Part shown: positions 1-64,000 of the stretch, one piece after another
Position numbering within the stretch: position 1 is the stretch's first letter
Layout of the letters: the number at the start of each line of letters is the position of its first letter
Source: Streptomyces sp. SCUT-3
GTDB taxonomy: Bacteria > Actinomycetota > Actinomycetes > Streptomycetales > Streptomycetaceae
NCBI RefSeq assembly: GCF_014083985.1
Contig: NZ_CP046907.1
Coordinates: forward strand, 5,838,501-5,902,500
Length of the DNA stretch: 64,000 nt
Direction: 5' to 3'
Made by a program: the position numbers and the translations under genes
Notes under the pieces: generated by a model
Database searches by the model: none
What the model saw: only the letters and a program-made list of their open reading frames with translations
Told to the model about the DNA's origin: nothing

Positions 1-2
1 TG

Positions 3-980
3 GTCGGCTGCGCCGCGCACCTGGGCGACGGCAGCCTGGGCGGGGCGTGGACCCCGGCCGTGCCGGCCCTCGCCCTCGCCGTCCTCGCACCGGTCGCCTC
101 CTGCGCGGACGCCCTGCGGCAGGCGGGCACCCTGCGCGCCTCGGCGGCCCGGGTCCTCGCCGCAGCCGGGGCCCCCTGCAGCGCGCCGCCCGCCGTCGAC
201 CCCGTCCCCCTCCCCGCCGGACCGCTGGGTCTGCGCCTGCGGGACGTGCACTTCGACTACGGGGGGCGGCCCGTCCTGCGGGGGGTGGACCTCACCGTCC
301 CGCCCGGCCGCACGCTCGCCCTCGTCGGCGCGTCGGGTGCGGGCAAGACCAGCCTCGCCCACCTCGTGGCCCGCTTCTGGGACCCCTCCCGCGGAACCGT
401 CGAACTGCTGCCCGCCGACGGCGGCGACGCGGTGGACGTCCGGCGGGTCGCCGACGGCGAACTGCGCCGGGCCGTCGCCCTGGTCGGCCAGGACAACGCG
501 CTCCTGCACGGCACGCTCCGCGACAACCTGCTGCTGGCCGCGCCCGAAGCCGACGAGGCGCTCCTCGACCGGGTGGTCCGCCGGTGCGGCGTCGACCGGA
601 CGGCGGCGGCCCTGCCGGAGGGCCTGGACAGCCCGGTCGGCGAGCGCGGCGCCACGCTTTCGGGCGGCCAGCGGGCCCGGATCGCCCTGGCCCGCGCCCT
701 CCTGACCGGCCCCAGGGTCCTGGTGCTGGACGAGGCCACCGCGCACGTCGACGCCGCCGGCGACGCCGAACTGGCCGAGGCGCTCGCGGGGACCGACGAG
801 GGCCGCACCACGGTGGTCGTCGCCCACCGGCCGGCGACGATCCGGCGCGCCGGGCACATCGCCGTGCTGGAGGGCGGGCGCGTCGTGGAGCAGGGGACCT
901 GGGACGAACTGCGGGGGAGCGGAGGGGCGTTGGACCGGGTCCTCGGCGCCGTGGTCCCCGGCGCCCGCACCGGCGGATGA
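3..980 (+). CDS. ABC exporter ATPase/permease, C-terminal part
   Basis: The gene is cut by the left window edge; the visible frame is open from base 3. The first ~55 visible residues look like the end of a transmembrane/linker region. They are followed by a full nucleotide-binding domain with Walker A GASGAGKT (near base 327), signature LSGGQ (near 657), Walker B VLVLDEA and the H-loop VVVAHR. This order and spacing is that of fused TMD-NBD exporters of the ABCB/MsbA-like class, which work as dimers in the cytoplasmic membrane. The substrate cannot be told; the permease half lies outside the window. A GC-rich hairpin follows the stop directly. The ABC assignment is secure; the export direction is inferred from the fused architecture. 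Confidence 0.9.
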   Translation, partial: VGCAAHLGDGSLGGAWTPAVPALALAVLAPVASCADALRQAGTLRASAARVLAAAGAPCSAPPAVDPVPLPAGPLGLRLRDVHFDYGGRPVLRGVDLTVPPGRTLALVGASGAGKTSLAHLVARFWDPSRGTVELLPADGGDAVDVRRVADGELRRAVALVGQDNALLHGTLRDNLLLAAPEADEALLDRVVRRCGVDRTAAALPEGLDSPVGERGATLSGGQRARIALARALLTGPRVLVLDEATAHVDAAGDAELAEALAGTDEGRTTVVVAHRPATIRRAGHIAVLEGGRVVEQGTWDELRGSGGALDRVLGAVVPGARTGG

Positions 981-982
981 AC

Positions 983-1015
983 GCGCCCGCCCGGGGCGCG
1001 CGCCCGGGCGGGCGC
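983..1015 (+). terminator. Hairpin after ABC exporter
   Basis: Perfect 13-bp inverted repeat (983-995 with 1003-1015, arm GCGCCCGCCCGGG) with a 7-nt loop, three bases after the exporter stop codon. There is no U-tract, as is usual for high-GC actinomycete terminators. Confidence 0.5.
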
Positions 1016-1108
1016 ACCCTGCGGCCGGTCAGCACCCTGCGGCCGGTCCGGCCCGCCCGCGTCCGGCTTCTTCGCCGGGCGCCCGTCCGCCGGGGCGCCC
1101 GTCCGCCG
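1015..1108. repeat. Two short direct repeats in intergenic DNA
   Basis: A 16-bp unit (CACCCTGCGGCCGGTC) occurs at 1015-1030 and 1033-1048. A second 16-bp unit is tandemly duplicated at 1077-1092 and 1093-1108. No gene is seen in 981-1262. These look like local slippage duplications. Confidence 0.6.
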
Positions 1109-1262
1109 GACGCCCCGGCATCGTGCGGCGGCGTGCCGGGCAGGAGATGCTGATCCGGGCCGCCCGCGGGCGGCTGCCGAACCGGCCGGGCACGGGGAGG
1201 GCGCGCGGGCCTGCTCCGCGTCTCCGTGCCGTTCCCGTGCCGCCACCGTGAAAGGAACCAGC

Positions 1263-1457
1263 GTGTCGTTGACCTTCCGCAAGAGCATCCGGATCCTCCC
1301 CGGCGTCCGCCTGAACCTGAACCGCAGGTCCTGGTCGGTCACCCTCGGCGGCCGGAGGGGGCCGCGCCGCACGATCAGCTCCACCGGGCACCGCACCACC
1401 TCCGTGGACCTGCCGGGGCCGTTCGGGTTCCGCCGCACCACCACCCGCCGCCGCTGA
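1263..1457 (+). CDS. DUF4236 small basic protein
   Basis: 64-residue protein that reads MSLTFRKSIRILPGVRLNLN from its start. This N-terminus is the hallmark of the DUF4236 family (F-RKS-P-G-R-N), followed by the usual S-TG-R-T pattern near the C-terminus. GTG at 1263 was chosen because AAAGGA sits about 6 bases upstream; an in-frame GTG at 1248 has no such site. DUF4236 has no established biochemical role and is often found alone, as here. The protein is strongly basic and ends in an Arg/Thr-rich tail. The family call is good; function is unknown. Confidence 0.75.
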   Translation: MSLTFRKSIRILPGVRLNLNRRSWSVTLGGRRGPRRTISSTGHRTTSVDLPGPFGFRRTTTRRR

Positions 1458-1796
1458 CGCCCCTCACCGCCCTTCCCCGCCCGGTGAGGGACACCGCGCA
1501 GAGGCCCTCCGAACTGCCCGGTCCCGGATCCGGATCCGGGACCGGGACCGGACCCGGTCCTGCGCGGGCCGGACCCGGCCCGTCCTCCTCGGCGACGGCC
1601 GGGTCCGCGGCCGTCCGCCCGGTCCCGGGAGGAACCCCGCGCACCCCGACGCCGGGGCGGAAGCCGCTGCCGGACTCCGTCCACGGCCGATGTGAACCGG
1701 TCGCCGGTGCGCCGACGTGCGGCAGCGGCGGCACGGGCGGTTTCGCCGTGCGCGCAAAGCGCTTGCGGGGCCGGCCGGCCTCCGTACCCTCCCGGC
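1458..1796. other. Intergenic region with palindromes
   Basis: No gene is seen. It holds a loop-less 26-bp palindrome (1519-1531 with 1532-1544) that may form a hairpin after the DUF4236 gene. It also has a perfect AAGCGCTT palindrome (1757-1764), 33 bp before the next start codon, in a position suitable for an operator. The palindromes are seen directly; their roles are inferred. Confidence 0.4.
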
Positions 1797-2729
1797 ATGA
1801 AACCACCTGCCTTCTCCGTCCAGGCCCAGCCCCGGGACGCCGCTTCCTGGACCGCTCTGGCCCGGCGCCTGGAAGCCGGCGGATACGATGCGCTGCTGAC
1901 GGCCGATCACCCGGGCGCCACGGCCTCCCCCTTCGTCGCGCTGGCGGCCGCGGCGGCGGTCACCGAGCGCATCGGCCTCGGCTCCTACGTCTCCCAGGCG
2001 GGCGTCCGCGAGCCGCTGCTGCTCGCGTCGGACGTCGCCACCCTCGACCTGGTGTCCGACGGGCGTGCGCGTTTGGCACTGGGCGCCGGCCACACCCCGG
2101 CCGAATGGGACATGGTGGGGGAGGAACGCCCCGACGTCGCGGGGCGCGTCCGCCGCTTCCGGGCCGTGGCCGAGGCCTGCCGCGCGCTCCTCGCGGGCGA
2201 GACGGTCACCCTCGACGGCCCCGAGGTACGGGCCTCCCGGGCGCGGCTCACCGCCCCCCGCCCGGTCCAGCACCGGGTGCCCTTCACCTTCGGGGGCGGC
2301 AACACGGCGCTGCTGCGCTGGGCCGGGGCCCATGCTGACGTCGTGGGGCTGAGCGGGCTGGGACGCACCCTGCCGGACGGCTACATGCACGAGGTGCGCT
2401 GGAACGGCGCGGACATCGACCGCCAGGTCGATCTCGTCGAGCAGGGAGCCGCGGGCCGGGCCGACGCACCGGCCCGCGAAGCGCTCGTCCAAATGGTGGA
2501 GGTCACCGACGACGCCGAGGGCGCGGCACACGAGATCGCCCGGCGGCTCGACTGCGACGCGGCCGAGGTGCTCGCCTCTCCCTACGCGTGGGTCGGCACG
2601 GTGGAGGAGATCGCGGCCGCGACGGCCGAACACGAGCGCCGCTGGGGCATTACCCGCTACGTCGTCCGCGAGGCGCACCTGGACATGGTCGACCAAGTGC
2701 GCGCGCACTTGTCGGAGGCCGGTTCGTGA
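1797..2729 (+). CDS. LLM-class F420-dependent oxidoreductase
   Basis: 310-residue TIM-barrel oxidoreductase of the bacterial luciferase-like monooxygenase superfamily, F420 type (resembling the TIGR03621 subgroup). It shows the family's early LARRLEAGGYDALLTADH segment, the strand ERIGLGSYV, and a glycine-rich LALGAGHTP region that contacts the cofactor phosphate. These enzymes carry out hydride transfers with F420H2 on varied, usually unknown, small molecules in the cytoplasm. ATG 1797 was chosen over an upstream in-frame start because the family's N-terminal strand begins here and the upstream extension is Arg/Ala-rich noise. It stands alone, convergent with the MarR gene. Substrate unknown. 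Confidence 0.85.
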   Translation: MKPPAFSVQAQPRDAASWTALARRLEAGGYDALLTADHPGATASPFVALAAAAAVTERIGLGSYVSQAGVREPLLLASDVATLDLVSDGRARLALGAGHTPAEWDMVGEERPDVAGRVRRFRAVAEACRALLAGETVTLDGPEVRASRARLTAPRPVQHRVPFTFGGGNTALLRWAGAHADVVGLSGLGRTLPDGYMHEVRWNGADIDRQVDLVEQGAAGRADAPAREALVQMVEVTDDAEGAAHEIARRLDCDAAEVLASPYAWVGTVEEIAAATAEHERRWGITRYVVREAHLDMVDQVRAHLSEAGS

Positions 2730-2744
2730 GCTGACGCCCTTCCC

Positions 2745-2778
2745 GGGCGGGGCGGGGCAGGGTGGGGCGGGGCCGGGG
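2745..2778 (+). other. G-quadruplex-like G-run tract
   Basis: Seven runs of three or four G separated by only 1-2 bases, in the gap between two convergent genes. The spacing meets the usual sequence definition of an intramolecular G-quadruplex. Formation is not shown. Confidence 0.5.
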
Positions 2779-2888
2779 AAGAGGCTGCCTGCCGGTGCGT
2801 GTCCCGGCTGCTGCTTCTTCGCGGTCCCGCCGGTCCCGCCCTGCCCCGCCGGTCCCTCCAGGCCCGCCGGCCGTGTCGCCGGGGTCGG

Positions 2889-3401
2889 CTACGGCCGAGT
2901 GGGCGGCAGGGTGTCGCCGAGGGACAGCAGAAGCTTGCGGAGCAGTCTTTCCATCTCCTCGCGCTCCGAGGGGTCCAGGCCCTCGAGGAGGCGCCGTTCG
3001 TTGGCCACGTGCCCCTCGACCACGTGGTTGACGAGGGCGAGGCCCTCCGGGGTGAGCGAGACGAGGAGTCTGCGGCGGTTGCCCGGGTCGACCTCGCGGG
3101 TGACCAGGTTCCGGGCCACGAGCCGGTCGACGCGGTTGGTCATCGCGGCCGACCCGGCCATGGTGGCGGCCACCAGGTCCTTGGGGGACAGGGTGTGGGG
3201 CGGGCCGGAGCGGAGCAGCGTGGCGAGGACGTCGAACTCCCACGACTCCAGGCCCTCCGCGGCGAAGTGGTCCTTCAGGCCGCGTCCCAGGAGCCGGGAG
3301 GCCCTGGAGAGCCGTCCGATCACTCCCATGGGGGAGACGTCCAGGTCGGGGCGCTGCTTCGCCCACTGGGCCAGGAACCCGTCGACCGCGTCAGCCGTCA
3401 T
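2889..3401 (-). CDS. MarR-family transcriptional regulator
   Basis: 170-residue winged-helix protein. An N-terminal dimerisation helix region is followed by ESWEFDVLATLLRSGPPHTL, recognition region MAGSAAMTNRVDRLVARNLV and the wing VDPGNRRRLLVSLTPEG, the canonical MarR layout. Length is typical. The start at 3401 gives MTADAVDGF; further upstream the frame runs through the operator region. It is divergent from the nitroreductase at 3503. Two similar TTCG-N4-CGAA palindromes lie in the 101-bp gap, so repression of itself and of the neighbouring nitroreductase/exporter pair is likely. The effector is unknown, perhaps a xenobiotic or quinone-like electrophile given the partner genes. Confidence 0.9.
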   Translation of the reverse strand: MTADAVDGFLAQWAKQRPDLDVSPMGVIGRLSRASRLLGRGLKDHFAAEGLESWEFDVLATLLRSGPPHTLSPKDLVAATMAGSAAMTNRVDRLVARNLVTREVDPGNRRRLLVSLTPEGLALVNHVVEGHVANERRLLEGLDPSEREEMERLLRKLLLSLGDTLPPTRP

Positions 3402-3413
3402 GCTCCCCAACCT

Positions 3414-3485
3414 TTCGACATCGAACTGTTTGACAGACCCTAGCATCCTGCCTAATGTCTCGATGTCTGAAAGTTCGTTGTCGAA
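3414..3485 (+). promoter_or_regulatory. Nitroreductase promoter flanked by two MarR-type operators
   Basis: TTGACA at 3430-3435 and TAATGT at 3453-3458 are separated by exactly 17 bp, a near-ideal vegetative promoter reading toward 3503. TTCGACATCGAA (3414-3425) lies just before the -35 and TTCGTTGTCGAA (3474-3485) just after the predicted start of transcription. Such bracketing fits repression by the divergent MarR protein. TAGGGT (3442-3437, minus strand) may be its own -10. Confidence 0.6.
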
Positions 3486-3502
3486 ATGTTTGGGGGCGAG
3501 CA

Positions 3503-4156
3503 ATGAACCACCCGGTCCGTGTCTCGGTGGCGGAGGCCATCCGGTCCCGCCGCAGCATCCGCCACTACCGGCCCGATCCCGTCCCGCCGGAGCAGTTGCG
3601 CGAACTGCTCGATCTCGCGCTGGAGGCTCCCTCCAGCTGGAATTTCCAGGCCCGGTCGATCGTCGTGGTATCCGACGACGAGGGTCGCGAGGGCCTCACC
3701 AGGGCCACCGGCGGCCAGCCGCAGCCGCGCGAGGCGCCGGTGACGCTGGTGTTCGTCGCCGAGAGCGAGGCCTGGCGGCAGGACCGGTCCGACATCTTCG
3801 ACCGGGCCCGCAGGAACGGGGCGTGGAGCGAGGAGTTCATCGCCGTGTCGGAGCAGGGGGCCCAGGAGTTCCAGCGCGGCCTGGCCGCCCGCGGCCTGCT
3901 GCGCGAGTACGCGGTGAAGGACGCCGTGATCGCCGCGTCCTTCTTCATGCTCGCGGCGGCCGGGGCCGGCCTGGCCACGTCCCCGATGAACGGGTGGGAC
4001 GAGGACGAGGTCAAGAAGGTCATCGGGATCGACGGCCGCGACGACCTCGCCGTCGCACTGCTGGTCTCCGTGGGCACTCCCGCCGAGCGGCGCAGGCACC
4101 CCGGCCGCAGGCCCCGCGGGCGCAACGTCTTCCACCGACGCCACGGAGCCCGGTGA
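3503..4156 (+). CDS. Nitroreductase family protein
   Basis: 217-residue flavin (FMN) oxidoreductase. The N-terminal RRSIRHYRPDPVPPEQL is the family's FMN-phosphate-binding motif, followed by LEAPSSWNFQ and a C-terminal region with GLATSPMNGW. Family members reduce nitro groups, quinones or enones with NAD(P)H in the cytoplasm. ATG 3503 follows GGGGGCGAG at suitable spacing. It overlaps the next gene by GTGA, so the two are co-translated, and it faces a MarR regulator. That context suggests an inducible detoxification unit (reduce, then export). The exact substrate cannot be inferred. Confidence 0.85.
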   Translation: MNHPVRVSVAEAIRSRRSIRHYRPDPVPPEQLRELLDLALEAPSSWNFQARSIVVVSDDEGREGLTRATGGQPQPREAPVTLVFVAESEAWRQDRSDIFDRARRNGAWSEEFIAVSEQGAQEFQRGLAARGLLREYAVKDAVIAASFFMLAAAGAGLATSPMNGWDEDEVKKVIGIDGRDDLAVALLVSVGTPAERRRHPGRRPRGRNVFHRRHGAR

Positions 4157-5061
4157 AGAGGCGCGGGGCCGTGCTCGACCCGGTCCTGACCTCCGTGGCC
4201 CCGGCGGTCTGGGGCAGCACCTACCTGGTGACGACGGAACTGCTGCCGCCCGGCCGGCCGCTCCTGGCCTCCGCCGCACGGGCCCTGCCCGCGGGGCTGG
4301 TGCTGCTCGCGGCGGGCCGCGTGCTGCCGCGCGGAGTGTGGTGGTGGCGCGTCCTGGCCCTGGGGGTGCTGAACATGGGCGCCTTCTTCTACCTGCTGTT
4401 CGTCGCCGCCTACCGCCTGCCCGGCGGCGTGGCGGCCCTGGTGATGTCGGTCCAGCCGATGCTGGTGCTGCTGCTGGGGGCCGTGCTGCTGAAGGAGAGG
4501 GTCCGGGCGGTCCAGGTGGCCGCGTGCCTGCTCGGCGCTCTGGGAGTGGCGCTGCTGGTCCTGCGGCCGCAGGCGGCCCTGGACACCGTCGGCGTCCTGG
4601 CCGGACTGGCGGCGGCGGCCTGCATGGCCTCCGGCATCGTGCTCACCAAGCGCTGGGGCCGCCCGGAGGGCGTGGGCGTCCTGACGTTCACCGGCTGGCA
4701 GCTGACCGCCGCGGGCCTCCTCCTGGCTCCGGCGACGCTGCTCGCCGAGGGACTTCCCGGACGGATCACCGCCGCGAACGTCGCCGGGTTCGGGTACCTG
4801 GGGATGGTCGGCGCCCTGCTCGCCTACGCGATCTGGTTCCGGGGCATCGAGCGCCTGCCCGCGTCGGCCGTGTCGTTCCTGGCCTTCGCCAGCCCCCTGG
4901 CCGCGACGGTCCTCGGGTACGTCTTCCTCGGCCAGGGACTGTCGCTGCTCCAGGCGGCCGGCGCCCTGGCGGTCGTCGCCGCCGCCTGCCTGGCCCAGAC
5001 CGGACCGCGGCGGCGGACGGCCCAGGAACCGGCGGAGAGACGGACGGCCGGCCTCCCGTGA
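4153..5061 (+). CDS. EamA/DMT-family transporter
   Basis: 302-residue integral membrane protein with about ten hydrophobic helices in two EamA repeats. PAVWGSTYLVTTELLPPGRP opens the first repeat, and ASGIVLTKRWG with GYLGMVGALLAYAIWFRG lies in the second. This is the drug/metabolite transporter superfamily (RhaT/YdcZ-like), usually exporters of metabolites or amino acids. The GTG start overlaps the nitroreductase stop (GTGA), so translation is probably coupled and both genes fall under the MarR-type control described upstream. Substrate unknown. Confidence 0.88.
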   Translation: MKRRGAVLDPVLTSVAPAVWGSTYLVTTELLPPGRPLLASAARALPAGLVLLAAGRVLPRGVWWWRVLALGVLNMGAFFYLLFVAAYRLPGGVAALVMSVQPMLVLLLGAVLLKERVRAVQVAACLLGALGVALLVLRPQAALDTVGVLAGLAAAACMASGIVLTKRWGRPEGVGVLTFTGWQLTAAGLLLAPATLLAEGLPGRITAANVAGFGYLGMVGALLAYAIWFRGIERLPASAVSFLAFASPLAATVLGYVFLGQGLSLLQAAGALAVVAAACLAQTGPRRRTAQEPAERRTAGLP

Positions 5062-5086
5062 CCGCGCGGCGCGCCAGGGCCCGGGG

Positions 5087-5785
5087 TCAGGGCACGGCGC
5101 GCCGGGTGCGTTCCGTCCCGAAGACGACGGACGCGTCCTCCAGCGCCAGGCTCAGCCAGGGCCTGCGGCCGGCGAGGTGCCCCAGCGGCCCGGACGGGGC
5201 GAAGGACCACGAGACGCGGGCCGCGTGCGGCCGGAAGGCCGCCCGGCTGCGGGCGCGGACCTCCTGCCCGCCGAGGCGCTGCAGCGTCGTGAGCGCCGCC
5301 CCCCACCTGCCGGGCGGCAGGCGGGCGCCGACCTCGGCGCGCAGCGAGGCGATCGGCGCGCCGTCCGCGTACGCCGCGGCACGCACCGCCGCACCCCGCC
5401 CGGAGCGGGTGAGGACGGCGAGGTCCTTGGGGATCGCCCACAGCTCCCTCCCTCCCGCGCGGGACTGCGGGCTGTCGACCCAGATGTGCGGCACGGTCAC
5501 GGCGAGCCGACGGCCGTACCGGACCGGCACCGCGGTCAGCAGCTCGTCGTACTGCAGGACGCCGCCCGGTGCGTAGTGCGCGAAGGCCGCGGCCACCAGG
5601 GTGCTGCCGGCCACCGTCACCGGGCGGGCCCCGGCCGGGATCCTCGCGCCCACCGCGTCCGGCAGCGCGCCGGCCGGCACGCGGAAGAACGAGACGACCA
5701 GCGAACCGACCAGCCGCCACGGCTCCGCGGGGCAGAGGACGCCCGACGGGCCGGCGGCCCGGTCGTCGCGGGGTGCTGCGGACAT
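5087..5785 (-). CDS. Acetoacetate decarboxylase-like protein
   Basis: 232-residue protein of the acetoacetate-decarboxylase-like fold (ADC superfamily). Features seen: a PAGARPVTVAGSTLVAAAFA strand region, YDELLTAVPV, HIWVDSP, and ELWAIPKDLA, where the Lys sits at the position of the Schiff-base lysine in true ADC. Many actinobacterial relatives are uncharacterised and may not decarboxylate acetoacetate. It is transcribed alone, convergent with the exporter. A GGAGGGAA sequence precedes ATG 5785. A 20-bp exact tandem duplication lies in its probable promoter. Family moderately sure, activity unsure. Confidence 0.7.
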   Translation of the reverse strand: MSAAPRDDRAAGPSGVLCPAEPWRLVGSLVVSFFRVPAGALPDAVGARIPAGARPVTVAGSTLVAAAFAHYAPGGVLQYDELLTAVPVRYGRRLAVTVPHIWVDSPQSRAGGRELWAIPKDLAVLTRSGRGAAVRAAAYADGAPIASLRAEVGARLPPGRWGAALTTLQRLGGQEVRARSRAAFRPHAARVSWSFAPSGPLGHLAGRRPWLSLALEDASVVFGTERTRRAVP

Positions 5786-5800
5786 CGGCGGCTGTTCCCT

Positions 5801-5840
5801 CCGGTCGTGGCCGTGCGGCGCCGGTCGTGGCCGTGCGGCG
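5801..5840. repeat. 20-bp exact tandem duplication
   Basis: The 20-mer CCGGTCGTGGCCGTGCGGCG occupies 5801-5820 and 5821-5840 without change, directly upstream of the ADC-like gene. Exact identity suggests a recent event. Confidence 0.85.
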
Positions 5841-6262
5841 CGCCCGGCGTCACCGGACGCGGCCCCTGCCACCACGCGTACCCGCGGGCCGGTAGGTACG
5901 CACGGCCGCAGGCCGGGACGAGGGAACGGCCGCGGGCCGGGGCCGGCAGGGCGACGGGCGCGGGCCGCACACCGGGGCCGGCGGGGGGTGCGGCGGGGGC
6001 CAGGCGGGGCCGCGGCGGGCCCCGCTGCCGTTGCGGCCACGGGCGGGGCCTCGCACGATGAAGGCATGAGCACCGCCCGCCCCCCGGGGCGTTCCGCCTC
6101 CCGGCAGGCGGGAGCGCCGTGCGCGGCCGGAGCGCCGCAGCCGGACGGCGCCCGGACGCCTGCACCGCAGGCCGCCCCCCGAGTCCCCCGCACCCCCCGC
6201 ACCCCGCGCCACGGACGCGGAACGGCCCCCGGCCACGGGGCCGCCGGCCCGCGGACGGCCAC

Positions 6263-6316
6263 CGTCCGCGGCGTCCGTAACGTCCGCGGCGTCCGCGACA
6301 TCCGTAACGTCCGCGA
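6263..6316. repeat. Six-unit 9-bp tandem repeat
   Basis: Six consecutive 9-mers of the form CGTCCGNNN (third triplet CGG, TAA, CGG, CGA, TAA, CGA; one unit starts CAT). The 561-bp gap 5786-6346 otherwise has no convincing gene. An open frame 6066-6347 reads through the repeat as (V/I)-R-(G/N/D/E) units and its stop overlaps the ATPase start as TGATG, but its Arg/Pro/Ala composition gives no family signal, so it is not called as a gene. Confidence 0.8.
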
Positions 6317-6346
6317 GCGCGGGGCGCGGGAGGCCGGGGGCGAGTG

Positions 6347-9184
6347 ATGGGCTCCCTGGACCCGGTGGGGGCCACGGACGTCGAATCCCCCGCAACGGCC
6401 GCAGCCGCACCGCCCGGCCCGGCGGACAGACCCGCCGGGCCGGGCGGCCCGGCGGTTCAGAGCCTGCCCCCGCAGGAGGTCTTCGCGGCGCTGGGCACCT
6501 CCCCGCGCGGGCTCGCGCCCGAACGGGCGGCGGAGCTGCGCGGGCTCCACGGCACCAACGAACTGCCCCGCGCGGGCCGGCGCGGCGCCTGGCGGATGCT
6601 GGCGTCGCAGTTCACCGACCTGTTCGCGGTCGTGCTGCTGATCGCCTCGGGCATCACCTTCCTGGCGTACACCCTGGAGGAACCCCGGACCACGGGCACC
6701 CTGTACCTGGCGATCTCGATCCTGTGCGTGGTCGCCCTCAACGCGGTCATCGGCTTCGCTCAGGAGTACTCCGCCGAACGCACCGCCGAGGCGCTGCAGG
6801 CGATGGTGCCCCACACCTGCCGGGTCCTGCGCGGCGGGACGCCGGCGGAGCTGCCGGTTTGGGAGCTGGTGCCGGGGGACGTCGTCATGCTGGAGGCCGG
6901 CGACGCGGTGCCGGCGGACTGCCGCCTGGTCGAGGCGCACGACGTCGCGGTGAACAACGCGGCGCTGACCGGGGAGAGCGACGCCGTGGCCCGCATCGCC
7001 GAACCGGTGGCGGCCGGGCCGCCCCTGGAGGCGCGCAACCTCGTCTTCATGGGGACCGACGCCGTGGCCGGCTCCGGCAGGGCGGTCGTCCTCACCACCG
7101 GCCAGGCCACCGAGTTCGGCCGCATCTTCCGCCTCACCGCCGCGGCCCCGCGGCAGAAGACGCCCCTGCAGCGCGAGGTCGCCTCGATGGCCCGCCGGGT
7201 CTCGGGCGCGGCCCTGGCGATCGGCGCGGTCATGTTCGCGCTGCGCACGGCCGGCGGGCAGCCGCTCGTGCCCTCGTTCGTCTTCGCCCTCGGGGTGATG
7301 GTCGCGCTCGTGCCCGAGGGGCTGCCGGCCACCCTGTCGGTGTCGCTGGCCATCGGGGTGCGGCGCATGGCCCGGCACAACGCCCTGATCAAACGGCTGG
7401 TGGCGGTGGAGGCCCTCGGCTCCACCACCGTGGTGTGCACGGACAAGACCGGCACGCTCACCCAGGCGGAGATGACCGTCGTGAACCTGTGGGCGGACGG
7501 CTCCCGGCACGCCGTCACTGGCGTGGGATACGCCCCGGTCGGGGCGGTGGAGGACCCCGGGCCGGTGCTGGGGCTGCTGAGGGCCGCCGGCCTGTGCAAC
7601 AACGCCCGGACGGTTCCGCCGAACGGCCGCAACGGGTGGCGTGTGCTCGGCGACACCACCGAGGGCGCGCTGCTGGTCGCCGCGGAGAAGGCCGGGATCG
7701 ACACGGCGGCCGCTCAGGCCGCCGCCCCGCGCACGGCGGAGTTCCCGTTCGACTCCGACCGCAAGCTGATGAGCACCGTGCACGAGACCCCCGACGGCCA
7801 CCTGGCCTGCGTCAAGGGGGCGCCGCAGGAACTGCTGGACCGCTGCGACCGGATCCACCGGGGCGGCGGGCCCCGGCCGCTGACCGGGGAGCAGCGCGCG
7901 GAGGTCCTCGCCGCGGGCGACGCCATGGCCGCGCAGGGGCTGCGCGTGCTGGCGGTGGCGCAGCGCAGCGTCGGCACGGCCCGGCCCGCGCAGCAGGAGG
8001 CGGAGTCCGGCCTGGTCCTGCTGGGCCTGGCGGGCATGCTCGACCCCCCGCGGCCGGAGGTCGTCGCGTCCGTCGACGCCTGCCGCCGGGCCGGCATCCG
8101 CATCGTCATGGTCACCGGCGACCACCCGCTGACCGCCGAGGCCATCGCCCGCCGGGTGGGCATCGTGCGCCGCCCCGACCCGCTCGTGGTCACCGGCGCG
8201 CAGATCGACGCCCTGGACGAGCACGGGATGGACACCCTCCTCGCCCGCCCCGGCGAACTCCTGCTGTGCCGGGTCAGCCCCGAGCACAAGATGCGCACCG
8301 TGGCCGCCCTGCAGCGGCGCGGCGAGGTCGTCGCCGTCACCGGCGACGGCGCCAACGACGCTCCCGCGCTCAAGCACGCCGACATCGGGGTCGCCATGGG
8401 GGTGACCGGCACCGACGTCGCCCGCGAGGCCGCGGACATGGTGCTGCTGGACGACTCCTTCGCCTCCATCGCCCGCGCAGTCGAGCAGGGACGGGCGGTC
8501 TACCGCAACATCCGCAAGTTCCTCGTCTACGTCTTCACCTCCAACGTCGGCGAACTCGTCCCCATCCTGGCCGCCACGTTCACCGGGTTCCCCCTGGTGC
8601 CCATCAACGCCGTGCAGGTCCTCGCGGTCGACCTGGGCTCCGACGTCCTGCCCGCCCTGGCCCTGGGCGCCGAGCGCCCCGAGCCCGACGTCATGGACCG
8701 CCCGCCCCGCCCCCGCGGCGAGCGGCTGTTCTCCTGGGAGGTCGTGCGGCGCATCCTGTTCCTCGGCGCCTTCCAGTCCCTGGGGGCGTGCGCCGTCTTC
8801 TTCTGGTACGTCAACGGCTCCGGGATCCCGTACGCCGACTTCACCGCGGACAGCCCGGTCTACCGCGAGGCGATCACCATGACCCACGCCGGGATCGTGC
8901 TCAGCCAGTTCTTCGCCTCCCTGGCCGTGCGCACCGACCGCGAGAGCGTCCTCCGGGTCGGCCTGCTGTCCAACCGCCGCCTGCTGGCCGCCGGGTTCCT
9001 GAGCATCGCCTTCATGGCCGCCGTCAGCTACCTGCCCGTGCTGCAGACGGTGTTCAACACCGCGCCGCTGGACGCGGTCCACTGGGCGGTCCTGGCCGCC
9101 TTCGGCGCCCTGCTGCTGGCTGCCGACGAGACCCGCAAGTGGGCCCTGCGCCACCGCGCCGCGCGGAAGGAGGCCGGACGGTGA
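6347..9184 (+). CDS. P-type (P2) cation-transporting ATPase
   Basis: 945-residue P2-type ATPase. The N-terminal cation-ATPase domain has LHGTNELP. It is followed by the actuator motif LTGES, M4 VALVPEGLPATLSVSLA, phosphorylation motif DKTGTLT, nucleotide-domain KGAP, P-domain MVTGDHPLTA and GDGANDAPALKHADIGVAMG, and a C-terminal membrane block with AVDLGSDVLPALALGAERP. PEGLP in M4 is shared with Ca2+ pumps, while the DLGSD-LPA stretch in M6 resembles Na+/K+/H+-ATPases, so the ion is uncertain (Ca2+, Na+ or Mg2+). Its stop is overlapped by the GTG of an RCK protein, and a second RCK gene follows. This suggests a nucleotide- or ion-sensing control of the pump. Confidence 0.92.
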   Translation: MGSLDPVGATDVESPATAAAAPPGPADRPAGPGGPAVQSLPPQEVFAALGTSPRGLAPERAAELRGLHGTNELPRAGRRGAWRMLASQFTDLFAVVLLIASGITFLAYTLEEPRTTGTLYLAISILCVVALNAVIGFAQEYSAERTAEALQAMVPHTCRVLRGGTPAELPVWELVPGDVVMLEAGDAVPADCRLVEAHDVAVNNAALTGESDAVARIAEPVAAGPPLEARNLVFMGTDAVAGSGRAVVLTTGQATEFGRIFRLTAAAPRQKTPLQREVASMARRVSGAALAIGAVMFALRTAGGQPLVPSFVFALGVMVALVPEGLPATLSVSLAIGVRRMARHNALIKRLVAVEALGSTTVVCTDKTGTLTQAEMTVVNLWADGSRHAVTGVGYAPVGAVEDPGPVLGLLRAAGLCNNARTVPPNGRNGWRVLGDTTEGALLVAAEKAGIDTAAAQAAAPRTAEFPFDSDRKLMSTVHETPDGHLACVKGAPQELLDRCDRIHRGGGPRPLTGEQRAEVLAAGDAMAAQGLRVLAVAQRSVGTARPAQQEAESGLVLLGLAGMLDPPRPEVVASVDACRRAGIRIVMVTGDHPLTAEAIARRVGIVRRPDPLVVTGAQIDALDEHGMDTLLARPGELLLCRVSPEHKMRTVAALQRRGEVVAVTGDGANDAPALKHADIGVAMGVTGTDVAREAADMVLLDDSFASIARAVEQGRAVYRNIRKFLVYVFTSNVGELVPILAATFTGFPLVPINAVQVLAVDLGSDVLPALALGAERPEPDVMDRPPRPRGERLFSWEVVRRILFLGAFQSLGACAVFFWYVNGSGIPYADFTADSPVYREAITMTHAGIVLSQFFASLAVRTDRESVLRVGLLSNRRLLAAGFLSIAFMAAVSYLPVLQTVFNTAPLDAVHWAVLAAFGALLLAADETRKWALRHRAARKEAGR

Positions 9185-9840
9185 GGGTGATCGTCGTCGG
9201 CTGCGGACAGGTGGGCTCCGCCCTCGCCGTCCGGCTGGCCGCCGAGGGCCACGACGTGCACGTCGTCGACCGCAGCCCCAAGGCCCGCCGGCTCCTCCCC
9301 GAGGCCTTCACCGGCCGCTTCCACGACGGCAACGGCTTCGACCGCACCGTCCTGGAGGGCGCCGGGATCGCCCGCGCCGACGCCCTCGTCGCGGTCACCT
9401 CGCGGGACAACAGCAACATCGTCACCGCCCGCACCGCCAAGGAGACCTACCGGGTCCCGATCGTCCTCTCCCGGGTCCACGACCCCCGCCGCGCCGACCT
9501 CTCCCACGAACTGGGCATCCCCACGATCGCCGAGGCCCACTGGGTGGTGCAGCAGCTGCACCGCATGCTGCTGCACCGCCACCTCGCGCCCGAACTCAGC
9601 TTCGGCAGCGGGGAGACCCTCCTGGTCCGCTCCCGGCTGCCCGCCCACCTGAGCGGCCGGCGGCTGTTCGACCTCGACGTGGACGGCGAGATCCGCGTCG
9701 TCGAGGCCACCCGCTCCGGCCGGTCCTTCCTGCCCGCCCGCACCACCGCGGCGGAACCGGGGGACCTGGTCACCTTCGCCGTCGCGGCCACCGCCCTGCA
9801 GCGGTTGCGCGGCTTCCTCGACAAGGAGCTCGGCACGTGA
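9181..9840 (+). CDS. TrkA-N/RCK (KTN) protein, first copy
   Basis: 219-residue cytoplasmic protein with an N-terminal Rossmann nucleotide-binding motif GCGQVGSALAVRLAAEGHDV, acidic end of strand 2 (VVDRS), and a C-terminal TrkA-C-type domain (LRSRLPAHLSGRRLFDLDV-like region). RCK/KTN proteins gate K+ transporters in response to NAD(H), ATP or cyclic di-AMP. It overlaps the ATPase by GTGA and the next RCK gene by GTGA, so all three are strictly co-translated. No Trk/Ktr channel is nearby. Either the channel is elsewhere or the ATPase is the regulated partner. Confidence 0.88.
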   Translation: MRVIVVGCGQVGSALAVRLAAEGHDVHVVDRSPKARRLLPEAFTGRFHDGNGFDRTVLEGAGIARADALVAVTSRDNSNIVTARTAKETYRVPIVLSRVHDPRRADLSHELGIPTIAEAHWVVQQLHRMLLHRHLAPELSFGSGETLLVRSRLPAHLSGRRLFDLDVDGEIRVVEATRSGRSFLPARTTAAEPGDLVTFAVAATALQRLRGFLDKELGT

Positions 9841-10493
9841 GAGTCGTCGTCGCCGGGGCCGGACGCCTCGGCAGCCAGACCGCCCGGGCCCTCGCTGCCG
9901 CGCACAACGACGTCACCCTCGTCGACATCGACGACGACCGCCTCGCCGCGCTCGCGGACCGCTTCCCGGCCCGCCTGGTGGCCGGGGACGCCGGCGACCC
10001 CGCCCTGCTCGAACGCGCCGGCGCGTACACCGCCGACCTGCTGATCGCCACCACCGGCAACGACGACGACAACCTCGTCATCAGTCTGCTGGCCAAACGC
10101 CGCTTCGCCGTCCCCCGGGTCGCGGCCCGGGTCAACGACACCGAGAACACCTGGCTGTTCGACCACCGGTGGGGCGTCGACACCGCCGTCCCCACCGCGG
10201 CCCCGCTGATCTCCCTCATCGAGGAGGCCACCGAGGCCGCCGACACCGTCGCCCTGCTGCGCCTGAGCAGGGCGGGCGTCACCGTGATCGAGACCGCCAT
10301 CACCGCGCACTCGCGCACCGCCGGCCGGCCCCTCGCCGAGGTCCGCCTGCCGTCCGGGACCGTCGTCGCCACCGTCGTCCGCGGCGGCCGCCCCACCGTG
10401 CCCGACCCGCGGCTGCGCCTGGCCCCCGGCGACGAACTCCTCCTGGTCTCCCACTCCGCCACCGAGGACGAGGTCCGCGCCGCCTTCCAGTAG
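9837..10493 (+). CDS. TrkA-N/RCK (KTN) protein, second copy
   Basis: 218-residue paralogue of the preceding protein. Rossmann motif GAGRLGSQTARALAAAHNDV, acidic VDIDDDR, then DAGDPALLERAGAY and TGNDDDNLVISLLAKRRF typical of KTN domains, and a C-terminal RCK-C domain ending in LAPGDELLLVSHSATEDEV. Actinobacterial genomes commonly carry such adjacent pairs, thought to form hetero-octameric rings. The overlap with the upstream gene (GTGA) and the hairpin directly after its stop mark it as the operon's last gene. Confidence 0.88.
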   Translation: MRVVVAGAGRLGSQTARALAAAHNDVTLVDIDDDRLAALADRFPARLVAGDAGDPALLERAGAYTADLLIATTGNDDDNLVISLLAKRRFAVPRVAARVNDTENTWLFDHRWGVDTAVPTAAPLISLIEEATEAADTVALLRLSRAGVTVIETAITAHSRTAGRPLAEVRLPSGTVVATVVRGGRPTVPDPRLRLAPGDELLLVSHSATEDEVRAAFQ

Positions 10494-10498
10494 CCGCG

Positions 10499-10528
10499 TG
10501 CCGGCCCGCGGGCGGTCCCGGGCCGGCA
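10499..10528 (+). terminator. Hairpin ending the ATPase-RCK operon
   Basis: 10-bp perfect stem (10499-10508 with 10519-10528, arm TGCCGGCCCG) with a 10-nt loop, starting six bases after the last stop codon. No U-tract. Confidence 0.5.
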
Positions 10529-10564
10529 GCGGCCCCCGGGGGAGGGACGGCGGGGCGCCGGGTG

Positions 10565-10579
10565 TCCCGCTGAACGGGC
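10565..10579 (+). promoter_or_regulatory. Regulon palindrome, site 1 (upstream of iclR gene)
   Basis: TCCCGCTGAACGGGC, the first of nine matching palindromes in this locus. A TACGTT candidate -10 starts at 10615, 43 bp from the palindrome centre (about -55), slightly further than at the other promoters. Its presence here suggests autoregulation of the IclR gene. Confidence 0.65.
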
Positions 10580-10685
10580 CGTGCAGACCTCTTCCGTCCC
10601 CGGGGAGCGCCTGCTACGTTTCAAACCAGAATTCATTTCATTTTTGCGAGCTTCTGCCGCCCTGGCGATGGATCCGGAGGCCCCG

Positions 10686-11582
10686 ATGACACTCGTCGAC
10701 TCGACCCAGCCCGTGACCGGAACGCCCGAAAAGGGCCCCCTCCCGCTGTCCATGGTCGAGCGCATGACGCTGATCATCGACGCCTTCGAACGCCGGTCCT
10801 CGCGGCTGACGCTGGAGGAGGTGGCGTGCCGCACCGGGCTGCCCCGGTCGACCGCGCACCGCATCCTGGACCAGCTCGTGCGCTGCCAGTGGCTGAACCA
10901 CACCCCGTACGGGTACGGGCTGGGACGCCGGGTGCTGGGACCGGAGGGGCAGGACGGCCTGCAGACGGAGATCCGCACCGCGGCCGCCCCGCTGCTGCAC
11001 GAACTCCACCTGCGCACCAACATGGTGGTGCACCTGGCGGTGCTGGACGGCGCCGAGGTGGTCTACCTGGACAAGGTGGGGGGCCGGTTCGCCAGCGGAC
11101 TGCCGTCCCGGGTCGGCGGACGGGCCCTCGCCCACGCCACCGGCGTGGGCAAGGCGATCCTGGCCCGGCTGGAGCCGGAGCGCGTGGACGAGCTGCTGCC
11201 GGCCCGGCTGCCCCGGAGCACCGGCCGCACCATCGGCGACCTGGCCACCCTGCGGCAGGAACTGGACCGCATCCGGCGGCGGCACGGACTGGCCTTCGAA
11301 CGCGGCGAGGCGTCCGCCGGAGTGGCCTGCGTGGCGGCGGCACTGCGCGGGCCGGAGGGGCCGGTGGCGGCCCTGTCGCTGTGCGGGGACGAGCGGACGG
11401 CCCCCCTGGAGCGGGTCGCGCCACTGGTGGTCGACGCCGCCCGGGAGGCGTCCCGGATCCTCTTCCCCGACGCGGGGACGGCCCGCCGGCCCCGCAGGGC
11501 GCCGCAGCCGCCGGGGCGCACCTGGTCCCCCGAGACCATGGTGCGACTGGTCTCCGCCGGCCACGACGACACGTGGATGTGA
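10686..11582 (+). CDS. IclR-family transcriptional regulator
   Basis: 298-residue protein with an N-terminal winged HTH (LTLEEVACRTGLPRSTAHRILDQLVRCQWL) and a C-terminal IclR effector domain (GGRALAHATGVGKAILARLEP; RRHGLAFERGEASAGVACVAA). IclR proteins often activate aromatic or steroid catabolic genes from 15-bp-class palindromes. ATG 10686 was chosen: GGAGG lies 5 bases upstream, whereas the in-frame start at 10581 lies within the promoter region. It is the first gene of the steroid locus and carries the recurring TCCCG-N5-CGGGA palindrome upstream. The inference that it is the pathway activator rests on this co-occurrence. Confidence 0.9.
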   Translation: MTLVDSTQPVTGTPEKGPLPLSMVERMTLIIDAFERRSSRLTLEEVACRTGLPRSTAHRILDQLVRCQWLNHTPYGYGLGRRVLGPEGQDGLQTEIRTAAAPLLHELHLRTNMVVHLAVLDGAEVVYLDKVGGRFASGLPSRVGGRALAHATGVGKAILARLEPERVDELLPARLPRSTGRTIGDLATLRQELDRIRRRHGLAFERGEASAGVACVAAALRGPEGPVAALSLCGDERTAPLERVAPLVVDAAREASRILFPDAGTARRPRRAPQPPGRTWSPETMVRLVSAGHDDTWM

Positions 11583-11634
11583 CCGCCGCGGACGCACCCG
11601 GGACCCGCGCCGGCCGCGCCCCGCGCGGCGGCGC

Positions 11635-12204
11635 TCAGCCCCAGTGGTCGCCCCAGCCCCAGGACGGCGGCGGCAGCGTGCCGGCGTCGGGCTCGTCCAG
11701 GCCGAAGCGGCCCCGGTAGAACAGCATGGGCCGCCCGTCGCCGTCGGCCTCCAGCTCCAGCACCCTGCCGATCACCACGTCGTGGTCGCCGGCCGTGTGC
11801 ACCGTCTCCACCTGCGCGTGCACCCGCATCAGCACCTCGCGCAGGGACGGCGTCCCCCAGCGCGACACGTCCCACTCCAGCCCCTCGTACTTCAGGCCCC
11901 GGCCGGAGCCGAACCGCGCGCAGACGTCGCCCTGGTGCTCGGCGAGCACGTTGACGCAGAAGCGCCCCGCGGCGCGGATCCGCGGCCAGGCCCGTCCCCG
12001 GTGGTCGGCGCAGAACAGCACCAGCGGCGGGTCCAGCGAGACCGACGCGAACGACTGGCAGGCGAACCCGACCGGCCCGTCCCCGTCAGCCCCCGTCACC
12101 ACCGTGACGCCGGTGGCGAACCTCCCCATGACCGCACGCATCCGCGCGGGAGTGGGGATGCGGGGGTCCGCGGACTCCACCAGGGAGAGCGCATCGGTCG
12201 ACAT
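11635..12204 (-). CDS. hsaB: Flavin reductase of 3-HSA hydroxylase (HsaB)
   Basis: 189-residue protein of the flavin reductase (FMN-binding split barrel) family. MGRFATGVTVVTGADGDGPV and FACQSFASVSLDPPLVLFCA are the family's flavin-binding segments. HsaB supplies reduced flavin to HsaA, which hydroxylates 3-HSA to the catechol 3,4-DHSA in ring A degradation. A GGAGGTGG site precedes ATG 12204. It is divergent from hsaD. A TACGTT -10 on the minus strand (12264-12259) lies 51 bp from the regulon palindrome at 12296. The C-terminus is slightly extended (PPPSWGWGDHWG). The hsaB assignment relies on family plus context. Confidence 0.85.
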   Translation of the reverse strand: MSTDALSLVESADPRIPTPARMRAVMGRFATGVTVVTGADGDGPVGFACQSFASVSLDPPLVLFCADHRGRAWPRIRAAGRFCVNVLAEHQGDVCARFGSGRGLKYEGLEWDVSRWGTPSLREVLMRVHAQVETVHTAGDHDVVIGRVLELEADGDGRPMLFYRGRFGLDEPDAGTLPPPSWGWGDHWG

Positions 12205-12295
12205 GCGGGTCCACCTCCGATCGCGGCCGCCGGCGGGCGCCGGCGGCGTCGTCCCACGAACGTAGGGCCCGGGGCGACGGCCGCCCCCGGGGCGG

Positions 12296-12310
12296 TCCCG
12301 TTCAGTGGAA
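12296..12310 (-). promoter_or_regulatory. Regulon palindrome, site 2 (hsaB promoter)
   Basis: TCCCGTTCAGTGGAA, an imperfect copy. On the minus strand TACGTT begins at 12264, placing the palindrome centre at about -51 relative to the predicted start of hsaB transcription. Confidence 0.6.
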
Positions 12311-12366
12311 GCGTGTTCAGTTCCGGGAGCGGGCCGGCCGCCCCGCCCCGCGGCCGCCCCGCCCGG

Positions 12367-12381
12367 TCCCGCTGATCGGGA
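12367..12381 (+). promoter_or_regulatory. Regulon palindrome, site 3 (hsaD promoter)
   Basis: TCCCGCTGATCGGGA with perfect 5-bp arms. TAGCGT begins at 12412, so the centre is at -50 from the predicted start. No -35-like hexamer is seen at the expected place, which suggests activator dependence. Confidence 0.7.
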
Positions 12382-12489
12382 CGGCACCCGCGGCGCCCGC
12401 CGGGCCGGGGCTAGCGTCCCGGCACCGGCCGCGCACCGCACCCCGCGCACCGGCCCCTCCCGACCGTGCTTCCCCGACCGAGGCGGACG

Positions 12490-13365
12490 ATGACGACTGA
12501 CCCGAGCCACCAGGACACCCTCCGCGAGCTGGCCACGGACCGCGGCGTCCTGCGGTACCACGAGGCCGGCCAGGGCCCGCCGCTGCTGCTGCTGCACGGC
12601 TCCGGCCCCGGCGTCACCGGCTGGCGCAACTACCGCGGCAACCTGCCCGCCCTCGCCGAGCACTTCCGCTGCCTGGTGCTGGAGTTCCCCGGCTTCGGGG
12701 TCAGCGACCCCGTGGACGGCCACCCGATGGCGACGGCGCTGGACTCCGCGGTCCGCTTCCTCGACGGGCTGGGCCTGGACCGGGTGCGGGTGATCGGCAA
12801 CTCGATGGGCGGCATCGTCGCCACCCGGCTGGCGATCGAGCACCCCGGGCGCGTGGAGCGGCTGGTCACCATCGGCGGCATGGGCAAGAACCTGTGGAGC
12901 ACGGACACCTCCGAGGGCATCAACCTGCTGATGGAGTTCACCGAGAACCCCACCCGCGAGGCCCTGGTCCGCTGGCTGCGCTCCATGGTCCACGACCCGG
13001 CCCTGGTCACCGAGGAACTGATCGAGGAACGCTGGGCCCAGGCCACCGAGCCGGCCACGCTCGCCGCCGCCCGCAGGATGTACGGCAGGGCCGCGTTCGC
13101 CGCCCGCGCCGCCGCGGCGCGCACCTCCGACGCCACCCCCTACTGGGCGGAGCTCCACAGGGTGAAGGCCCCCACCCTGCTCACCTGGGGCCGCGACGAC
13201 CGGGTCAGCCCGGTCGACATGTCCGTCCTGCCGATGCGCACCCTCCCCAAGGGCGAACTGCACGTCTTTCCCGACTGCGGGCACTGGGTCATGATCGAAC
13301 AGAAGGCCGCCTTCGAAAGCGCCGTGCTCGCGTTCCTCACCCGCACCGACGAGAACGGGCACTGA
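12490..13365 (+). CDS. hsaD: 4,9-DSHA hydrolase (HsaD), meta-cleavage product hydrolase
   Basis: 291-residue alpha/beta hydrolase of the C-C bond hydrolase (BphD/HsaD) type. Oxyanion segment LLLHGSGPG, nucleophile elbow GNSMGG (Ser), acid TWGRDDRVSP (Asp) and CGHW (His) complete the triad. HsaD splits the ring-A meta-cleavage product 4,9-DSHA into 2-hydroxyhexa-2,4-dienoate and the C/D-ring propanoate DOHNAA (HIP). ATG 12490 heads a compact operon: kstD starts three bases after its stop. The regulon palindrome and TAGCGT box lie upstream. Length equals that of the mycobacterial HsaD. Confidence 0.9.
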   Translation: MTTDPSHQDTLRELATDRGVLRYHEAGQGPPLLLLHGSGPGVTGWRNYRGNLPALAEHFRCLVLEFPGFGVSDPVDGHPMATALDSAVRFLDGLGLDRVRVIGNSMGGIVATRLAIEHPGRVERLVTIGGMGKNLWSTDTSEGINLLMEFTENPTREALVRWLRSMVHDPALVTEELIEERWAQATEPATLAAARRMYGRAAFAARAAAARTSDATPYWAELHRVKAPTLLTWGRDDRVSPVDMSVLPMRTLPKGELHVFPDCGHWVMIEQKAAFESAVLAFLTRTDENGH

Positions 13366-13368
13366 ACG

Positions 13369-15066
13369 ATGAACCGGCCACCGAACCGAACCACCGGGCA
13401 GTCCCCGAACCGGGACTGGGACCACGAGGTCGACTTCCTGATCGTCGGCAGCGGCGGCGGGGGGATGGCCGCCGCCCTCAGCGCCGCCGACGCCGGACTG
13501 GACACCCTGATCGTCGAGAAGGGCCGCAAGTTCGGCGGCTCCACCGCGATCTCCGGCGGCGGTATCTGGATCCCGAACAACCCCACCCTGCGCCGCGCGG
13601 GCGCCGGCGACGACCCCGACTCCGTCCTGCGCTACCTGCGCGCCATCACCGCGGGCGAGGTGCCCGAGGCACGGCTCCGGGCCTTCGTCCACCAGGGCCC
13701 GGTGCTGATGGACATGCTCGACCGCAGCAGGCACCTGAAGTTCTTCTGGGTCAAGGGGTACGCCGACTACCACCCCGAGGAGGAGGGCGGCCGGCCCCTG
13801 GGCCGCACCGTCGAGGCGCGCCCCTTCAACACCCGCAGGCTGCGCGAGGACGAGGCCTTCCAGCGGCCCAACACCATGAAGGGCCCCCTGGGCCTGTGGG
13901 TGACCGCCAAGGACTACCACGACCTGGCCATGGTCAAGCGCACCTGGAGGGGCCGCCGCGCCTCCCTGGTCGCCGCCTGGCGGGTCTCCTCCAACCTGGT
14001 CGCCCGCCGCCACATGGCCACCGGCGGACGCGCCCTGGTGGCCCGGCTGCGGATGGCGCTCAAGGACGCCGGCGTACCCCTGTGGCTGAAGTCCCCCATG
14101 CGCGAACTGGTCCAGGACGCCTCCGGGGCGGTCACCGGCGCCGTCGTCGAACGAGATGGCCGCACCGTGCGGATCGGCGCCCGCCGCGGCGTGCTCCTGG
14201 CCACCGGAGGCTTCGACCACAACCAGCGGATGCGCGACGCCCACCTGCCCGAGGGCGGCACGGAGGACATCAGCGCCGGCGCCCGGGAGATCACCGGCGA
14301 CGGCATCCTGGCCGGGCAGGCGGCCGGCGCCGCACTGGACCTGATGGACGACGCCTGGTGGATGCCCTCGGTCAGGCACCCGGCCGGCGCGGTGATCCCC
14401 CTGGTCTCCGAGCGCTGCATCCCCCCGTCGGTGATCGTCTCCGCCCGGGGCGAGCGGTTCACCAACGAGTCGGCGCCCTACGTCAACTTCGTCCACGACC
14501 AGCTCGCCGGCGGCCACGTCCCCGCCTGGTTCGTCATGGACGCCAAGGCCCGCTCCCGCTACCCGTTCGCCCAGGTCCTGCCCGGCGCGCCGTTCCCCGC
14601 CGCGTTCTACGACAAGGGCATCGTGCACCGGGCCGACACCCTCGCCGGGCTCGCCGACGCCATCTGCGTCCCCGCGGACGCCCTGCAGCGCACCGTGGAG
14701 CGGTTCAACGGCTTCGCCCGCGCCGGCCGGGACGAGGACTTCGGCCGCGGCGACAGCGCCTACGACCGCTACTACGGCGACCCCACCCTGAAGAACCCCA
14801 ACCTGGACGAGATCACCAGGGCGCCCTTCTACGCCGTCCGCATCGAGGCCGGCGACCTGGGCACCAAGGGCGGCCTGGTGTGCGACGAGCACAGCCGGGT
14901 GCTGCGCCCCGACGGCAGCACCGTCCCCGGCCTGTACGCCACCGGCAACACCTCCGCCTCGGTGATGGGCCGCGAGTACGCCGGGGCCGGCGCCACCATC
15001 GGCCCGTCGATGGTCTTCGGCCACATCGCGGCCCGGCACGCCGCAGGCCTCCCGCACCCGCAGTGA
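13369..15066 (+). CDS. kstD: 3-ketosteroid-delta1-dehydrogenase (KstD)
   Basis: 565-residue FAD-binding dehydrogenase. FAD motif [19 protein letters not shown] and the second glycine motif [18 protein letters not shown] are typical KstD signatures. The C-terminal stretch [20 protein letters not shown] followed by [10 protein letters not shown] is the substrate/cofactor loop found in classical KstD proteins. It introduces the C1-C2 double bond of 3-ketosteroids; with 9alpha-hydroxylation this opens ring B. The gene lies between hsaD (3-bp gap) and kshB (17-bp gap). Of the three KstD-like proteins here it is the intact one and the closest to characterised KstD by signature. Confidence 0.9.
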
Positions 15067-15083
15067 GCTCAGGAGTACTCCCC

Positions 15084-16133
15084 ATGCCCCACCCCCACGC
15101 GCTGCGCGTCCGGGTCGCCGAGGTGATCGCCGAGACCGCCGACGCCCGCTCGCTGGTCCTGCAGCCCGTCGACCCGGCCGACGCCGGCCGCCTCGTCCAC
15201 CGCCCCGGCCAGTTCCTCACCCTGAGGGTGCCGACCCCCGACGGCGGCCGCACCGCCCGCTGCTACTCGCTGGCCAGCTCCCCGGAGGCCGGCGAACCGC
15301 CGAAGGTCACCGTCAAACGGGTCGCCGGCGGGATCGGCTCCAACTGGATCTGCGACGAGGTCGGGGAGGGGACGGAACTGGAGGTGCTGCGCCCCGGCGG
15401 CACCTTCACCCCCGCCTCCCTCGACGACGACCTGCTCCTCTTCGCCGGCGGCAGCGGCATCACCCCGGTGATGTCCATCCTCAAGTCGGTGCTGCACGCC
15501 GGCACCGGACGGGTGGCGCTGGTGTACGCCAACCGCGACGAGCGCTCGGTGATCTTCCGCGACGAACTGGCCGCCCTGACGGCCCGCGACCCCGACCGGC
15601 TCCACGTCGTCCACCTGCTGGAGTCCGTCCAGGGACTGCCCACCCCGGCCGTACTGCGCGCCCTGGCCGCACCCCTGACCGACCGCCGGGCGTTCGTGTG
15701 CGGCCCGGGCCCCTTCATGGACGCGGTCTCCGGCGTGCTCGCCGGACTGGGCGTGCCGGCCGGCCGGGTGCACGTCGAGAAGTACGCCTCCCTGACCGGG
15801 GACCCCTTCGCCGAACCGGAACCGTCCCCGGCCGGCCCGGCCGGGGACGCGGGCCCGGCCGGCACCGTCGAGGTGACCCTCGACGGCGGGACCACCACGG
15901 TGGACTGGCCGGCCGGCGCCACCCTGCTGGACACCCTGCTGGCCGCCGGCCTGGAGGCGCCGTACTCCTGCCGCGAGGGCGCCTGCAGCGCCTGCGCCTG
16001 CCGGGTGCTCTCCGGCGAGGTGGACATGGCCCGCAACGAGGTCCTGGAGAAGGAGGACCTCGACGACGGCTACGTCCTCGCCTGCCAGGCCACCGCCCGC
16101 ACCCCGCGGGTCACCGTCAGCTACGACGAGTAG
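15084..16133 (+). CDS. kshB: 3-ketosteroid 9alpha-hydroxylase reductase (KshB)
   Basis: 349-residue three-domain electron-transfer protein. FAD domain ([10 protein letters not shown]), NAD(P)H domain ([25 protein letters not shown]), and a C-terminal plant-type [2Fe-2S] ferredoxin with [11 protein letters not shown] and a distant fourth Cys in VLACQA. KshB passes electrons to the Rieske oxygenase KshA. ATG 15084 is preceded by AGGAG. It is the last gene of hsaD-kstD-kshB; KshA is encoded 9 kb away under its own copy of the regulon palindrome. The linker before the ferredoxin domain is Pro/Ala/Gly-rich. Confidence 0.9.
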
Positions 16134-16160
16134 CCGCGCCCTGCCGCGTCCCGCGGGCAC

Positions 16161-16175
16161 TCCCGCTGAGCGGGA
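16161..16175 (+). promoter_or_regulatory. Regulon palindrome, site 4 (hsaE promoter)
   Basis: TCCCGCTGAGCGGGA, a perfect 5-bp-arm copy. At the expected spacing the -10 is only CAGCTT (16206-16211), 38 bp from the centre, so the promoter may be weak or strongly activator-dependent. Confidence 0.65.
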
Positions 16176-16286
16176 ACGGCACCGCCGCACCCCCGCCCGC
16201 ACTGACAGCTTTGCACCGCACCCGGTGCGCACCGCGCCCGGCGCGCACCGCACCCGAAGAACACGGACCGAGCCCAGGAGGGCCAG

Positions 16287-17072
16287 ATGCTGGACCCCGC
16301 GCAGCGCGCCGCAGCAGCCGAGCTGCTGTGGCACGCCGAGCAGGACCGCACCCCGGTGGACCCGCTGACCGACGCCTTCCCCGGCATCGACGTGACGGAC
16401 GCCTACGAGATCCAGCTGGCCAACATCCGCCGCCGGGTCGCCGCCGGGGCGACGGTCCGGGGCCACAAGGTGGGCCTGTCCTCGGAGGCCATGCAGCAGA
16501 TGATGGGCGTGGACGAGCCCGACTACGGCCACCTGCTCTCCGACATGGTCCTCGACCAGGACACCCCGGTGGACACCTCCCGCTACCTCCGGCCCCGGAT
16601 CGAGGTGGAGATCGGCTTCGTCCTCGGCGAGTCCCTCCCCGGCGAGGGCTGCACCGAGGCCGACGTCCTGGCCGCCACCGAGTACGTCGTCCCCTCGATC
16701 GAGCTGATCGACAGCCGCATCAGGGACTGGCGGATCCGGCTGGCCGACACCGTCGCCGACAACGCCTCCTCCGCCGGAGTGGTGCTGGGCTCCGCACAGG
16801 TGCCGGCGGCCGACCTGGACGTCGCCGACATCGAGGCGGTGCTGTACCGGGGCGCGCAGGAGGTCGCCCGCGGCAACACCGGCGCAGTGCTGGGCAACCC
16901 CGTCACCGCCGTCGCCTGGCTGGCCCGCAAGGTCGCCTCCTTCGGCGTCCGGCTCGAGGCCGGGCACCTCGTCCTGCCGGGGTCGTGCACCCGGGCGTTC
17001 GACGTCCGCCCCGGCGACGACTTCCGCGCCGAGTTCGCCGGACTCGGCCCCGTTTCCGTCCGATTCACGTGA
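16287..17072 (+). CDS. hsaE: 2-hydroxyhexa-2,4-dienoate hydratase (HsaE)
   Basis: 261-residue member of the fumarylacetoacetase/2-keto-4-pentenoate hydratase family. [19 protein letters not shown], the metal-binding [11 protein letters not shown] and [10 protein letters not shown] are diagnostic. It hydrates the dienoate released by HsaD to 4-hydroxy-2-oxohexanoate, the substrate of HsaF. AGGAGGG precedes ATG 16287. It is the first gene of a same-strand run hsaE-hsaG-hsaF-hsaA-hsaC and has its own regulon palindrome 112 bp upstream. Confidence 0.9.
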
Positions 17073-17083
17073 GGCGAGAACCA

Positions 17084-17986
17084 GTGACCAAGGCCAGTGC
17101 CGCCATCGTCGGTCCGGGGAACATCGGAACCGACCTGATGTACAAACTGCTCCGCTCCGACGCCATCGAGCCGCGCTGGATGATCGGCGTGGACCCGGAC
17201 AGCCCCGGGCTCAAGCGCGCCGCCGACCACGGCCTGACCGCCAGCGCCGAAGGCGTGGACTGGCTGCTGTCCCGGGACGAGCTCCCCGACATCGTCTTCG
17301 AGGCCACCTCGGCGTACGTGCACCGGGCCAACGCCCCCCGCTACGCCGAACTCGGCATCCAGACGGTCGACCTGACCCCCGCCGCGATCGGCCCCGCCGT
17401 GGTGCCGGCCGTCAACCTGGGCGAGCACCTGGACACGCCCAACGTCTCCCTGATCACCTGCGGCGGCCAGGCCACCATCCCGATCGTGCACGCCGTCTCC
17501 CGCGTGGTGGACGTCGACTACGCCGAGATCGTCGCCAGCGTCGCCTCCCCGTCGGCCGGCCCCGGCACCCGCAACAACATCGACGAGTTCACCATCGCCA
17601 CCAGCCGCGGCATCGAGCGGATCGGCGGCGCCCGCAAGGGCAAGGCCATCATCATCCTCAACCCGGCCGAACCGCCGATGCTGATGCAGGACACGATCTT
17701 CTGCGCCGTCCCCGCCGACGCCGACCGGGACGCGATCACCGCCTCCGTCCACCGCACGGTCGCCGAGGTGGCCTCCTACGTGCCCGGCTACCGGCTGCGC
17801 GCCGAGCCGCAGTTCGACGACCCCGCCCCGGGCAGCGGCGGGCGGGCCAGGGTCGCGGTGTTCGTCGAGGTCGAGGGCGCCGGCGACTTCCTGCCGCCGT
17901 ACTCCGGGAACCTCGACATCATGACCGCCGCCGCGACCAGGGTCGGCGAGGGCTTCGCCCGGAAGATCACCGCCGCGCGGGCCTGA
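17084..17986 (+). CDS. hsaG: Acylating acetaldehyde/propanal dehydrogenase (HsaG)
   Basis: 300-residue CoA-acylating aldehyde dehydrogenase of the MhpF/BphJ type. NAD-binding [16 protein letters not shown], catalytic Cys in [10 protein letters not shown], and [15 protein letters not shown]. It converts the aldehyde (propanal in steroid degradation) to propionyl-CoA, channelled from the aldolase HsaF, with which it forms a complex. The GTG at 17084 lies 11 bp after the hsaE stop. The next gene, hsaF, begins 47 bp downstream, as expected for the obligate pair. Confidence 0.9.
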
Positions 17987-18033
17987 CCCCGCCACCCCTC
18001 GCCAACCGCACACCCCACCAGGGAGACCCCTCC

Positions 18034-19074
18034 ATGCCCTACAGCGCAGACCTGGACGTCCGGGTCACCGACTCCTCGCTGCGGGACGGTTCCCACGCGA
18101 AGCAGCACCAGTTCACCGTGGAGCACGTCCGCTCGATCGTGGCCGCACTGGACGACGCCGGGGTGCCAGTCATCGAGGTGACCCACGGCGACGGCCTCGG
18201 CGGCTCCTCCTTCAACTACGGCTTCAGCCACACCCCCGAGCAGGAACTGATCAAGGCCGCGGTGGAGACCGCGAAACGGGCCAGGATCGCCTTCCTGATG
18301 CTCCCCGGGCTCGGCGTGCGCGACGACATCCGCCGGGCCGCCGACAACGGCGCGGGCATCTGCCGCATCGCCACCCACTGCACCGAGGCCGACATCTCCG
18401 TCCAGCACTTCGGGCTCGCCCGCGACCTCGGACTGGAGACCGTCGGCTTCCTGATGATGTCGCACAGCCAGCCGCCGGAGGTGCTCGCCCGGCAGGCCCG
18501 CATCATGGCCGACGCCGGCTGCCAGTGCGTCTACGTCGTCGACTCCGCCGGCGCACTGATCCTGGAGGAGACCGGCGACCGCGTCGCCGCGCTCGTCGCC
18601 GAACTCGGCGACGACGCCCAGGTGGGCTTCCACGGCCACGAGAACCTGGGCCTGGGCGTGGCCAACTCGGTGATCGCCGTGCGCGCCGGCGCCCTGCAGA
18701 TCGACGGCTCCACCCGCCGCTTCGGCGCCGGCGCGGGCAACACCCCGGTCGAGGGCTTCGCCGCCGTCGCCGAGAAGCTGGGCATCCGCACCGGCATCGA
18801 CACACTGAAGATCATCGACGCCGCCGAGGACGTGGTGCGCCCCGTCATGGACGGCGAGTGCCTGCTCGACCGGCTCTCGCTGACCATGGGCTACGCCGGC
18901 GTCTACTCGTCCTTCCTCAAGCACGCCGACCGGCAGGCCCGCCGCTACGGCGTCTCGGGCGCCGAGATCCTCGTCGAGGCCGGCCGCCGCCGCCTCGTCG
19001 GCGGCCAGGAGGACCAGCTCATCGAGATCGCCGTCGGCCTGGCCGAACGGAACAAGGCCGCGGCCGGCGCCTGA
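18034..19074 (+). CDS. hsaF: 4-hydroxy-2-oxovalerate/oxohexanoate aldolase (HsaF)
   Basis: 346-residue DRE-TIM aldolase with an N-terminal HMGL-like barrel ([17 protein letters not shown]), metal ligands in [16 protein letters not shown], and the C-terminal DmpG communication domain ([14 protein letters not shown]). It cleaves 4-hydroxy-2-oxohexanoate into pyruvate and propanal, passing the aldehyde to HsaG. The usual DTTLRDG is DSSLRDG here, a conservative change. GGGAG lies before ATG 18034. Confidence 0.9.
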
Positions 19075-19109
19075 ACGGCAGCCCGGGACCGCGAAGAGAC
19101 GAGGAAGAG

Positions 19110-20294
19110 ATGGCCGACACGGTACTGGACAGGATCAACGCCGTCGCGGACGGGATCCGCGCACAGGCACCGCACAACGAGAAGCTGGGCAGGCTCAGCG
19201 ACACCGCCGCCGGACTGCTCCGCGAGGCGGGCGCCATCCGGATGCTCCAGCCGAAGAAGCACGGCGGACTGGAGGTCCACCCCCGCGAGTTCGCCGAGAC
19301 CGTCATGGCGATCGCCGCCCTGGACGGCTCCACCGGATGGGTCAGCGGCGTGGTCGGCGTGCACCCCTGGGAGATGGCCTACGCCGACCCCCGGGTGCAG
19401 GAGGAGATCTGGGGCGAGGACCAGGACACCTGGATCGCCTCCCCCTACGCCCCCATGGGCATTGCCCGCCCCGTCGACGGCGGCTACGTCTTCAACGGCC
19501 GCTGGCAGTTCTCCTCCGGGACCGACCACTGCAAGTGGATCTTCCTGGGCGGCCTGCTGGGCGACGCCGACGGCAAGCCGGTCCAGCCCGTGGAGACGCT
19601 CCACCTGATCCTGCCGCGCTCCGACTACGAGATCGTCGACGGCACCTGGGACGTCGTCGGCCTGCGCGGCACCGGCAGCAAGGACGTCGTCGTCCGCGAC
19701 GCCTTCGTCCCCGACCACCGGGTGATCCCGTACAACAAGGTGGTCGACGGCACCGCGGCCAAGGAGGCCGGGCTCACCAACCCCGCCTACCACCTGCCGT
19801 TCTCCGCCGCCTTCCCGCTCGGCATCACCGCCGCCGTGATCGGCATCTGCGAGGGCGGCCTGGCCCACCACGCCGAGTACCAGCGCGGCCGGGTCTCGAT
19901 CACCGGCACCCAGGTGCGCAACGACCCGCACGCGATGTACGCGCTCAGCGAGGCCGCGGCCGAGATCTCCGCCTCCCGCACGGCGCTGCTGGACAACATC
20001 TGCCGGATGTACGACCTGGTGGCCGCCGGCCGCGAGGTGACCTTCGAGCAGCGCGCCGCCGGCCGCCGCATCCAGGTGCAGGCCGCCTGGCGCGCGGTCC
20101 GCGCCCTCAACGAGGTCTTCGTCCGCTCCGGCGGCAACGGGCTGCGCATGGACAACCCGCTGCAGCGCTTCTGGCGCGACGCCAACAACGGCCTGGTGCA
20201 CGCCATCCACCAGCCCGGCGGGGTCTTCCAGGCCGCCGCGCTCACCCAGCTGGGCATCGACCCGCCGCAGGGCCCGATGCGCTCGATGATCTGA
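19110..20294 (+). CDS. hsaA: 3-HSA hydroxylase, oxygenase component (HsaA)
   Basis: 394-residue flavin-dependent monooxygenase with the acyl-CoA-dehydrogenase fold (group D). AIRMLQPKKHGGLEVHPREF, DGSTGWVSGVVGVHPWEM and the C-terminal NGLRMDNPLQRFWRDAN are characteristic of the HsaA subgroup. With reduced flavin from HsaB it hydroxylates 3-HSA to the catechol 3,4-DHSA. It is followed after 16 bp by the extradiol dioxygenase HsaC that uses this catechol. ATG 19110 has a short purine-rich GAGGAAGAG leader. A paralogue lies at 25430. Confidence 0.9.
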   Translation: MADTVLDRINAVADGIRAQAPHNEKLGRLSDTAAGLLREAGAIRMLQPKKHGGLEVHPREFAETVMAIAALDGSTGWVSGVVGVHPWEMAYADPRVQEEIWGEDQDTWIASPYAPMGIARPVDGGYVFNGRWQFSSGTDHCKWIFLGGLLGDADGKPVQPVETLHLILPRSDYEIVDGTWDVVGLRGTGSKDVVVRDAFVPDHRVIPYNKVVDGTAAKEAGLTNPAYHLPFSAAFPLGITAAVIGICEGGLAHHAEYQRGRVSITGTQVRNDPHAMYALSEAAAEISASRTALLDNICRMYDLVAAGREVTFEQRAAGRRIQVQAAWRAVRALNEVFVRSGGNGLRMDNPLQRFWRDANNGLVHAIHQPGGVFQAAALTQLGIDPPQGPMRSMI

Positions 20295-20310
20295 AACGGG
20301 AAGGGCAGAA

Positions 20311-21231
20311 ATGACCCACATCCGCGGACTGGGATACCTCAGGGTCCAGAGCCGTCACCTGGACCGCTGGCGCGAACTGGCCGTCGACGGGCTGGGCTTC
20401 GCGACCGGATCGGGCCCCGACCCCGAGGGGCTGTACCTGCGCATGGACGAACGCCGCGCCCGGCTGGTCCTGCTGCCGGGCGACACGGACCGCGTCCTCG
20501 CGGTGGGCTGGGAAGTGCGCGACCGGTTCGCGCTCGCCGAGGTCCGCCGCGCGGTCGAGGAGTCCGGCAGGACGGTGCGGGAACTGACCGCCGAGGAGGT
20601 GCGGGAGCGGGACGTGGAGGCGGCCGTCGCCTTCGAGGACCCGGCCGGCACCCGGCTGGAGGTCTTCTTCGGCCCCGTCCTCGACCACAGCCCGGTGATC
20701 ACCGGCCTCGGCCAGCGGTTCGTCACCGACGGCCTGGGCATGGGCCACGTGGTGCTGCCCACCACCCGGCCGGAGGAGACCGTCGACTTCTACACCGAGG
20801 TGCTCGGCTTCCTGCCGCGCGGCGCCATCCGGGTCGGCGGCCCGGACGCCGACCCGCCGCGGCGGGTGCGCTTCATGGGCGTCAACCGGCGGCACCACAG
20901 CCTCGCCGTCTGCCCCGCTCCGCACGGGCAGGCCCCCGGCCTGGTCCACCTGATGGTCGAGGTCGACACCCTGGACGCGGTCGGCACGGCCCTGGACAGG
21001 GTGCGCAAGCTGGACTTCTCGATCTCCTCCACGCTGGGCCGGCACACCAACGACAAGATGGTCTCCTTCTACGTCCGCGCCCCCGGCGGCTGGGACGTCG
21101 AGTACGGCACCGAGGGGATGCTCGTCGACGAGTCCACCTACACCGCCGAGGAGATCACCGCGGACAGCTACTGGGGCCACGACTGGTCGGGCTCCGAACC
21201 GCTGGCCGCATTCGTCCCGCCGAAGAAGTGA
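20311..21231 (+). CDS. hsaC: 3,4-DHSA extradiol dioxygenase (HsaC)
   Basis: 306-residue two-domain vicinal-oxygen-chelate dioxygenase of the type I extradiol family. In the C-terminal half the iron ligands appear as His in LGMGHVVLPT, His in PGLVHLMVEVDTL, and Glu in WDVEYGTEG. HsaC opens the catechol ring of 3,4-DHSA to 4,9-DSHA, the substrate of HsaD. It closes the hsaE-G-F-A-C run, and a hairpin terminator lies 66 bp downstream. Length matches the family. Confidence 0.92.
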   Translation: MTHIRGLGYLRVQSRHLDRWRELAVDGLGFATGSGPDPEGLYLRMDERRARLVLLPGDTDRVLAVGWEVRDRFALAEVRRAVEESGRTVRELTAEEVRERDVEAAVAFEDPAGTRLEVFFGPVLDHSPVITGLGQRFVTDGLGMGHVVLPTTRPEETVDFYTEVLGFLPRGAIRVGGPDADPPRRVRFMGVNRRHHSLAVCPAPHGQAPGLVHLMVEVDTLDAVGTALDRVRKLDFSISSTLGRHTNDKMVSFYVRAPGGWDVEYGTEGMLVDESTYTAEEITADSYWGHDWSGSEPLAAFVPPKK

Positions 21232-21296
21232 CACCGAGCCGGTGACACCGCGCCAGCACCGCCGCACCCCCCCGACGCGGCGTCACCGGCACCACC

Positions 21297-21328
21297 GGGC
21301 CGGATCCGGGACCTCCCGGATCCGGCCC
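21297..21328 (+). terminator. Hairpin after hsaC
   Basis: 14-bp perfect stem (21297-21310 with 21315-21328, arm GGGCCGGATCCGGG), loop ACCT, followed by TCTTCG. An imperfect 15-bp inverted repeat (21239-21253 with 21276-21290) lies just before it. Confidence 0.65.
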
Positions 21329-21412
21329 TCTTCGCGTTCCGCCCCCAGCACCGCAGCACCCCAGCCCCCAGCCCCCAGCACCCCAGGACCGCAGGAGCAA
21401 AGGAGACCTCCG

Positions 21413-22895
21413 ATGAACCGCAACGCCCCCGCCGCCCCGCGCGCGGCCGAGCAGGTGCAGTCCTACGACCACGAGGCCGACGTCCTCGTGCTCGGTTTCG
21501 GCTGCGCGGGAGCCGCAGCCGCCCACGAGGCCGCCGCGGCCGGCGCCGAGGTGCTGCTGATCGAGAGGGCCGGCGGCCCCGGCGGCTCCTCCGCCCTGTC
21601 CGGCGGGAGATCTACCTCGGCGGCGGGACCCCGGTGCAGCGGGCCTGCGGCTTCGACGACACCCCGCCGAGATGGAGGCCTTCCTCACCGCCGCCCTGGG
21701 CCCGCACGCGGACGGGGCCAAGATCCGCCTCTACTGCGAGGGCAGCACCGAGCACTACCAGTGGCTGGTCGACCGCGGGGTCTCCTTCAACGCCTCGCTG
21801 TGGGACGCTCCCACCTGGATGCCGCTCACCGAGGACGGCCTGATGTGGCTGGGGGAGAACAGCTGGCCCTTCGACCGGATCGCCAAGCCCGCCCCCCGCG
21901 GCCACCGCCCCGGCACCTCCTCCTTCGGCGGCTGGCTGCTGATGGAGAAGCTCTCCGCCGCCGTCGTCGACGCCGGCGTCGGCGTGCACACCGACACCCT
22001 CGCGACGTCGCTGGTCGTCGACGCCGGCGGCCGGGTCGTCGGCGTCGCCGCCCGCCGCTACGGCGAGGAACTGCTGTACCGCGCCCGCCGCGGGGTGGTG
22101 GTCACCACCGGCGGCTTCGTCGACAACGAGGAGATGCTCGCCCAGCACGCCCCGCAGCTCCTCGGCCACGACAAGGTCAGCGACGGACTGGACGACGGCA
22201 GCGGCATCACGATGGCCGCCGCGGCAGGCGCCGCCACCCGCAGGATGTCCGTGGTGGAGACCGCCCTGTCGGTGGTCCCCGGCCTGATCGCCCGCGGCAT
22301 GCTGGTCGACGCGCTCGGCCAACGGTTCGTCAACGAGGACACCTATCCCGGCCTGATCAGCCACGCGGCGGTGCACCGCCGGCCGGGACCGGTCTGGACG
22401 ATCGTCGACGAGGAGGGCTACGAGTCGCTCGACGAGCGCGAACGCTGGGGCGTGCGGCCGCACCACGTCGCCGAAACCCTGGCCGAACTGGAGAAGGAGA
22501 CCGGCATGCCGGCCGGTTCCCTGCAGGCCACCGTCGCCGCCTACAACGAGGCCGCCGAACGCGGAGAGGACCCGTACTTCCACAAGGCCGCCCGCTGGCT
22601 GCGCCCGCTGAGCCCCCCGTACGCCGCGATCGACAGCCGGATCCGCTTCCACGCCGACCGGCCGGAGCGTGCCGGCAGCACCACCGGGGTGGCCGGCTTC
22701 ACCCTGGGCGGCCTGCACACCACGGTGGACGGGGAAGTCCTCGACCTGGCCGGGCAGCCGATCGAGGGCCTGTACGCGGCCGGCCGGGCCTCCTCGGGGA
22801 TGCACGGCGAGAACTACATCAGCGGCACCTCGCTCGGCGACGGCACCTTCTTCGGCCGCCGGGCCGGCCGGGCCGCCGCAGCGGCCGGCCGCTGA
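21413..22895 (+). CDS. KstD-like FAD dehydrogenase (frameshifted); possible delta4-dehydrogenase
   Basis: Restoring one base near 21605 and one near 21666 gives a continuous 494-residue flavoprotein. FAD motif LVLGFGCAGAAAAHEAAAAG, then a SALSGG-EIYLGGGTPVQ region split by the first loss, and C-terminus LYAAGRASSGMHGENYISG followed by SLGDGTFFGRRAGR. The C-terminal loop differs from delta1-KstD and resembles the delta4-(5alpha)-ketosteroid dehydrogenase/fumarate-reductase side of the family, so a C4-C5 desaturase is plausible. Without the missing bases the protein is broken. Both losses are in G/C runs and no other decay is seen. It is flanked by hairpins, so it is probably a single transcript. 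Confidence 0.7.
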
Positions 22896-22909
22896 ACCGC
22901 GCACCCGGA

Positions 22910-22957
22910 ACGGCGAGGGGGCGCCGGTGTCGCAGGACACCGGCGCCCCCTCGCCGT
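22910..22957 (+). terminator. 22-bp hairpin after KstD-like gene
   Basis: Perfect 22-bp stem (22910-22931 with 22936-22957) and loop GCAG, 14 bases after the stop codon. Confidence 0.75.
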
Positions 22958-22964
22958 GTTCGAT

Positions 22965-23008
22965 GCGTCCGGGGCGGGCCGGCCCCTCGGCCGACCCGCC
23001 CCGGACGC
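22965..23008 (-). terminator. Second hairpin, for the convergent SDR operon
   Basis: Stem of 19 bp with one mismatch (outer arms 22965-22978 and 22995-23008), 27 bp beyond the stop of the minus-strand SDR. Together with the preceding hairpin it insulates two convergent units. Confidence 0.6.
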
Positions 23009-23034
23009 TTCCGCAGCGGCCTCTCAGTAGCCTC

Positions 23035-23823
23035 TCAGCGGCCCGTCAGCCGCCTCGAGGCGTCCGCGTTGCGCTGCACCACCCGGTCGCGGGGGAACCC
23101 GCTGCGGGACTCGGCGGTCGACTGGTTGCCGCCCGCCACGTGCACCGGGCCGTGCGGCAGGTGCTCCAGGCCCTCGGCCGCCACGTCGTCGGGCTCGGCG
23201 ACCTTCAGGCCCGGCAGGTCCATCCGCAGGCCGGCCCGTTCCATCGCGGGGGTGCGGGTCACCCCCAGGACCAGTTCCAGCACGTGCACGCCGTGCGGCT
23301 TCAGCTCCAGCCACAGTCCCTCGGCGAAGATCCGGCCGAACGCCTTGGCCGCCGCGTAGATGCTCATGTTCTCGTGGCCGAGGTAGCCGGCCAGCGAGCC
23401 CACCAGCATCAGGCCGCCGCGCCCCCGGGCCTTGAGCCGGGCCCCGAAGTGCCGGGACAGCTGCAACTGGGAGGTGATGTTGAGGTCGATGACCTTCTGC
23501 ACGTCCGCCGGGTCGGACTCGACGAACTCGCCGCCGTGGGTGTTGGCCCCGGCGTTGAAGATCAGCAGGCCCACGTCCAGGTCGGCGGTGGCCTGCGCGA
23601 TCGTCTCCGGGGCGCCGGGGGAGAGCAGGTCCAGCGACAGGGTGCGGACCTCCACGCCCAGCGCCCTCACCTTCGCCGCGGTCTGCTCCAGGGGCCCGGG
23701 CTTGCGGGCGATCAGCACCAGGTTGATGCCGGACTGCGCGAGGAGGCGGGCGAACGAGGCGCCCACCCCCTCCGAGCCCCCGGCGACGACCGCCCACGGG
23801 CCGTAGAACTCCCGATCGATCAC
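23035..23823 (-). CDS. Short-chain dehydrogenase in the kshA operon
   Basis: 262-residue SDR. Cofactor motif AVVAGGSEGVGASFARLLAQ, LIFNAGANTHGG (NNAG equivalent), catalytic Ser in LVGSLAGYLGHENMSIYAAA with YAAAKAFG giving Tyr and Lys. The nucleotide motif suggests NADP(H) (Arg in LIARKPGP). It is the last gene of kshA-small protein-SDR, overlapping the small gene by GTGA, so it is co-expressed with ring-B hydroxylase. A steroid hydroxyl dehydrogenase role (for example at C7, C12 or C17) is possible but not shown by the sequence. Confidence 0.85.
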   Translation of the reverse strand: MIDREFYGPWAVVAGGSEGVGASFARLLAQSGINLVLIARKPGPLEQTAAKVRALGVEVRTLSLDLLSPGAPETIAQATADLDVGLLIFNAGANTHGGEFVESDPADVQKVIDLNITSQLQLSRHFGARLKARGRGGLMLVGSLAGYLGHENMSIYAAAKAFGRIFAEGLWLELKPHGVHVLELVLGVTRTPAMERAGLRMDLPGLKVAEPDDVAAEGLEHLPHGPVHVAGGNQSTAESRSGFPRDRVVQRNADASRRLTGR

Positions 23824-24068
23824 CGGGCTCCCTCCTCTTCCTCTTTTCCTTCCCCGTCCGGGTCGGGAACCGTGATCAGTCCGTCCAGGGCCGCCCGCCG
23901 GATCGACTCCCGCAGTGCCCCGCAGGAGCCGGCCGAGCCGCCACCGGCCCCGCGCAGCTCGGCACAGCCGGCCCGGGAGGCCGCCGTCCACTGCACGCTG
24001 GTGTGCTGCCAGCTGTACTTCTCCACCTGCACCCGGCCGCCGCACCGGCCGCACTCCAACGGCTGCAT
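23820..24068 (-). CDS. Small Cys-containing (ferredoxin/zinc-ribbon-like) protein
   Basis: 82-residue protein encoded directly downstream of kshA (29-bp gap) and overlapping the next SDR by GTGA. It begins MQPLECGRCGGRVQVEKYSW and has C-x2-C near the N-terminus plus two further Cys about 26 and 40 residues later, ending in an acidic Asp/Glu-rich tail. Such small proteins beside kshA in actinobacteria are usually labelled ferredoxin, but the Cys spacing fits a metal-binding ribbon (Zn or rubredoxin-like Fe) better than a [2Fe-2S] or [4Fe-4S] fold. The role is unknown; an accessory in electron transfer to KshA is a guess from context. Confidence 0.7.
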   Translation of the reverse strand: MQPLECGRCGGRVQVEKYSWQHTSVQWTAASRAGCAELRGAGGGSAGSCGALRESIRRAALDGLITVPDPDGEGKEEEEGAR

Positions 24069-24097
24069 GCCGCGCTCCTCCCTGCTCCCCTCCGCGA

Positions 24098-25273
24098 TCA
24101 GGAGGCGCCGTCGCCGGCGGCAGCGGCCGCCGAGGCCTTGCGGGCGATGTTGTCCGCCACCTCCTGCCTCCAGGCCTCCAGCGGGCGGGTGGTGTCCAGC
24201 TCGTACTCGAACCGGTCGGTCATCTGCGGGGTGACGTCGGCGACGTCCACGTAGAACTGCTCGTACCAGCGGCGCAGCTGGTAGACAGGGCCGTCCTCCT
24301 CGCACAGCAGCGGGTTCTCGATCCGGGTCTTGTTCCGCCAGATCTCGATGTCCTGCTCGAAGCCCTTGGCGATGTAGTTGCCCATGCCCTCGGCCTGGCG
24401 GTCGGCGGCCTCGCCCGGCATGTGCTGCGACTTCTTCACCACGATGCCGTACATCAGCACGAACTTGTTCTCGGTGACGGGGTAGTGGCAGTTGATCAGC
24501 ACCGACTCGATGTCCATCGTGTCGTACTTGTAGACCAGGTCGTCGATCATGAACGACGGGCCGTGGTAGGCGGCCATGGACGTGTTGCCCTGCAGCTGCG
24601 GCTCGCCGTCCTCGGCCGGCGGGCGGACGTCCACCCGGGACAGGCCCTCCTGGTACTGGGTGGCGACGTGCCCCTCGAAGACGTTCTTGAAGTACGTCGG
24701 GAAGGAGTAGTGGACGTAGAAGAAGTGCGCCATGTCCACGACGTTGTCGATGATCTCGCGGCAGTTGGTGTCCACCACAACGGAGTTCCAGACCCAGTCG
24801 CTCCACTCGTCGCTCAGGCCGCCCTCGATCCGCGGGATCGCCTGCTCCGGGATCGGCGGGTTGCCCTCCGGGTCGTGCCAGACGAACAGCAGCCCGTCCT
24901 GGTCCAGCGTCGGCCAGGAGCGGGTGCGGGCCCGCGGGGGCACCCGGCGCGAGTAGGGGATGCCCGCGCAGCGGCCGTTGCCCGCCCACCTCCAGTCGTG
25001 GAACGGGCAGGCCACGTTGTTCCCCTTGACGGTGCCCTGGGAGAGGTCGCCGCCCATGTGCCGGCAGTACGCGTCCAGCACGGAGATCTCGCCGTTCTCC
25101 CCCTGGAAGACGACGAGTTTCTGGCCGAAGGCGTGGACGGGGTGCGGCTTCCCGTCCTTGAAGGACTTCGACAGGCCCAGGCAGTGCCAGCCTCGGGCGA
25201 ATCGGGTGGGAACCGTCCCGGCGTCGATGATGCGGACCTCGTCCTGCTCGGACTGAGTGGTGGTCACGGCCAT
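24098..25273 (-). CDS. kshA: 3-ketosteroid 9alpha-hydroxylase oxygenase (KshA)
   Basis: 391-residue Rieske non-haem iron oxygenase. The Rieske cluster pairs CRHMGGDL with CPFHDWRW (C-x-H and C-x2-H), and the catalytic iron site DMAHFFYVHYSFP holds the two His ligands. KshA hydroxylates C9 of 3-ketosteroids; with KstD this breaks ring B. Electrons come from KshB (15084). ATG 25273 follows GGGAG. The minus-strand TAGCGT (25307-25302) sits 38 bp from the centre of the regulon palindrome at 25338, which also serves the divergent HsaA-like gene. Confidence 0.92.
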   Translation of the reverse strand: MAVTTTQSEQDEVRIIDAGTVPTRFARGWHCLGLSKSFKDGKPHPVHAFGQKLVVFQGENGEISVLDAYCRHMGGDLSQGTVKGNNVACPFHDWRWAGNGRCAGIPYSRRVPPRARTRSWPTLDQDGLLFVWHDPEGNPPIPEQAIPRIEGGLSDEWSDWVWNSVVVDTNCREIIDNVVDMAHFFYVHYSFPTYFKNVFEGHVATQYQEGLSRVDVRPPAEDGEPQLQGNTSMAAYHGPSFMIDDLVYKYDTMDIESVLINCHYPVTENKFVLMYGIVVKKSQHMPGEAADRQAEGMGNYIAKGFEQDIEIWRNKTRIENPLLCEEDGPVYQLRRWYEQFYVDVADVTPQMTDRFEYELDTTRPLEAWRQEVADNIARKASAAAAAGDGAS

Positions 25274-25337
25274 CCGCTCCCTTCGTGTCTCGATCGCGCA
25301 CACGCTAGGGCGGGCGCACGCCCCGGCGGCCGGACAG

Positions 25338-25352
25338 TCCCGCTGGCCGGGA
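25338..25352. promoter_or_regulatory. Regulon palindrome, site 5 (shared by kshA and hsaA2)
   Basis: TCCCGCTGGCCGGGA. Its centre (25345) is 38 bp from TAGCGT on the minus strand (first base 25307) and 38 bp from TAGGTT on the plus strand (25383). Both promoters are thus at -50 from one site, a symmetric bidirectional arrangement. Confidence 0.75.
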
Positions 25353-25429
25353 CGCGCGGTGCCGGTGCCGCCGGGGCGCAACTAGGTTCGCGGCCTGCCG
25401 GGACGGAAGAACTGCAAAGGACGGCACGG

Positions 25430-26599
25430 ATGAGCAACCAGGTCTTGGAGTCGGTGCGGGCACTGCTCCCCGCCATCGCCGAGCGGGCGGGACGGACCGA
25501 CGAGTCCGGACGGGTCCCCGACGAGACGGTCCGCGACCTCGCCGCCGCGGGCGTCTTCCGGATGCTCCAGCCCGGGCGCCACGGCGGACTGGAGGGCGAC
25601 CCGGTGGACTTCTTCCGGGTGGTGCGCGAGATCGCCGCGGCCTGCGCCTCCACCGGCTGGGTGGCCTCGGTGCTGGGCGTCCACCCGTGGCACGTGGGCC
25701 TCTTCGACGACCGGGCGCAGACGGAGGTGTGGGGCCGGGACCGGGACACCCGGATCTCCTCCTCCTACGCGCCCGTCGGCCGGCTCGTCCCGGACGGCGA
25801 CGGCGGCCACCGGCTCTCCGGCCGGTGGCGGTTCTCCTCCGGCTGCGAGCACGCCGACTGGGCGCTGCTGGGCGCGCTGGCGGTCGGCGCCGAGGGCCGC
25901 CCGGTGGACTTCCTGACGGTGCTGGTGCCCCGCTCCGACTACCGGATCGAGCAGGTGTGGGACGTGGTCGGGCTGCGCGGCACGGCCAGCAACGACATCG
26001 TCGTCGAGGACGCGGTCGTCCCCGCCCACCGGGTGATGCGCAACTACGAGCAGGCGCAGCTGCGCGGCCCGGGCCAGAAGGCCAACACCGGGCCGCTGTA
26101 CCGGCTGCCGTTCGCCGCGGTGTTCACCCACGCCATCACCGCCCCGCTGATCGGTGCCGCGGCAGGCGCCCACGACCACTACACGGGCGTCATGAGGGAG
26201 CGGGTCCGGCTCAGCCTGGGCGGCGGACGCTTCACCGAGGACCCGTACGCGCAGGTCGCGGTGGCCCGCGCGGCCTGCGAGATCGACGCCGCCGTGCTGC
26301 AGACCGAGCGCAACCTCGCCGAGCTGGCCGAGTGCGCCGCCGCGCGGGGGCCGATCCCCGTCGAACTGAGGCTGCGCACCCGCCGCGACCAGGTCCGCGC
26401 CACCGAGCGGGCCGTCGAGGCCGTCGACCTGCTGTTCAGGACGGCGGGCGGGATGTCGCTGCGCCGCGGCCACCCCCTCGAGCGGGCCTGGCGCGACGTG
26501 CACGCGGGCAGCGTGCACGTGGCCAACGACGTCGAACGGACCCTGGCGATGTACGGCCGCAACGCCTTCGGCGCGACGGTGGAGGACCACCTGGTCTGA
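25430..26599 (+). CDS. HsaA-like flavin-dependent monooxygenase, paralogue
   Basis: 389-residue homologue of HsaA with the same fold and landmarks: VFRMLQPGRHGGLEGDPVDF, CASTGWVASVLGVHPWHV, TGGMSL-type AGGMSLRRGHPLERAWRDVH. It belongs to the group D oxygenases that need reduced flavin from a separate reductase; the only reductase seen here is HsaB. It is divergent from kshA and shares its palindrome. It may hydroxylate a different steroid phenol (for instance one with an altered ring substituent) or be redundant. A long hairpin follows it. Confidence 0.85.
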   Translation: MSNQVLESVRALLPAIAERAGRTDESGRVPDETVRDLAAAGVFRMLQPGRHGGLEGDPVDFFRVVREIAAACASTGWVASVLGVHPWHVGLFDDRAQTEVWGRDRDTRISSSYAPVGRLVPDGDGGHRLSGRWRFSSGCEHADWALLGALAVGAEGRPVDFLTVLVPRSDYRIEQVWDVVGLRGTASNDIVVEDAVVPAHRVMRNYEQAQLRGPGQKANTGPLYRLPFAAVFTHAITAPLIGAAAGAHDHYTGVMRERVRLSLGGGRFTEDPYAQVAVARAACEIDAAVLQTERNLAELAECAAARGPIPVELRLRTRRDQVRATERAVEAVDLLFRTAGGMSLRRGHPLERAWRDVHAGSVHVANDVERTLAMYGRNAFGATVEDHLV

Positions 26600-26625
26600 C
26601 CGCGCGCCGCGGCGCGGACTGCGAC

Positions 26626-26690
26626 GGACGGTGACGGGCGGCGGCCCGCAGCCCCGGGGAGGGGCTGCGGGCCGCCGCCCGTCACCGTCC
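26626..26690. terminator. 30-bp perfect hairpin between convergent genes
   Basis: Arms 26626-26655 and 26661-26690 match over all 30 bases, with loop GGGGA. It separates the HsaA-like gene from the minus-strand KstD gene and can act in both directions. Confidence 0.8.
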
Positions 26691-26703
26691 GGCCCGTCCG
26701 GGC

Positions 26704-28255
26704 TCAGGCGCCCGGTGCGGGGCCGGACGCCAGGTGGCGCACCGCCGGTACGCGAACGCGTCATCATCGCGGTGCCCAGCGGGATGCCCGGCCCCGGGTA
26801 GACGGCGCCGCTGAGCGAGGCACCGGTGTTGCCGGCCGCGTACAGCCCCTCGATCGCGGTGCCGTCCTCGCGCAGCACCCGGGCGTCGGCGTCGGTGCGC
26901 AGCCCGCCCTTGGTGCCCAGGTCGCCCGGGAGGATCCGGGCCGCGTAGTACGGCGGCTGCTCCAGCGGCTGCAGGCAGTGGTTGGGGGTGGTCGCCCGGC
27001 GGTCCGCGAAGTAGCGGTCGTAGGCGTCCTCGCCCCGGTGGAAGGCGCGGTCGGCGCCCTCGGCGGCGAAGCGGTTGAACTCCTCCACCGTCCCGGCCAG
27101 CGCCTGCCCGTCCACGCCGATCAGCTCCGCCAGTTCGGGCACCGTGTCCGCCCGGACCCACGCGCCCGACTCCAGGCAGGCCTGCGGGTCCAGGTCGGGC
27201 ACGCAGACGGCGGGGAGCCGGCCGCCGTACCGGGAGTCGAAGACGAAGTGGGCCGGGACGCGGTTGCCCGGGTCGGCGTTCAGCTCCCTGCCCATCCGGT
27301 CGTAGGGCAGCGACTCGTTGGCGAACCGCCGGCCGTCGGCGCCGACGAACAGGCCGCCGCGCAGGCCGAGCACGAACGACGGCGAGCCGTCCGGCTGCGG
27401 CGACACCGGGCACCACCATGCCTGGTCCATCAGCTCGGTGGCCGCCCCGACCGCCGTCGCGGCCCGGATCGCCCCTCCGGTGTTGCTGCCGTCCGGCGCC
27501 ATCGACCAGTCGGCCGAGCCGGGAACGTTCCGGGCCCGGCGCCCGGCGGCGTCGCGCTCGAAGCCGCCGGCGGCCAGCAGCACGCCGCGCCGCGCCCGCA
27601 CCGCCGGCACGCCGTCGGCCGTCACCGCCCGGACGCCGACCACCCGGCCGCCGTCGACCACCAGTTCCGTCACGTCGGTGCCGGTGCGCACCTCGCCCCG
27701 GCCGGTGCGGTGCAGGGCCAGCAGCAGCCGTCCGATCAGCGCCCGTCCCGCCGACAGGACCGGGCCGTTGCCCTGCCCGGCGCGGTCGAGGTCCACCGGC
27801 GGCCGGACCAGCGCGGCCAGCTCGCCCAGCTGTTCGGCGGGCAGGTCCCGGGCGACGAGGGAGCGCCCCAGGTCCAGGCGCCCGGGGGCGTCGAAGTAGT
27901 CCGGGAACGGCTGCCAGGCGAACTCCACGTCCGGGGTCGACTCCAGCATCTCCACCACGGCGGGCGCGGTGTCGACGAAGGCGTCCTGCCGCTCGGCCGT
28001 GCCCTCGCCGAGCAGCGACCGCAGGTAGGTGCGGGCCAGCTCGGTGGAGTCGGCGACGCCCTCCCGCTCCTGCACCCGGCTGCCGGAGCCAGCAGGCCCC
28101 CGGTAGGAGGAGGTGCCGCCGACCAGGGCGGTCCGCTCCAGCACCACCGTCTCCAGCCCTTCGAGGGCGGCCGTGCAGGCGCCGGTGAGCGCCCCCGCCC
28201 CCGAGCCCACCAGTACGTCGCATTCCGCGTCCCATGTCATCGGGGTCCCGCTCAC
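26704..28255 (-). CDS. 3-ketosteroid dehydrogenase paralogue (frameshifted)
   Basis: KstD-family flavoprotein of about 517 residues once repaired. FAD motif CDVLVGSGAGALTGACTAAL, VVLERTALVGGTSSY, LFVGADGRRFANESLPYDR, and [20 protein letters not shown]. The C-terminal YPGPGIPLGTAM should continue into FAYRAVRHLA, but bases are missing near 26745 and 26757. Near the N-terminus (28083-28103) three bases are lost close together, so the frame recovers but the usual G-ACWLPGS motif is scrambled. GTG 28255 follows AGGAGG. TTGCGT (28297-28292) lies 38 bp from the site-6 palindrome centre. It is probably functional in the real genome, as all losses are in G/C runs. Confidence 0.75.
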
Positions 28256-28327
28256 CGTGCCTCCTGTGTCGTCCGTGGGCGTGCAGGGCAGACGCAACCG
28301 CACGGAGGGGGCCCGGGGCACGTCCGG

Positions 28328-28342
28328 TCCCGCTCACCGGAA
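28328..28342 (-). promoter_or_regulatory. Regulon palindrome, site 6 (kstD paralogue / tetR gap)
   Basis: TCCCGCTCACCGGAA. On the minus strand TTGCGT (one change from TAGCGT) starts 38 bp away, centre at -50. No good -10 is at that distance on the plus strand, so the TetR gene probably uses another promoter (a TATTGT-like box lies near 28408). Confidence 0.6.
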
Positions 28343-28449
28343 GGGGAACTGGCGCCCGGCGGCCCGGAGGCGGTGGGATCACCTCCCGTGCGAACGCCCC
28401 GGGCTGTGTATTGTCGAGGCGTTCCGAACCCCGAGGGAGTGAGGCAGCA

Positions 28450-29088
28450 GTGGCCAGAGTCGCCGAGGGCCGGGCGGCGGCCGAACCCACCTCCGCCGAG
28501 CAACGGGCCCGCTACCTGCGGATCCTGGAGGTGGCGGCGGAACTCGCCTCCGACAAGGGCCTGGAGCGGTCCAGATGCACGAGGTCGCCAAGGGCGCCGG
28601 GTCGCCATCGGGACGCTCTACCGGTACTTCCCCTCCAAGACGCACCTGTTCGTCGGCGTGATGGCCGACCAGATGGAGCGCCTGTCGGAGCGGCTGGCCA
28701 AGCGCCCAGGGCCGACCTGCGGCCCGACGAGGCCGCGTTCGCGGTCCTGCAGAAGTCCACGCACGCCCTGATGCGGCGCCCGGCCCTCGCGATGGCGATG
28801 ATCTCCTCGTCCAACGCGGCCAACGCGGCCACGGTGACCGACGTCGGCCGCATCGACCGCGGGTTCCGCAAGATCCTGCTGGACGCGATGGGCCTGGAGC
28901 ACCCCACCGCCCACGACATCACGCTCCTGCGGCTGCTGCTGCAACTGTGGTACGGGGTACTGCAGTCCAGCCTCAACGGCCGCATCTCCATGCCGGACGC
29001 CGAGTCCGACGTCCGGCTCGCCTGCCGGCTGCTGCTGGCCGGCCTGTCCAACGCGGCACCGGGAAGCCCCCCGCCCGCCCAGGACTGA
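28450..29088 (+). CDS. TetR-family regulator, KstR-like (three frameshifts)
   Basis: Reading on from GTG 28450 needs three restored bases (near 28569, 28600 and 28708) to give a 213-residue protein. The repaired HTH reads VQMHEVAKGAGVAIGTLYRY followed by FPSKTHLF, close to the KstR recognition helix region (VQM...VGTLYRYFPSK). The C-terminal ligand domain (ALAMAMISSSNAANAA; LLLQLWYGVLQSSLNGRI) is intact. KstR proteins repress steroid genes and are released by CoA thioesters of steroid acids. Position inside the steroid locus supports this. All three losses are single bases in G/C runs. As given, the protein would be truncated within the DNA-binding domain. Confidence 0.7.
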   Translation: MARVAEGRAAAEPTSAEQRARYLRILEVAAELASDKGLERSRCTRSPRAPGRHRDALPVLPLQDAPVRRRDGRPDGAPVGAAGQAPRADLRPDEAAFAVLQKSTHALMRRPALAMAMISSSNAANAATVTDVGRIDRGFRKILLDAMGLEHPTAHDITLLRLLLQLWYGVLQSSLNGRISMPDAESDVRLACRLLLAGLSNAAPGSPPPAQD

Positions 29089-29151
29089 CCCGGGCCTCCC
29101 TCGTCCTCCGCGCCCGCCCCCGCCTTCCCCGTCGCCCGCTCCTCCTGTTCC

Positions 29152-29166
29152 TCCCGGTCACCGGGA
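29152..29166 (+). promoter_or_regulatory. Regulon palindrome, site 7 (3alpha-HSD-like gene)
   Basis: TCCCGGTCACCGGGA. TAGCGT begins at 29196, 37 bp from the centre (-49). No -35-like hexamer is visible. It lies 64 bp after the TetR stop and 81 bp before the SDR start. Confidence 0.7.
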
Positions 29167-29246
29167 GCGGGAGCCCCCGCACCCGGGCCCGCGGCTAGCG
29201 TGCCCGGCGACCCGGGCTCCACCGGGCACGTATCGGGAGGAGAACC

Positions 29247-30022
29247 ATGGCACGGCGTGTGGTCGTCACCGGCTCCGCATCCGGCATCGGGAGGGCGGCG
29301 GCAGACATGCTCCGCGCCCGGGGCGACCGGGTCGTCGGAGTGGACCTGAAGGAGGCCGAGGTGTGCGCCGACCTGTCCGCCCCCGAGGGGCGGCGGGCGG
29401 CACTGGAGGCGCTGACCGCGCTGTTCGGCGACGGACTGGACGCGGTGGTCGCCTGCGCCGGGATCGCCGAGCCGGTCCCGAAGGCCGTCGGCGTCAACTA
29501 CTTCGGCGTCACCGAACTGCTCACCGGGCTGCGGCCGCTGCTGGCCCGGGGCACCGATCCGCGAGCCGTGACGGTGGGCTCCATCACCGTCACCCAGCCC
29601 TTCGACGCGGAGCTGGTCGAGGCGTGCCTGGCCGGGGACGAGCCGTCGGCGCTGCGGCTGGCGCAGGGGGCGGTCGAGCGCGGCGAGCAGCGCCGGCTCT
29701 ACCCCTCCTCCAAGAACGCGCTGGTCCGCTGGGTGCGCCGCACCTGCGTGGCGCCGGGCTGGGCCGACGCCGGCATTCCGCTGAACGCGGTCGGCCCCGG
29801 CACCGTCCGCACCCCGATGACCGACTGGATCTTCGCCGACCCCGCGATGAAGGCGGTCATGGACGCGGCGGTGCCGATGCCGCTCAACGGCTACGCCTCG
29901 CCCGAGGCGGTCGCCAAGGCGCTGCTGTGGCTGGCGGCCCGGACAACACCCACGTCACCGGCCAGCTGGTCTACGTGGACGGTGGCGCGGAGGCCGTGCT
30001 GCGCGGCGACGCCGCGCCGTAG
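29247..30022 (+). CDS. 3alpha-hydroxysteroid dehydrogenase-like SDR (frameshifted near end)
   Basis: 258 residues after restoring one base near 29938. N-terminal VVVTGSASGIGRAAADMLRA, then VVACAGIAEPVPKAVGVNYFGVTELL, active-site region LYPSSKNALVRWVRR (Tyr, Lys), and C-terminus with THVTGQLVYVDGG read in the shifted frame. The VNYFG-TEL and Y-x-SKNAL pattern matches the 3alpha-HSD/carbonyl reductase subgroup rather than ordinary SDRs. Such enzymes oxidise 3alpha-hydroxyls, needed for bile-acid-type steroids before KstD can act. GGGAGGAG precedes ATG 29247. A hairpin follows. Confidence 0.7.
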
Positions 30023-30033
30023 CGCCGCCGCGA

Positions 30034-30062
30034 CGGCCCCGGGACCGTCGGTCCCGGGGCCG
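30034..30062 (+). terminator. Hairpin after 3alpha-HSD-like gene
   Basis: 13-bp perfect stem (30034-30046 with 30050-30062, arm CGGCCCCGGGACC) and loop GTC, 12 bases after the stop codon. Confidence 0.65.
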
Positions 30063-30168
30063 ACGGGCGGATGAACCGCGGCGGCGAACCGTAGAGCGAA
30101 AAGGGCAGACCGGGCAGGTTTTCTGCGTTTTGCCCCCGGGGTCGGCCCGGGGTCGGCCCGCCGCTTCC

Positions 30169-31095
30169 TCACACGGTGAGGTTCTGCACGCCGGTGGTGT
30201 CCAGTTCCGCCACGCTGTAGGCCGCGTAGTTGTGGTAGGGGTTGCGGCCCTCGAAGTACGGGGTGAGCTGCTCGTCGAGCTCCGCGGGGGTGAAGACGCC
30301 GTCGGCGGCCTCGAACTTCTTCTCCACGGTGGGGGCGGCCATCAGCGCGACCATGTCGCCGTAGACCACGAACACCTGGCCGTTGATGCCGTCCGCGGCG
30401 GGCGAGGCGAGGTAGGAGACGAAGGCGCCCACCCGCTCCGGGGCCAGGATGTCCAGCCGGCTGCCGGCCGGGTCGTCGCCGAAGACGTGCTCCGTCATCC
30501 CGGTGCGGGCGCGGGGGCAGATGGCGTTGGCCCGCACGCCGTAGCGGCTCAGGCCCTGCGCGGTGGACAGCGTCAGCGCGGTGATGCCGGCCTTGGCCGC
30601 CGCGTAGTTCGGCTGCCCGGGGGCGCCGAAGAGGAACGCCTCCGACGAGGTGTTGACGACCCGGCCGTAGACCGGGCCGCCGGCCGCCTTGGAGGCGGCC
30701 CGCCAGTGCACGGCCGCGGCGCGGGAGACGGCCGCGTGGCCCTTGAGGTGGACCCGCAGGACGTCGTCCCAGGCCTTCTCCGTCAGGTTGAACAGCATCG
30801 TGTCGCGCAGCACGCCCGCGTTGTTGACCACGATGTCCAGGCTGCCGAAGTGCTCCACGGCGGTGCCCACCAGCCGCTCGCCCAGCGACCAGTCGCCGAC
30901 GTCGCCCAGGACGGCGACGGCCTCGCCGCCGGCGCCGCGGATCTCCTCCACGACCTTGTGCGCGGCCTCGCCCATGTCGTTGACGACGACCCGTGCGCCC
31001 GCGGCGGCCAGCGCCAGTGCCTCGGCCCGGCCGAGGCCGCCGCCCGCGCCCGTGACGACGGCGGCCCGCCCCTCCAGGCTGACTGTTCCACCCAT
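30169..31095 (-). CDS. Hsd4A-like short-chain dehydrogenase
   Basis: 308-residue SDR of the multifunctional-enzyme type 2 / 17beta-HSD4 kind. [45 protein letters not shown], Ser in [20 protein letters not shown] with YAAAKAG giving Tyr/Lys. The NNAG-LRD signature is typical for beta-hydroxyacyl-CoA dehydrogenases of this group, such as mycobacterial Hsd4A, which oxidises the 22-hydroxy steroid-CoA in side-chain beta-oxidation. The C-terminal ~60 residues extend past the Rossmann core as in that group. It is divergent from the racemase, sharing a short AT-rich palindromic promoter region. Confidence 0.85.
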
Positions 31096-31155
31096 GGTTC
31101 GCTCCTGAGATGTCTCGGCGGGGCCTCGGCTGCGGGCACCCGGTGGCCGCGAAAC

Positions 31156-31169
31156 TAGTATGTATTCTA
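31156..31169. promoter_or_regulatory. AT-rich imperfect palindrome between divergent genes
   Basis: TAGTATGTATTCTA. It contains face-to-face -10-like hexamers, TAGTAT on the plus strand (31156-31161) and TAGAAT on the minus strand (31169-31164). It weakly resembles the KstR consensus TAGAAC-N2-GTTCTA. It may be overlapping promoters, a TetR-type operator, or both. Confidence 0.5.
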
Positions 31170-31217
31170 ATTTTGAGCAAGGGTCGACCCGGCCCGACGC
31201 ATCGTGGAGGTGGAGCC

Positions 31218-32375
31218 GTGGGACCACTGGCAGGACTGGCCGTCGTCGAGATGGCGGGCATCGGACCGGGGCCGTTCGCGGGGATGGTGCTCGCCGACCT
31301 CGGCGCCGACGTGGTGCGGATCGACCGGCTGACCCCCGGGTGGGGCGGCACGCCGGACCCGGCCGCCGTCCGCGCCGACGTGGTCTCCCGGGGCCGCCGC
31401 TCGGTGGCCGTGAACCTCAAGGCGCCGGAGGGGGTCGAGCTGGTCCTGGACCTGCTGGCCGGCGCGGACGCCCTGATCGAGGGCTACCGGCCCGGAGTCA
31501 TGGAGCGGCTGGGACTCGGCCCCGACGTCTGCCTGGAGCGCAACCCCCGCCTGGTGTACGGCCGGATGACCGGCTGGGGGCAGGACGGGCCGCTCGCGGA
31601 CCGGGCCGGGCACGACATCAACTACATCTCGCTGTCCGGTGCGCTCGGCTCCGTCGGCCGCGCGGGGGAGCCGCCCGTCCCCCCGCTGAACCTGGTCGGC
31701 GACTACGGCGGCGGCGGGCTGCTGCTGGCCTGCGGCATGGTGGCGGCGCTGCTCTCCGTCGCCCGCGGCGGCACCGGGCAGGTGGTCGACGCGGCGATGA
31801 CCGACGGCTCGGCGCTGCTCATGGCGCAGTTCTACGGCATGCGCGCGGCGGGCCTGTGGGGCGGCGAGCGGGGGACCAACCTGCTGGACACCGGGGCTCC
31901 CTTCTACGACGTCTACGCCACCGCCGACGGCGGCCACGTCTCGGTCGGCCCGATCGAGCCCGCGTTCTTCGCCGAACTGCTGGACCGGCTGGGCGCGGAC
32001 GGCACGGACGGCGAGGCCGCCGCCGGACAGTACGACCCGGCCGCCTGGCCGGCGCTGCGCGAGCGGCTGCGGGCCGCCTTCGCGACCCGCACCCGCGACG
32101 AGTGGGAGGAGGTCTTCGCCGGGAGCGACGCCTGCGTGGCACCGGTGCTGTCGATGGAGGAGGCGCCCGGGCATCCGCACAACGCGGCCCGGGGGACCTT
32201 CGTCACCCGCGACGGCGTCGTGCAGCCCGCCCCGGCCCCGCGCTTCTCCGCCACGCCCGCCGAGGTGCGGCTCCCCCCGCCGGTCGTCGGCCGGCACACC
32301 GACGAGGTGCTGGCCGGTGCCGGTGTCACCCCCGACCGGCTGGCAGCCCTCCGGGAGTCAGGGGTCGTCGGCTGA
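31218..32375 (+). CDS. Alpha-methylacyl-CoA racemase (CoA-transferase family III)
   Basis: 385-residue CaiB/BaiF-type protein. [20 protein letters not shown] and VVRIDR at the N-terminus, [20 protein letters not shown], and [18 protein letters not shown] with the Asp of the active site are diagnostic of AMACR/Mcr rather than general CoA transferases. It epimerises 2-methyl-branched acyl-CoA esters, for example 25R to 25S steroid side chains, so that the stereospecific dehydrogenase can act. GTG 31218 follows GGAGGTGGAG. It lies upstream of the FadD19-like ligase on the same strand. Confidence 0.88.
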
Positions 32376-32395
32376 AGCCGCGCCCTCCCGGGCGC

Positions 32396-32410
32396 TCCCG
32401 GCCAGTGGGA
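32396..32410 (+). promoter_or_regulatory. Regulon palindrome, site 8 (FadD19-like gene)
   Basis: TCCCGGCCAGTGGGA, 21 bp after the racemase stop. TAATTT begins at 32441, 38 bp from the centre (-50). Unusually for this set a -35-like TTGTGC (32418-32423) with a 17-bp spacer is also present. Confidence 0.65.
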
Positions 32411-32520
32411 CGAAGCCTTGTGCGGCGCGGGAACGCCCTCTAATTTTCGAGCCCCGACATGAAGCCCTGCGCGGCCCCGCGCCACCTTCCGGCCGCGTCA
32501 CCCTTTTGAAGGGCCCCACC

Positions 32521-34136
32521 ATGCTCCTCAATCTCGCCCATGTCTTCGAAGCGGTATCGGCCGCCGTCCCCGACCGGACGGCCGTGGTGTGCGAGCAGGA
32601 CCGCCTCACCTACGCCGAGCTCGACGCCCGGGCCAACCGGCTGGCCCACCACCTGGCCGCGGCCGGTGTCCGGCCCGGGCAGCACGTGGCCCTGCACCTG
32701 CTCAACGGCGTCGAGTTCGTCGAGGCGCTGCTCGGCTGCCTGAAGATCCGGGCGGTCCCGGTCAACGTCAACTACCGCTACACCGACCGCGAACTCGTCC
32801 ACCTCTACACCGACTCCGACTCGGTGGCCCTGGTGGTGGACGAGGAGTTCGCCGCGGCGGCGGCCGGGGCGCTGGACCGCTGCCCGCTCCTGCGCCGGGT
32901 CGTGGTGGTCCGCGGCCGGGGCGGCGCCGGCGCCGCGGCGCCGGAATGGCCGTCCGGCGTCCGGGCCGCCGACTACGAGGAGGCGCTGGCCGCCGCGAGC
33001 CCGGTGGCCGACTTCGCCGGCCGCAGCAACGACGACCTGTACATCGTCTACACCGGCGGCACCACCGGAAACCCCAAGGGGGTGATGTGGCGGCACGAGG
33101 ACTTCTTCTTCGCCGCGCTGGGCGGGGGCAACCCGTTCGGTGAGCCGCACCGCTCCGCCGAGGCGGTGGCGGCCGGCGCCGCCGCGATGCCGGAAATGGG
33201 CTTCCTGGTCCCGATCCCGCTGATGCACGGTGCTGCCTCCTACACCCTCTTCACAGCCCTCTTCATGGGCTTCAAGGTGGTGCTGCAGCGGCGCTTCGAC
33301 CCGGTGGACTGCCTGCGGCTGGTCCAGGAGGAGAAGACGTTCACCCTCGCCGTGGTCGGCGACGCCATCGCCCGGCCGCTGGCCGACGCGATCGCAGCCC
33401 ACGGGGCCGAGTACGACCTGTCCGCCCTCACCCACGTCGCCTCCGGCGGCGCGCTGTTCTCGCGGAGCGTGCGCGAGGAACTGCGGCGGCTGCTGCCGAA
33501 CGTCACGCTGCGGGACGGCTTCGGCGCCTCCGAGTCCGGCGTCGACGGCTCCGTGGTGGTGGGCGAGGACGGCCGGCCGCGGCTGACCGTCGGCCCCGCC
33601 GTCCAGGTGGTCGGCCCGGATTTCAGGCCCGTGGCACCGGGGTCCGGGGAGCCCGGCTGGGTGGCCCGCCGCGGCCACGTCCCCCTGGGGTACTACAACG
33701 ACGAGAGGAAGACCGCCGAGACCTTCCGCACGGTGGACGGCGTCCGCTGGGTGATGCCCGGCGACATGGCCGTCGTCGAGGAGGACGGCTCGATCGTGCT
33801 GCTGGGCCGCGGCTCGCAGTGCATCAACACCGGCGGGGAGAAGGTGTTCCCCGAGGAGGTCGAGGAGGCGCTGAAGGCGCACCCGGCCGTGCTGGACGCG
33901 CTGGTGGCCGGGGTGCCCGACCCCCGGTTCGGCCAGCGGGTCGCGGCGGTGGTCGAGCTGCGCCGGACGCGCCCGAGCCGGGGGCGGCGGATCTGCAGGC
34001 GCACTGCCGGGGCCTGATCGCCGGCTACAAGGTGCCGGCCGCGCTGACCGTGGTGCCCTCCGTGGTGCGCTCGCCGAGCGGCAAGGCCGACTACCGGTGG
34101 GCGCGAAAGGTGCTGTCCGGAGAGCAGCAGGACTGA
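32521..34136 (+). CDS. Steroid-CoA ligase, FadD19-like (one frameshift)
   Basis: 538 residues after restoring one base near 33965. An adenylate-forming ligase with P-loop YTGGTTGNPKGVMW followed by RHEDFFFAALGGGNP, as in FadD19; acidic motif INTGGEKVFPEEVEEAL; and the catalytic Lys in SPSGKADYRWARKVL, which lies beyond the frame break. FadD19 activates C24-type steroid side-chain acids with CoA. ATG 32521 lacks a strong purine site, though GAAGGG is nearby. The break would remove the C-terminal lid with the catalytic Lys and so inactivate the adenylation step if real. A U-tailed hairpin follows. Confidence 0.75.
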
Positions 34137-35366
<1,230 letters not shown>

Positions 35367-35417
35367 ACCCCCCCGCCGACGCACGGAACCAGCACCACGA
35401 AGCCCTGTGAGGACGTC

Positions 35418-37642
35418 ATGACCATTGGACTGACCGAGGAACACCGCGACCTGCGGGACTCCGTCCGCGGCTGGGCCGCCCGCCACGTCACCCCCGAGGT
35501 GGTGCGCGCGGCGGTGGACGCGGACACCGAGACGCTCCCCGGCTTCTGGCCGCTGCTGGCCGAGCAGGGCCTGCTCGGCCTGCACCTGCCCGAGGAGGCC
35601 GGCGGCGCGGGCTACGGCCTGGTCGAACTCGCCGTCGTCGTCGAGGAACTGGGACGCGCCCTGGTGCCCGGCCCGTTCCTGCCGACGGTGCTCGCCGCCG
35701 CGGTGCTGGACGGGGCCGGCCGCGCCGACCTCGTGCCCGCGCTCGCCGACGGCTCCGCCGTCGCCGCCGTCGGCCTCGGCCCCGGCACCCTGACCCTGAC
35801 CCGCGACCCGGCCGGGCGGGCCGTGCTCGACGGGCAGTCCGAGTCGGTGCTCGGCGGCCACCTGGCCGAACTCCTGGTCCTGCCGGCGCGCGAGGGCGAC
35901 CGGACCGTCTGGACGGTGGTCCGCCGCGCGGCCCTGACCGCCACCGACCTGGGCAGCCACGACCGCACCCGGCGCAACTCCCGCTTCCGCGCCGACGCCG
36001 TGGCCCTCGACGACACTGACGTGCTCTCCCTCCTCGGCGAGCGGCGCCCGCTGGACCTGGCCGCGGCGCTCTTCGCCGCCGAGGCGTCCGGCCTGGCCGA
36101 GTGGGCCACCGCCACCGCCGCCGAGTACGCCCGGGTCCGCGAGCAGTTCGGCCGGAGGATCGGCCAGTTCCAGGGCGTCAAGCACCGCTGCGCCAGGATG
36201 CTCGCCCAGGCCGAGCAGGGCCGCGCCTGCGCCTGGGACGCCGCCCGCGCCCTGGTGCCCGGCGCGGTCGCCGACCCCCGCGAGGCCGAGCTGGCCGCGG
36301 CGGTCGCCGCGGCCGTCACGGTGGACGCGGGCTTCGCCACCGCCAAGGACTGCGTCCAGACCCTCGGCGGCATCGGCTTCACCTGGGAGCACGACGCCCA
36401 CCTGTACCTGCGGCGCGCCCAGAGCCTGCGGCTGCTGCTCGGCCCGTCCGCCGCCTGGCGCCGCCGGGTCGCCTCGCTCACCCTGGAGGGCGCCCGCCGC
36501 ACGCTGGACGTCGAGCTGCCCGAGCACGCCGAGCAGGTCCGCGCCGAGGTCCGCGCCGTCCTGGAGCCCGCCCGCGAGCTCCAGGGCCCCGAGCGGCTCT
36601 CCTACCTCGCCGAGCACGGCTTCACCGCCCCCCACCTGCCGGCCCCCTGGGGCCGCGGCGCCGACGCCGTCACCCAGCTGGTCATCGCCGAGGAGATGCG
36701 CGCGGCCGAACTGCGCGCGGCCGACCTGGTCATCGGCGCCTGGGTGGTGCCCACCCTGATCAGCCACGGAAGCCCCGAGCAGCACCGGCGGTTCCTGCCG
36801 CCGACGCTGCGCGGCGACACGGTGTGGTGCCAGCTGTTCAGCGAGCCCGGCGCCGGCTCCGACCTGGCGGCCCTGTCCACCCGCGCGGAGAAGGTCGAGG
36901 GCGGCTGGAGGCTGAACGGCCAGAAAGTGTGGACCTCCATGGCCCGCGAGGCCGACTGGGGGATCTGCCTGGCCCGCACCGACGCCGGCGCCCCCAAGCA
37001 CAAGGGCCTGTCCTACTTCCTGGTCGACATGAGGAGCGCCGGCCTGGACGTCCGCCCGCTGCGCGAGATCACCGGCGACGCCCTGTTCAACGAGGTCTTC
37101 CTCGACGACGTCTTCGTCCCCGACGAGCTCCTGGTCGGCCGTCCCGGCGACGGCTGGAAGCTGGCCCGCACCACCCTCGCCAACGAACGGGTCTCGCTCT
37201 CCCACGACTCCTCGCTCGGCAGCGGCGGCGAGGCCCTGCTCACCCTGGCCGCCGAGCACCCCGGGCCATGGACGACGAGCGGCTCTCGCTGCTCGGGAAG
37301 ATCCTCTCCGACGCCCAGTCCGGCGGACTGCTCGGCCTGCGCACCACGCTGCGCTCGCTGTCCGGGGCACAGCCCGGCGCCGAGTCCAGCATCGCCAAGC
37401 TGATCGGCGTCGAGCACGTCCAGCAGGTGTGGGAGACCGCCATGGACTGGTCCGGGCCGGAGTCGCTCGACGGCGCCTCCGGGGAGGCGTTCGGCCGGCG
37501 GAACGCGACCTGGATGTTCCTCAACTCCCGCTGCCTGTCCATCGCCGGGGGCACCACCGACGTGCAGCTGAACATCATCGGCGAGCGGCTGCTCGGCCTG
37601 CCCCGCGACCCCGAGCCGGTCCCCGGCCCCGCCCGGTCCTGA
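35418..37642 (+). CDS. Fused two-domain acyl-CoA dehydrogenase, FadE34/ChsE3-type (one frameshift)
   Basis: 741 residues after restoring one base near 37264. Two acyl-CoA dehydrogenase units in tandem: the first (to ~residue 370) ends CVQTLGGIGFTWEHDAHLYL, the second has CQLFSEPGAGSDLAALSTRA, LNGQKVWTSMA and C-terminal SIAGGTTDVQLNIIGERLLG. Such fused alpha-beta polypeptides (FadE34, ChsE3, CasC) dehydrogenate steroid-CoAs with a five-carbon side chain, as in cholate and C24 intermediates. The break falls in the second domain's helical part. The start ATG 35418 is preceded by GAGGACG. Confidence 0.8.
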
Positions 37643-37665
37643 ACTCCCCAGGAGAGGAACCCCCC

Positions 37666-38874
37666 ATGGACAGGACGTTCGTCATCGGCGTCGGCATGAC
37701 CAGGTTCGAGAAGCCGGAGACCCGCGACTGGGAGTATCCCGACATGGTCCGCGAGGCCGTCACCGGCGCCCTCGCCGACGCGGGCGTGGAGTACGCGCAG
37801 GTGCGGCGCGCCGCCGTCGGCTACGTCTTCGAGCAGTCCACCGCCGGCCAGCGGGCGCTGTACGACATCGGCCTCACCGGCATCCCCGTGGTCAACCTCA
37901 ACAACAACTGCGCCACCGGTTCCACCGCCCTGCTGACCGCCCGCGACTGGGTGCGCACCGGGCTCGCCGACTGCGCCCTGGCCGTCGGCTTCGAGAAGAT
38001 GAACAAGGGCGTGCTCTCCCCGGGCGCCGGCGGCCTGCCCAAGGTCACCCCGCTCGACCGCCAGCTGGGCATCATGGTGGAGAAGTACGGCTGGGAGCAG
38101 TCCCCGATGACCGCCCAGCTGTTCGGCAACGCCGCCCGCGAGCACATGGAGCGGTACGGCACCACCGTCGAGCAGCTCGCGGCCGTCTCGGTGAAGAACC
38201 ACCGCCACTCCGTCGACAACCCGTACGCCCAGTTCCAGGTGGAGTACACCCTGGAGCAGGTGCTCGGCGACAAGCCGATCCACGCCCCGCTGACCCGCAG
38301 CCAGTGCTCGCCCACCTCCGACGGGGCCGGCGCGGTGGTGGTGGCGAGCGAGCGGTTCGTCCGCGAGCACGGGCTGGAGGACCGGGCGGTGGAGATCGTC
38401 GGCCAGGCGCTCACCACCGACACCGGGGCGGCGTTCGCCGACCGCTCCGCGATCGACGTCGTCGGCGTCGGGATGACCCGCGCCGCGGGCCGGCAGGCAC
38501 TCGCCGAGGCGGGCCTGACCGTCGAGGACGTCGACGTGATCGAGCTGCACGACTGCTTCTCCGTCAACGAGATCCTCACCTACGAGGCGCTGGGCATGTG
38601 CGAGGAGGGCAAGGGCGGTGAGCTGGTGGAGTCCGGTGCCACCACCCACGGCGGCCGGTGGGTCGTCAACCCCTCCGGCGGCCTGATCTCCAAGGGCCAC
38701 CCGCTGGGCGCCACCGGCCTGGCCCAGGCCGCCGAACTCACCTGGCAGCTGCGCGGCACCGCCGGGGCCCGGCAGGTGCCGGGCGCCACCGTGGGCCTGC
38801 AGCACAACGTCGGCCTCGGCGGCGCCTGCGTCGTCACCGTCCTGCGCTCCGGCACCCTCACCCGGGAAGGCTGA
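37666..38874 (+). CDS. SCPx-type thiolase (lipid-transfer protein, Ltp3/4-like)
   Basis: 402-residue thiolase of the non-specific lipid-transfer (SCP-x) class. NLNNNCATGSTALLTAR carries the nucleophilic Cys, NPSGGLISKGHPLGATGLAQ the His, and GLQHNVGLGGACVV the C-terminal motif. Related mycobacterial proteins (Ltp3, Ltp4) take part in thiolytic or aldol cleavage of steroid side chains. AGGAGAGGAA is upstream of ATG 37666. Position between the FadE34-type enzyme and the ChsH3-type hydratase suggests it finishes the same beta-oxidation turn. Confidence 0.87.
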   Translation: MDRTFVIGVGMTRFEKPETRDWEYPDMVREAVTGALADAGVEYAQVRRAAVGYVFEQSTAGQRALYDIGLTGIPVVNLNNNCATGSTALLTARDWVRTGLADCALAVGFEKMNKGVLSPGAGGLPKVTPLDRQLGIMVEKYGWEQSPMTAQLFGNAAREHMERYGTTVEQLAAVSVKNHRHSVDNPYAQFQVEYTLEQVLGDKPIHAPLTRSQCSPTSDGAGAVVVASERFVREHGLEDRAVEIVGQALTTDTGAAFADRSAIDVVGVGMTRAAGRQALAEAGLTVEDVDVIELHDCFSVNEILTYEALGMCEEGKGGELVESGATTHGGRWVVNPSGGLISKGHPLGATGLAQAAELTWQLRGTAGARQVPGATVGLQHNVGLGGACVVTVLRSGTLTREG

Positions 38875-38880
38875 ACCACC

Positions 38881-39756
38881 GTGCCCATCGACGTCACCAC
38901 CGCACTCGCCGCCGAACCGTCCGTCACCCGGATCTCCTGGACCGACCGCGACGTGCTGCTGTACCACCTGAGCCTGGGCGCCGGCGCCGCCGACGCCACC
39001 GACCCCGCCGAGCTGCGCTGGGCCTACGAGCGCGGCCTGCGGGTGCTGCCCACCTTCGCGCTGGTCGCCGGCCAGGGCATCTCCTCCGGCGCCGCCGGGC
39101 CCGCCTCCATGTCGATGCCCGGCGTCGACGTCGACCTGCGCCGCATCCTGCACGGCGGCCAGCGGCTCCGGGTCAACGGCCCCCTCCCGACGGCCGGGAC
39201 CGCCACCGTCGCCTCCCGCGTCTCCGACGTGTGGGACAAGGGCAAGGCCGCCGTCGTCGTCCTGGAGCAGCGGGCCACCGCCGACGACGGCACCGAACTG
39301 TGGACCACCTCCATGCAGATCTGGGCGCGCGGCGAGGGCGGCTTCGGGGGCGACCCGGGGCCGGCCGCCGAGGCCGGGCTGCCCGACCGCGCCCCCGACC
39401 ACGTCCTCACCTCGCCCACCGGCCCGCAGCAGGCCCTGCTCTACCGCCTCAACGGCGACCTCAACCCGCTGCACGCCGACCCGAAGTTCGCCGCCGCGGC
39501 CGGCTTCGACCGGCCGATCCTGCACGGCCTGGCCTCCTACGGCATCGTCTGCCGCGCCGTGGTCGACGGGGTGCTCGGCGGCGACCCCGCCGCGGTGCGC
39601 GACTACGAGGTGCGGTTCGCCGGCACGCTGCTGCCCGGCGAGACCGTCCGCACCTCGGTGTGGGAGGACGGCGACCGGCTCCACCTGCTGGCCGTCTGCC
39701 CCGAGCGCGGCGACGCCCCGGTGCTCACCCACGCCACGATGGAGGTCGCCCGATGA
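38881..39756 (+). CDS. Double-hotdog enoyl-CoA hydratase 2, ChsH3-like
   Basis: 291-residue MaoC/hydratase-2 protein. The C-terminal half has YRLNGDLNPLHADPKFAAAA and FDRPILHGLASYGI, the hydratase-2 signature with catalytic Asp and His, while the N-terminal half is the non-catalytic hotdog. This is the architecture of eukaryotic MFE-2 hydratase and mycobacterial ChsH3, which hydrates the enoyl-CoA of the C5 steroid side chain. GTG 38881 starts six bases after the thiolase stop, and its stop overlaps the next ATG. Confidence 0.87.
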   Translation: MPIDVTTALAAEPSVTRISWTDRDVLLYHLSLGAGAADATDPAELRWAYERGLRVLPTFALVAGQGISSGAAGPASMSMPGVDVDLRRILHGGQRLRVNGPLPTAGTATVASRVSDVWDKGKAAVVVLEQRATADDGTELWTTSMQIWARGEGGFGGDPGPAAEAGLPDRAPDHVLTSPTGPQQALLYRLNGDLNPLHADPKFAAAAGFDRPILHGLASYGIVCRAVVDGVLGGDPAAVRDYEVRFAGTLLPGETVRTSVWEDGDRLHLLAVCPERGDAPVLTHATMEVAR

Positions 39757-40391
39757 GCGCCACCACCGGTACCCCGCTGTCCGCCGTCTCCGCCGACGCG
39801 GCCGTCGACGCCGCCGCCGCGGCGGCCCGCAGGGTGACGGTCGCCCTGCTGCGGGCCGGGGGAGCCGCCCCCGGACTGGAGGAGATCACCGCCCGCCTGG
39901 AGGAGGTCGCCGAGCGGCTCGAGGCCGCCGCGCCCCCGCTGGACGAGCGCCAGGCCCAACTGTGGGAGGGAGGGGGCGCCCACCGCCACGACCCGGTGAC
40001 CGGCACGGAGAACGCGATCGCCCCGCCGCTGGTCCTGCACGGCCAGGAGGACGGCTCCGTCGAGGGCACGGTCACCCTCGACCTGCCCTACCAGGGCCCG
40101 CCCGGCCACGTGCACGGGGGAGTCTCCGCGCTGCTGCTGGACCACACCCTGGGCGTGGCCAACGGCTGGGCGGGGACCTCCGGGATGACCGCCGAGCTGA
40201 CCCTGCGCTACCACCGGCCGACCCCGCTGTTCGAGCCCCTGGTGGTGACCGGCCGTCAGGTCTTCGTCGAGGGGCGGAAGATCCGCACCGAGGGCGCCAT
40301 CACGGCCGGCGGCAGGCTGTGCGTCTCGGCCGAGGGCCTGTTCATCGACAAGCACCTGCCCCGTCCGGGCCGCGGAGCCACCACCGGCTGA
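39753..40391 (+). CDS. PaaI/4HBT-type thioesterase
   Basis: 212-residue hotdog protein. The core GPPGHVHGGVSALLLDHTLG carries the His-Gly-Gly and Asp of 4HBT-type thioesterases. It has an ~85-residue Ala-rich N-terminal extension. It is translationally coupled to the hydratase (ATGA) and ends the operon before a 24-bp hairpin. It may release CoA from dead-end steroid thioesters or recycle CoA; substrate unknown. Confidence 0.8.
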   Translation: MSATTGTPLSAVSADAAVDAAAAAARRVTVALLRAGGAAPGLEEITARLEEVAERLEAAAPPLDERQAQLWEGGGAHRHDPVTGTENAIAPPLVLHGQEDGSVEGTVTLDLPYQGPPGHVHGGVSALLLDHTLGVANGWAGTSGMTAELTLRYHRPTPLFEPLVVTGRQVFVEGRKIRTEGAITAGGRLCVSAEGLFIDKHLPRPGRGATTG

Positions 40392-40431
40392 GCGCACCCG
40401 TGCACCCCGCCCGCGGCGGACCGGGGTGCAC

Positions 40432-40485
40432 GACAAGTGGGAGGGCGGACTCCGCGATGCGGAGTCCGCCCTCCCACTTGTCTTT
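40432..40485 (+). terminator. 24-bp perfect hairpin terminator
   Basis: Arms 40432-40455 and 40459-40482 match completely, loop GAT, then TTTG. It ends the side-chain operon 40 bp after the thioesterase stop. Confidence 0.85.
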
Positions 40486-40568
40486 GCGCCCCCGTCGCCG
40501 TCCCGCCCGCCCGCAGCGGTTTCCCCCGGTCCCGGACCGAGGCCGCGCAGAGCGGTGTTCCCGGACCC

Positions 40569-40616
40569 TTGACCCCCTCCTGGCCGACTCCTAGCATCCC
40601 GTAGCAAGCGCTTGGT
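40569..40616 (+). promoter_or_regulatory. ABC importer promoter with TetR-type palindrome
   Basis: TTGACC (40569-40574), 17-bp spacer, TAGCAT (40592-40597), a good vegetative promoter. The perfect palindrome CAAGCGCTTG (40605-40614), in AGCAAGCGCTTGGTT, overlaps the expected start of transcription, a repressor position. It resembles the KstR2 consensus AAGCAAG-N2-CTTGCTT. The rest of the 394-bp gap (40392-40785) holds the upstream terminator and a long leader but no gene. Confidence 0.65.
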
Positions 40617-40785
40617 TGATGCGGGAACGACCCCTCCGAACCCGCCGGAGCGCCCTCCGTCGTCGTGCCCCGGGCCGGGTGGATCCCCCCTCCGTACGGC
40701 ACGCGCCCCTTCACCACCCGCTGCGGTCGGACATCCGCAACCCATGACCCCGGTGCACCGCCGCGCCGGGAGGAGGAGGCTGGTC

Positions 40786-42192
40786 GTGCTGTACAGGAAA
40801 ACGGTCCGGGGAGCGGCGCTGGTCGCGCTCCTGGCACTGACGGTCCCGGCGTGCGCCACCGACCGGGGCGGCTCCGACGCCGTGCCGGGCAACGCGGCCG
40901 GCGACTCCGCCACCGCCGCCGCCGAGAAGTTCGGCACCCTCGACTCGCCCTGCGGCGAGGGCGACGCCAAGGGCGCGACCGACAAGGGGGTCACCGACAC
41001 CGAGATACGCATCGGCTACGGCGACGACCGCGGCTTCTCCCAGTCCCCGGGCCTGAACAAGGAGATGGGCGACGCGGTCGAGGCGCTCGTCGCCTGGTGC
41101 AACGAGCAGGGCGGCATCAACGGCCGCAAGGTCGTCGGCAACCTCCACGACGCCGCCATGACGCAGGCCAACACCGCCATGCAGGACGCCTGCAGGTCCG
41201 ACTTCATGCTGGTCGGCCACGGCTTCGCCTACGACGGCGCCGCCGAACAGACCCGCATCGCCTGCAAGCTGCCCATGGTCCCCGGCTTCACGGTCAGCCC
41301 CCACGTGGCCAACGCCCCCATGTCCTACCAGGCGATGCCCTTCCCGGCCGACTACGTCAACACCGGCATCTGGCACAACGCCGTCAAGCTCTACCCCGAG
41401 CTGAAGAAGGGACTGGCCGTCGTCAACCACACCTCGCCGGCGCTGGTCTCCGCCAACGCCAAGTCCGTCGAGGGCTGGAAGTCGGCCGGCGTCAAGCCGC
41501 TGGACTGCGGGGTGACGCTCAACTACGCGGGCGAGTCCAGCTACGTGCCGTTCGCCGAGAAGTACAAGTCCTGCGGCGCCGACGGACTGTGGAACAGCCG
41601 CTCCGCCACCCCGTCGCAGTTCAACCTGCTGCAGGCCGTCGACCAGGTCGGCCTCGACCCGGTGCTGTTCTTCGAGGCCACCTGGTACACCGACGCCGTC
41701 GCCAAGTGGAACACCGCCGGACTGGCGGACAAGCTCCACGTCGGCATGCAGTACCAGCCCTTCGAGAACGCCTCCGAGGTCCCGGCCGTGAAGGCCTACA
41801 CCGACCTGGTCACCGCCGAGGGCGGCAAGACCTCCCTGCTCGGCATGCAGGCCGCCTCCTCCTTCCTGCTGTGGGCCACCGCCGCCGAGCAGTGCGGCTC
41901 CGAACTGACCCGCCAGTGCGTGGTCGACAAGCTCTCCGCCGTCCACGAGTGGACCGGCGGCGGCCTGCACGCCGCCACCGACCCCGGGGCCAACCTGCCC
42001 TCCGAGTGCGTCGTGGTGCTCCGCCTCACCAAGAACACGTGGAAGCAGACCCGCCCCGCCGAGGCCGGCGAGTTCGACTGCGACGACTCCTACCTGTTCC
42101 GGCTCAGCAAGAAGAACTGGGGCACCGAGCTCAACAAGGACCGGATCTCCACCGAGTTCCTGACCGACGACGTGATCGAACCGCAGGCCTGA
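40786..42192 (+). CDS. ABC importer substrate-binding lipoprotein (LIV type)
   Basis: 468-residue periplasmic-binding-protein type I (LivJ-like) protein. The N-terminus has Arg/Lys, a hydrophobic stretch ALVALLALTVPAC and a Cys that fits a lipobox, so it is probably a membrane-anchored lipoprotein. VTDTEIRIGYGDDRGFSQSP and NEQGGINGRKV are typical of the family. GTG 40786 was chosen because AGGAGGAGG ends ~7 bases before it and the upstream ATG 40744 would bury the signal sequence. It precedes permease and two ATPase genes. In this steroid locus the ligand is probably a steroid or steroid acid rather than an amino acid; this is inference. Confidence 0.85.
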   Translation: MLYRKTVRGAALVALLALTVPACATDRGGSDAVPGNAAGDSATAAAEKFGTLDSPCGEGDAKGATDKGVTDTEIRIGYGDDRGFSQSPGLNKEMGDAVEALVAWCNEQGGINGRKVVGNLHDAAMTQANTAMQDACRSDFMLVGHGFAYDGAAEQTRIACKLPMVPGFTVSPHVANAPMSYQAMPFPADYVNTGIWHNAVKLYPELKKGLAVVNHTSPALVSANAKSVEGWKSAGVKPLDCGVTLNYAGESSYVPFAEKYKSCGADGLWNSRSATPSQFNLLQAVDQVGLDPVLFFEATWYTDAVAKWNTAGLADKLHVGMQYQPFENASEVPAVKAYTDLVTAEGGKTSLLGMQAASSFLLWATAAEQCGSELTRQCVVDKLSAVHEWTGGGLHAATDPGANLPSECVVVLRLTKNTWKQTRPAEAGEFDCDDSYLFRLSKKNWGTELNKDRISTEFLTDDVIEPQA

Positions 42193-42254
42193 CCCACGAC
42201 CCGCAGCCGGGGGCGCGGCCGACCGCGCCCCCGGCCCTCGCCAAGGGTGTCCCC

Positions 42255-44512
42255 ATGACCGCATTCATCACGTTCACCCTGCTCGGGCTCGTCCTGGGCG
42301 CCGTGTACGCGATCGCCGCCTCCGGGCTGGTACTGACCTACACCACGTCGGGCATCTTCAACTTCGCGCACGGCGCGCAGGCCATGCTCGGCGCCTTCCT
42401 CTACTGGCAGCTGCGAACCGGCTGGAACTGGCCGACCCCGCTCGCCCTCCTCGCCGTCCTGGGCGTCGCCGGCCCGCTGATGGGCGGCCTGATGTACGCC
42501 CTGGTCATGCGGGGGCTGCGCAACACCGCGGAAGTGACCAGGATCGTCGTCACCGTCTCCCTCATGCTGGGGATGCTCTACCTCTCCCAGTGGCTGTGGC
42601 ACCCGGAGGAGCCCCGCGTCTCCGAGATGTTCTTCGGCGTCGACGCCACGGTCCCCGTCCTCGGCGCCACCCTGCGCGTGCACGAGCTGATCGCCCTGGC
42701 CACCGCCGCCGCCCTCGCCCTCGCCCTGCGGCTGCTGTTCACCCGCACCCGCACCGGGGTGGCCATGCGCGGCGCGGTCGACGACCCCGACCTGCTGCGC
42801 CTGAACGGCCACGACCCCGAGCGGATCGCCCTGCTCTCCTGGGCCGCGGGCTCCACCCTCGCCGTGCTCGCCGGCATCCTGATCACCCCCGTCGGCGGCG
42901 GGGCGCTGGAGGCCACCGCGCTCACCCTGCTGGTCATCGACGCCTTCGCGGCGGCGATGTTCGGCCGGCTGCGCAGCATCCCGCGCACCTTCGCCGGGGC
43001 CGTGATCCTCGGCCTGGCCGGCAGCTACGTCCTGGCCTACTTCCCCTCCGCCTGGTCGTGGACCAGCAACTTCCGCGTCTCGCTGCCGATGATCGCCCTC
43101 TTCGCCGTGCTGGTCGCGCTGCCCCAGGACCGGCTGCGCGGCGCCGCGGTGCGCACCCGGGAGCGCTACCGCGTCCCGTCCGTGCGCTCCGCCGCCGCCT
43201 GGGGGGCGGTGCTGGTCGCCTCCGTGGCGCTGCTGCTGCCCCTGATGGAGGACACCGCCGTCACCACCTCACCCTCGGCCTCACCTTCGCCGTCGTCGCC
43301 CTGTCCCTGACCCTGCTCACCGGCTACGCCGGCGAGATGAACCTGGCGGCCTGCTCCTTCGGCGCGGTCGGCACCCTGGTCGCCTTCCACACCGGCATCG
43401 CGGGCAGCGGCCTGGACTCCCGGCTCACGGTGCAGGGCGTGCTGCTGGGCGTCGCGGCGGCCGCCGTCGTCGGCGGCCTGGTGGCCCTGCCCGCCCTGCG
43501 GCTGCGCGGCCTGTACCTGGCGCTGGCGACCATGGCGTTCGGCGTCTTCCTCAGCACCATGGTGCTGCGCGACACCACCGAGCACCACGTCCTCGGCCAC
43601 ACCTTCACGATCTTCCCCACCGGCAGCATCACCGTGCCGGCGATCAGGGTCGGCCCCCTCGACCTGCGCGACGGCCCCGCCTTCCTGATCACCGTCGCCG
43701 TGCTGTTCGCGGCGATCGGCACCGGCCTGGTGGCGCTGCGCAACAGCGGCTACGGCAGGCGGCTGGTGGCCATGAAGGACAGCCCGGCGGCCTCGGCGAT
43801 GCTGGGGCAGAACCTGGTCCGCCTCAAGCTCTCCGTCTTCGTGCTCTCGGCGGCCATTGCCGGCCTCGGCGGCATCCTGATGTCCAGCGCCCTGGGCGCG
43901 GTGGACACCGACACCTACTCCATCGTGGTCAGCCTCTCCCTGCTGATGCTCACCGTGGTGGCCGGCATCGGCTACGTCAGCGGCGCCCTCTTCGGGGGAC
44001 TGCTGGCCGGCGTCGGGTTCTCCCTCCTCGTCACCACCTTCAACGACCTGGCCGCGGCCGACCCCGACCTGGCGGGCCTCTACCGGCTGCTCGGCCACCT
44101 GGTCACCGTCAGCCCGGCCCTGATCGGCGTCGGCGTGGGCCACAACCCCAGCGGAACCGTCCACCAGGTCGTCGAGGGCTACCGCTCGCTGCGCCGCGCC
44201 CGCCCGGTGCTCGTCGGCGGCGCGGTCCTGGAGGCCGTGCTCTACCTGCTCACCCTGTCCGGCGCGATGGACCGGTGGTGGTTCGGCATCCTCACCGTGG
44301 TGCTGGTCATGATGCTCCCGCTCCTCGGCCGGATGCTGATGCCCGCGGCCGTCCTCGGCCCCGAGGAGCACGCCCGCCAACGCCGCGCACTGTCGGAGCC
44401 GGCCGACGACGACGTGCCCCGGACCGAACGGGACCTGCGCGCCCTCGACCGCGCGCTGGGCCTGCCCGCCCCGACCACCGCCGCACCGGGAGTCCGCCGT
44501 GGCACTGCTTGA
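42255..44512 (+). CDS. Fused LivH-LivM permease (one frameshift)
   Basis: 752 residues after restoring one base near 43263. The N-terminal half is LivH-like (GLVLGAVYAIAASGLVLTYT, SGIFNFAHGAQAMLGAF), the C-terminal half LivM-like (LTLLTGYAGEMNLAACSFGA, LRLRGLYLALATMAFG, GLGGILMSSALGAV). In each frame the two halves run into one another with no stop or start between, so a single fused polypeptide is more likely than two genes. It forms the membrane channel of the importer. The final ~130 residues add extra helices and a charged tail. Overlaps the LivG gene by 14 bp. Confidence 0.78.
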
Positions 44513-45257
44513 GACCCGCGGGATCACCGTCCGCTTCGGCGGCCGCACCGCCGTCGACGACGTCGGCCTCGGCGTCGCCCCCGGCACCGTCACCGGCCTG
44601 ATCGGGCCCAACGGCGCCGGAAAGACCACCTTGTTCAACACCGTCACCGGGCTGCAGCGCCCCACGGCCGGCCGCATCCTGCTGGACGGCACCGACATCA
44701 CCCGGCTGCCGCCCGCCCGCCGCGCCCACCAGGGCCTGGGCCGGACCTTCCAGCGCCTGGAACTGTTCATGTCCCTGTCGGTGCGGGAGAACGTCCGCGT
44801 CGCGGGGGAGATCCACCGCTCCGGGGCGCGCCGGAACCGCGGGGCCGGCGGCGGGGCCCGTCCCGACCTCGGCCGGGAGACCGACCGGGTGCTGGAACTC
44901 ACCGGCCTGACCGACATCGCCGACCAGGACGTCTCCGGCATCCCCACCGGCCGCGCCCGCGTCGTCGAACTCGCCCGCGCCCTGATGGCCTCCCCCCGGG
45001 TGCTGCTGCTGGACGAGCCGGCCTCCGGCCAGACCGAGCAGGAGACCGGGGAGTTCGGCGAACTGCTGCTGCGGCTGGCGGCGGACGGCCTGGCGATCTG
45101 CCTCGTCGAGCACGACATCCCGCTGGTGATGAAGCTCTGCTCGACCGTCCACGTCCTCGACCGCGGAAGGCTGCTGGCCTCCGGGACGCCCGAGCAGATC
45201 CGGGCCGACCCCGCCGTCGTCGCCGCCTACATCGGCACCGAGGAGCACCCCCGATGA
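44499..45257 (+). CDS. LivG-like ABC ATPase
   Basis: 252-residue ATPase. Walker A GPNGAGKTTLFN, RTFQRLELFMSLSVRENV (LivG-typical Q-loop region), Walker B VLLLDEPASG, H-loop LVEHDIPLVM. The signature motif is changed: where LivG has L-S-x-G-x-Q it reads GIPTGRARVVELARAL. The altered signature may be a subgroup feature. It starts with GTG within the permease reading frame and overlaps the LivF gene by ATGA, so all components are translationally coupled. Confidence 0.88.
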   Translation: MALLETRGITVRFGGRTAVDDVGLGVAPGTVTGLIGPNGAGKTTLFNTVTGLQRPTAGRILLDGTDITRLPPARRAHQGLGRTFQRLELFMSLSVRENVRVAGEIHRSGARRNRGAGGGARPDLGRETDRVLELTGLTDIADQDVSGIPTGRARVVELARALMASPRVLLLDEPASGQTEQETGEFGELLLRLAADGLAICLVEHDIPLVMKLCSTVHVLDRGRLLASGTPEQIRADPAVVAAYIGTEEHPR

Positions 45258-46021
45258 ACCCACCGGACCCCACCGTGAAGAACCCCGCCGCGCCGGACCC
45301 CGCCGCGCCGGACCCCGCCGCGCCCGGGCCCCTCCTCGAACTGGCCGGGGTGCGCGCCGGCTACGGCAGCATCGACGTGCTGCACGGCGTCGACCTCGCG
45401 GTGCTCCCCGGAACCGTGGTCGCCCTCCTCGGGCCCAACGGCGGCGGCAAGACCACCACCCTCAAGGTCTGCTCCGGGCTGCTGCCGGTCACCGGCGGCG
45501 AACTGCGCCTCGCCGGGCGGTGCGTCAACGGCGCCCCGGCCTCCGCCCTGGCCCGGCTCGGCGTGTGCTCCGTCCCCGAGGGTCGCGGCGTCTTCCCCAA
45601 CCTGACGGTCCGGGAGAACCTGTGGCTGGCCACCGGCACCGGCACCCCCCTCGCCGACCTGGAGGAGGCCGCCTACGGCCGCTTCCCGGTCCTGGGGCGG
45701 CGCCGCGGCCAGCTCGCCGGGTCGATGTCCGGCGGCGAGCAGCAGATGCTCGCCCTCGCCCGGGCCCTGGGGACCGACCCGGCCGTGCTGCTCCTCGACG
45801 AGCTGTCCATGGGGCTGGCCCCGCTCGTCGTCTCGCAGATGTACGACACCGTCGGCCGGCTGGCCGACGAGGGACTGACCATCCTGGTGGCGGAGCAGTT
45901 CGCCCGGGTGGTCCTGCCCGTCGCGGACTCGGCGGCGCTGATGCTGCAGGGCCGCGTCGTCCGGACCGGCCGTCCGGACGAGATCGAGGCCGAACTGTCG
46001 GCCGGTTACCTGGGAGGATGA
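45254..46021 (+). CDS. LivF-like ABC ATPase
   Basis: 255-residue ATPase. Walker A GPNGGGKTTTLK, signature MSGGEQQMLALARAL, Walker B VLLLDELSMGLAP, VAEQF in place of the H-loop His as is usual for LivF. The N-terminal ~25 residues carry a Pro/Ala/Asp repeat encoded by a 15-bp unit repeated 2.6 times (45286-45324), probably a disordered extension. Together with LivG it powers the importer. ATG overlaps the LivG stop. Confidence 0.9.
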   Translation: MNPPDPTVKNPAAPDPAAPDPAAPGPLLELAGVRAGYGSIDVLHGVDLAVLPGTVVALLGPNGGGKTTTLKVCSGLLPVTGGELRLAGRCVNGAPASALARLGVCSVPEGRGVFPNLTVRENLWLATGTGTPLADLEEAAYGRFPVLGRRRGQLAGSMSGGEQQMLALARALGTDPAVLLLDELSMGLAPLVVSQMYDTVGRLADEGLTILVAEQFARVVLPVADSAALMLQGRVVRTGRPDEIEAELSAGYLGG

Positions 46022-46024
46022 CCC

Positions 46025-46381
46025 ATGCCCGTGGAAGAGCGACGTGAGCGGTTCACGACGGACGTCTCCGCACTCAGGCTCAGGACCGGACGGTCGCGCC
46101 GCGACGGCGTGCTGCGCGGCCTCGGCGCGCTGCTGATGGCGGCCGGCGTCGTCACCGCCCTCGTGGCGTACGCGGGCTCGCTGGCCCAGGAGGACCTGCG
46201 CGACATCGCCTCCTCCCAGGTCCTGGCCACCGCGATGCTCGCCCTCGCCGTCACCGGGGCCGCCCTCTACCTGGCCGCGGCGGTCACCGCGGTGCTGCGC
46301 CTGTCGCTGCTGCGCCTGCTGCACGAGGGCCGCGAGCAGACGGACCGGACCGTCGCGGCCCTCGAGGACCGCAGGCCCTGA
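46025..46381 (+). CDS. Small two-TM membrane protein of the importer operon
   Basis: 118-residue protein beginning three bases after the LivF stop. A basic N-terminus (RRERFTTDVSALRLRTGRSR) precedes two predicted membrane helices (LLMAAGVVTALVAYAGSL and LATAMLALAVTGAALYLAAA), then a charged C-terminal tail. Not recognised as a known family. Position as last gene of the ABC operon suggests an accessory subunit or assembly factor of the steroid-locus importer. The reading frame is well supported by spacing and codon bias. Confidence 0.75.
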   Translation: MPVEERRERFTTDVSALRLRTGRSRRDGVLRGLGALLMAAGVVTALVAYAGSLAQEDLRDIASSQVLATAMLALAVTGAALYLAAAVTAVLRLSLLRLLHEGREQTDRTVAALEDRRP

Positions 46382-46396
46382 CCCCCGGCCGCCCGG

Positions 46397-46438
46397 AAAA
46401 ACGCCCCGCCCGGGGACCCCAGGTCCCCGGGCGGGGCG
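46397..46438 (-). terminator. Hairpin with T-tract for minus-strand FadD gene
   Basis: 17-bp perfect stem (46402-46418 with 46422-46438, loop CCA). AAAAA at 46397-46401 becomes a U-tract for transcripts from the minus strand. It can also act on the plus strand, 20 bp after the small membrane protein gene. Confidence 0.75.
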
Positions 46439-46443
46439 CTGCT

Positions 46444-46505
46444 TGCCGTCCTGCGGGCCTGCCGTCCTGCGGGCCTGCGGGCGTGCGGGCGTGCGGGCGT
46501 GCGGG
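46444..46505. repeat. Tandem repeats between convergent operons
   Basis: Two copies of a 16-bp unit (46444-46459, 46460-46475, TGCCGTCCTGCGGGCC) followed by three copies of TGCGGGCG (46476-46499) and a partial one. Confidence 0.75.
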
Positions 46506-46554
46506 AGCGCCGCGGGGGGCCGGGCCGACGGCCGGCCCGGCCCCCCGCGGCGCT
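46506..46554. terminator. 22-bp hairpin between convergent genes
   Basis: Perfect stem 46506-46527 with 46533-46554, 10 bp beyond the minus-strand FadD stop. With the hairpin at 46402 it forms a double barrier. Confidence 0.7.
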
Positions 46555-46564
46555 CACCGGCCGG

Positions 46565-48184
46565 TCACAGCGTCACGGCGCGGCGGACCACCTTGCCGGT
46601 GGCGTTGCGCGGCAGCCGCTCGGTGGTGACCTTCCACCGCGCGGGCACCTTGAAGTAGGCCAGCCGCTCCACGAGGAAGGCGCGCAGCTCCTCCTCCGTG
46701 GCCGGGGAGCCCTCCCGCAGCACCACCACGGCGGCCACCTCCTGGCCCAGGTCGGCGTGGGGGACGCCCATCACGACGCACTCGGCGACGTCCGGGTGCT
46801 CGTCCAGGGCGTGCTCGACCTCGGCCGGGTAGACGTTCTCGCCGCCGCGCAGGATCAGGTCCGAGCGGCGGCTGGTCAGGTACAGCATCCCGCCGCGCAT
46901 CGTGCCGATGTCGCCGGTGCGCAGCCAGCCGTCCGGGCCGATCGCGGCCTCGGTGGCCTCCGGGTCCTCCCAGTAGCCCAGCATGTTGAACGGGCTGCGC
47001 AGGTGGATCTCGCCCTCCTCGCCCTCCGGCAGCACCTGCCCGAGCGGGTCGCGGACCTCGACGGAGACCGTGACCGTGGGGTACCCCAGTGTGCCGGGGA
47101 AGCGTTCGAGCAGGTCGGCGGTGGCGACGGCCGCCGAGGTGCAGGACTCGGTGAGGCCGTAGCTGTCCACCAGGGACCGGCGGGCCACCGGCAGGGCCTC
47201 CCGCAGCCGCTCCTTCAGCGCCGCCGAGGACGGCGCCGAGGCCAGCGCGAACGCGGTCAGGGAGGACAGGTCGTAGCGGTCCAGGCCGCCGTGCTCCAGC
47301 AGGCGGGCGGCCATGGTCGGCACCGCCCCCCAGTGGGTGACCCGCTCCCGCTCGACCAGCCGCAGCACCCGGTCGGCGTCGAAGGCGCCCTGGTACATCA
47401 CCACCGTCGAGCCGGTGGCCAGCCGCGGCACCGCCAGGTTGTGCAGAGAGGCGATGTGGAACAGGGGCAGCGCCAGCAGGTAGCGGTTCGGGCCGGGCGC
47501 GCCGAGGGCGGCGGCCAGCGCGTCGTTGAGGCGGTGGTAGCCGATCACCGCCACCAGGTTGCGGTGCGAGTGCACGGCGCCCTTGGGCCGGCCCGTCGTG
47601 CCGCTGGTGTACAGGATCGCCGCGGGGTCGTCCTCGTCCACCTCGACCCGCGGCAGTTCCACACCGGGGTCCGCCGACAGCCGCGGCACGTCCTCCTCCA
47701 TCGACAGCACCGGCACGTCCGCGCCCTCCAGCGCCGCGGCGCGCCGGGCGTCGGCGAACACCACCGACGGCCTGCTGTGCCCCAGCGCGTACGCCACCTC
47801 CCGCGGGGACCACCAGGAGTTGAAGGCGACAGTGACGGCGCCCAGGCTCTGCGCCGCCCAGAAGGCGATCACCCACTCGGGGCTGTTCGCCGCCAGCAGC
47901 GCCACCCGGTCGCCCCTGCCGACGCCGTGCTGCTCCCGCAGGGCGCGGGCCAGGGACGCCACCTGCGCGGCGTGCCGGGCGAAGGTGATCCGCCGGTCCT
48001 CGGTGACGATGTACTCGGCGTCGCCGTGGCGCACGGAGTCGGCGAGCACCCGGCCCAGGGATCGTTCGCGGTCGCGGAAGACGGGCATGCGCGTGCCGCG
48101 CACCTCCTCCTCGTGGATCTCGAACTCGCCTCCTGGGCCGGTGAGTCGGGCGAGCACCTCGGCGGGGCTGGTCTGCTGGGGCAT
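46565..48184 (-). CDS. Acyl-CoA synthetase (class I adenylate-forming ligase)
   Basis: 539-residue ligase. P-loop [44 protein letters not shown], the A8 region [18 protein letters not shown] and the catalytic Lys in [12 protein letters not shown] are all present. It activates a carboxylic acid with ATP and CoA. It is distinct from the FadD19-like and FadD17-like ligases here and does not closely resemble FadD3, so its acid (another steroid acid or a side-chain product) is unknown. It is divergent from the OYE-type gene across the site-9 palindrome. Confidence 0.85.
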
Positions 48185-48264
48185 TCGGACACCTCTCGGG
48201 CGGTGGCGTCTGCAGGGTAGGTGGCGGGAAGGTCTCACGCGCACGCCGGGGTCCTCCGGGCCGT

Positions 48265-48279
48265 TCCCGGTGAGCGGGA
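48265..48279 (+). promoter_or_regulatory. Regulon palindrome, site 9 (final side-chain operon)
   Basis: TCCCGGTGAGCGGGA with perfect arms. TAGCGT begins at 48310, 38 bp from the centre (-50). No -35-like hexamer. On the minus strand, toward the FadD gene, the -10 at the same distance is poor (GACCTT). Confidence 0.7.
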
Positions 48280-48386
48280 CGCTGCGGGGCGGCCCCCCGC
48301 CGGGCCGGTTAGCGTCCGGCGCACAAGCACCGGAGCAGCACGGGACCACCGCTGCCGCCGGGCCGTGCCGTAGGAGGAGGCTCCCC

Positions 48387-49625
48387 GTGAACAACCCCGC
48401 CCCGCCGCCCGCAGAGGTCCCCGACCCGCTGGCGCCCGCCAGGCTCGGACCGATCACCCTGCGCAACCGGGTCATCAAGGCGGCGACCTACGAGGGGCTC
48501 AGCCGCAGGGGGCTGGTGACGGAGGAGCTGATCGAGTTCCACCGCCGCCCGGCGGCCGGGGGAGTGGGCATGACGACCGTCGCGTACTGCGCGGTCGCCC
48601 CCGACGGGCGCACCGACGCCCACCAGATCCTGTGGCGCCCCGAGGCGGCCGCCGGCCTGCGCAGGCTCACCGACGCCGTGCACGCCGAGGGCGCCGCGGC
48701 CTCCGCGCAGATCGGCCACGCCGGCCCGGTCGCCAACCCCAAGGCCAACAAGGCCCCGGCCCTGGCCCCCAGCCGGCACTTCCACAAGACCACCATGAGC
48801 TTCGCCCGCCCGGCCACCGCCGACGACCTCGCCCGGGTGGTCGCCGCGCACGCCGACGCGGCCCGCATGGCGATCGAGACCGGCTTCGACGCCGTCGAGG
48901 TCCACCTGGGCCACAACTACCTGGCCAGCTCCTTCCTCAGCCCCAGGCTCAACCGCCGCAAGGACGGCTACGGCGGCTCCCTGGAGAACCGCGCCCGCCT
49001 GTGCCGCGAGATCATGCGCGCGGTCCGCGACGCCGTCGGCGACCGGATCGCCGTCCTCGCCAAGCTCAACATGGACGACGGCGCCCCCGGCGGCTTCTGG
49101 CTCGACGAGGCGATCCAGGTCGCCCAGTGGCTGGAGCAGGACGGCACCGTCGACGCCCTGGAGCTGACCGCCGGAAGCTCCCTGCTCAACCCGATGTACC
49201 TGTTCAAGGGCGACGCCCCGCTGGAGGACTTCGCCGCCGTGATGCCGCAGCCGATCAAGCTGGGCGTCAAGCTCGTCGGCAAGTACATGCTGCACAGCTA
49301 CCCCTACCGCGACGGCTACCTCCTCGAGGACGCCCGGCAGGTCCGCAGCGCCGTGAAGCTGCCGCTGGTCCTGCTCGGCGGCATCACCGACAAGGCGGTC
49401 ATGGACCGGGCCATGGCCGAGGGCTTCCAGTTCGTCGCCATGGCCCGGGCGCTGCTGCGCGAGCCCGACCTGGTCAACCGCATCGCGGAGAACGGGCGCA
49501 CCCGCTCCCTGTGCATCCACTGCAACAAGTGCATGCCGACCAACTTCACCGGTACCCGCTGCGTCGTCATCGACCGCGAGGGCCCCCGCGGCAAGGACTG
49601 GTACGCGGGCCGCACCACCGTCTGA
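48387..49625 (+). CDS. NADH:flavin oxidoreductase (OYE family) with Cys cluster motif
   Basis: 412-residue TIM-barrel flavoenzyme of the Old Yellow Enzyme/2,4-dienoyl-CoA reductase family. [52 protein letters not shown] and [18 protein letters not shown] are family hallmarks. After the barrel comes [17 protein letters not shown], a C-x2-C-x2-C-x9-C arrangement like the [4Fe-4S] site of dienoyl-CoA reductases, yet the protein stops soon after and lacks their C-terminal flavodoxin/NAD domains. It may reduce an unsaturated steroid or enoyl-CoA. GTG 48387 is preceded by GGAGGAGG. First gene of the final operon. Confidence 0.85.
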
Positions 49626-49661
49626 CCGACCCACGAACACCACCTGCGAGGAGAGACCCCC

Positions 49662-51319
49662 TTGGACCGCGACACGATCGCCGGCCTGCTGCTGGCACGG
49701 CTGGGGGACGACCGGCCGGGCGTGCGCACCCGCGAGCGGACCTGGACCTGGGACGAGACCGTGCGCGAGAGCGCGGCCCGCGGCGCGTACGCCTCCGCCC
49801 TGGGCGGCGACGGCCCCTTCCACATCGGGGTGCTGCTGGAGAACGTGCCCGAGTTCCTCTTCTGGCTCGGCGGCGCCGCCCTGGCCGGCGCCACCGTCGT
49901 CGGCATCAACAACACCCGGCGCGGCCCCGACCTCGCCCGGGAGATCCGGCACACCGAGGTCCGGGTGATCGTCACCGACCGGGCCGGCCTCGCCCTGCTG
50001 GACGGCCTCGACGTGGGTGTCCCCCCGGAGCGGATCGTGCTCGTCGACGACCCCGGCCACCTCGACCGGGTCGCCGCGCACGCCTGCGAGCCGGCCGCCG
50101 ACCCCTCGGTGACCGCCGCCACGCAGATGCTGCTGCTGCTCACCTCCGGCACCACCGGCACCTCCAAGGCCGCCCGCTGCTCCCAGGGCCGGCTGGCGGC
50201 CCTGGGGCACGCCAACAGCGCCAAGTACGGCATCGGCCGCGACGACGTCTGCTACTGCTGCATGCCGCTGTTCCACGGCAACGCCCTGATGGGGCTGTGG
50301 GCGCCGGCGCTGGCCTCCGGCGCCACCGTCGCCCTGGCCCGCAAGTTCACCGCCTCCGGCTTCCTGCCCGACGTGCGGTTCCACCGGGCCACCTACTTCA
50401 CCTACGTCGGCAAGGCCCTCGGCTACGTCATGGCCACCCCCGAGCGGCCCGACGACGCCGACAACACCCTCACCCACGGCTTCGGCACCGAGGCGTCCCC
50501 CGACGACAAGGCCGAGTTCGCCCGCCGCTTCGGCTGCCGCCTCATCGAGGTCTACGGCTCCAGCGAGGGCAGCGGCATGATCGCGCAGGACCCGCAGGCC
50601 CCGCCCGCGGCCCTGGGCCGCCCGGCCCGCGAGGCCGTCCGCATCGTCGACCCGGAGACCCTGCGGCCCTGCCCGCCGGCCGTCCTCGACGAGCACGGCC
50701 GGGTCCTCAACCCCGAGGAGGCCGTCGGCGAACTGGTCGACCAGGAGGGCGCCGCCCGGTTCGAGGGCTACTGGAAGAACGAGGAGGCCGACGCCCAGCG
50801 GGTGCGGCACGGCTGGTACTGGACCGGCGACCTCGGCTACACCGACCGCGACGGCTTCCTCTACTTCGCCGGACGCTCCGGCGACTGGATCCGGGTGGAC
50901 GGCGAGAACATCTCCGCGCTGCTCGTCGAGCGCATCCTGCGCCGCCACCCCGACGTGGTCGCCGCAGCGGTCTTCGGCGTCCCCGACCCGCGCTCCGGCG
51001 ACCAGGTGATGGCCGCCGTCGAACTGGCCGAGGGCGCGGAGTTCGACGGCGACGGCCTCAGGGACTTCCTCGCCGCCCAGCCCGACCTGGGCACCAAGTC
51101 CGCCCCCGGTTCGTCCGGGTCTCCCGGCACCTGCCCACCACCGGGTCCAACAAGGTCCGCAAGAACCTGCTCCAGGCCCAGGCGTGGGACTGCGCCGACC
51201 CGGTCCACCGCTGGACCGGCCGCGGCGCCCCCGAGTACCGGCCGATGACCGAGGCGGACAGGGAGGCCCTGCGCGCCGAGTTCACCGCCCACGGCCGGCA
51301 GCGCTTCCTGCCCGCCTGA
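49662..51319 (+). CDS. Acyl-CoA synthetase, FadD17-like (one frameshift)
   Basis: 552 residues after restoring one base in the C-run near 51105. P-loop LLTSGTTGTSKAARCSQGRL, YCCMPLFHGNALMGLWAPAL, RATYFTYVGKALGYVMATPE and FARRFGCRLIEVYGSSEGSG match the FadD17 lineage of the mycobacterial steroid regulon. The A8 motif is VDGENISALLVERIL and the C-terminal Lys is in TTGSNKVRK, beyond the break. A TTG at 49662 after GAGGAGAG is the likely start. It probably activates a steroid side-chain acid for the downstream igr-type enzymes. Confidence 0.75.
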
Positions 51320-51348
51320 CCCACCCGAAGCACTAGGAGGAAGCAGCG

Positions 51349-52512
51349 ATGCAGCTGCGCGAGACACCGGAGCAGCTCGAGCTCCGCAAGGAGCTGCGGG
51401 AGTACTTCTCCCGCCTGCTCCCGCCCGACGAGCGGCGCCGGGTCGGCGAGGAGGGCGTGGGCGGCAGCCGCTTCCGCGAGATCGTCCACCGCCTCGGCGC
51501 CGACGGCTGGCTGGGCCTGGGCTGGCCCGTCGAGTACGGCGGCCAGGGCCGCTCCGCCGAGGACCAGTTCGTCTTCTTCGACGAGGTGCAGCAGGCCGGA
51601 CTGCCGTTCCCCTTCGTCACCGTCAACACCGTCGGCCCCACCCTGATGAAGCACGGCACCGAGGAGCAGCGCAGGCGCTACCTGCCGGGCATCCTCTCCG
51701 GCGACACCGTCTTCGCCATCGGCTACACCGAGCCGGACGCCGGCACCGACCTGGCCTCGCTGCGCACCCGCGCGGTGCGCGACGGCGACGGCTGGGTGGT
51801 CAACGGCAACAAGGTCTTCACCAGCGGCGCCAACACCGCCGACCACATCTGGCTGGCCTGCCGCACCGACCCCGGGGCGCCCAAGCACAAGGGCATCTCC
51901 ATCCTGATCGCCGACACCGACGACCCCGGCTTCTCCTGGACGCCGATCCCCACCGTCGGCGGCCTGTCGGTCACCGCCACCCACTACAGCGACGTGCGGG
52001 TGCCCGCCGGGAACCTGGTGGGGGAGGAGAACGGCGGCTGGAAACTGATCACCGACCAGCTCAACCACGAGCGGATCGGCCTCGCCGCCCTCGGCGGCCG
52101 CACCATCGGCCTGTGGGAGAAGGCCCTGGAGCACGCCCGCGACACCGGCGCCCTGGACCTGCCCTGGGTGCGGCAGGACTTCGCCCGCACCCACGCCCGG
52201 CTGGAGGCCATGCGGCTGCTCAACTGGAAGATGGCCGCGGCCGTCTCCCGCGACACCCTCTCCGCCGCCGACGCCGGCGCGGCCAAGGTCTACGGCACCG
52301 AGACCCACCTGGAGGTCTACCGCACCCTGCTGGGCACCCTCGGCGCCGCAGGACGCGTCCGCCCCGACTCGCCCGGCGCGGTGATCGCCGGGCAGCTGGA
52401 GCAGATCTCCCGCCAGGGCGTGGTCAACACCTTCGGCGGCGGCGTCAACGAGGTGCTGCGCGACATGGTCGCCACCGTCGGCGTCGGCCTGCCCCGGCAG
52501 AGGAGGGCGTGA
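51349..52512 (+). CDS. chsE2: Acyl-CoA dehydrogenase ChsE2 (FadE29)-like
   Basis: 387-residue acyl-CoA dehydrogenase, exactly the usual FadE29 length. FAD contacts FAIGYTEPDAGTDLASL and VNGNKVFTSGANTADHIWLA, and VNTFGGGVNEVLRDMVATVG near the end. In mycobacteria ChsE1-ChsE2 form an alpha2beta2 enzyme that dehydrogenates the three-carbon steroid side chain (3-OPC-CoA). Here chsE2 is followed by chsH2 with a TGATG overlap. GGAGGAAG precedes ATG 51349. Confidence 0.87.
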   Translation: MQLRETPEQLELRKELREYFSRLLPPDERRRVGEEGVGGSRFREIVHRLGADGWLGLGWPVEYGGQGRSAEDQFVFFDEVQQAGLPFPFVTVNTVGPTLMKHGTEEQRRRYLPGILSGDTVFAIGYTEPDAGTDLASLRTRAVRDGDGWVVNGNKVFTSGANTADHIWLACRTDPGAPKHKGISILIADTDDPGFSWTPIPTVGGLSVTATHYSDVRVPAGNLVGEENGGWKLITDQLNHERIGLAALGGRTIGLWEKALEHARDTGALDLPWVRQDFARTHARLEAMRLLNWKMAAAVSRDTLSAADAGAAKVYGTETHLEVYRTLLGTLGAAGRVRPDSPGAVIAGQLEQISRQGVVNTFGGGVNEVLRDMVATVGVGLPRQRRA

Positions 52513-53549
52513 TGGGCGGCTCCCTCACCGAGCGGCTGCAGGCCCTGGCCGGCCGCGAACTGACCGCCGAGACGTGGGCGCAGGACGCCGTCAACCAGCC
52601 GATGATCCGCCACTGGGCCGAGGCGATGGGCGACCGCAACCCGATCCACCTGGACGAGGACGCGGCCCGCGCCGCCGGCCGGGACGGCGTCGTCGCCCCC
52701 GCCACCATGCTCCAGGCCTGGACCATGCGCGGCTACGCGGCCACCGTCGCGGGCGGCCCGGCAAGCCCGGCCGCCGCCGAACTCGCGGCGCTGCTGGAGG
52801 AGGGCGGCCTCACCTCCGTGGTGGCCACCGACAGCGAGCTGGAGTTCGCCCGCGAACTGCGGCTCGGCGACCGGATCAGCGTCACCGAGACCGTCGAGTC
52901 GGTCTCCCCCGAGAAGCGCACGGCCCTGGGCACCGGGCACTTCGTCACCACCGTCAAGACCTACCGCGACCAGGACGGAGAGGTGGTCGGCACCCAGCGC
53001 TGGCGCCTCCTGCGCTTCCGCCCCGAGCGGCCGGCCGCCCCCGGCACCGCCGAACAGCCCGAACCCACCGCCGGCACCGAGGCCGAACCCGCAGCGCAGG
53101 CCGAACCCGCCGTACAGCCGGAGCCGGCGGAGAAGCCCCGCCCGCTGCGCCCCAGGCCCGCGACCAACCGGGACAACGCCTTCTGGTTCGAGGCGTGCCT
53201 GGAGCACCGGCTGCTGATCCAGCGCTGCACCGCCTGCGGCACGCTGCGCCACCCCCCGGGCCCCTGCTGCGGGGTCTGCCGGTCCTTCGACTGGGACACC
53301 GTGGAGGCGTCCGGCCGGGGCGAGGTGTACAGCTTCGTCGTCAACCACCACCCCCGCGTCCCCGCCTTCGACTACCCGCTGGTGGTCGCCGTCGTGGAGC
53401 TCGCCGAGGGCACCCGGCTGATCGCCAACCTGGTGGACGTGGAGCCCGACCGGATCCGGATCGGCATGCCCGTCGTCCTGGAGTGGATCGACGCCGACCC
53501 GCAGCTGTCACTGCCGGCCTTCCGGCCGGCCGGAACGGAGAAGAACTGA
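52512..53549 (+). CDS. chsH2: ChsH2: MaoC hydratase fused to DUF35
   Basis: 345-residue two-domain protein. N-terminal MaoC-like hotdog (AEAMGDRNPIHLDEDAARAA), a Pro/Glu/Ala-rich linker at ~residues 178-220, then a DUF35 domain with a rubredoxin-like zinc ribbon (CTACGTLRHPPGPCCGVC) and OB-fold. In mycobacteria the MaoC domain pairs with ChsH1 as the hydratase and the DUF35 domain binds the aldolase Ltp2, allowing substrate hand-off. Both partners are encoded downstream. TGATG overlaps join it to the genes on each side. Confidence 0.9.
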   Translation: MGGSLTERLQALAGRELTAETWAQDAVNQPMIRHWAEAMGDRNPIHLDEDAARAAGRDGVVAPATMLQAWTMRGYAATVAGGPASPAAAELAALLEEGGLTSVVATDSELEFARELRLGDRISVTETVESVSPEKRTALGTGHFVTTVKTYRDQDGEVVGTQRWRLLRFRPERPAAPGTAEQPEPTAGTEAEPAAQAEPAVQPEPAEKPRPLRPRPATNRDNAFWFEACLEHRLLIQRCTACGTLRHPPGPCCGVCRSFDWDTVEASGRGEVYSFVVNHHPRVPAFDYPLVVAVVELAEGTRLIANLVDVEPDRIRIGMPVVLEWIDADPQLSLPAFRPAGTEKN

Positions 53550-54655
53550 TGGACTTCGACCTCAGCGAGGAGCAGGAGGCGGTCCGGGGCCTGGCCGAGC
53601 AGGTCTTCGCCGGATGCGCCGGCATCGACCGGGTGCGGGCGGTGGAGCAGACCGAGGACCGCATCGACGAGGAGCTGTGGAAGGAGCTGGCCGGCACCGG
53701 CCTGCTCTCCCTCGCCCTGCCGGAGCGGTTCGGCGGCGCCGGCCTGGGCCTGGTGGAACTGTGCGTGCTGCTGCGCGAGCAGGGCCGCACGGTGGCCCCC
53801 GTGCCGCTGTGGCCGGCGCTGCTCGGCGCGCTCGCGGTGGCCGGGCACGGCAGCCCCGAGCAGCAGCAGGCGTGGCTGCCGCGCACCGCCGACGGCTCGC
53901 TGCGGCTGACCCTGGCCCTGGAGGAGTTCGGCCCCGCCGACCCGGCCGCGCCCGCCACCGTGGCGGTCCGCGACGGCGACCTGTGGCGGCTGACCGGAAG
54001 CAAGGCCGCCGTCCCCGCGCTGCACGGCGCCCGGCGGGTCGTGGTCTCCGCCACCGGTCCGGACGGCCCGGCGCTCTTCCTGCTCGACCCGGCGGAGCGG
54101 GGCGTCACCGCGGAGCGGGCCGAGACCACCACCCGCGAGATCAGCAGCCACCTCGCCCTGGACGGCGCCGTCGCCGAGCCGCTGGGCGGCCCCGGCGCCC
54201 TCGCCGCGCTGCTGGACCGCGTCCGCACCGCGCTGGCCGCGGTGCAGGTCGGGGTCGCCGAGGGCGCCCTGCGGCAGGCCGCAACCTATCTGGCCGAACG
54301 GGAGCAGTTCGGCCGCCCGCTGGCCACCTTCCAGGCCGTCGCCCACCAGGTCGCCGACTGCTACATCGACATCGAGGCGATGCGGGTCACCCTCTGGCAG
54401 GCCGCCTGGCTGATCGACCGGGGCGAGGACCCGGGCACGGCCGTGCTGGTCGCCAAGTGGTGGGCGGACGACGCCGGCCAGCGGGTGGTGCACCGGGTGG
54501 TGCACCTGCACGGCGGCATGGGCGTCGACGTGGACTACCCCGTCCACCGCCACCTGCTGTGGGGCAAGCAGATCGCCGGCACCCTCGGCAGCGCCGGAGC
54601 CGACCTGGACCGCCTGGGCGCCCTGCTCGCCGCCGGCACGGGGGCCGCCTCGTGA
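53549..54655 (+). CDS. chsE1: Acyl-CoA dehydrogenase ChsE1 (FadE28)-like
   Basis: 368-residue acyl-CoA dehydrogenase homologue with divergent FAD-binding middle region (LALEEFGPADPAAPATVAVR). EREQFGRPLATFQAVAHQVA and HLHGGMGVDVDYPVHRHLLW are typical. It is the probable partner of ChsE2; in such heteromers only one FAD site forms per pair, which fits the poorer cofactor motifs here. Unlike in mycobacteria, where fadE28 and fadE29 are adjacent, it lies between chsH2 and chsH1. Coupled to neighbours by TGATG and GTGA. Confidence 0.85.
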   Translation: MDFDLSEEQEAVRGLAEQVFAGCAGIDRVRAVEQTEDRIDEELWKELAGTGLLSLALPERFGGAGLGLVELCVLLREQGRTVAPVPLWPALLGALAVAGHGSPEQQQAWLPRTADGSLRLTLALEEFGPADPAAPATVAVRDGDLWRLTGSKAAVPALHGARRVVVSATGPDGPALFLLDPAERGVTAERAETTTREISSHLALDGAVAEPLGGPGALAALLDRVRTALAAVQVGVAEGALRQAATYLAEREQFGRPLATFQAVAHQVADCYIDIEAMRVTLWQAAWLIDRGEDPGTAVLVAKWWADDAGQRVVHRVVHLHGGMGVDVDYPVHRHLLWGKQIAGTLGSAGADLDRLGALLAAGTGAAS

Positions 54656-55095
54656 CGACCGCCCCCGCCCCCGCGCCCACCGCAGGCACGGTCGCCGTCG
54701 GCGACCGGCTGCCGGAGCTGGAGATCCCGGTCACCCGCACCCTGATCGTGGCCACCGCGATCGCGAGCCGGGACTACCAGGACGTGCACCACGACCCCGA
54801 ACTGGCCCGGACGCGCGGCTCCCGGGACGTGTTCATGAACATCCTCACCACCAACGGGCTGGTCGGCCGCTTCGTCACCGACTGGGCCGGGCCCCGGGCG
54901 GTGCTGCGCGCGGTGCGCGTCCGGCTGGGCGCGCCCAATTACCCCGGCGACACCATGACGCTCACCGGCGAGGTCACCGCCGTGGCGGACGACGGCCTGG
55001 TCGAGGTGCGCGTCCGGGGCGCCAACGGGCTCGGCGACCACGTCACCGGCACGGTCGCCGTCCGCCTCGCGAAGGAAGAGGGAGGGGAGTCCTGA
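54652..55095 (+). CDS. chsH1: ChsH1: MaoC-like hydratase subunit
   Basis: 147-residue single-hotdog MaoC protein. ASRDYQDVHHDPELARTRGS places the catalytic Asp and His as in hydratase-2 enzymes, and NILTTNGLVGRFVTDW follows. With ChsH2 it hydrates the enoyl-CoA made by ChsE1-ChsE2, giving the 17-hydroxy-C22-CoA used by Ltp2. GTG overlaps the chsE1 stop (GTGA) and its own stop overlaps ltp2 (TGATG). Confidence 0.88.
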   Translation: MTTAPAPAPTAGTVAVGDRLPELEIPVTRTLIVATAIASRDYQDVHHDPELARTRGSRDVFMNILTTNGLVGRFVTDWAGPRAVLRAVRVRLGAPNYPGDTMTLTGEVTAVADDGLVEVRVRGANGLGDHVTGTVAVRLAKEEGGES

Positions 55096-56282
55096 TGGCC
55101 TCTTCGCCGACCAGTCCGCTCTCCGGTGCCGCCGCCATCGTCGGCATCGGGGCCACCGAGTTCTCCAAGGACTCCGGGCGCAGCGAGCTCCAGCTCGCCT
55201 GCGAGGCCGTGCTCGCCGCCCTCGACGACGCCGGGATCGGCCCGGAGGAGGTGGACGGCCTGACCACCTTCACCATGGAGGGCAACCCGGAGATCGCCGT
55301 CGCCCGCTCCTGCGGCATCGGCGAACTGTCCTTCTTCTCCCGCGTCGGCTACGGCGGCGGCGCGGCCTGCGCCACCGTGCAGCAGGCCGCGATGGCGGTG
55401 GCCACCGGCGCCGCGCAGGTGGTGGTCTGCTACCGGGCGTTCAACGAGCGCTCCGGGGAGCGGTTCGGCACCGGCATGCAGGACCGGCCGATGGCCTCCA
55501 CCGCCGACCGGGCGCAGTACTCCTGGTTCACCCCCTTCGGGCTGCTCACCCCCGCCCAGTGGGTGGCGATGTTCGCCCGCCGCTACATGCACCGGTACGG
55601 CGCCACCGGCGACGACTTCGGGAGAGTGGCGGTGGTGGCGCGCAAGCACGCCGCGAACAACCCGGCGGCCTGGTTCCACGGCAGGCCGATCACGCTGGAG
55701 GACCACCGGAACTCCCGCTGGATCGCCGAGCCGCTGCGCCTGCTGGACTGCTGCCAGGAGACCGACGGCGGCCAGGCCCTGGTCGTCGTCTCCGCCGAAC
55801 GCGCCCGCGACCTGCGGCACAAGCCCGCGATCGTCCGGGCCGCAGCCCAGGGGTCCGGCGAGGACCAGCAGATGATGACCAGCTACTACCGTCCCGACAT
55901 CACCGGCATCCCCGAGATGGGCCTGGTGGGCCGCCAGCTGTACGCGCAGAGCGGCCTGACCCCGAACGACGTCCAGGCGGCGGTGCTCTACGACCACTTC
56001 ACCCCGCTGGTGCTGCCCCAACTGGAGGAACTGGGCTTCTGCAAGCCCGGCGAGGCCAAGGACTTCATCGCCGACGGTCACCTGGAACTCGGCGGCCGGC
56101 TGCCGTCCAACACCCACGGCGGCCAGATCGGCGAGGCCTACCTGCACGGCGTCAACGGCATCGCCGAGGGCGTCCGGCTGATCCGCGGCACCTCGTACAA
56201 CCAGCCCGAGGACGTGCACAACGTCCTCGTCACCGCCGGCACCGCGGTGCCCACCAGCGCGCTGATCCTCGGCGCCGAATGA
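55095..56282 (+). CDS. ltp2: Steroid-CoA aldolase Ltp2
   Basis: 395-residue thiolase-fold protein of the lipid-transfer group that has lost thiolase Cys chemistry: the CATGS region of true thiolases is replaced by GGGAACATVQQAAMAVATGA, and the C-terminal region is SNTHGGQIGEAYLHGVNGIA. Ltp2 is a retroaldolase that removes propionyl-CoA from the 17-hydroxy steroid-CoA, leaving the 17-ketone. It needs the DUF35 domain of ChsH2, encoded two genes upstream (chsE1 and chsH1 lie between). Last gene of the operon; an 18-bp-stem hairpin follows. Confidence 0.9.
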   Translation: MASSPTSPLSGAAAIVGIGATEFSKDSGRSELQLACEAVLAALDDAGIGPEEVDGLTTFTMEGNPEIAVARSCGIGELSFFSRVGYGGGAACATVQQAAMAVATGAAQVVVCYRAFNERSGERFGTGMQDRPMASTADRAQYSWFTPFGLLTPAQWVAMFARRYMHRYGATGDDFGRVAVVARKHAANNPAAWFHGRPITLEDHRNSRWIAEPLRLLDCCQETDGGQALVVVSAERARDLRHKPAIVRAAAQGSGEDQQMMTSYYRPDITGIPEMGLVGRQLYAQSGLTPNDVQAAVLYDHFTPLVLPQLEELGFCKPGEAKDFIADGHLELGGRLPSNTHGGQIGEAYLHGVNGIAEGVRLIRGTSYNQPEDVHNVLVTAGTAVPTSALILGAE

Positions 56283-56284
56283 CC

Positions 56285-56344
56285 GCGCACGGCGGGCCCC
56301 GGCAGCCTTTCACTGCCGTCCCGGCTCCGGGGCCCGCCGTGCGC
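56285..56344 (+). terminator. Hairpin after ltp2, end of steroid locus
   Basis: 18-bp perfect stem (56285-56302 with 56327-56344) and a 24-nt loop, beginning two bases after the stop. Confidence 0.6.
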
Positions 56345-56514
56345 AGCCGGTCGCGTGCAGCCGGCCGTGCGAGGGCGTGCCGCGCACCGCAGCCCGCCCG
56401 GTCGACCGGCTCCGGCGAGAGGCGGCGGGCGCGAACGCGCACCACGCTGGAAGGACGACCCACCGACCGGAACCGGACCCCGCGCCCCGGCCGGCCGCCG
56501 AGGAGCACCACCGC

Positions 56515-57141
56515 ATGGTGCAACCGCTGCCCGGCCCGTTGGCGGAGACGCTCTCGCTGCTGGACCACTACGGCTACCCGGCCCTGGGCGGGCTGGTCTT
56601 CGCGGAGGACTTCGGCCTGCCTGTGCCGGGAGAGACCGCGCTGATCGCCGCGGCCGTGTCCGCGGGAGCCGGACGGCTGAACGTCGTGGCCGTGGGCGTC
56701 GTCGCGGCGGTCGCCGCGATCGCCGGGGACAACGTCGGCTACCTCATCGGCCGCCTCGGCGGCCCTCCCTTCGTCCACCGCTGGGGCCGCTACGTCCTGC
56801 TCACTCCCGAGCGCTTCCGGCGCGCCGAGGCGTTCTTCGACCGGCACGGCGGCGCGGTCGTCGCCGGGGCCCGCTTCGTCGAGGGGCTGCGCCAGACCAA
56901 CGGCATCGTGGCCGGTGCCGTCGGCATGCCGTGGAAGCGGTTCCTGGCCTTCAACGCCCTGGGCGCCGCCCTGTGGGCCGGGGTGTGGACGGTCGTCGGC
57001 TACACCGCGGGGACCCGCATCGCCACCCTCCACCGCTACCTCACCCGCTGGCACACCTTCGCGCTCGCCGCCCTGGCGGCCGCGGCCGCGGTGCTCCTCG
57101 TCCGGGCCCTGATCCGCCGACGGCGGCGACCCCGCACCTGA
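56515..57141 (+). CDS. DedA-family membrane protein
   Basis: 208-residue polytopic membrane protein. EDFGLPVPGETALIAAA is the DedA E-x2-G-LP-x-PGE motif and ARFVEGLRQTNGIVAGAVGM corresponds to the second conserved G-R-x(n)-G-x3-M segment. DedA proteins are linked to undecaprenyl-phosphate and lipid translocation in the cytoplasmic membrane. ATG 56515 follows GAGGAG. It stands alone between the steroid locus and convergent genes; a weak 7-bp hairpin (57183-57201) lies beyond it. Confidence 0.9.
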   Translation: MVQPLPGPLAETLSLLDHYGYPALGGLVFAEDFGLPVPGETALIAAAVSAGAGRLNVVAVGVVAAVAAIAGDNVGYLIGRLGGPPFVHRWGRYVLLTPERFRRAEAFFDRHGGAVVAGARFVEGLRQTNGIVAGAVGMPWKRFLAFNALGAALWAGVWTVVGYTAGTRIATLHRYLTRWHTFALAALAAAAAVLLVRALIRRRRRPRT

Positions 57142-57208
57142 AGCGGAGCCGCCGCCCCGCGCCGAGATTCCCGACGGTCCCTGCAGCCCCGGCCGGGCTG
57201 CGTGCGGG

Positions 57209-57742
57209 TCAGGCCCCGACCGTCCCGTCGATGCCCTCGCGCAGGAAATCGGCGTGTCCGTTGTGCCGGGCGTACTCGTGGATCAGGTGGAGCATCACCA
57301 GCCGCAGCGAGACGTCCTCGCCCCACCGGGGCTGGTGGCCGGTCACGTCGAGCGACTCGGCCTCCCGCTCGATCCTGCGCGCGTGCTCCACCTCCCCCCG
57401 CCAGGCGTCGAAAGCCTCCGAACGGGTGGACGAGGACGCGTCGTACGCCGCCTGGTAGTCGCCCTCGTCCGACCACACCAGCGGAACGTCCTCCCCGTTG
57501 ATCACGCGGCGGAACCACGCGCGCTCCACCTCGGCCATGTGCCGCACCAGGCCCAGCAGGGAGAGCGTCGAGGGCGGCATGGAGCGGCGGCGCAGTTCCT
57601 CGTCGGAGAGGCCGTCGCACTTCATGGCGAGGGTGGCGCGGTGGTATTCGAGGAAGGCGCGCAGCGTCTCGCGCTCGCCCCCGCGCAGGGGCGGGCCGAC
57701 GCGTTCGGCGGCCGCCGTGGTCTGTTCCGGGTCCTTGTGCAC
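57209..57742 (-). CDS. DinB/DUF664 family protein
   Basis: 177-residue helical-bundle protein of the DinB superfamily (DUF664 branch). ETLRAFLEYHRATLAMKCDG, LGLVRHMAEVERAWFRRVIN and MLHLIHEYARHNGHADFLRE show the His pattern (H in VRHMAEVE, HEYARHNGH) of the metal-binding site. Some relatives are mycothiol- or bacillithiol-dependent transferases; others have no known role. The start is uncertain: GTG 57742 gives a family-like N-terminus but no clear ribosome site is seen. Confidence 0.85.
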   Translation of the reverse strand: MHKDPEQTTAAAERVGPPLRGGERETLRAFLEYHRATLAMKCDGLSDEELRRRSMPPSTLSLLGLVRHMAEVERAWFRRVINGEDVPLVWSDEGDYQAAYDASSSTRSEAFDAWRGEVEHARRIEREAESLDVTGHQPRWGEDVSLRLVMLHLIHEYARHNGHADFLREGIDGTVGA

Positions 57743-57936
57743 GCCGACGATGGTGCCCCGCCGAAGGGCCCCGCCGCAGCGGTCCGGCGCAATCCGCCAC
57801 GGACCCGCGGCGACGGGGCCGTGCACTGCGGGGCGTTCGCCCGGGAGCACCGGGCCGGGGCAGGGGGAGTGGCGGGCCGGCGCCGGGGGAGGGGCGGAGC
57901 GGGCCCGCCCTGCCCCTGCCGCCGGCGCCGGAACGG

Positions 57937-58302
57937 CTACTTCGCCACGAACTGCGCCAGGACCGCCTGGACCTCGTAGATGTCGACGCTCTTGGTGAAG
58001 GTCTTCCGTACCGGAACGGGGTTGCCGGAGATCCAGATGTTGAGCTCCGCCTCCAGGTCGAAGGTGCCGGCGGTCTCCACCGAGAAGTGCGTGATGCTCT
58101 TGTAGGGAAGGGAGTGGTACTCCACCTTCTTGCCCGTGATCCCCTGCTTGTCGACGAGGATGAGGCGCCGGTCGGTGAAGAGCATGGTGTCGCGCACCAA
58201 CAGGTAAGCGGCGTGCACCTGTTCGTCCTGCCCCAGCAGCCGCGCGTAGTCCTGCTGCGCCGCGACCGGATCGACGGTGTGTGCGTCCCCGAAGAGCCCC
58301 AT
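57937..58302 (-). CDS. Bacterial PH-domain protein
   Basis: 121-residue protein widely conserved in actinomycetes, with a single bacterial PH-like domain. MGLFGDAHTVDP at the start, MLFTDRRLILVDKQGITGKK and the SLPYKSITHFSVETAGTFDL strand pattern are typical. No enzymatic site is seen; roles are unknown. ATG 58302 was preferred, with GGGGGA upstream; an in-frame ATG at 58314 would add four residues. Monocistronic. Confidence 0.85.
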   Translation of the reverse strand: MGLFGDAHTVDPVAAQQDYARLLGQDEQVHAAYLLVRDTMLFTDRRLILVDKQGITGKKVEYHSLPYKSITHFSVETAGTFDLEAELNIWISGNPVPVRKTFTKSVDIYEVQAVLAQFVAK

Positions 58303-58528
58303 GGCATCCCCCATCTGTTTCGAAGTCGTGCAGTCCTCGCACCCTATAACGGCAGTTGACGCCGTATCCGGCAAAGCAATGGGCGCTGCGCGCCGCGCCC
58401 CGGGAGTACCGCGGCGGTCGCGACTGCCGGCCAACGTCCCGGGCGTGGACATCAGAGGGAGGCTTGTGGGTCTTTGCATGGTTCTGGGTCGACAGTGAAC
58501 CCACGCCGGCCCCGCGTCGGAACGCTCT

Positions 58529-60772
58529 TCATGAGCGGGGTGGTGGCACGGGGTGGGTGGCGAGGTGGTCCTGGAGTTCACGATGGCGGAACTGCCATGC
58601 GGTCCCGGACACGCGCAGGATGCCCAGTTCGTAGCAGACGTCGAGGAAGCGCCCCAGCCGCCACGGCAGTTTCCTGCGTGTGTACAGGAGGAGCGCGAAA
58701 TACCGCAGGGCTGCCGAGCCGCCTGCGACAGGGATACCAAAAATGAACGCCCCGATCATTAACCCGAAAAAGGACACCGTCAAAAAGGGAAGATCCCCAA
58801 AACTGGTTCCGTAAATGGTGTTGAACGCGAGCAGGCTTACGAGCCCGGACAAGAACGTGGCCGCGACCGCTGTCACGGGTCCGAACACGACTGCAGCCGT
58901 GAGGTCCATGCGGATGAGGTGATGGGGAAGGACTCCCGCTTGCTCCTGTTTACTCATGAGTCCGCGCGCGAGACCGACCGCGAGCCCTGTCGCGAGCCCG
59001 AACCCCAGGCCCACCACGAGGCTGTCCTGGAGCAGCCGCGGGGCACTGGCCTCATCCGTCTCGTAGAAGAGGCCGAAGATGCTGTAGAACAGGCCGAAGA
59101 AGATCAGGAAACCGATCGAGAAACCGACCGTGGAACCCAGTGCGAGAGCGCGTCGGCCGGTAGGGGTGCGAAGGCGGCCAAGGTCGATCCGCCATGGCTT
59201 CGGCCATGCTGGACGGTAGAGCACCGTGAAACAGAGGAGGAACGCCCATAGCACCACCAGTTCGAAGTCGTCACCCGGCACCAGAAGCCCGGCAGGACTG
59301 ACCAGTAGGAGTGGCGCCGCCACGGCCAGAACACGTTCGGTCCACCGTGTCCGATGCTTCCCGCCCAAGGGCCACAGTTCGTGGAGAACCAGGTCGGTGC
59401 TGCTCAGCGCATGCCCTGCGACGCATCGGGGTGGGCCGTCTTGAGGGCCGCTGTTGTCATTGAGGTAGCGGGCGAGGAAGGCCAAGCGGCGCCAGACGGC
59501 GTCGGCGGTGTCAGTGCCCGACGGCCGGGGGGTGCCGTCCGATCCCCAGTGGCGTGCGGCCACCGCGGCGCCGATGTACCGGTCCAAGAGGTACTCGTAA
59601 AGATGCCCGCCGAGGGCCAGCACGAGGAGATCACCGGGGTCACGCAGGTATCCCCCGTCGGCGGTGCGTTCCTCGAAGACGGTGGCGGCCAGGGTCAGGC
59701 GCCAGGGTGTGTCCAGTGTCTCGGCCAGCAGGGTGTGTTCCGGCTGAACGGTGCCGGCCGGACCCGCCGTCACCGTGTCCAGGGCGGAGAGAACCGGCTG
59801 CCAGCGGGCTCGACCCCGCTCCGTGCCGGCGACGCGTTGGGACAAGTAGCGGTGAGCGCGGGAGGCGTCGACGCGGGCCACGGCAATGTGTGCCACGATT
59901 CGGGGTTCCGTTCCTGCTTCCACCAGGGCCTGATAGTGGGCGTGCCGGCAGGTCACGACGACCGGGCAGTGTTCGCCACCGTGCTCGAACCGTTCGACGC
60001 AGCGAAGGAGGGCGGCGGCGCGTGAGGTGTAGCCGGGGGTCGTGCCCGGGTCCATTTCGTCCAGACCGTCGATGACCGGCAGAACGAGATTGGCGTCCAC
60101 CAGGCGGGCGGCTTCGCGGCGGGGAAGACGGTAGACGTCGGTCAGGTGTGTCCGTAGCCAGTCACGTATGTCGCTGCCGGGCCAGGATGCCGCGGTCAGT
60201 CGTACCGGCACCGGCTCCTGCGGGGAACGTTCCTTGGCCAAGCCCAGAATCAGGGACAGGGCAAGCACGGTTTTGCCTGTTCCCGCGTCACCGCCGCTCT
60301 GCCCGTCCCGGCCCTCGGACGGCGTACCGGTGATGACCACCCGCCCGGGCCGCAGGCCCCGGTAGTAGTCGGCGACCCCCTCCAACGTTCCGTCGGCGCG
60401 CGGACTGCTCATCCCTGTGGCCGTGACCGTGAAAGCGAGGTCGATCCGCCCGTCCGGCGCTGCCCGTCCACTGCCGAGCAACTGCCGGTACTGCGCGCCC
60501 TCCACCCGCGCCACCAGTCCGGCGAGTTCCTCCGCGATCACCGAGGCCGTGTGCTGGTTCTGCAGGGCCTGGATTCCCGCCCACGCTCCCCATCCCCCGA
60601 GGACCACACCCACCAGGCTGGGCAGGAGGGCAAGCACCCCCGCCGGGTCGGGCTTCTCCCCCTTGGTCTGCGGCAGCGCATCCACCGTCCACCACAGGCC
60701 GACCAAGCACACCGCAACGCTTAACACCACTGCCGAGACTCCCCCGGCCCGCCCTCGACGCATCATGGGCAC
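58529..60772 (-). CDS. Membrane-anchored NACHT-domain NTPase
   Basis: 747-residue STAND-class protein. Two N-terminal helices (VSAVVLSVAVCLVGLWW; LLPSLVGVVLGGWGAWAG) precede a cytoplasmic stretch and a NACHT module: Walker A GGDAGTGKT (near residue 162), Walker B VLPVIDGLDEMD and VVVTCRHAHY sensor. After the NTPase come several membrane helices (GFSIGFLIFFGLFYSIFGLF; DLPFLTVSFFGLMIGAFIFG) and a soluble end. The P-loop is preceded by an unusual Gly/Ser/Asp-rich insert (SEGRDGQSGG). Such proteins are common in Streptomyces with unknown targets; some bacterial NACHT proteins are anti-phage. The C-terminal membrane part is less GC-rich than its surroundings, hinting at separate ancestry. GTG 60772 is assumed; ATG 60766 or 60763 are alternatives. 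Confidence 0.85.
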   Translation of the reverse strand: MPMMRRGRAGGVSAVVLSVAVCLVGLWWTVDALPQTKGEKPDPAGVLALLPSLVGVVLGGWGAWAGIQALQNQHTASVIAEELAGLVARVEGAQYRQLLGSGRAAPDGRIDLAFTVTATGMSSPRADGTLEGVADYYRGLRPGRVVITGTPSEGRDGQSGGDAGTGKTVLALSLILGLAKERSPQEPVPVRLTAASWPGSDIRDWLRTHLTDVYRLPRREAARLVDANLVLPVIDGLDEMDPGTTPGYTSRAAALLRCVERFEHGGEHCPVVVTCRHAHYQALVEAGTEPRIVAHIAVARVDASRAHRYLSQRVAGTERGRARWQPVLSALDTVTAGPAGTVQPEHTLLAETLDTPWRLTLAATVFEERTADGGYLRDPGDLLVLALGGHLYEYLLDRYIGAAVAARHWGSDGTPRPSGTDTADAVWRRLAFLARYLNDNSGPQDGPPRCVAGHALSSTDLVLHELWPLGGKHRTRWTERVLAVAAPLLLVSPAGLLVPGDDFELVVLWAFLLCFTVLYRPAWPKPWRIDLGRLRTPTGRRALALGSTVGFSIGFLIFFGLFYSIFGLFYETDEASAPRLLQDSLVVGLGFGLATGLAVGLARGLMSKQEQAGVLPHHLIRMDLTAAVVFGPVTAVAATFLSGLVSLLAFNTIYGTSFGDLPFLTVSFFGLMIGAFIFGIPVAGGSAALRYFALLLYTRRKLPWRLGRFLDVCYELGILRVSGTAWQFRHRELQDHLATHPVPPPRS

Positions 60773-60950
60773 ATCATGACTCAGGGAACGGTCACGATCC
60801 TCTGGCTCACCGGAGTGAAGCAGCCCGGGCCTGTTGGAGGCTCGACCCCGAGCGGGCGATTATGAGATATGGGCGATTCCGTTATCACCTGATGGTGCAG
60901 AGGGGGCGGTTTCTTCCGGGCCGGGGGGTGTAGTTCGATGGGCTGGCCGG

Positions 60951-61182
60951 GTGAGTGAACGGAAGCCGTATCCGAGTGAATCGTCGGACGAGCAGTGGGC
61001 TTGTCTCCCGCGCGACCTGCCGCCCAAGAGCGCGACGTATTGCTACTTCGCAGCCTGGCGGGACGACGGAACCGCCCAGGTCATTCACGAGCTCCTGTGC
61101 GGCCAGATCCGTGAACGCGCCCGGCAATCAGAGGACCCGACCCTGGTGGTCCTGGACACCCAGAGTGTCCACGTGGCCACTG
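60951..61182 (+). mobile_element. IS5-family transposase N-terminal remnant
   Basis: Frame from GTG 60951 reads [13 protein letters not shown], the start of IS5-group transposases, then jumps to [20 protein letters not shown] and [11 protein letters not shown], the part just before the DDE domain with its first Asp. About 50-60 residues that normally lie between these segments are missing, so it is internally deleted as well as truncated. Not functional. Confidence 0.75.
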
Positions 61183-61525
61183 GGGTCCCTGCCCGCCCAC
61201 CTGCGCGGCTCCCTCACCTGGGACCAGGGCAGCGAGATGGCACGCCACCAGCAGTTCAGCATGGCCACCGGCATGCCCGTCCACTTCTGCGACCCGGCCT
61301 CGCCCTGGCAACGCGGCTCGAACGAGAACACCAACGGACTCCTGCGCCAGTACTTCCCCAAGGGCACCGACCTGAGCGTCCACAGTCCCGAAGACCTCGA
61401 ACACGTCGCCCAGGAACTCAACGGCCGCCCACGCAAGACGCTCGGCTGGGACACCCCAGCCGAGCGTCTACGTGATCTACTCACCACCTGAAACCAAGTG
61501 GTGTTGCGACGACCCCTTGAACCCA
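61183..61525 (+). mobile_element. IS30-family transposase C-terminal remnant with right end
   Basis: From 61183 another frame gives [40 protein letters not shown] and [16 protein letters not shown], the end of the IS30 DDE domain (second Asp and final Glu), ending at a stop at 61491. GGTGTTGCGACGACCCCTTGA (from ~61501) looks like the IS30 right inverted repeat. It is joined directly to the IS5-like piece. The left half is absent. Confidence 0.75.
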
Positions 61526-61717
61526 AGAGAGAGGTGCCGGGGGCCGCCGTGTGCGTTGTGCCGTTTCGCCGGTCCGGCCGGGCCGGGCCGAGTGCGGCGT
61601 GGTCGCACGGGAGGTCCGGGGGTCAGAGGCCGGTGCGGGAGGGTGCCGCTGCCGGTGACCCGCGGTCGGTGCGGGGGCCGGGTGCCGCTCGCGGCGCGGC
61701 CCGTGGAGCGGGCGGGA

Positions 61718-62041
61718 TCACATCACCCACTCGATCCTCTCCACTGTGTCGTTCTCCTGCGAGGGCTCTTCCATGCTCTCGCCGGCCCGCAGGACCCGGG
61801 TCTTCGTGCGGCTGATCAGCTTCGCGTCGCTCTGCGTCATGTTGACCCAGGAGGACACGTTCCTGGCCATGCTGCTGCTGCCCACGGGCAGCCGGGAGAG
61901 GTCGACGTCGTACCCCGCGCCGACTCCGTAGGCCGGGCCCTGACGCCTGTAGTCGCGCCACATGCCGAGGGTTCCCGGAGGGCACTCGCTGCCGGTGATC
62001 TCGACGACGCCGGGGGGCAGCTGAGTGTGCTGAGTGGTCAT
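61718..62041 (-). CDS. Small beta/gamma-crystallin or I36-inhibitor-like protein
   Basis: 107-residue protein. GVGAGYDVDLSRLPVGSSSM followed by ARNVSSWVNMTQSDAKL has the [DN]-(L)-(S)...-SSM-N-xSSW pattern of the peptidase inhibitor I36 / crystallin-like family common in Streptomyces. Those are normally secreted, but no signal peptide is seen here. ATG 62041 follows an ACGGAG sequence. The role is unknown. It lies between IS scars and a kinase gene; region 61526-61717 holds no gene. Confidence 0.65.
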   Translation of the reverse strand: MTTQHTQLPPGVVEITGSECPPGTLGMWRDYRRQGPAYGVGAGYDVDLSRLPVGSSSMARNVSSWVNMTQSDAKLISRTKTRVLRAGESMEEPSQENDTVERIEWVM

Positions 62042-62617
62042 GCTCGTACTCCGTTCCTGCGTCCCGCCGCTTCAGGGGCGGGAGCGGTCTCCCTCAACTT
62101 CCCCCCGCACGGGGGAAACCGCCTTCCGAACGGGGGACGGGCAGGGCCGTTCGGAGTACCACTGACTCGATGGTGTGAACCGTGCGTACGGGCGGGCCGG
62201 GGCCCCGCCGAGGAGAGGGGGGAGAGGCCCTGCCGGATCCCCGGCCGCGGGCCGCCGGACGGAACCTGTGCCCGGTCGGTCTCCGAGGCGCGGTCGTGGG
62301 ACGCCGCCGGCAGCGCGAGGACCTTGCCGAGCTGCTCGCGCGCCCCTTCGTCGGCGATGGTTCCGTCCGCGCCGGTGTGGCCGAGCACCGTCCGCAGCGT
62401 GGCCTCCGCACCCCGCCCCCGGCCGGGGGGCGGCCGCGTTGACCCGGGCGGCCCGGTGCTCCGTAGGATTTCCGGGGACTCCGGGGGACCCGAACCGCAC
62501 GGCCCGGGGGCGGTGCGCGCGCCCTGCGGCGCGCGGCCCGTCCGGCGTCTCCGTCCCGTACCGGGCGGGGTCGTGGGGCGTGGCACGGGCCCGCCGCACG
62601 CCATCGGGAAGGATGCG
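62042..62617. other. Intergenic region without a convincing gene
   Basis: No protein family signal in either strand. It has a 9-bp inverted repeat (62125-62133 with 62147-62155, arm TCCGAACGG) in the probable promoter region of the minus-strand small gene. Otherwise nothing notable. Confidence 0.5.
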
Positions 62618-63562
62618 ATGACCGCCGACCGAACACGCCGCCGGCTCCAGGTGCCCGCAGCGCTGGCCGCCTCGCTGGCCGAGGACGGCCGGCGGGCCTG
62701 GGCCGAGGCGCTGCCCGATCTGGCCGAGCGGTTTCTGGACCGCTGGGACCTGCGCCCGGACGGCCCTGCCATGCACGGTGCCGTGGCGCTGGTCCTCCCG
62801 GTCCTGCGGCCGGACGGCACCCCCGCCGTCCTCAAGCTCCAGCCCGTCGACGAGGAGACCCGCGGCGAGCCCGCCGCCCTGCGCACGTGGGGCAACCGCC
62901 TCGCCGTCGGCCTCCTCGACCACGACCCCGCCACCGGGACCATGCTCCTGGAACGCCTCGACGCTTCCCGGACGCTGGAGACGGTGCCGGACGGCATGCG
63001 GGCCCTGCGCGTCCTGTCGGAACTCCTCGCCCGGCTGACCGCGTCCCCGGCTCCTCCCGGTCTGCCGGGGCTGGCCGACATCGCACAGGACATGCTCGAC
63101 CGGTCGCCCGGCAGCGCGGACCGCCTGGCGGACCCGGCCGACCGGCGCCTGCTCGCCGCCTGCGCCGCCGCGACGAGGGAGGTGATGGACGAACCCGGCG
63201 ACCGCCTCCTGCACTGGGACCTCCACTACGCCAACGTCCTCGCCCCGCTCCCCGGGACGCCGGTGCAGGGGCGGGCCGACTGGGTCGCCATCGACCCCAA
63301 GCCCCTCGCCGGCGACCCCGGGTTCGAACTGCTGCCCGCCCTGCGCAACCGCTGGGACGACGTCGCCGGCGCCGCGGACGTCCCCCGGGCGGTGCGCCGC
63401 CGCTTCGACCTCATGACCGAGGTGGCGGGACTCGACCGCCGCCGCGCCGCCGCGTGGACCCTCGCCCGCGTCCTGCAGGACGCGCTCTGGGACATCGAGG
63501 ACGGGGCCACCGCGCTCGACGAGCAGCAGACCGCGGTCGCCGAGGCGCTGCTCGGGGGATGA
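62618..63562 (+). CDS. APH(6)/hydroxyurea-type antibiotic phosphotransferase
   Basis: 314-residue kinase of the aminoglycoside 6-phosphotransferase / hydroxyurea resistance family (APH_6_hur). PAVLKLQPVDEETRGEPAAL gives the ATP-binding Lys region, LLHWDLHYANVLAP the catalytic loop (Asp, His, Asn) and WVAIDPKPLAGDPGFELLPA the metal-binding Asp, which together are diagnostic. Members phosphorylate streptomycin; many actinomycete homologues have unknown substrates. GGGAAGGA precedes ATG 62618. No antibiotic cluster is next to it, so a resistance role is only possible. Confidence 0.88.
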   Translation: MTADRTRRRLQVPAALAASLAEDGRRAWAEALPDLAERFLDRWDLRPDGPAMHGAVALVLPVLRPDGTPAVLKLQPVDEETRGEPAALRTWGNRLAVGLLDHDPATGTMLLERLDASRTLETVPDGMRALRVLSELLARLTASPAPPGLPGLADIAQDMLDRSPGSADRLADPADRRLLAACAAATREVMDEPGDRLLHWDLHYANVLAPLPGTPVQGRADWVAIDPKPLAGDPGFELLPALRNRWDDVAGAADVPRAVRRRFDLMTEVAGLDRRRAAAWTLARVLQDALWDIEDGATALDEQQTAVAEALLGG

Positions 63563-63632
63563 CGGCGACCCCGGCGACCCCGGCGGGCCCGGCGGGCCCG
63601 GTGGCCCCGGCTCCCGGCCGCCCGGCACCTTC

Positions 63633-64000
63633 TCAGGCGGGCCGGCTGCGGGCGCACTCCAGGGCGAACAGGACGGTGGCGGCCTCCGCGGGCCTGACGG
63701 GGTGGTAGCCGGTGAGTTCGGCGAACCGGCCCAGCCGCTTGAGCACCGTGTTGCGGTGGCAGTACAGCGTGCGGGTGGTCTCGGTGATCGACCCGGTCGC
63801 GCAGTAGGCGGTGACGGTCTCCACCAGGCGTTCCCGGTCGTGCGGTGCCAGGGGTTCCAGCCCGGCGAGCACGGAGTCGGCCAGGACGTCGGCGAACGGG
63901 CCCAGTCGGGCGGCGGCCACCGGCATCCACGCGTCCTCCGGGCGGACCGGCCCGTCCGCCCGGCCGTCCATGGTCGCCGCGACCGCCTCGGCGACCCGCA
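63633..64000 (-). CDS. PucR/CdaR-type regulator, C-terminal part
   Basis: Partial gene cut by the right window edge. The visible ~122 residues include the PucR C-terminal HTH: LVETVTAYCATGSITETTRT and LYCHRNTVLKRLGRFAELTG, where a sugar-diacid-recognition type helix is followed by the R-NTV-RL motif. Such regulators have long N-terminal sensor domains, here outside the window. The frame is open from base 64000, so the in-window ATG at 63971 is not taken as the start. It is convergent with the kinase gene. Confidence 0.85.
   Translation of the reverse strand, partial: RVAEAVAATMDGRADGPVRPEDAWMPVAAARLGPFADVLADSVLAGLEPLAPHDRERLVETVTAYCATGSITETTRTLYCHRNTVLKRLGRFAELTGYHPVRPAEAATVLFALECARSRPA

Follow-up and report, generated by a model that had tools for sequence, protein, structure and literature searches.

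A Lcin1-like palindrome as predicted shared operator of mirrored promoters between kshA and an hsaA paralogue in Streptomyces sp. SCUT-3

Introduction

The operators of KstR and KstR2 have been described as TNNAACGTGTTNNA and AAGCAAGNNCTTGCTT, respectively (PMC8228715). Neither kshA1 nor kshA2 of Rhodococcus ruber has a KstR site; both genes respond to steroids, androstenedione and cholic acid among them, and were said to require another regulator, and shortened promoter fragments of both showed activity on plates to which no steroid had been added (PMC8228715). How kshA genes that lack KstR sites are activated has been posed as an open question (PMC8228715). In Nocardioides simplex VKM Ac-2033D, phylogenetic footprinting predicted a motif named Lcin1, TCCCGGT[C/G]ACCGGGA, which sits at lithocholate-induced (bile-acid) steroid genes including a kshA orthologue, and the KstR3 orthologue KR76_18060 was proposed as its regulator (PMC7593942). 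In Escherichia coli, activation of divergent promoters from one CRP site is established (El-Robh and Busby 2002, as cited in PMC3105977). We describe here a palindrome between divergent kshA and hsaA-type genes that resembles Lcin1 in sequence and the CRP case in layout.

The Site and Its Gene Neighborhood

The stretch analyzed (the window, 64 kb) covers positions 5,838,501-5,902,500 of the 6.08-Mb single-contig genome and has a GC content of 74%; positions below are those of the window. On the minus strand, kshA (24098-25273) encodes 3-ketosteroid 9alpha-hydroxylase oxygenase, with KshA_C (Pfam, E 8e-91) and Rieske domains, and carries the Shine-Dalgarno (SD)-like sequence GAAGGGAG ahead of its ATG at 25273. 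The divergent plus-strand gene (25430-26599) has SD-like AAAGGAC ahead of its ATG at 25430, and its product, a flavin-dependent monooxygenase, scored 609 bits against the NCBIfam HsaA model (NF045629; cut-off 450), so that both gene names given by the initial annotation, kshA and HsaA paralogue (hsaA2 below), hold. The surrounding steroid/bile-acid catabolism cluster includes kshA, the HsaA-type monooxygenase, KstD-like, hsaC-like, hsaD-like, hsaE-like, SDR and acyl-CoA genes, and one product is above the cut-off for CasG, steroid-24-oyl-CoA synthetase. A KstD/FAD-dependent dehydrogenase-like gene (21242-22895) is apparently split across two frames, and a KstR-like TetR gene (28402-29088) is spread over three, with its helix-turn-helix part out of frame and an intact relative in locus L008. 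Together, these frames suggest indel errors in the assembly; the TetR gene may reflect such sequencing errors or a broken regulator.

Between kshA and hsaA2 lies TCCCGCTGGCCGGGA (25338-25352), which has perfect 5-bp arms around a 5-bp center and extends at 25337-25353 to 6-bp arms, GTCCCG-N5-CGGGAC; its sequence, and its conservation between the two genes in relatives, make it a Lcin1-like predicted operator. The center, CTGGC, is not itself symmetric. The predicted -10 element of kshA is TAGCGT on the minus strand (25302-25307; ACGCTA on the plus strand), and that of hsaA2 is TAGGTT on the plus strand (25383-25388). Direct sequence reading confirmed the claim from which this work started, namely that a single palindrome has these two hexamers 38 bp away in opposite directions: each starts 38 bp from the dyad (25345), so that the one site is at equal distance, 30 nt measured from either edge of the palindrome, from the two divergent predicted -10 elements. 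Start codons and SD-like sequences also read at fitting distances on both sides. When the flanks were shuffled 20,000 times with dinucleotides preserved, TANNNT appeared in both flanks in 0.65% of shuffles and at equal offsets in none.

A KstR operator was considered as an explanation for the site and rejected, as inspection by eye of 25274-25429 found no AACNNGTT core, only AACTAGGTT, with the wrong central spacing.

A Motif Shared across the Window and the Genome

In genome-wide pattern searches, TCCCGN5CGGGA occurred 45 times and its reversed control pattern 30 times, whereas the window alone held 7 exact copies against 0.4-0.5 expected (P about 3e-7 to 7e-7), an enrichment of about 15-fold. 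The full architecture, TCCCGN6GGGA-N29/30-TANNNT, had 8 matches genome-wide, 6 of them in the window (counting the mirrored 25338 site once per direction), against 0 for the reversed control pattern. With two mismatches allowed, GTCCCGN5CGGGAC was at chance level in the window, and the analysis was therefore confined to exact or near-exact arms in combination with the -10 spacing; a generic search for TAG-N11-CTA was uninformative. That null count, and the commonness of short GC-rich palindromes at 74% GC, would suit a chance reading, in which a GC-rich inverted repeat merely lies between two unrelated promoters. However, the enrichment of exact arms and the absence of equal offsets among the shuffles speak against chance, and the conservation of sequence, place and spacing across genera refutes it; we consider this reading extremely improbable.

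Other copies of the motif precede steroid genes of the cluster. On the plus strand, motif searches placed sites at 12367-12381, with TAGCGT at 12412-12417, ahead of an hsaD-like hydrolase (12466) and an FAD-dependent oxidoreductase; at 16161-16175, with CAGCTT at 16206-16211, ahead of an hsaE-like hydratase (16287); and at 29152-29166 (TCCCGGTCACCGGGA), which precedes an SDR gene (29247) and has TAGCGT at 29 nt. The architecture search added 32396-32410 (TCCCGGCCAGTGGGA), also on the plus strand, which precedes an acyl-CoA ligase and has TAATTT at 30 nt. A minus-strand site with one arm mismatch (28328-28342) has TTGCGT at 28297-28292 towards a KstD-like gene (26682-28243). A second divergent site, 48265-48279, has TAGCGT at 48310-48315 on the plus strand towards an OYE-family gene and GACCTT at 48234-48229 on the minus strand towards the casG-like steroid-24-oyl-CoA synthetase gene, both at 30 nt. 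TAGCGT itself recurs at 29-30 nt from the motif copies ahead of the hsaD-like, SDR and OYE-family genes. By its sequence, the 25338 palindrome is one member of a predicted regulon-wide motif and layout; the initial annotation had presented it as a rarely clean case, of which the geometry is real, but the site is no unique curiosity. Outside the window, L007 1434-1550 (genome positions 5960104-5960220) contains two motif copies 67 bp apart, and the second copy has a TAGCGT 29 nt away.

Promoter Anatomy

The 33 promoter-oriented sites gave the consensus TCCCGNYSANYGGGA, followed at 29-30 nt by TANNNT. A -35 element was sought in the spacers, where the best TTGACA match averaged 2.0 of 6 positions against 2.18 in shuffled spacers, and no spacer position was -35-like. 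If the -10 element is taken to occupy -12 to -7, the dyad would fall near -50 and the palindrome at about -57 to -43, which would leave the polymerase footprint free on each side. From what is generally known of bacterial promoters, we infer that an operator in such a position is of the activator type rather than the repressor type, and the missing -35 element, together with the site position, fits a putative activator.

Conservation among Relatives and the Second Direction

KshA relatives were collected from named genomes; 29 of these regions had an hsaA2 homologue divergent from kshA, which gave 30 regions with the window added, and the genus of the strain was represented in the searched set by this one genome. 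The compared loci share ancestry, and the counts that follow are not independent events: the kshA side fits in 30 of the 30 regions, 25 directly and 5 with variant arms or -10. The best palindrome was scored automatically in 25 loci, all of which have a single TANNNT in the 70 nt towards kshA; its distance is 29 nt in 15 loci and 30 nt in 10. The other five, four from Nocardioides and one from Saccharopolyspora, show variant arms, for example TTCCG or TACCG, and have GAGACT, GACACT or TAACTT at 30 nt on the kshA side; their spacing on both sides is 30-31 nt. In Mycobacterium shimoidei and M. kyorinense (L065 5947, L079 5941), TCCCTGCCAGCGGGA precedes kshA, and the TAATGT/TAGTGT at 29 nt from it faces away from the gene.

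The hsaA2 side is less uniform, and it bears on the alternative that the palindrome controls only the kshA direction, the hexamer facing hsaA2 being weak or belonging to an unrelated promoter and the mirror arrangement being partly coincidence. Of the 33 promoter-oriented sites, 32 have A at motif position 8, the sole exception being the 25338 site read towards hsaA2; since this A is missing only in that direction, the operator leans towards kshA. In most relatives the hsaA2-side -10 is a weaker, non-consensus hexamer (CACCAT, GACCAT, CATTCT), and the Actinomadura madurae group is an exception to the spacing, with hsaA2-side candidates at 23 and 26 nt, outside the 29-31 nt range. On the other hand, [TC]A...T occurs at 29-31 nt on the hsaA2 side in 13 of 25 loci against about 0.7 expected, roughly 20-fold over background; a full TANNNT is present both in the window (30 nt) and in Streptomyces sulphureus (29 nt); and CATTCT or CATCCT stands at 30-31 nt in the Nocardioides loci. 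Control of kshA alone therefore appears improbable to us, and the second direction could still be a minor one, given the asymmetry of the site and the weak hsaA2-side -10 elements. The mirror symmetry proposed by the initial annotation stands with regard to the equal 30-nt spacing but is imperfect, with a center that favors kshA and an hsaA2-side -10 that is usually weaker in relatives.

One palindrome common to both directions, with a hexamer on each side at 29-31 nt, was found in about 11 genera, including Streptomyces, Microtetraspora, Sphaerisporangium, Actinomadura (A. craniellae), Microbispora, Actinoallomurus, Geodermatophilus, Nocardiopsis, Saccharopolyspora, Saccharomonospora and Nocardioides. 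Several Rhodococcus and Streptomyces loci have a separate palindrome per direction, and each of the two lies 29-30 nt from the -10 that it faces (L009, L012, L013, L025 and L035). Neither L019 nor L032 yielded a further palindrome for hsaA2 when one was sought, and both loci are exceptions in which the hsaA2-side candidate is placed differently. At two Nocardioides loci (L041 and L049), the hsaA2-side CATTCT lies only about 6-7 nt before the ATG, which suggests a leaderless hsaA2 transcript.

Candidate Regulators

IclR proteins often control neighboring catabolic operons. The best candidate for the palindrome binder is encoded at 10686-11582 on the plus strand, and its product belongs to the IclR family according to Pfam (HTH_IclR, 48.2 bits, gathering threshold 22; IclR_C, 108 bits, threshold 24); its best NCBIfam match, PcaR/PcaU/PobR (TIGR02431), reached 103.2 bits against a cut-off of 284.75, which places it outside that subfamily. 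Among 296 genomes of the class, a close IclR orthologue (E <= 1e-60) was present in 5 of the 5 genomes with at least two strict sites and in 6 of the 291 others. Motif sites also lie about 0.06-1.2 kb from IclR genes, including those of distant paralogues, in G002, G031, G066 and G241. Because of this co-occurrence and adjacency, we propose the IclR-family protein as the most likely binder. Orthologues are also found in genomes with few or no sites (G045, G063, G086 and G202), and the known IclR group 1 consensus, GKTYCRY...RYGRAMC (PMC8222616), bears only a loose likeness to the TCCCG-N5-CGGGA found here. About 110 bp ahead of the iclR start, a pattern search located the plus-strand near-match TCCCGCTGAACGGGC (10565-10579), which has no -10 at 29-30 nt and is a possible autoregulatory site; the IclR orthologue in L094 has a comparable site upstream.

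The palindrome might instead be the operator of the KstR-like TetR protein (KstR3-type, approximately 28429-29088), acting as a repressor or, less usually, as an activator. Of the 5 genomes with at least two strict sites, 4 have a close TetR relative, a co-occurrence that almost matches that of IclR, and in many loci the TetR relative lies within the same gene cluster; the sites at 28328 and 29152 flank tetR here, and the authors of Lcin1 favored the KstR3 orthologue (PMC7593942). However, an operator at constant distance upstream of the would-be -35 is more in keeping with activation than with repression, both G031 and G100 combine convincing sites with an IclR orthologue and lack a close TetR relative, and in G002 and G066 the sites adjoin IclR genes in genomes where no close TetR relative was found. 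The helix-turn-helix region of the TetR gene is, in addition, out of frame in this assembly. We thus regard the TetR/KstR3-like protein as a weaker candidate than IclR, and this reading as rather unlikely.

In the mechanism that we propose with the IclR-family protein as binder, a ligand-responsive dimeric activator, most likely the product of 10686-11582, would bind the palindrome near -50 of each start and would help RNA polymerase where the -10 sits 29-30 nt from the site without a useful -35. The near two-fold symmetry of the operator, together with the fixed spacing, would allow the one site between kshA and the hsaA paralogue to serve both directions and would make the two promoters mirror images. 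The symmetric activator dimer working both ways, as the initial annotation had suggested, is a plausible mechanism with comparative support: the layout, its recurrence, the lack of a -35 and the conservation would all fit it, but the symmetry is imperfect. Full activator dependence is not a given, since the R. ruber kshA1 and kshA2 fragments were active without added steroid. Judging from the sequences compared, we consider it probable that the palindrome is a steroid/bile-acid regulon operator at which a dimeric activator, most likely the IclR protein of the cluster, serves both the kshA and the hsaA2 directions.

Significance and Comparison with Known Systems

With a motif, strictly spaced promoter elements and a specific candidate regulator, the question of kshA switch-on becomes directly testable. 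We put forward only tentatively, as a possibility that we would not yet favor, the broader proposal that an IclR-type dimer on one symmetric site recruits polymerase both ways at promoters lacking a -35, that this is conserved at kshA/hsaA across many actinobacterial genera, and that the IclR-type protein is the missing KstR-independent regulator of steroid-ring degradation. As a natural mirrored promoter pair kept across genera, the locus may serve as a model for one activator serving two polymerases, and as a compact two-way promoter for steroid biotechnology strains.

The motif itself has already been predicted as Lcin1: the arms of the 25338 site are identical to it and two central positions differ, whereas the 29152 site is an exact match. 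The location upstream of steroid/bile-acid catabolism genes is likewise shared, here at kshA, hsaA, hsaD-like, hsaE-like and casG-like genes. The accessible part of the Lcin1 work gives the motif and candidate regulators only, while the fixed -10 spacing, the missing -35 and the shared divergent use come from the present analysis; no description of the fixed spacing or of the mirrored sharing was found in the literature examined, the coverage of which was incomplete. The TetR repressors KstR and KstR2 also control steroid degradation in actinobacteria, with operators unrelated in sequence to the palindrome here. The IclR activators PcaR/PcaU/PobR form the subfamily closest to the candidate regulator, whose score falls far below their cut-off, and their operator sequence differs. 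In layout, the divergent CRP case is similar in that one site lies between divergent promoters, with a dimeric activator that is established for CRP and proposed here. CRP belongs to another protein family and has its own motif, whereas the case described here is built on sequence evidence and consists of a layout conserved at one gene pair across actinobacterial genera.
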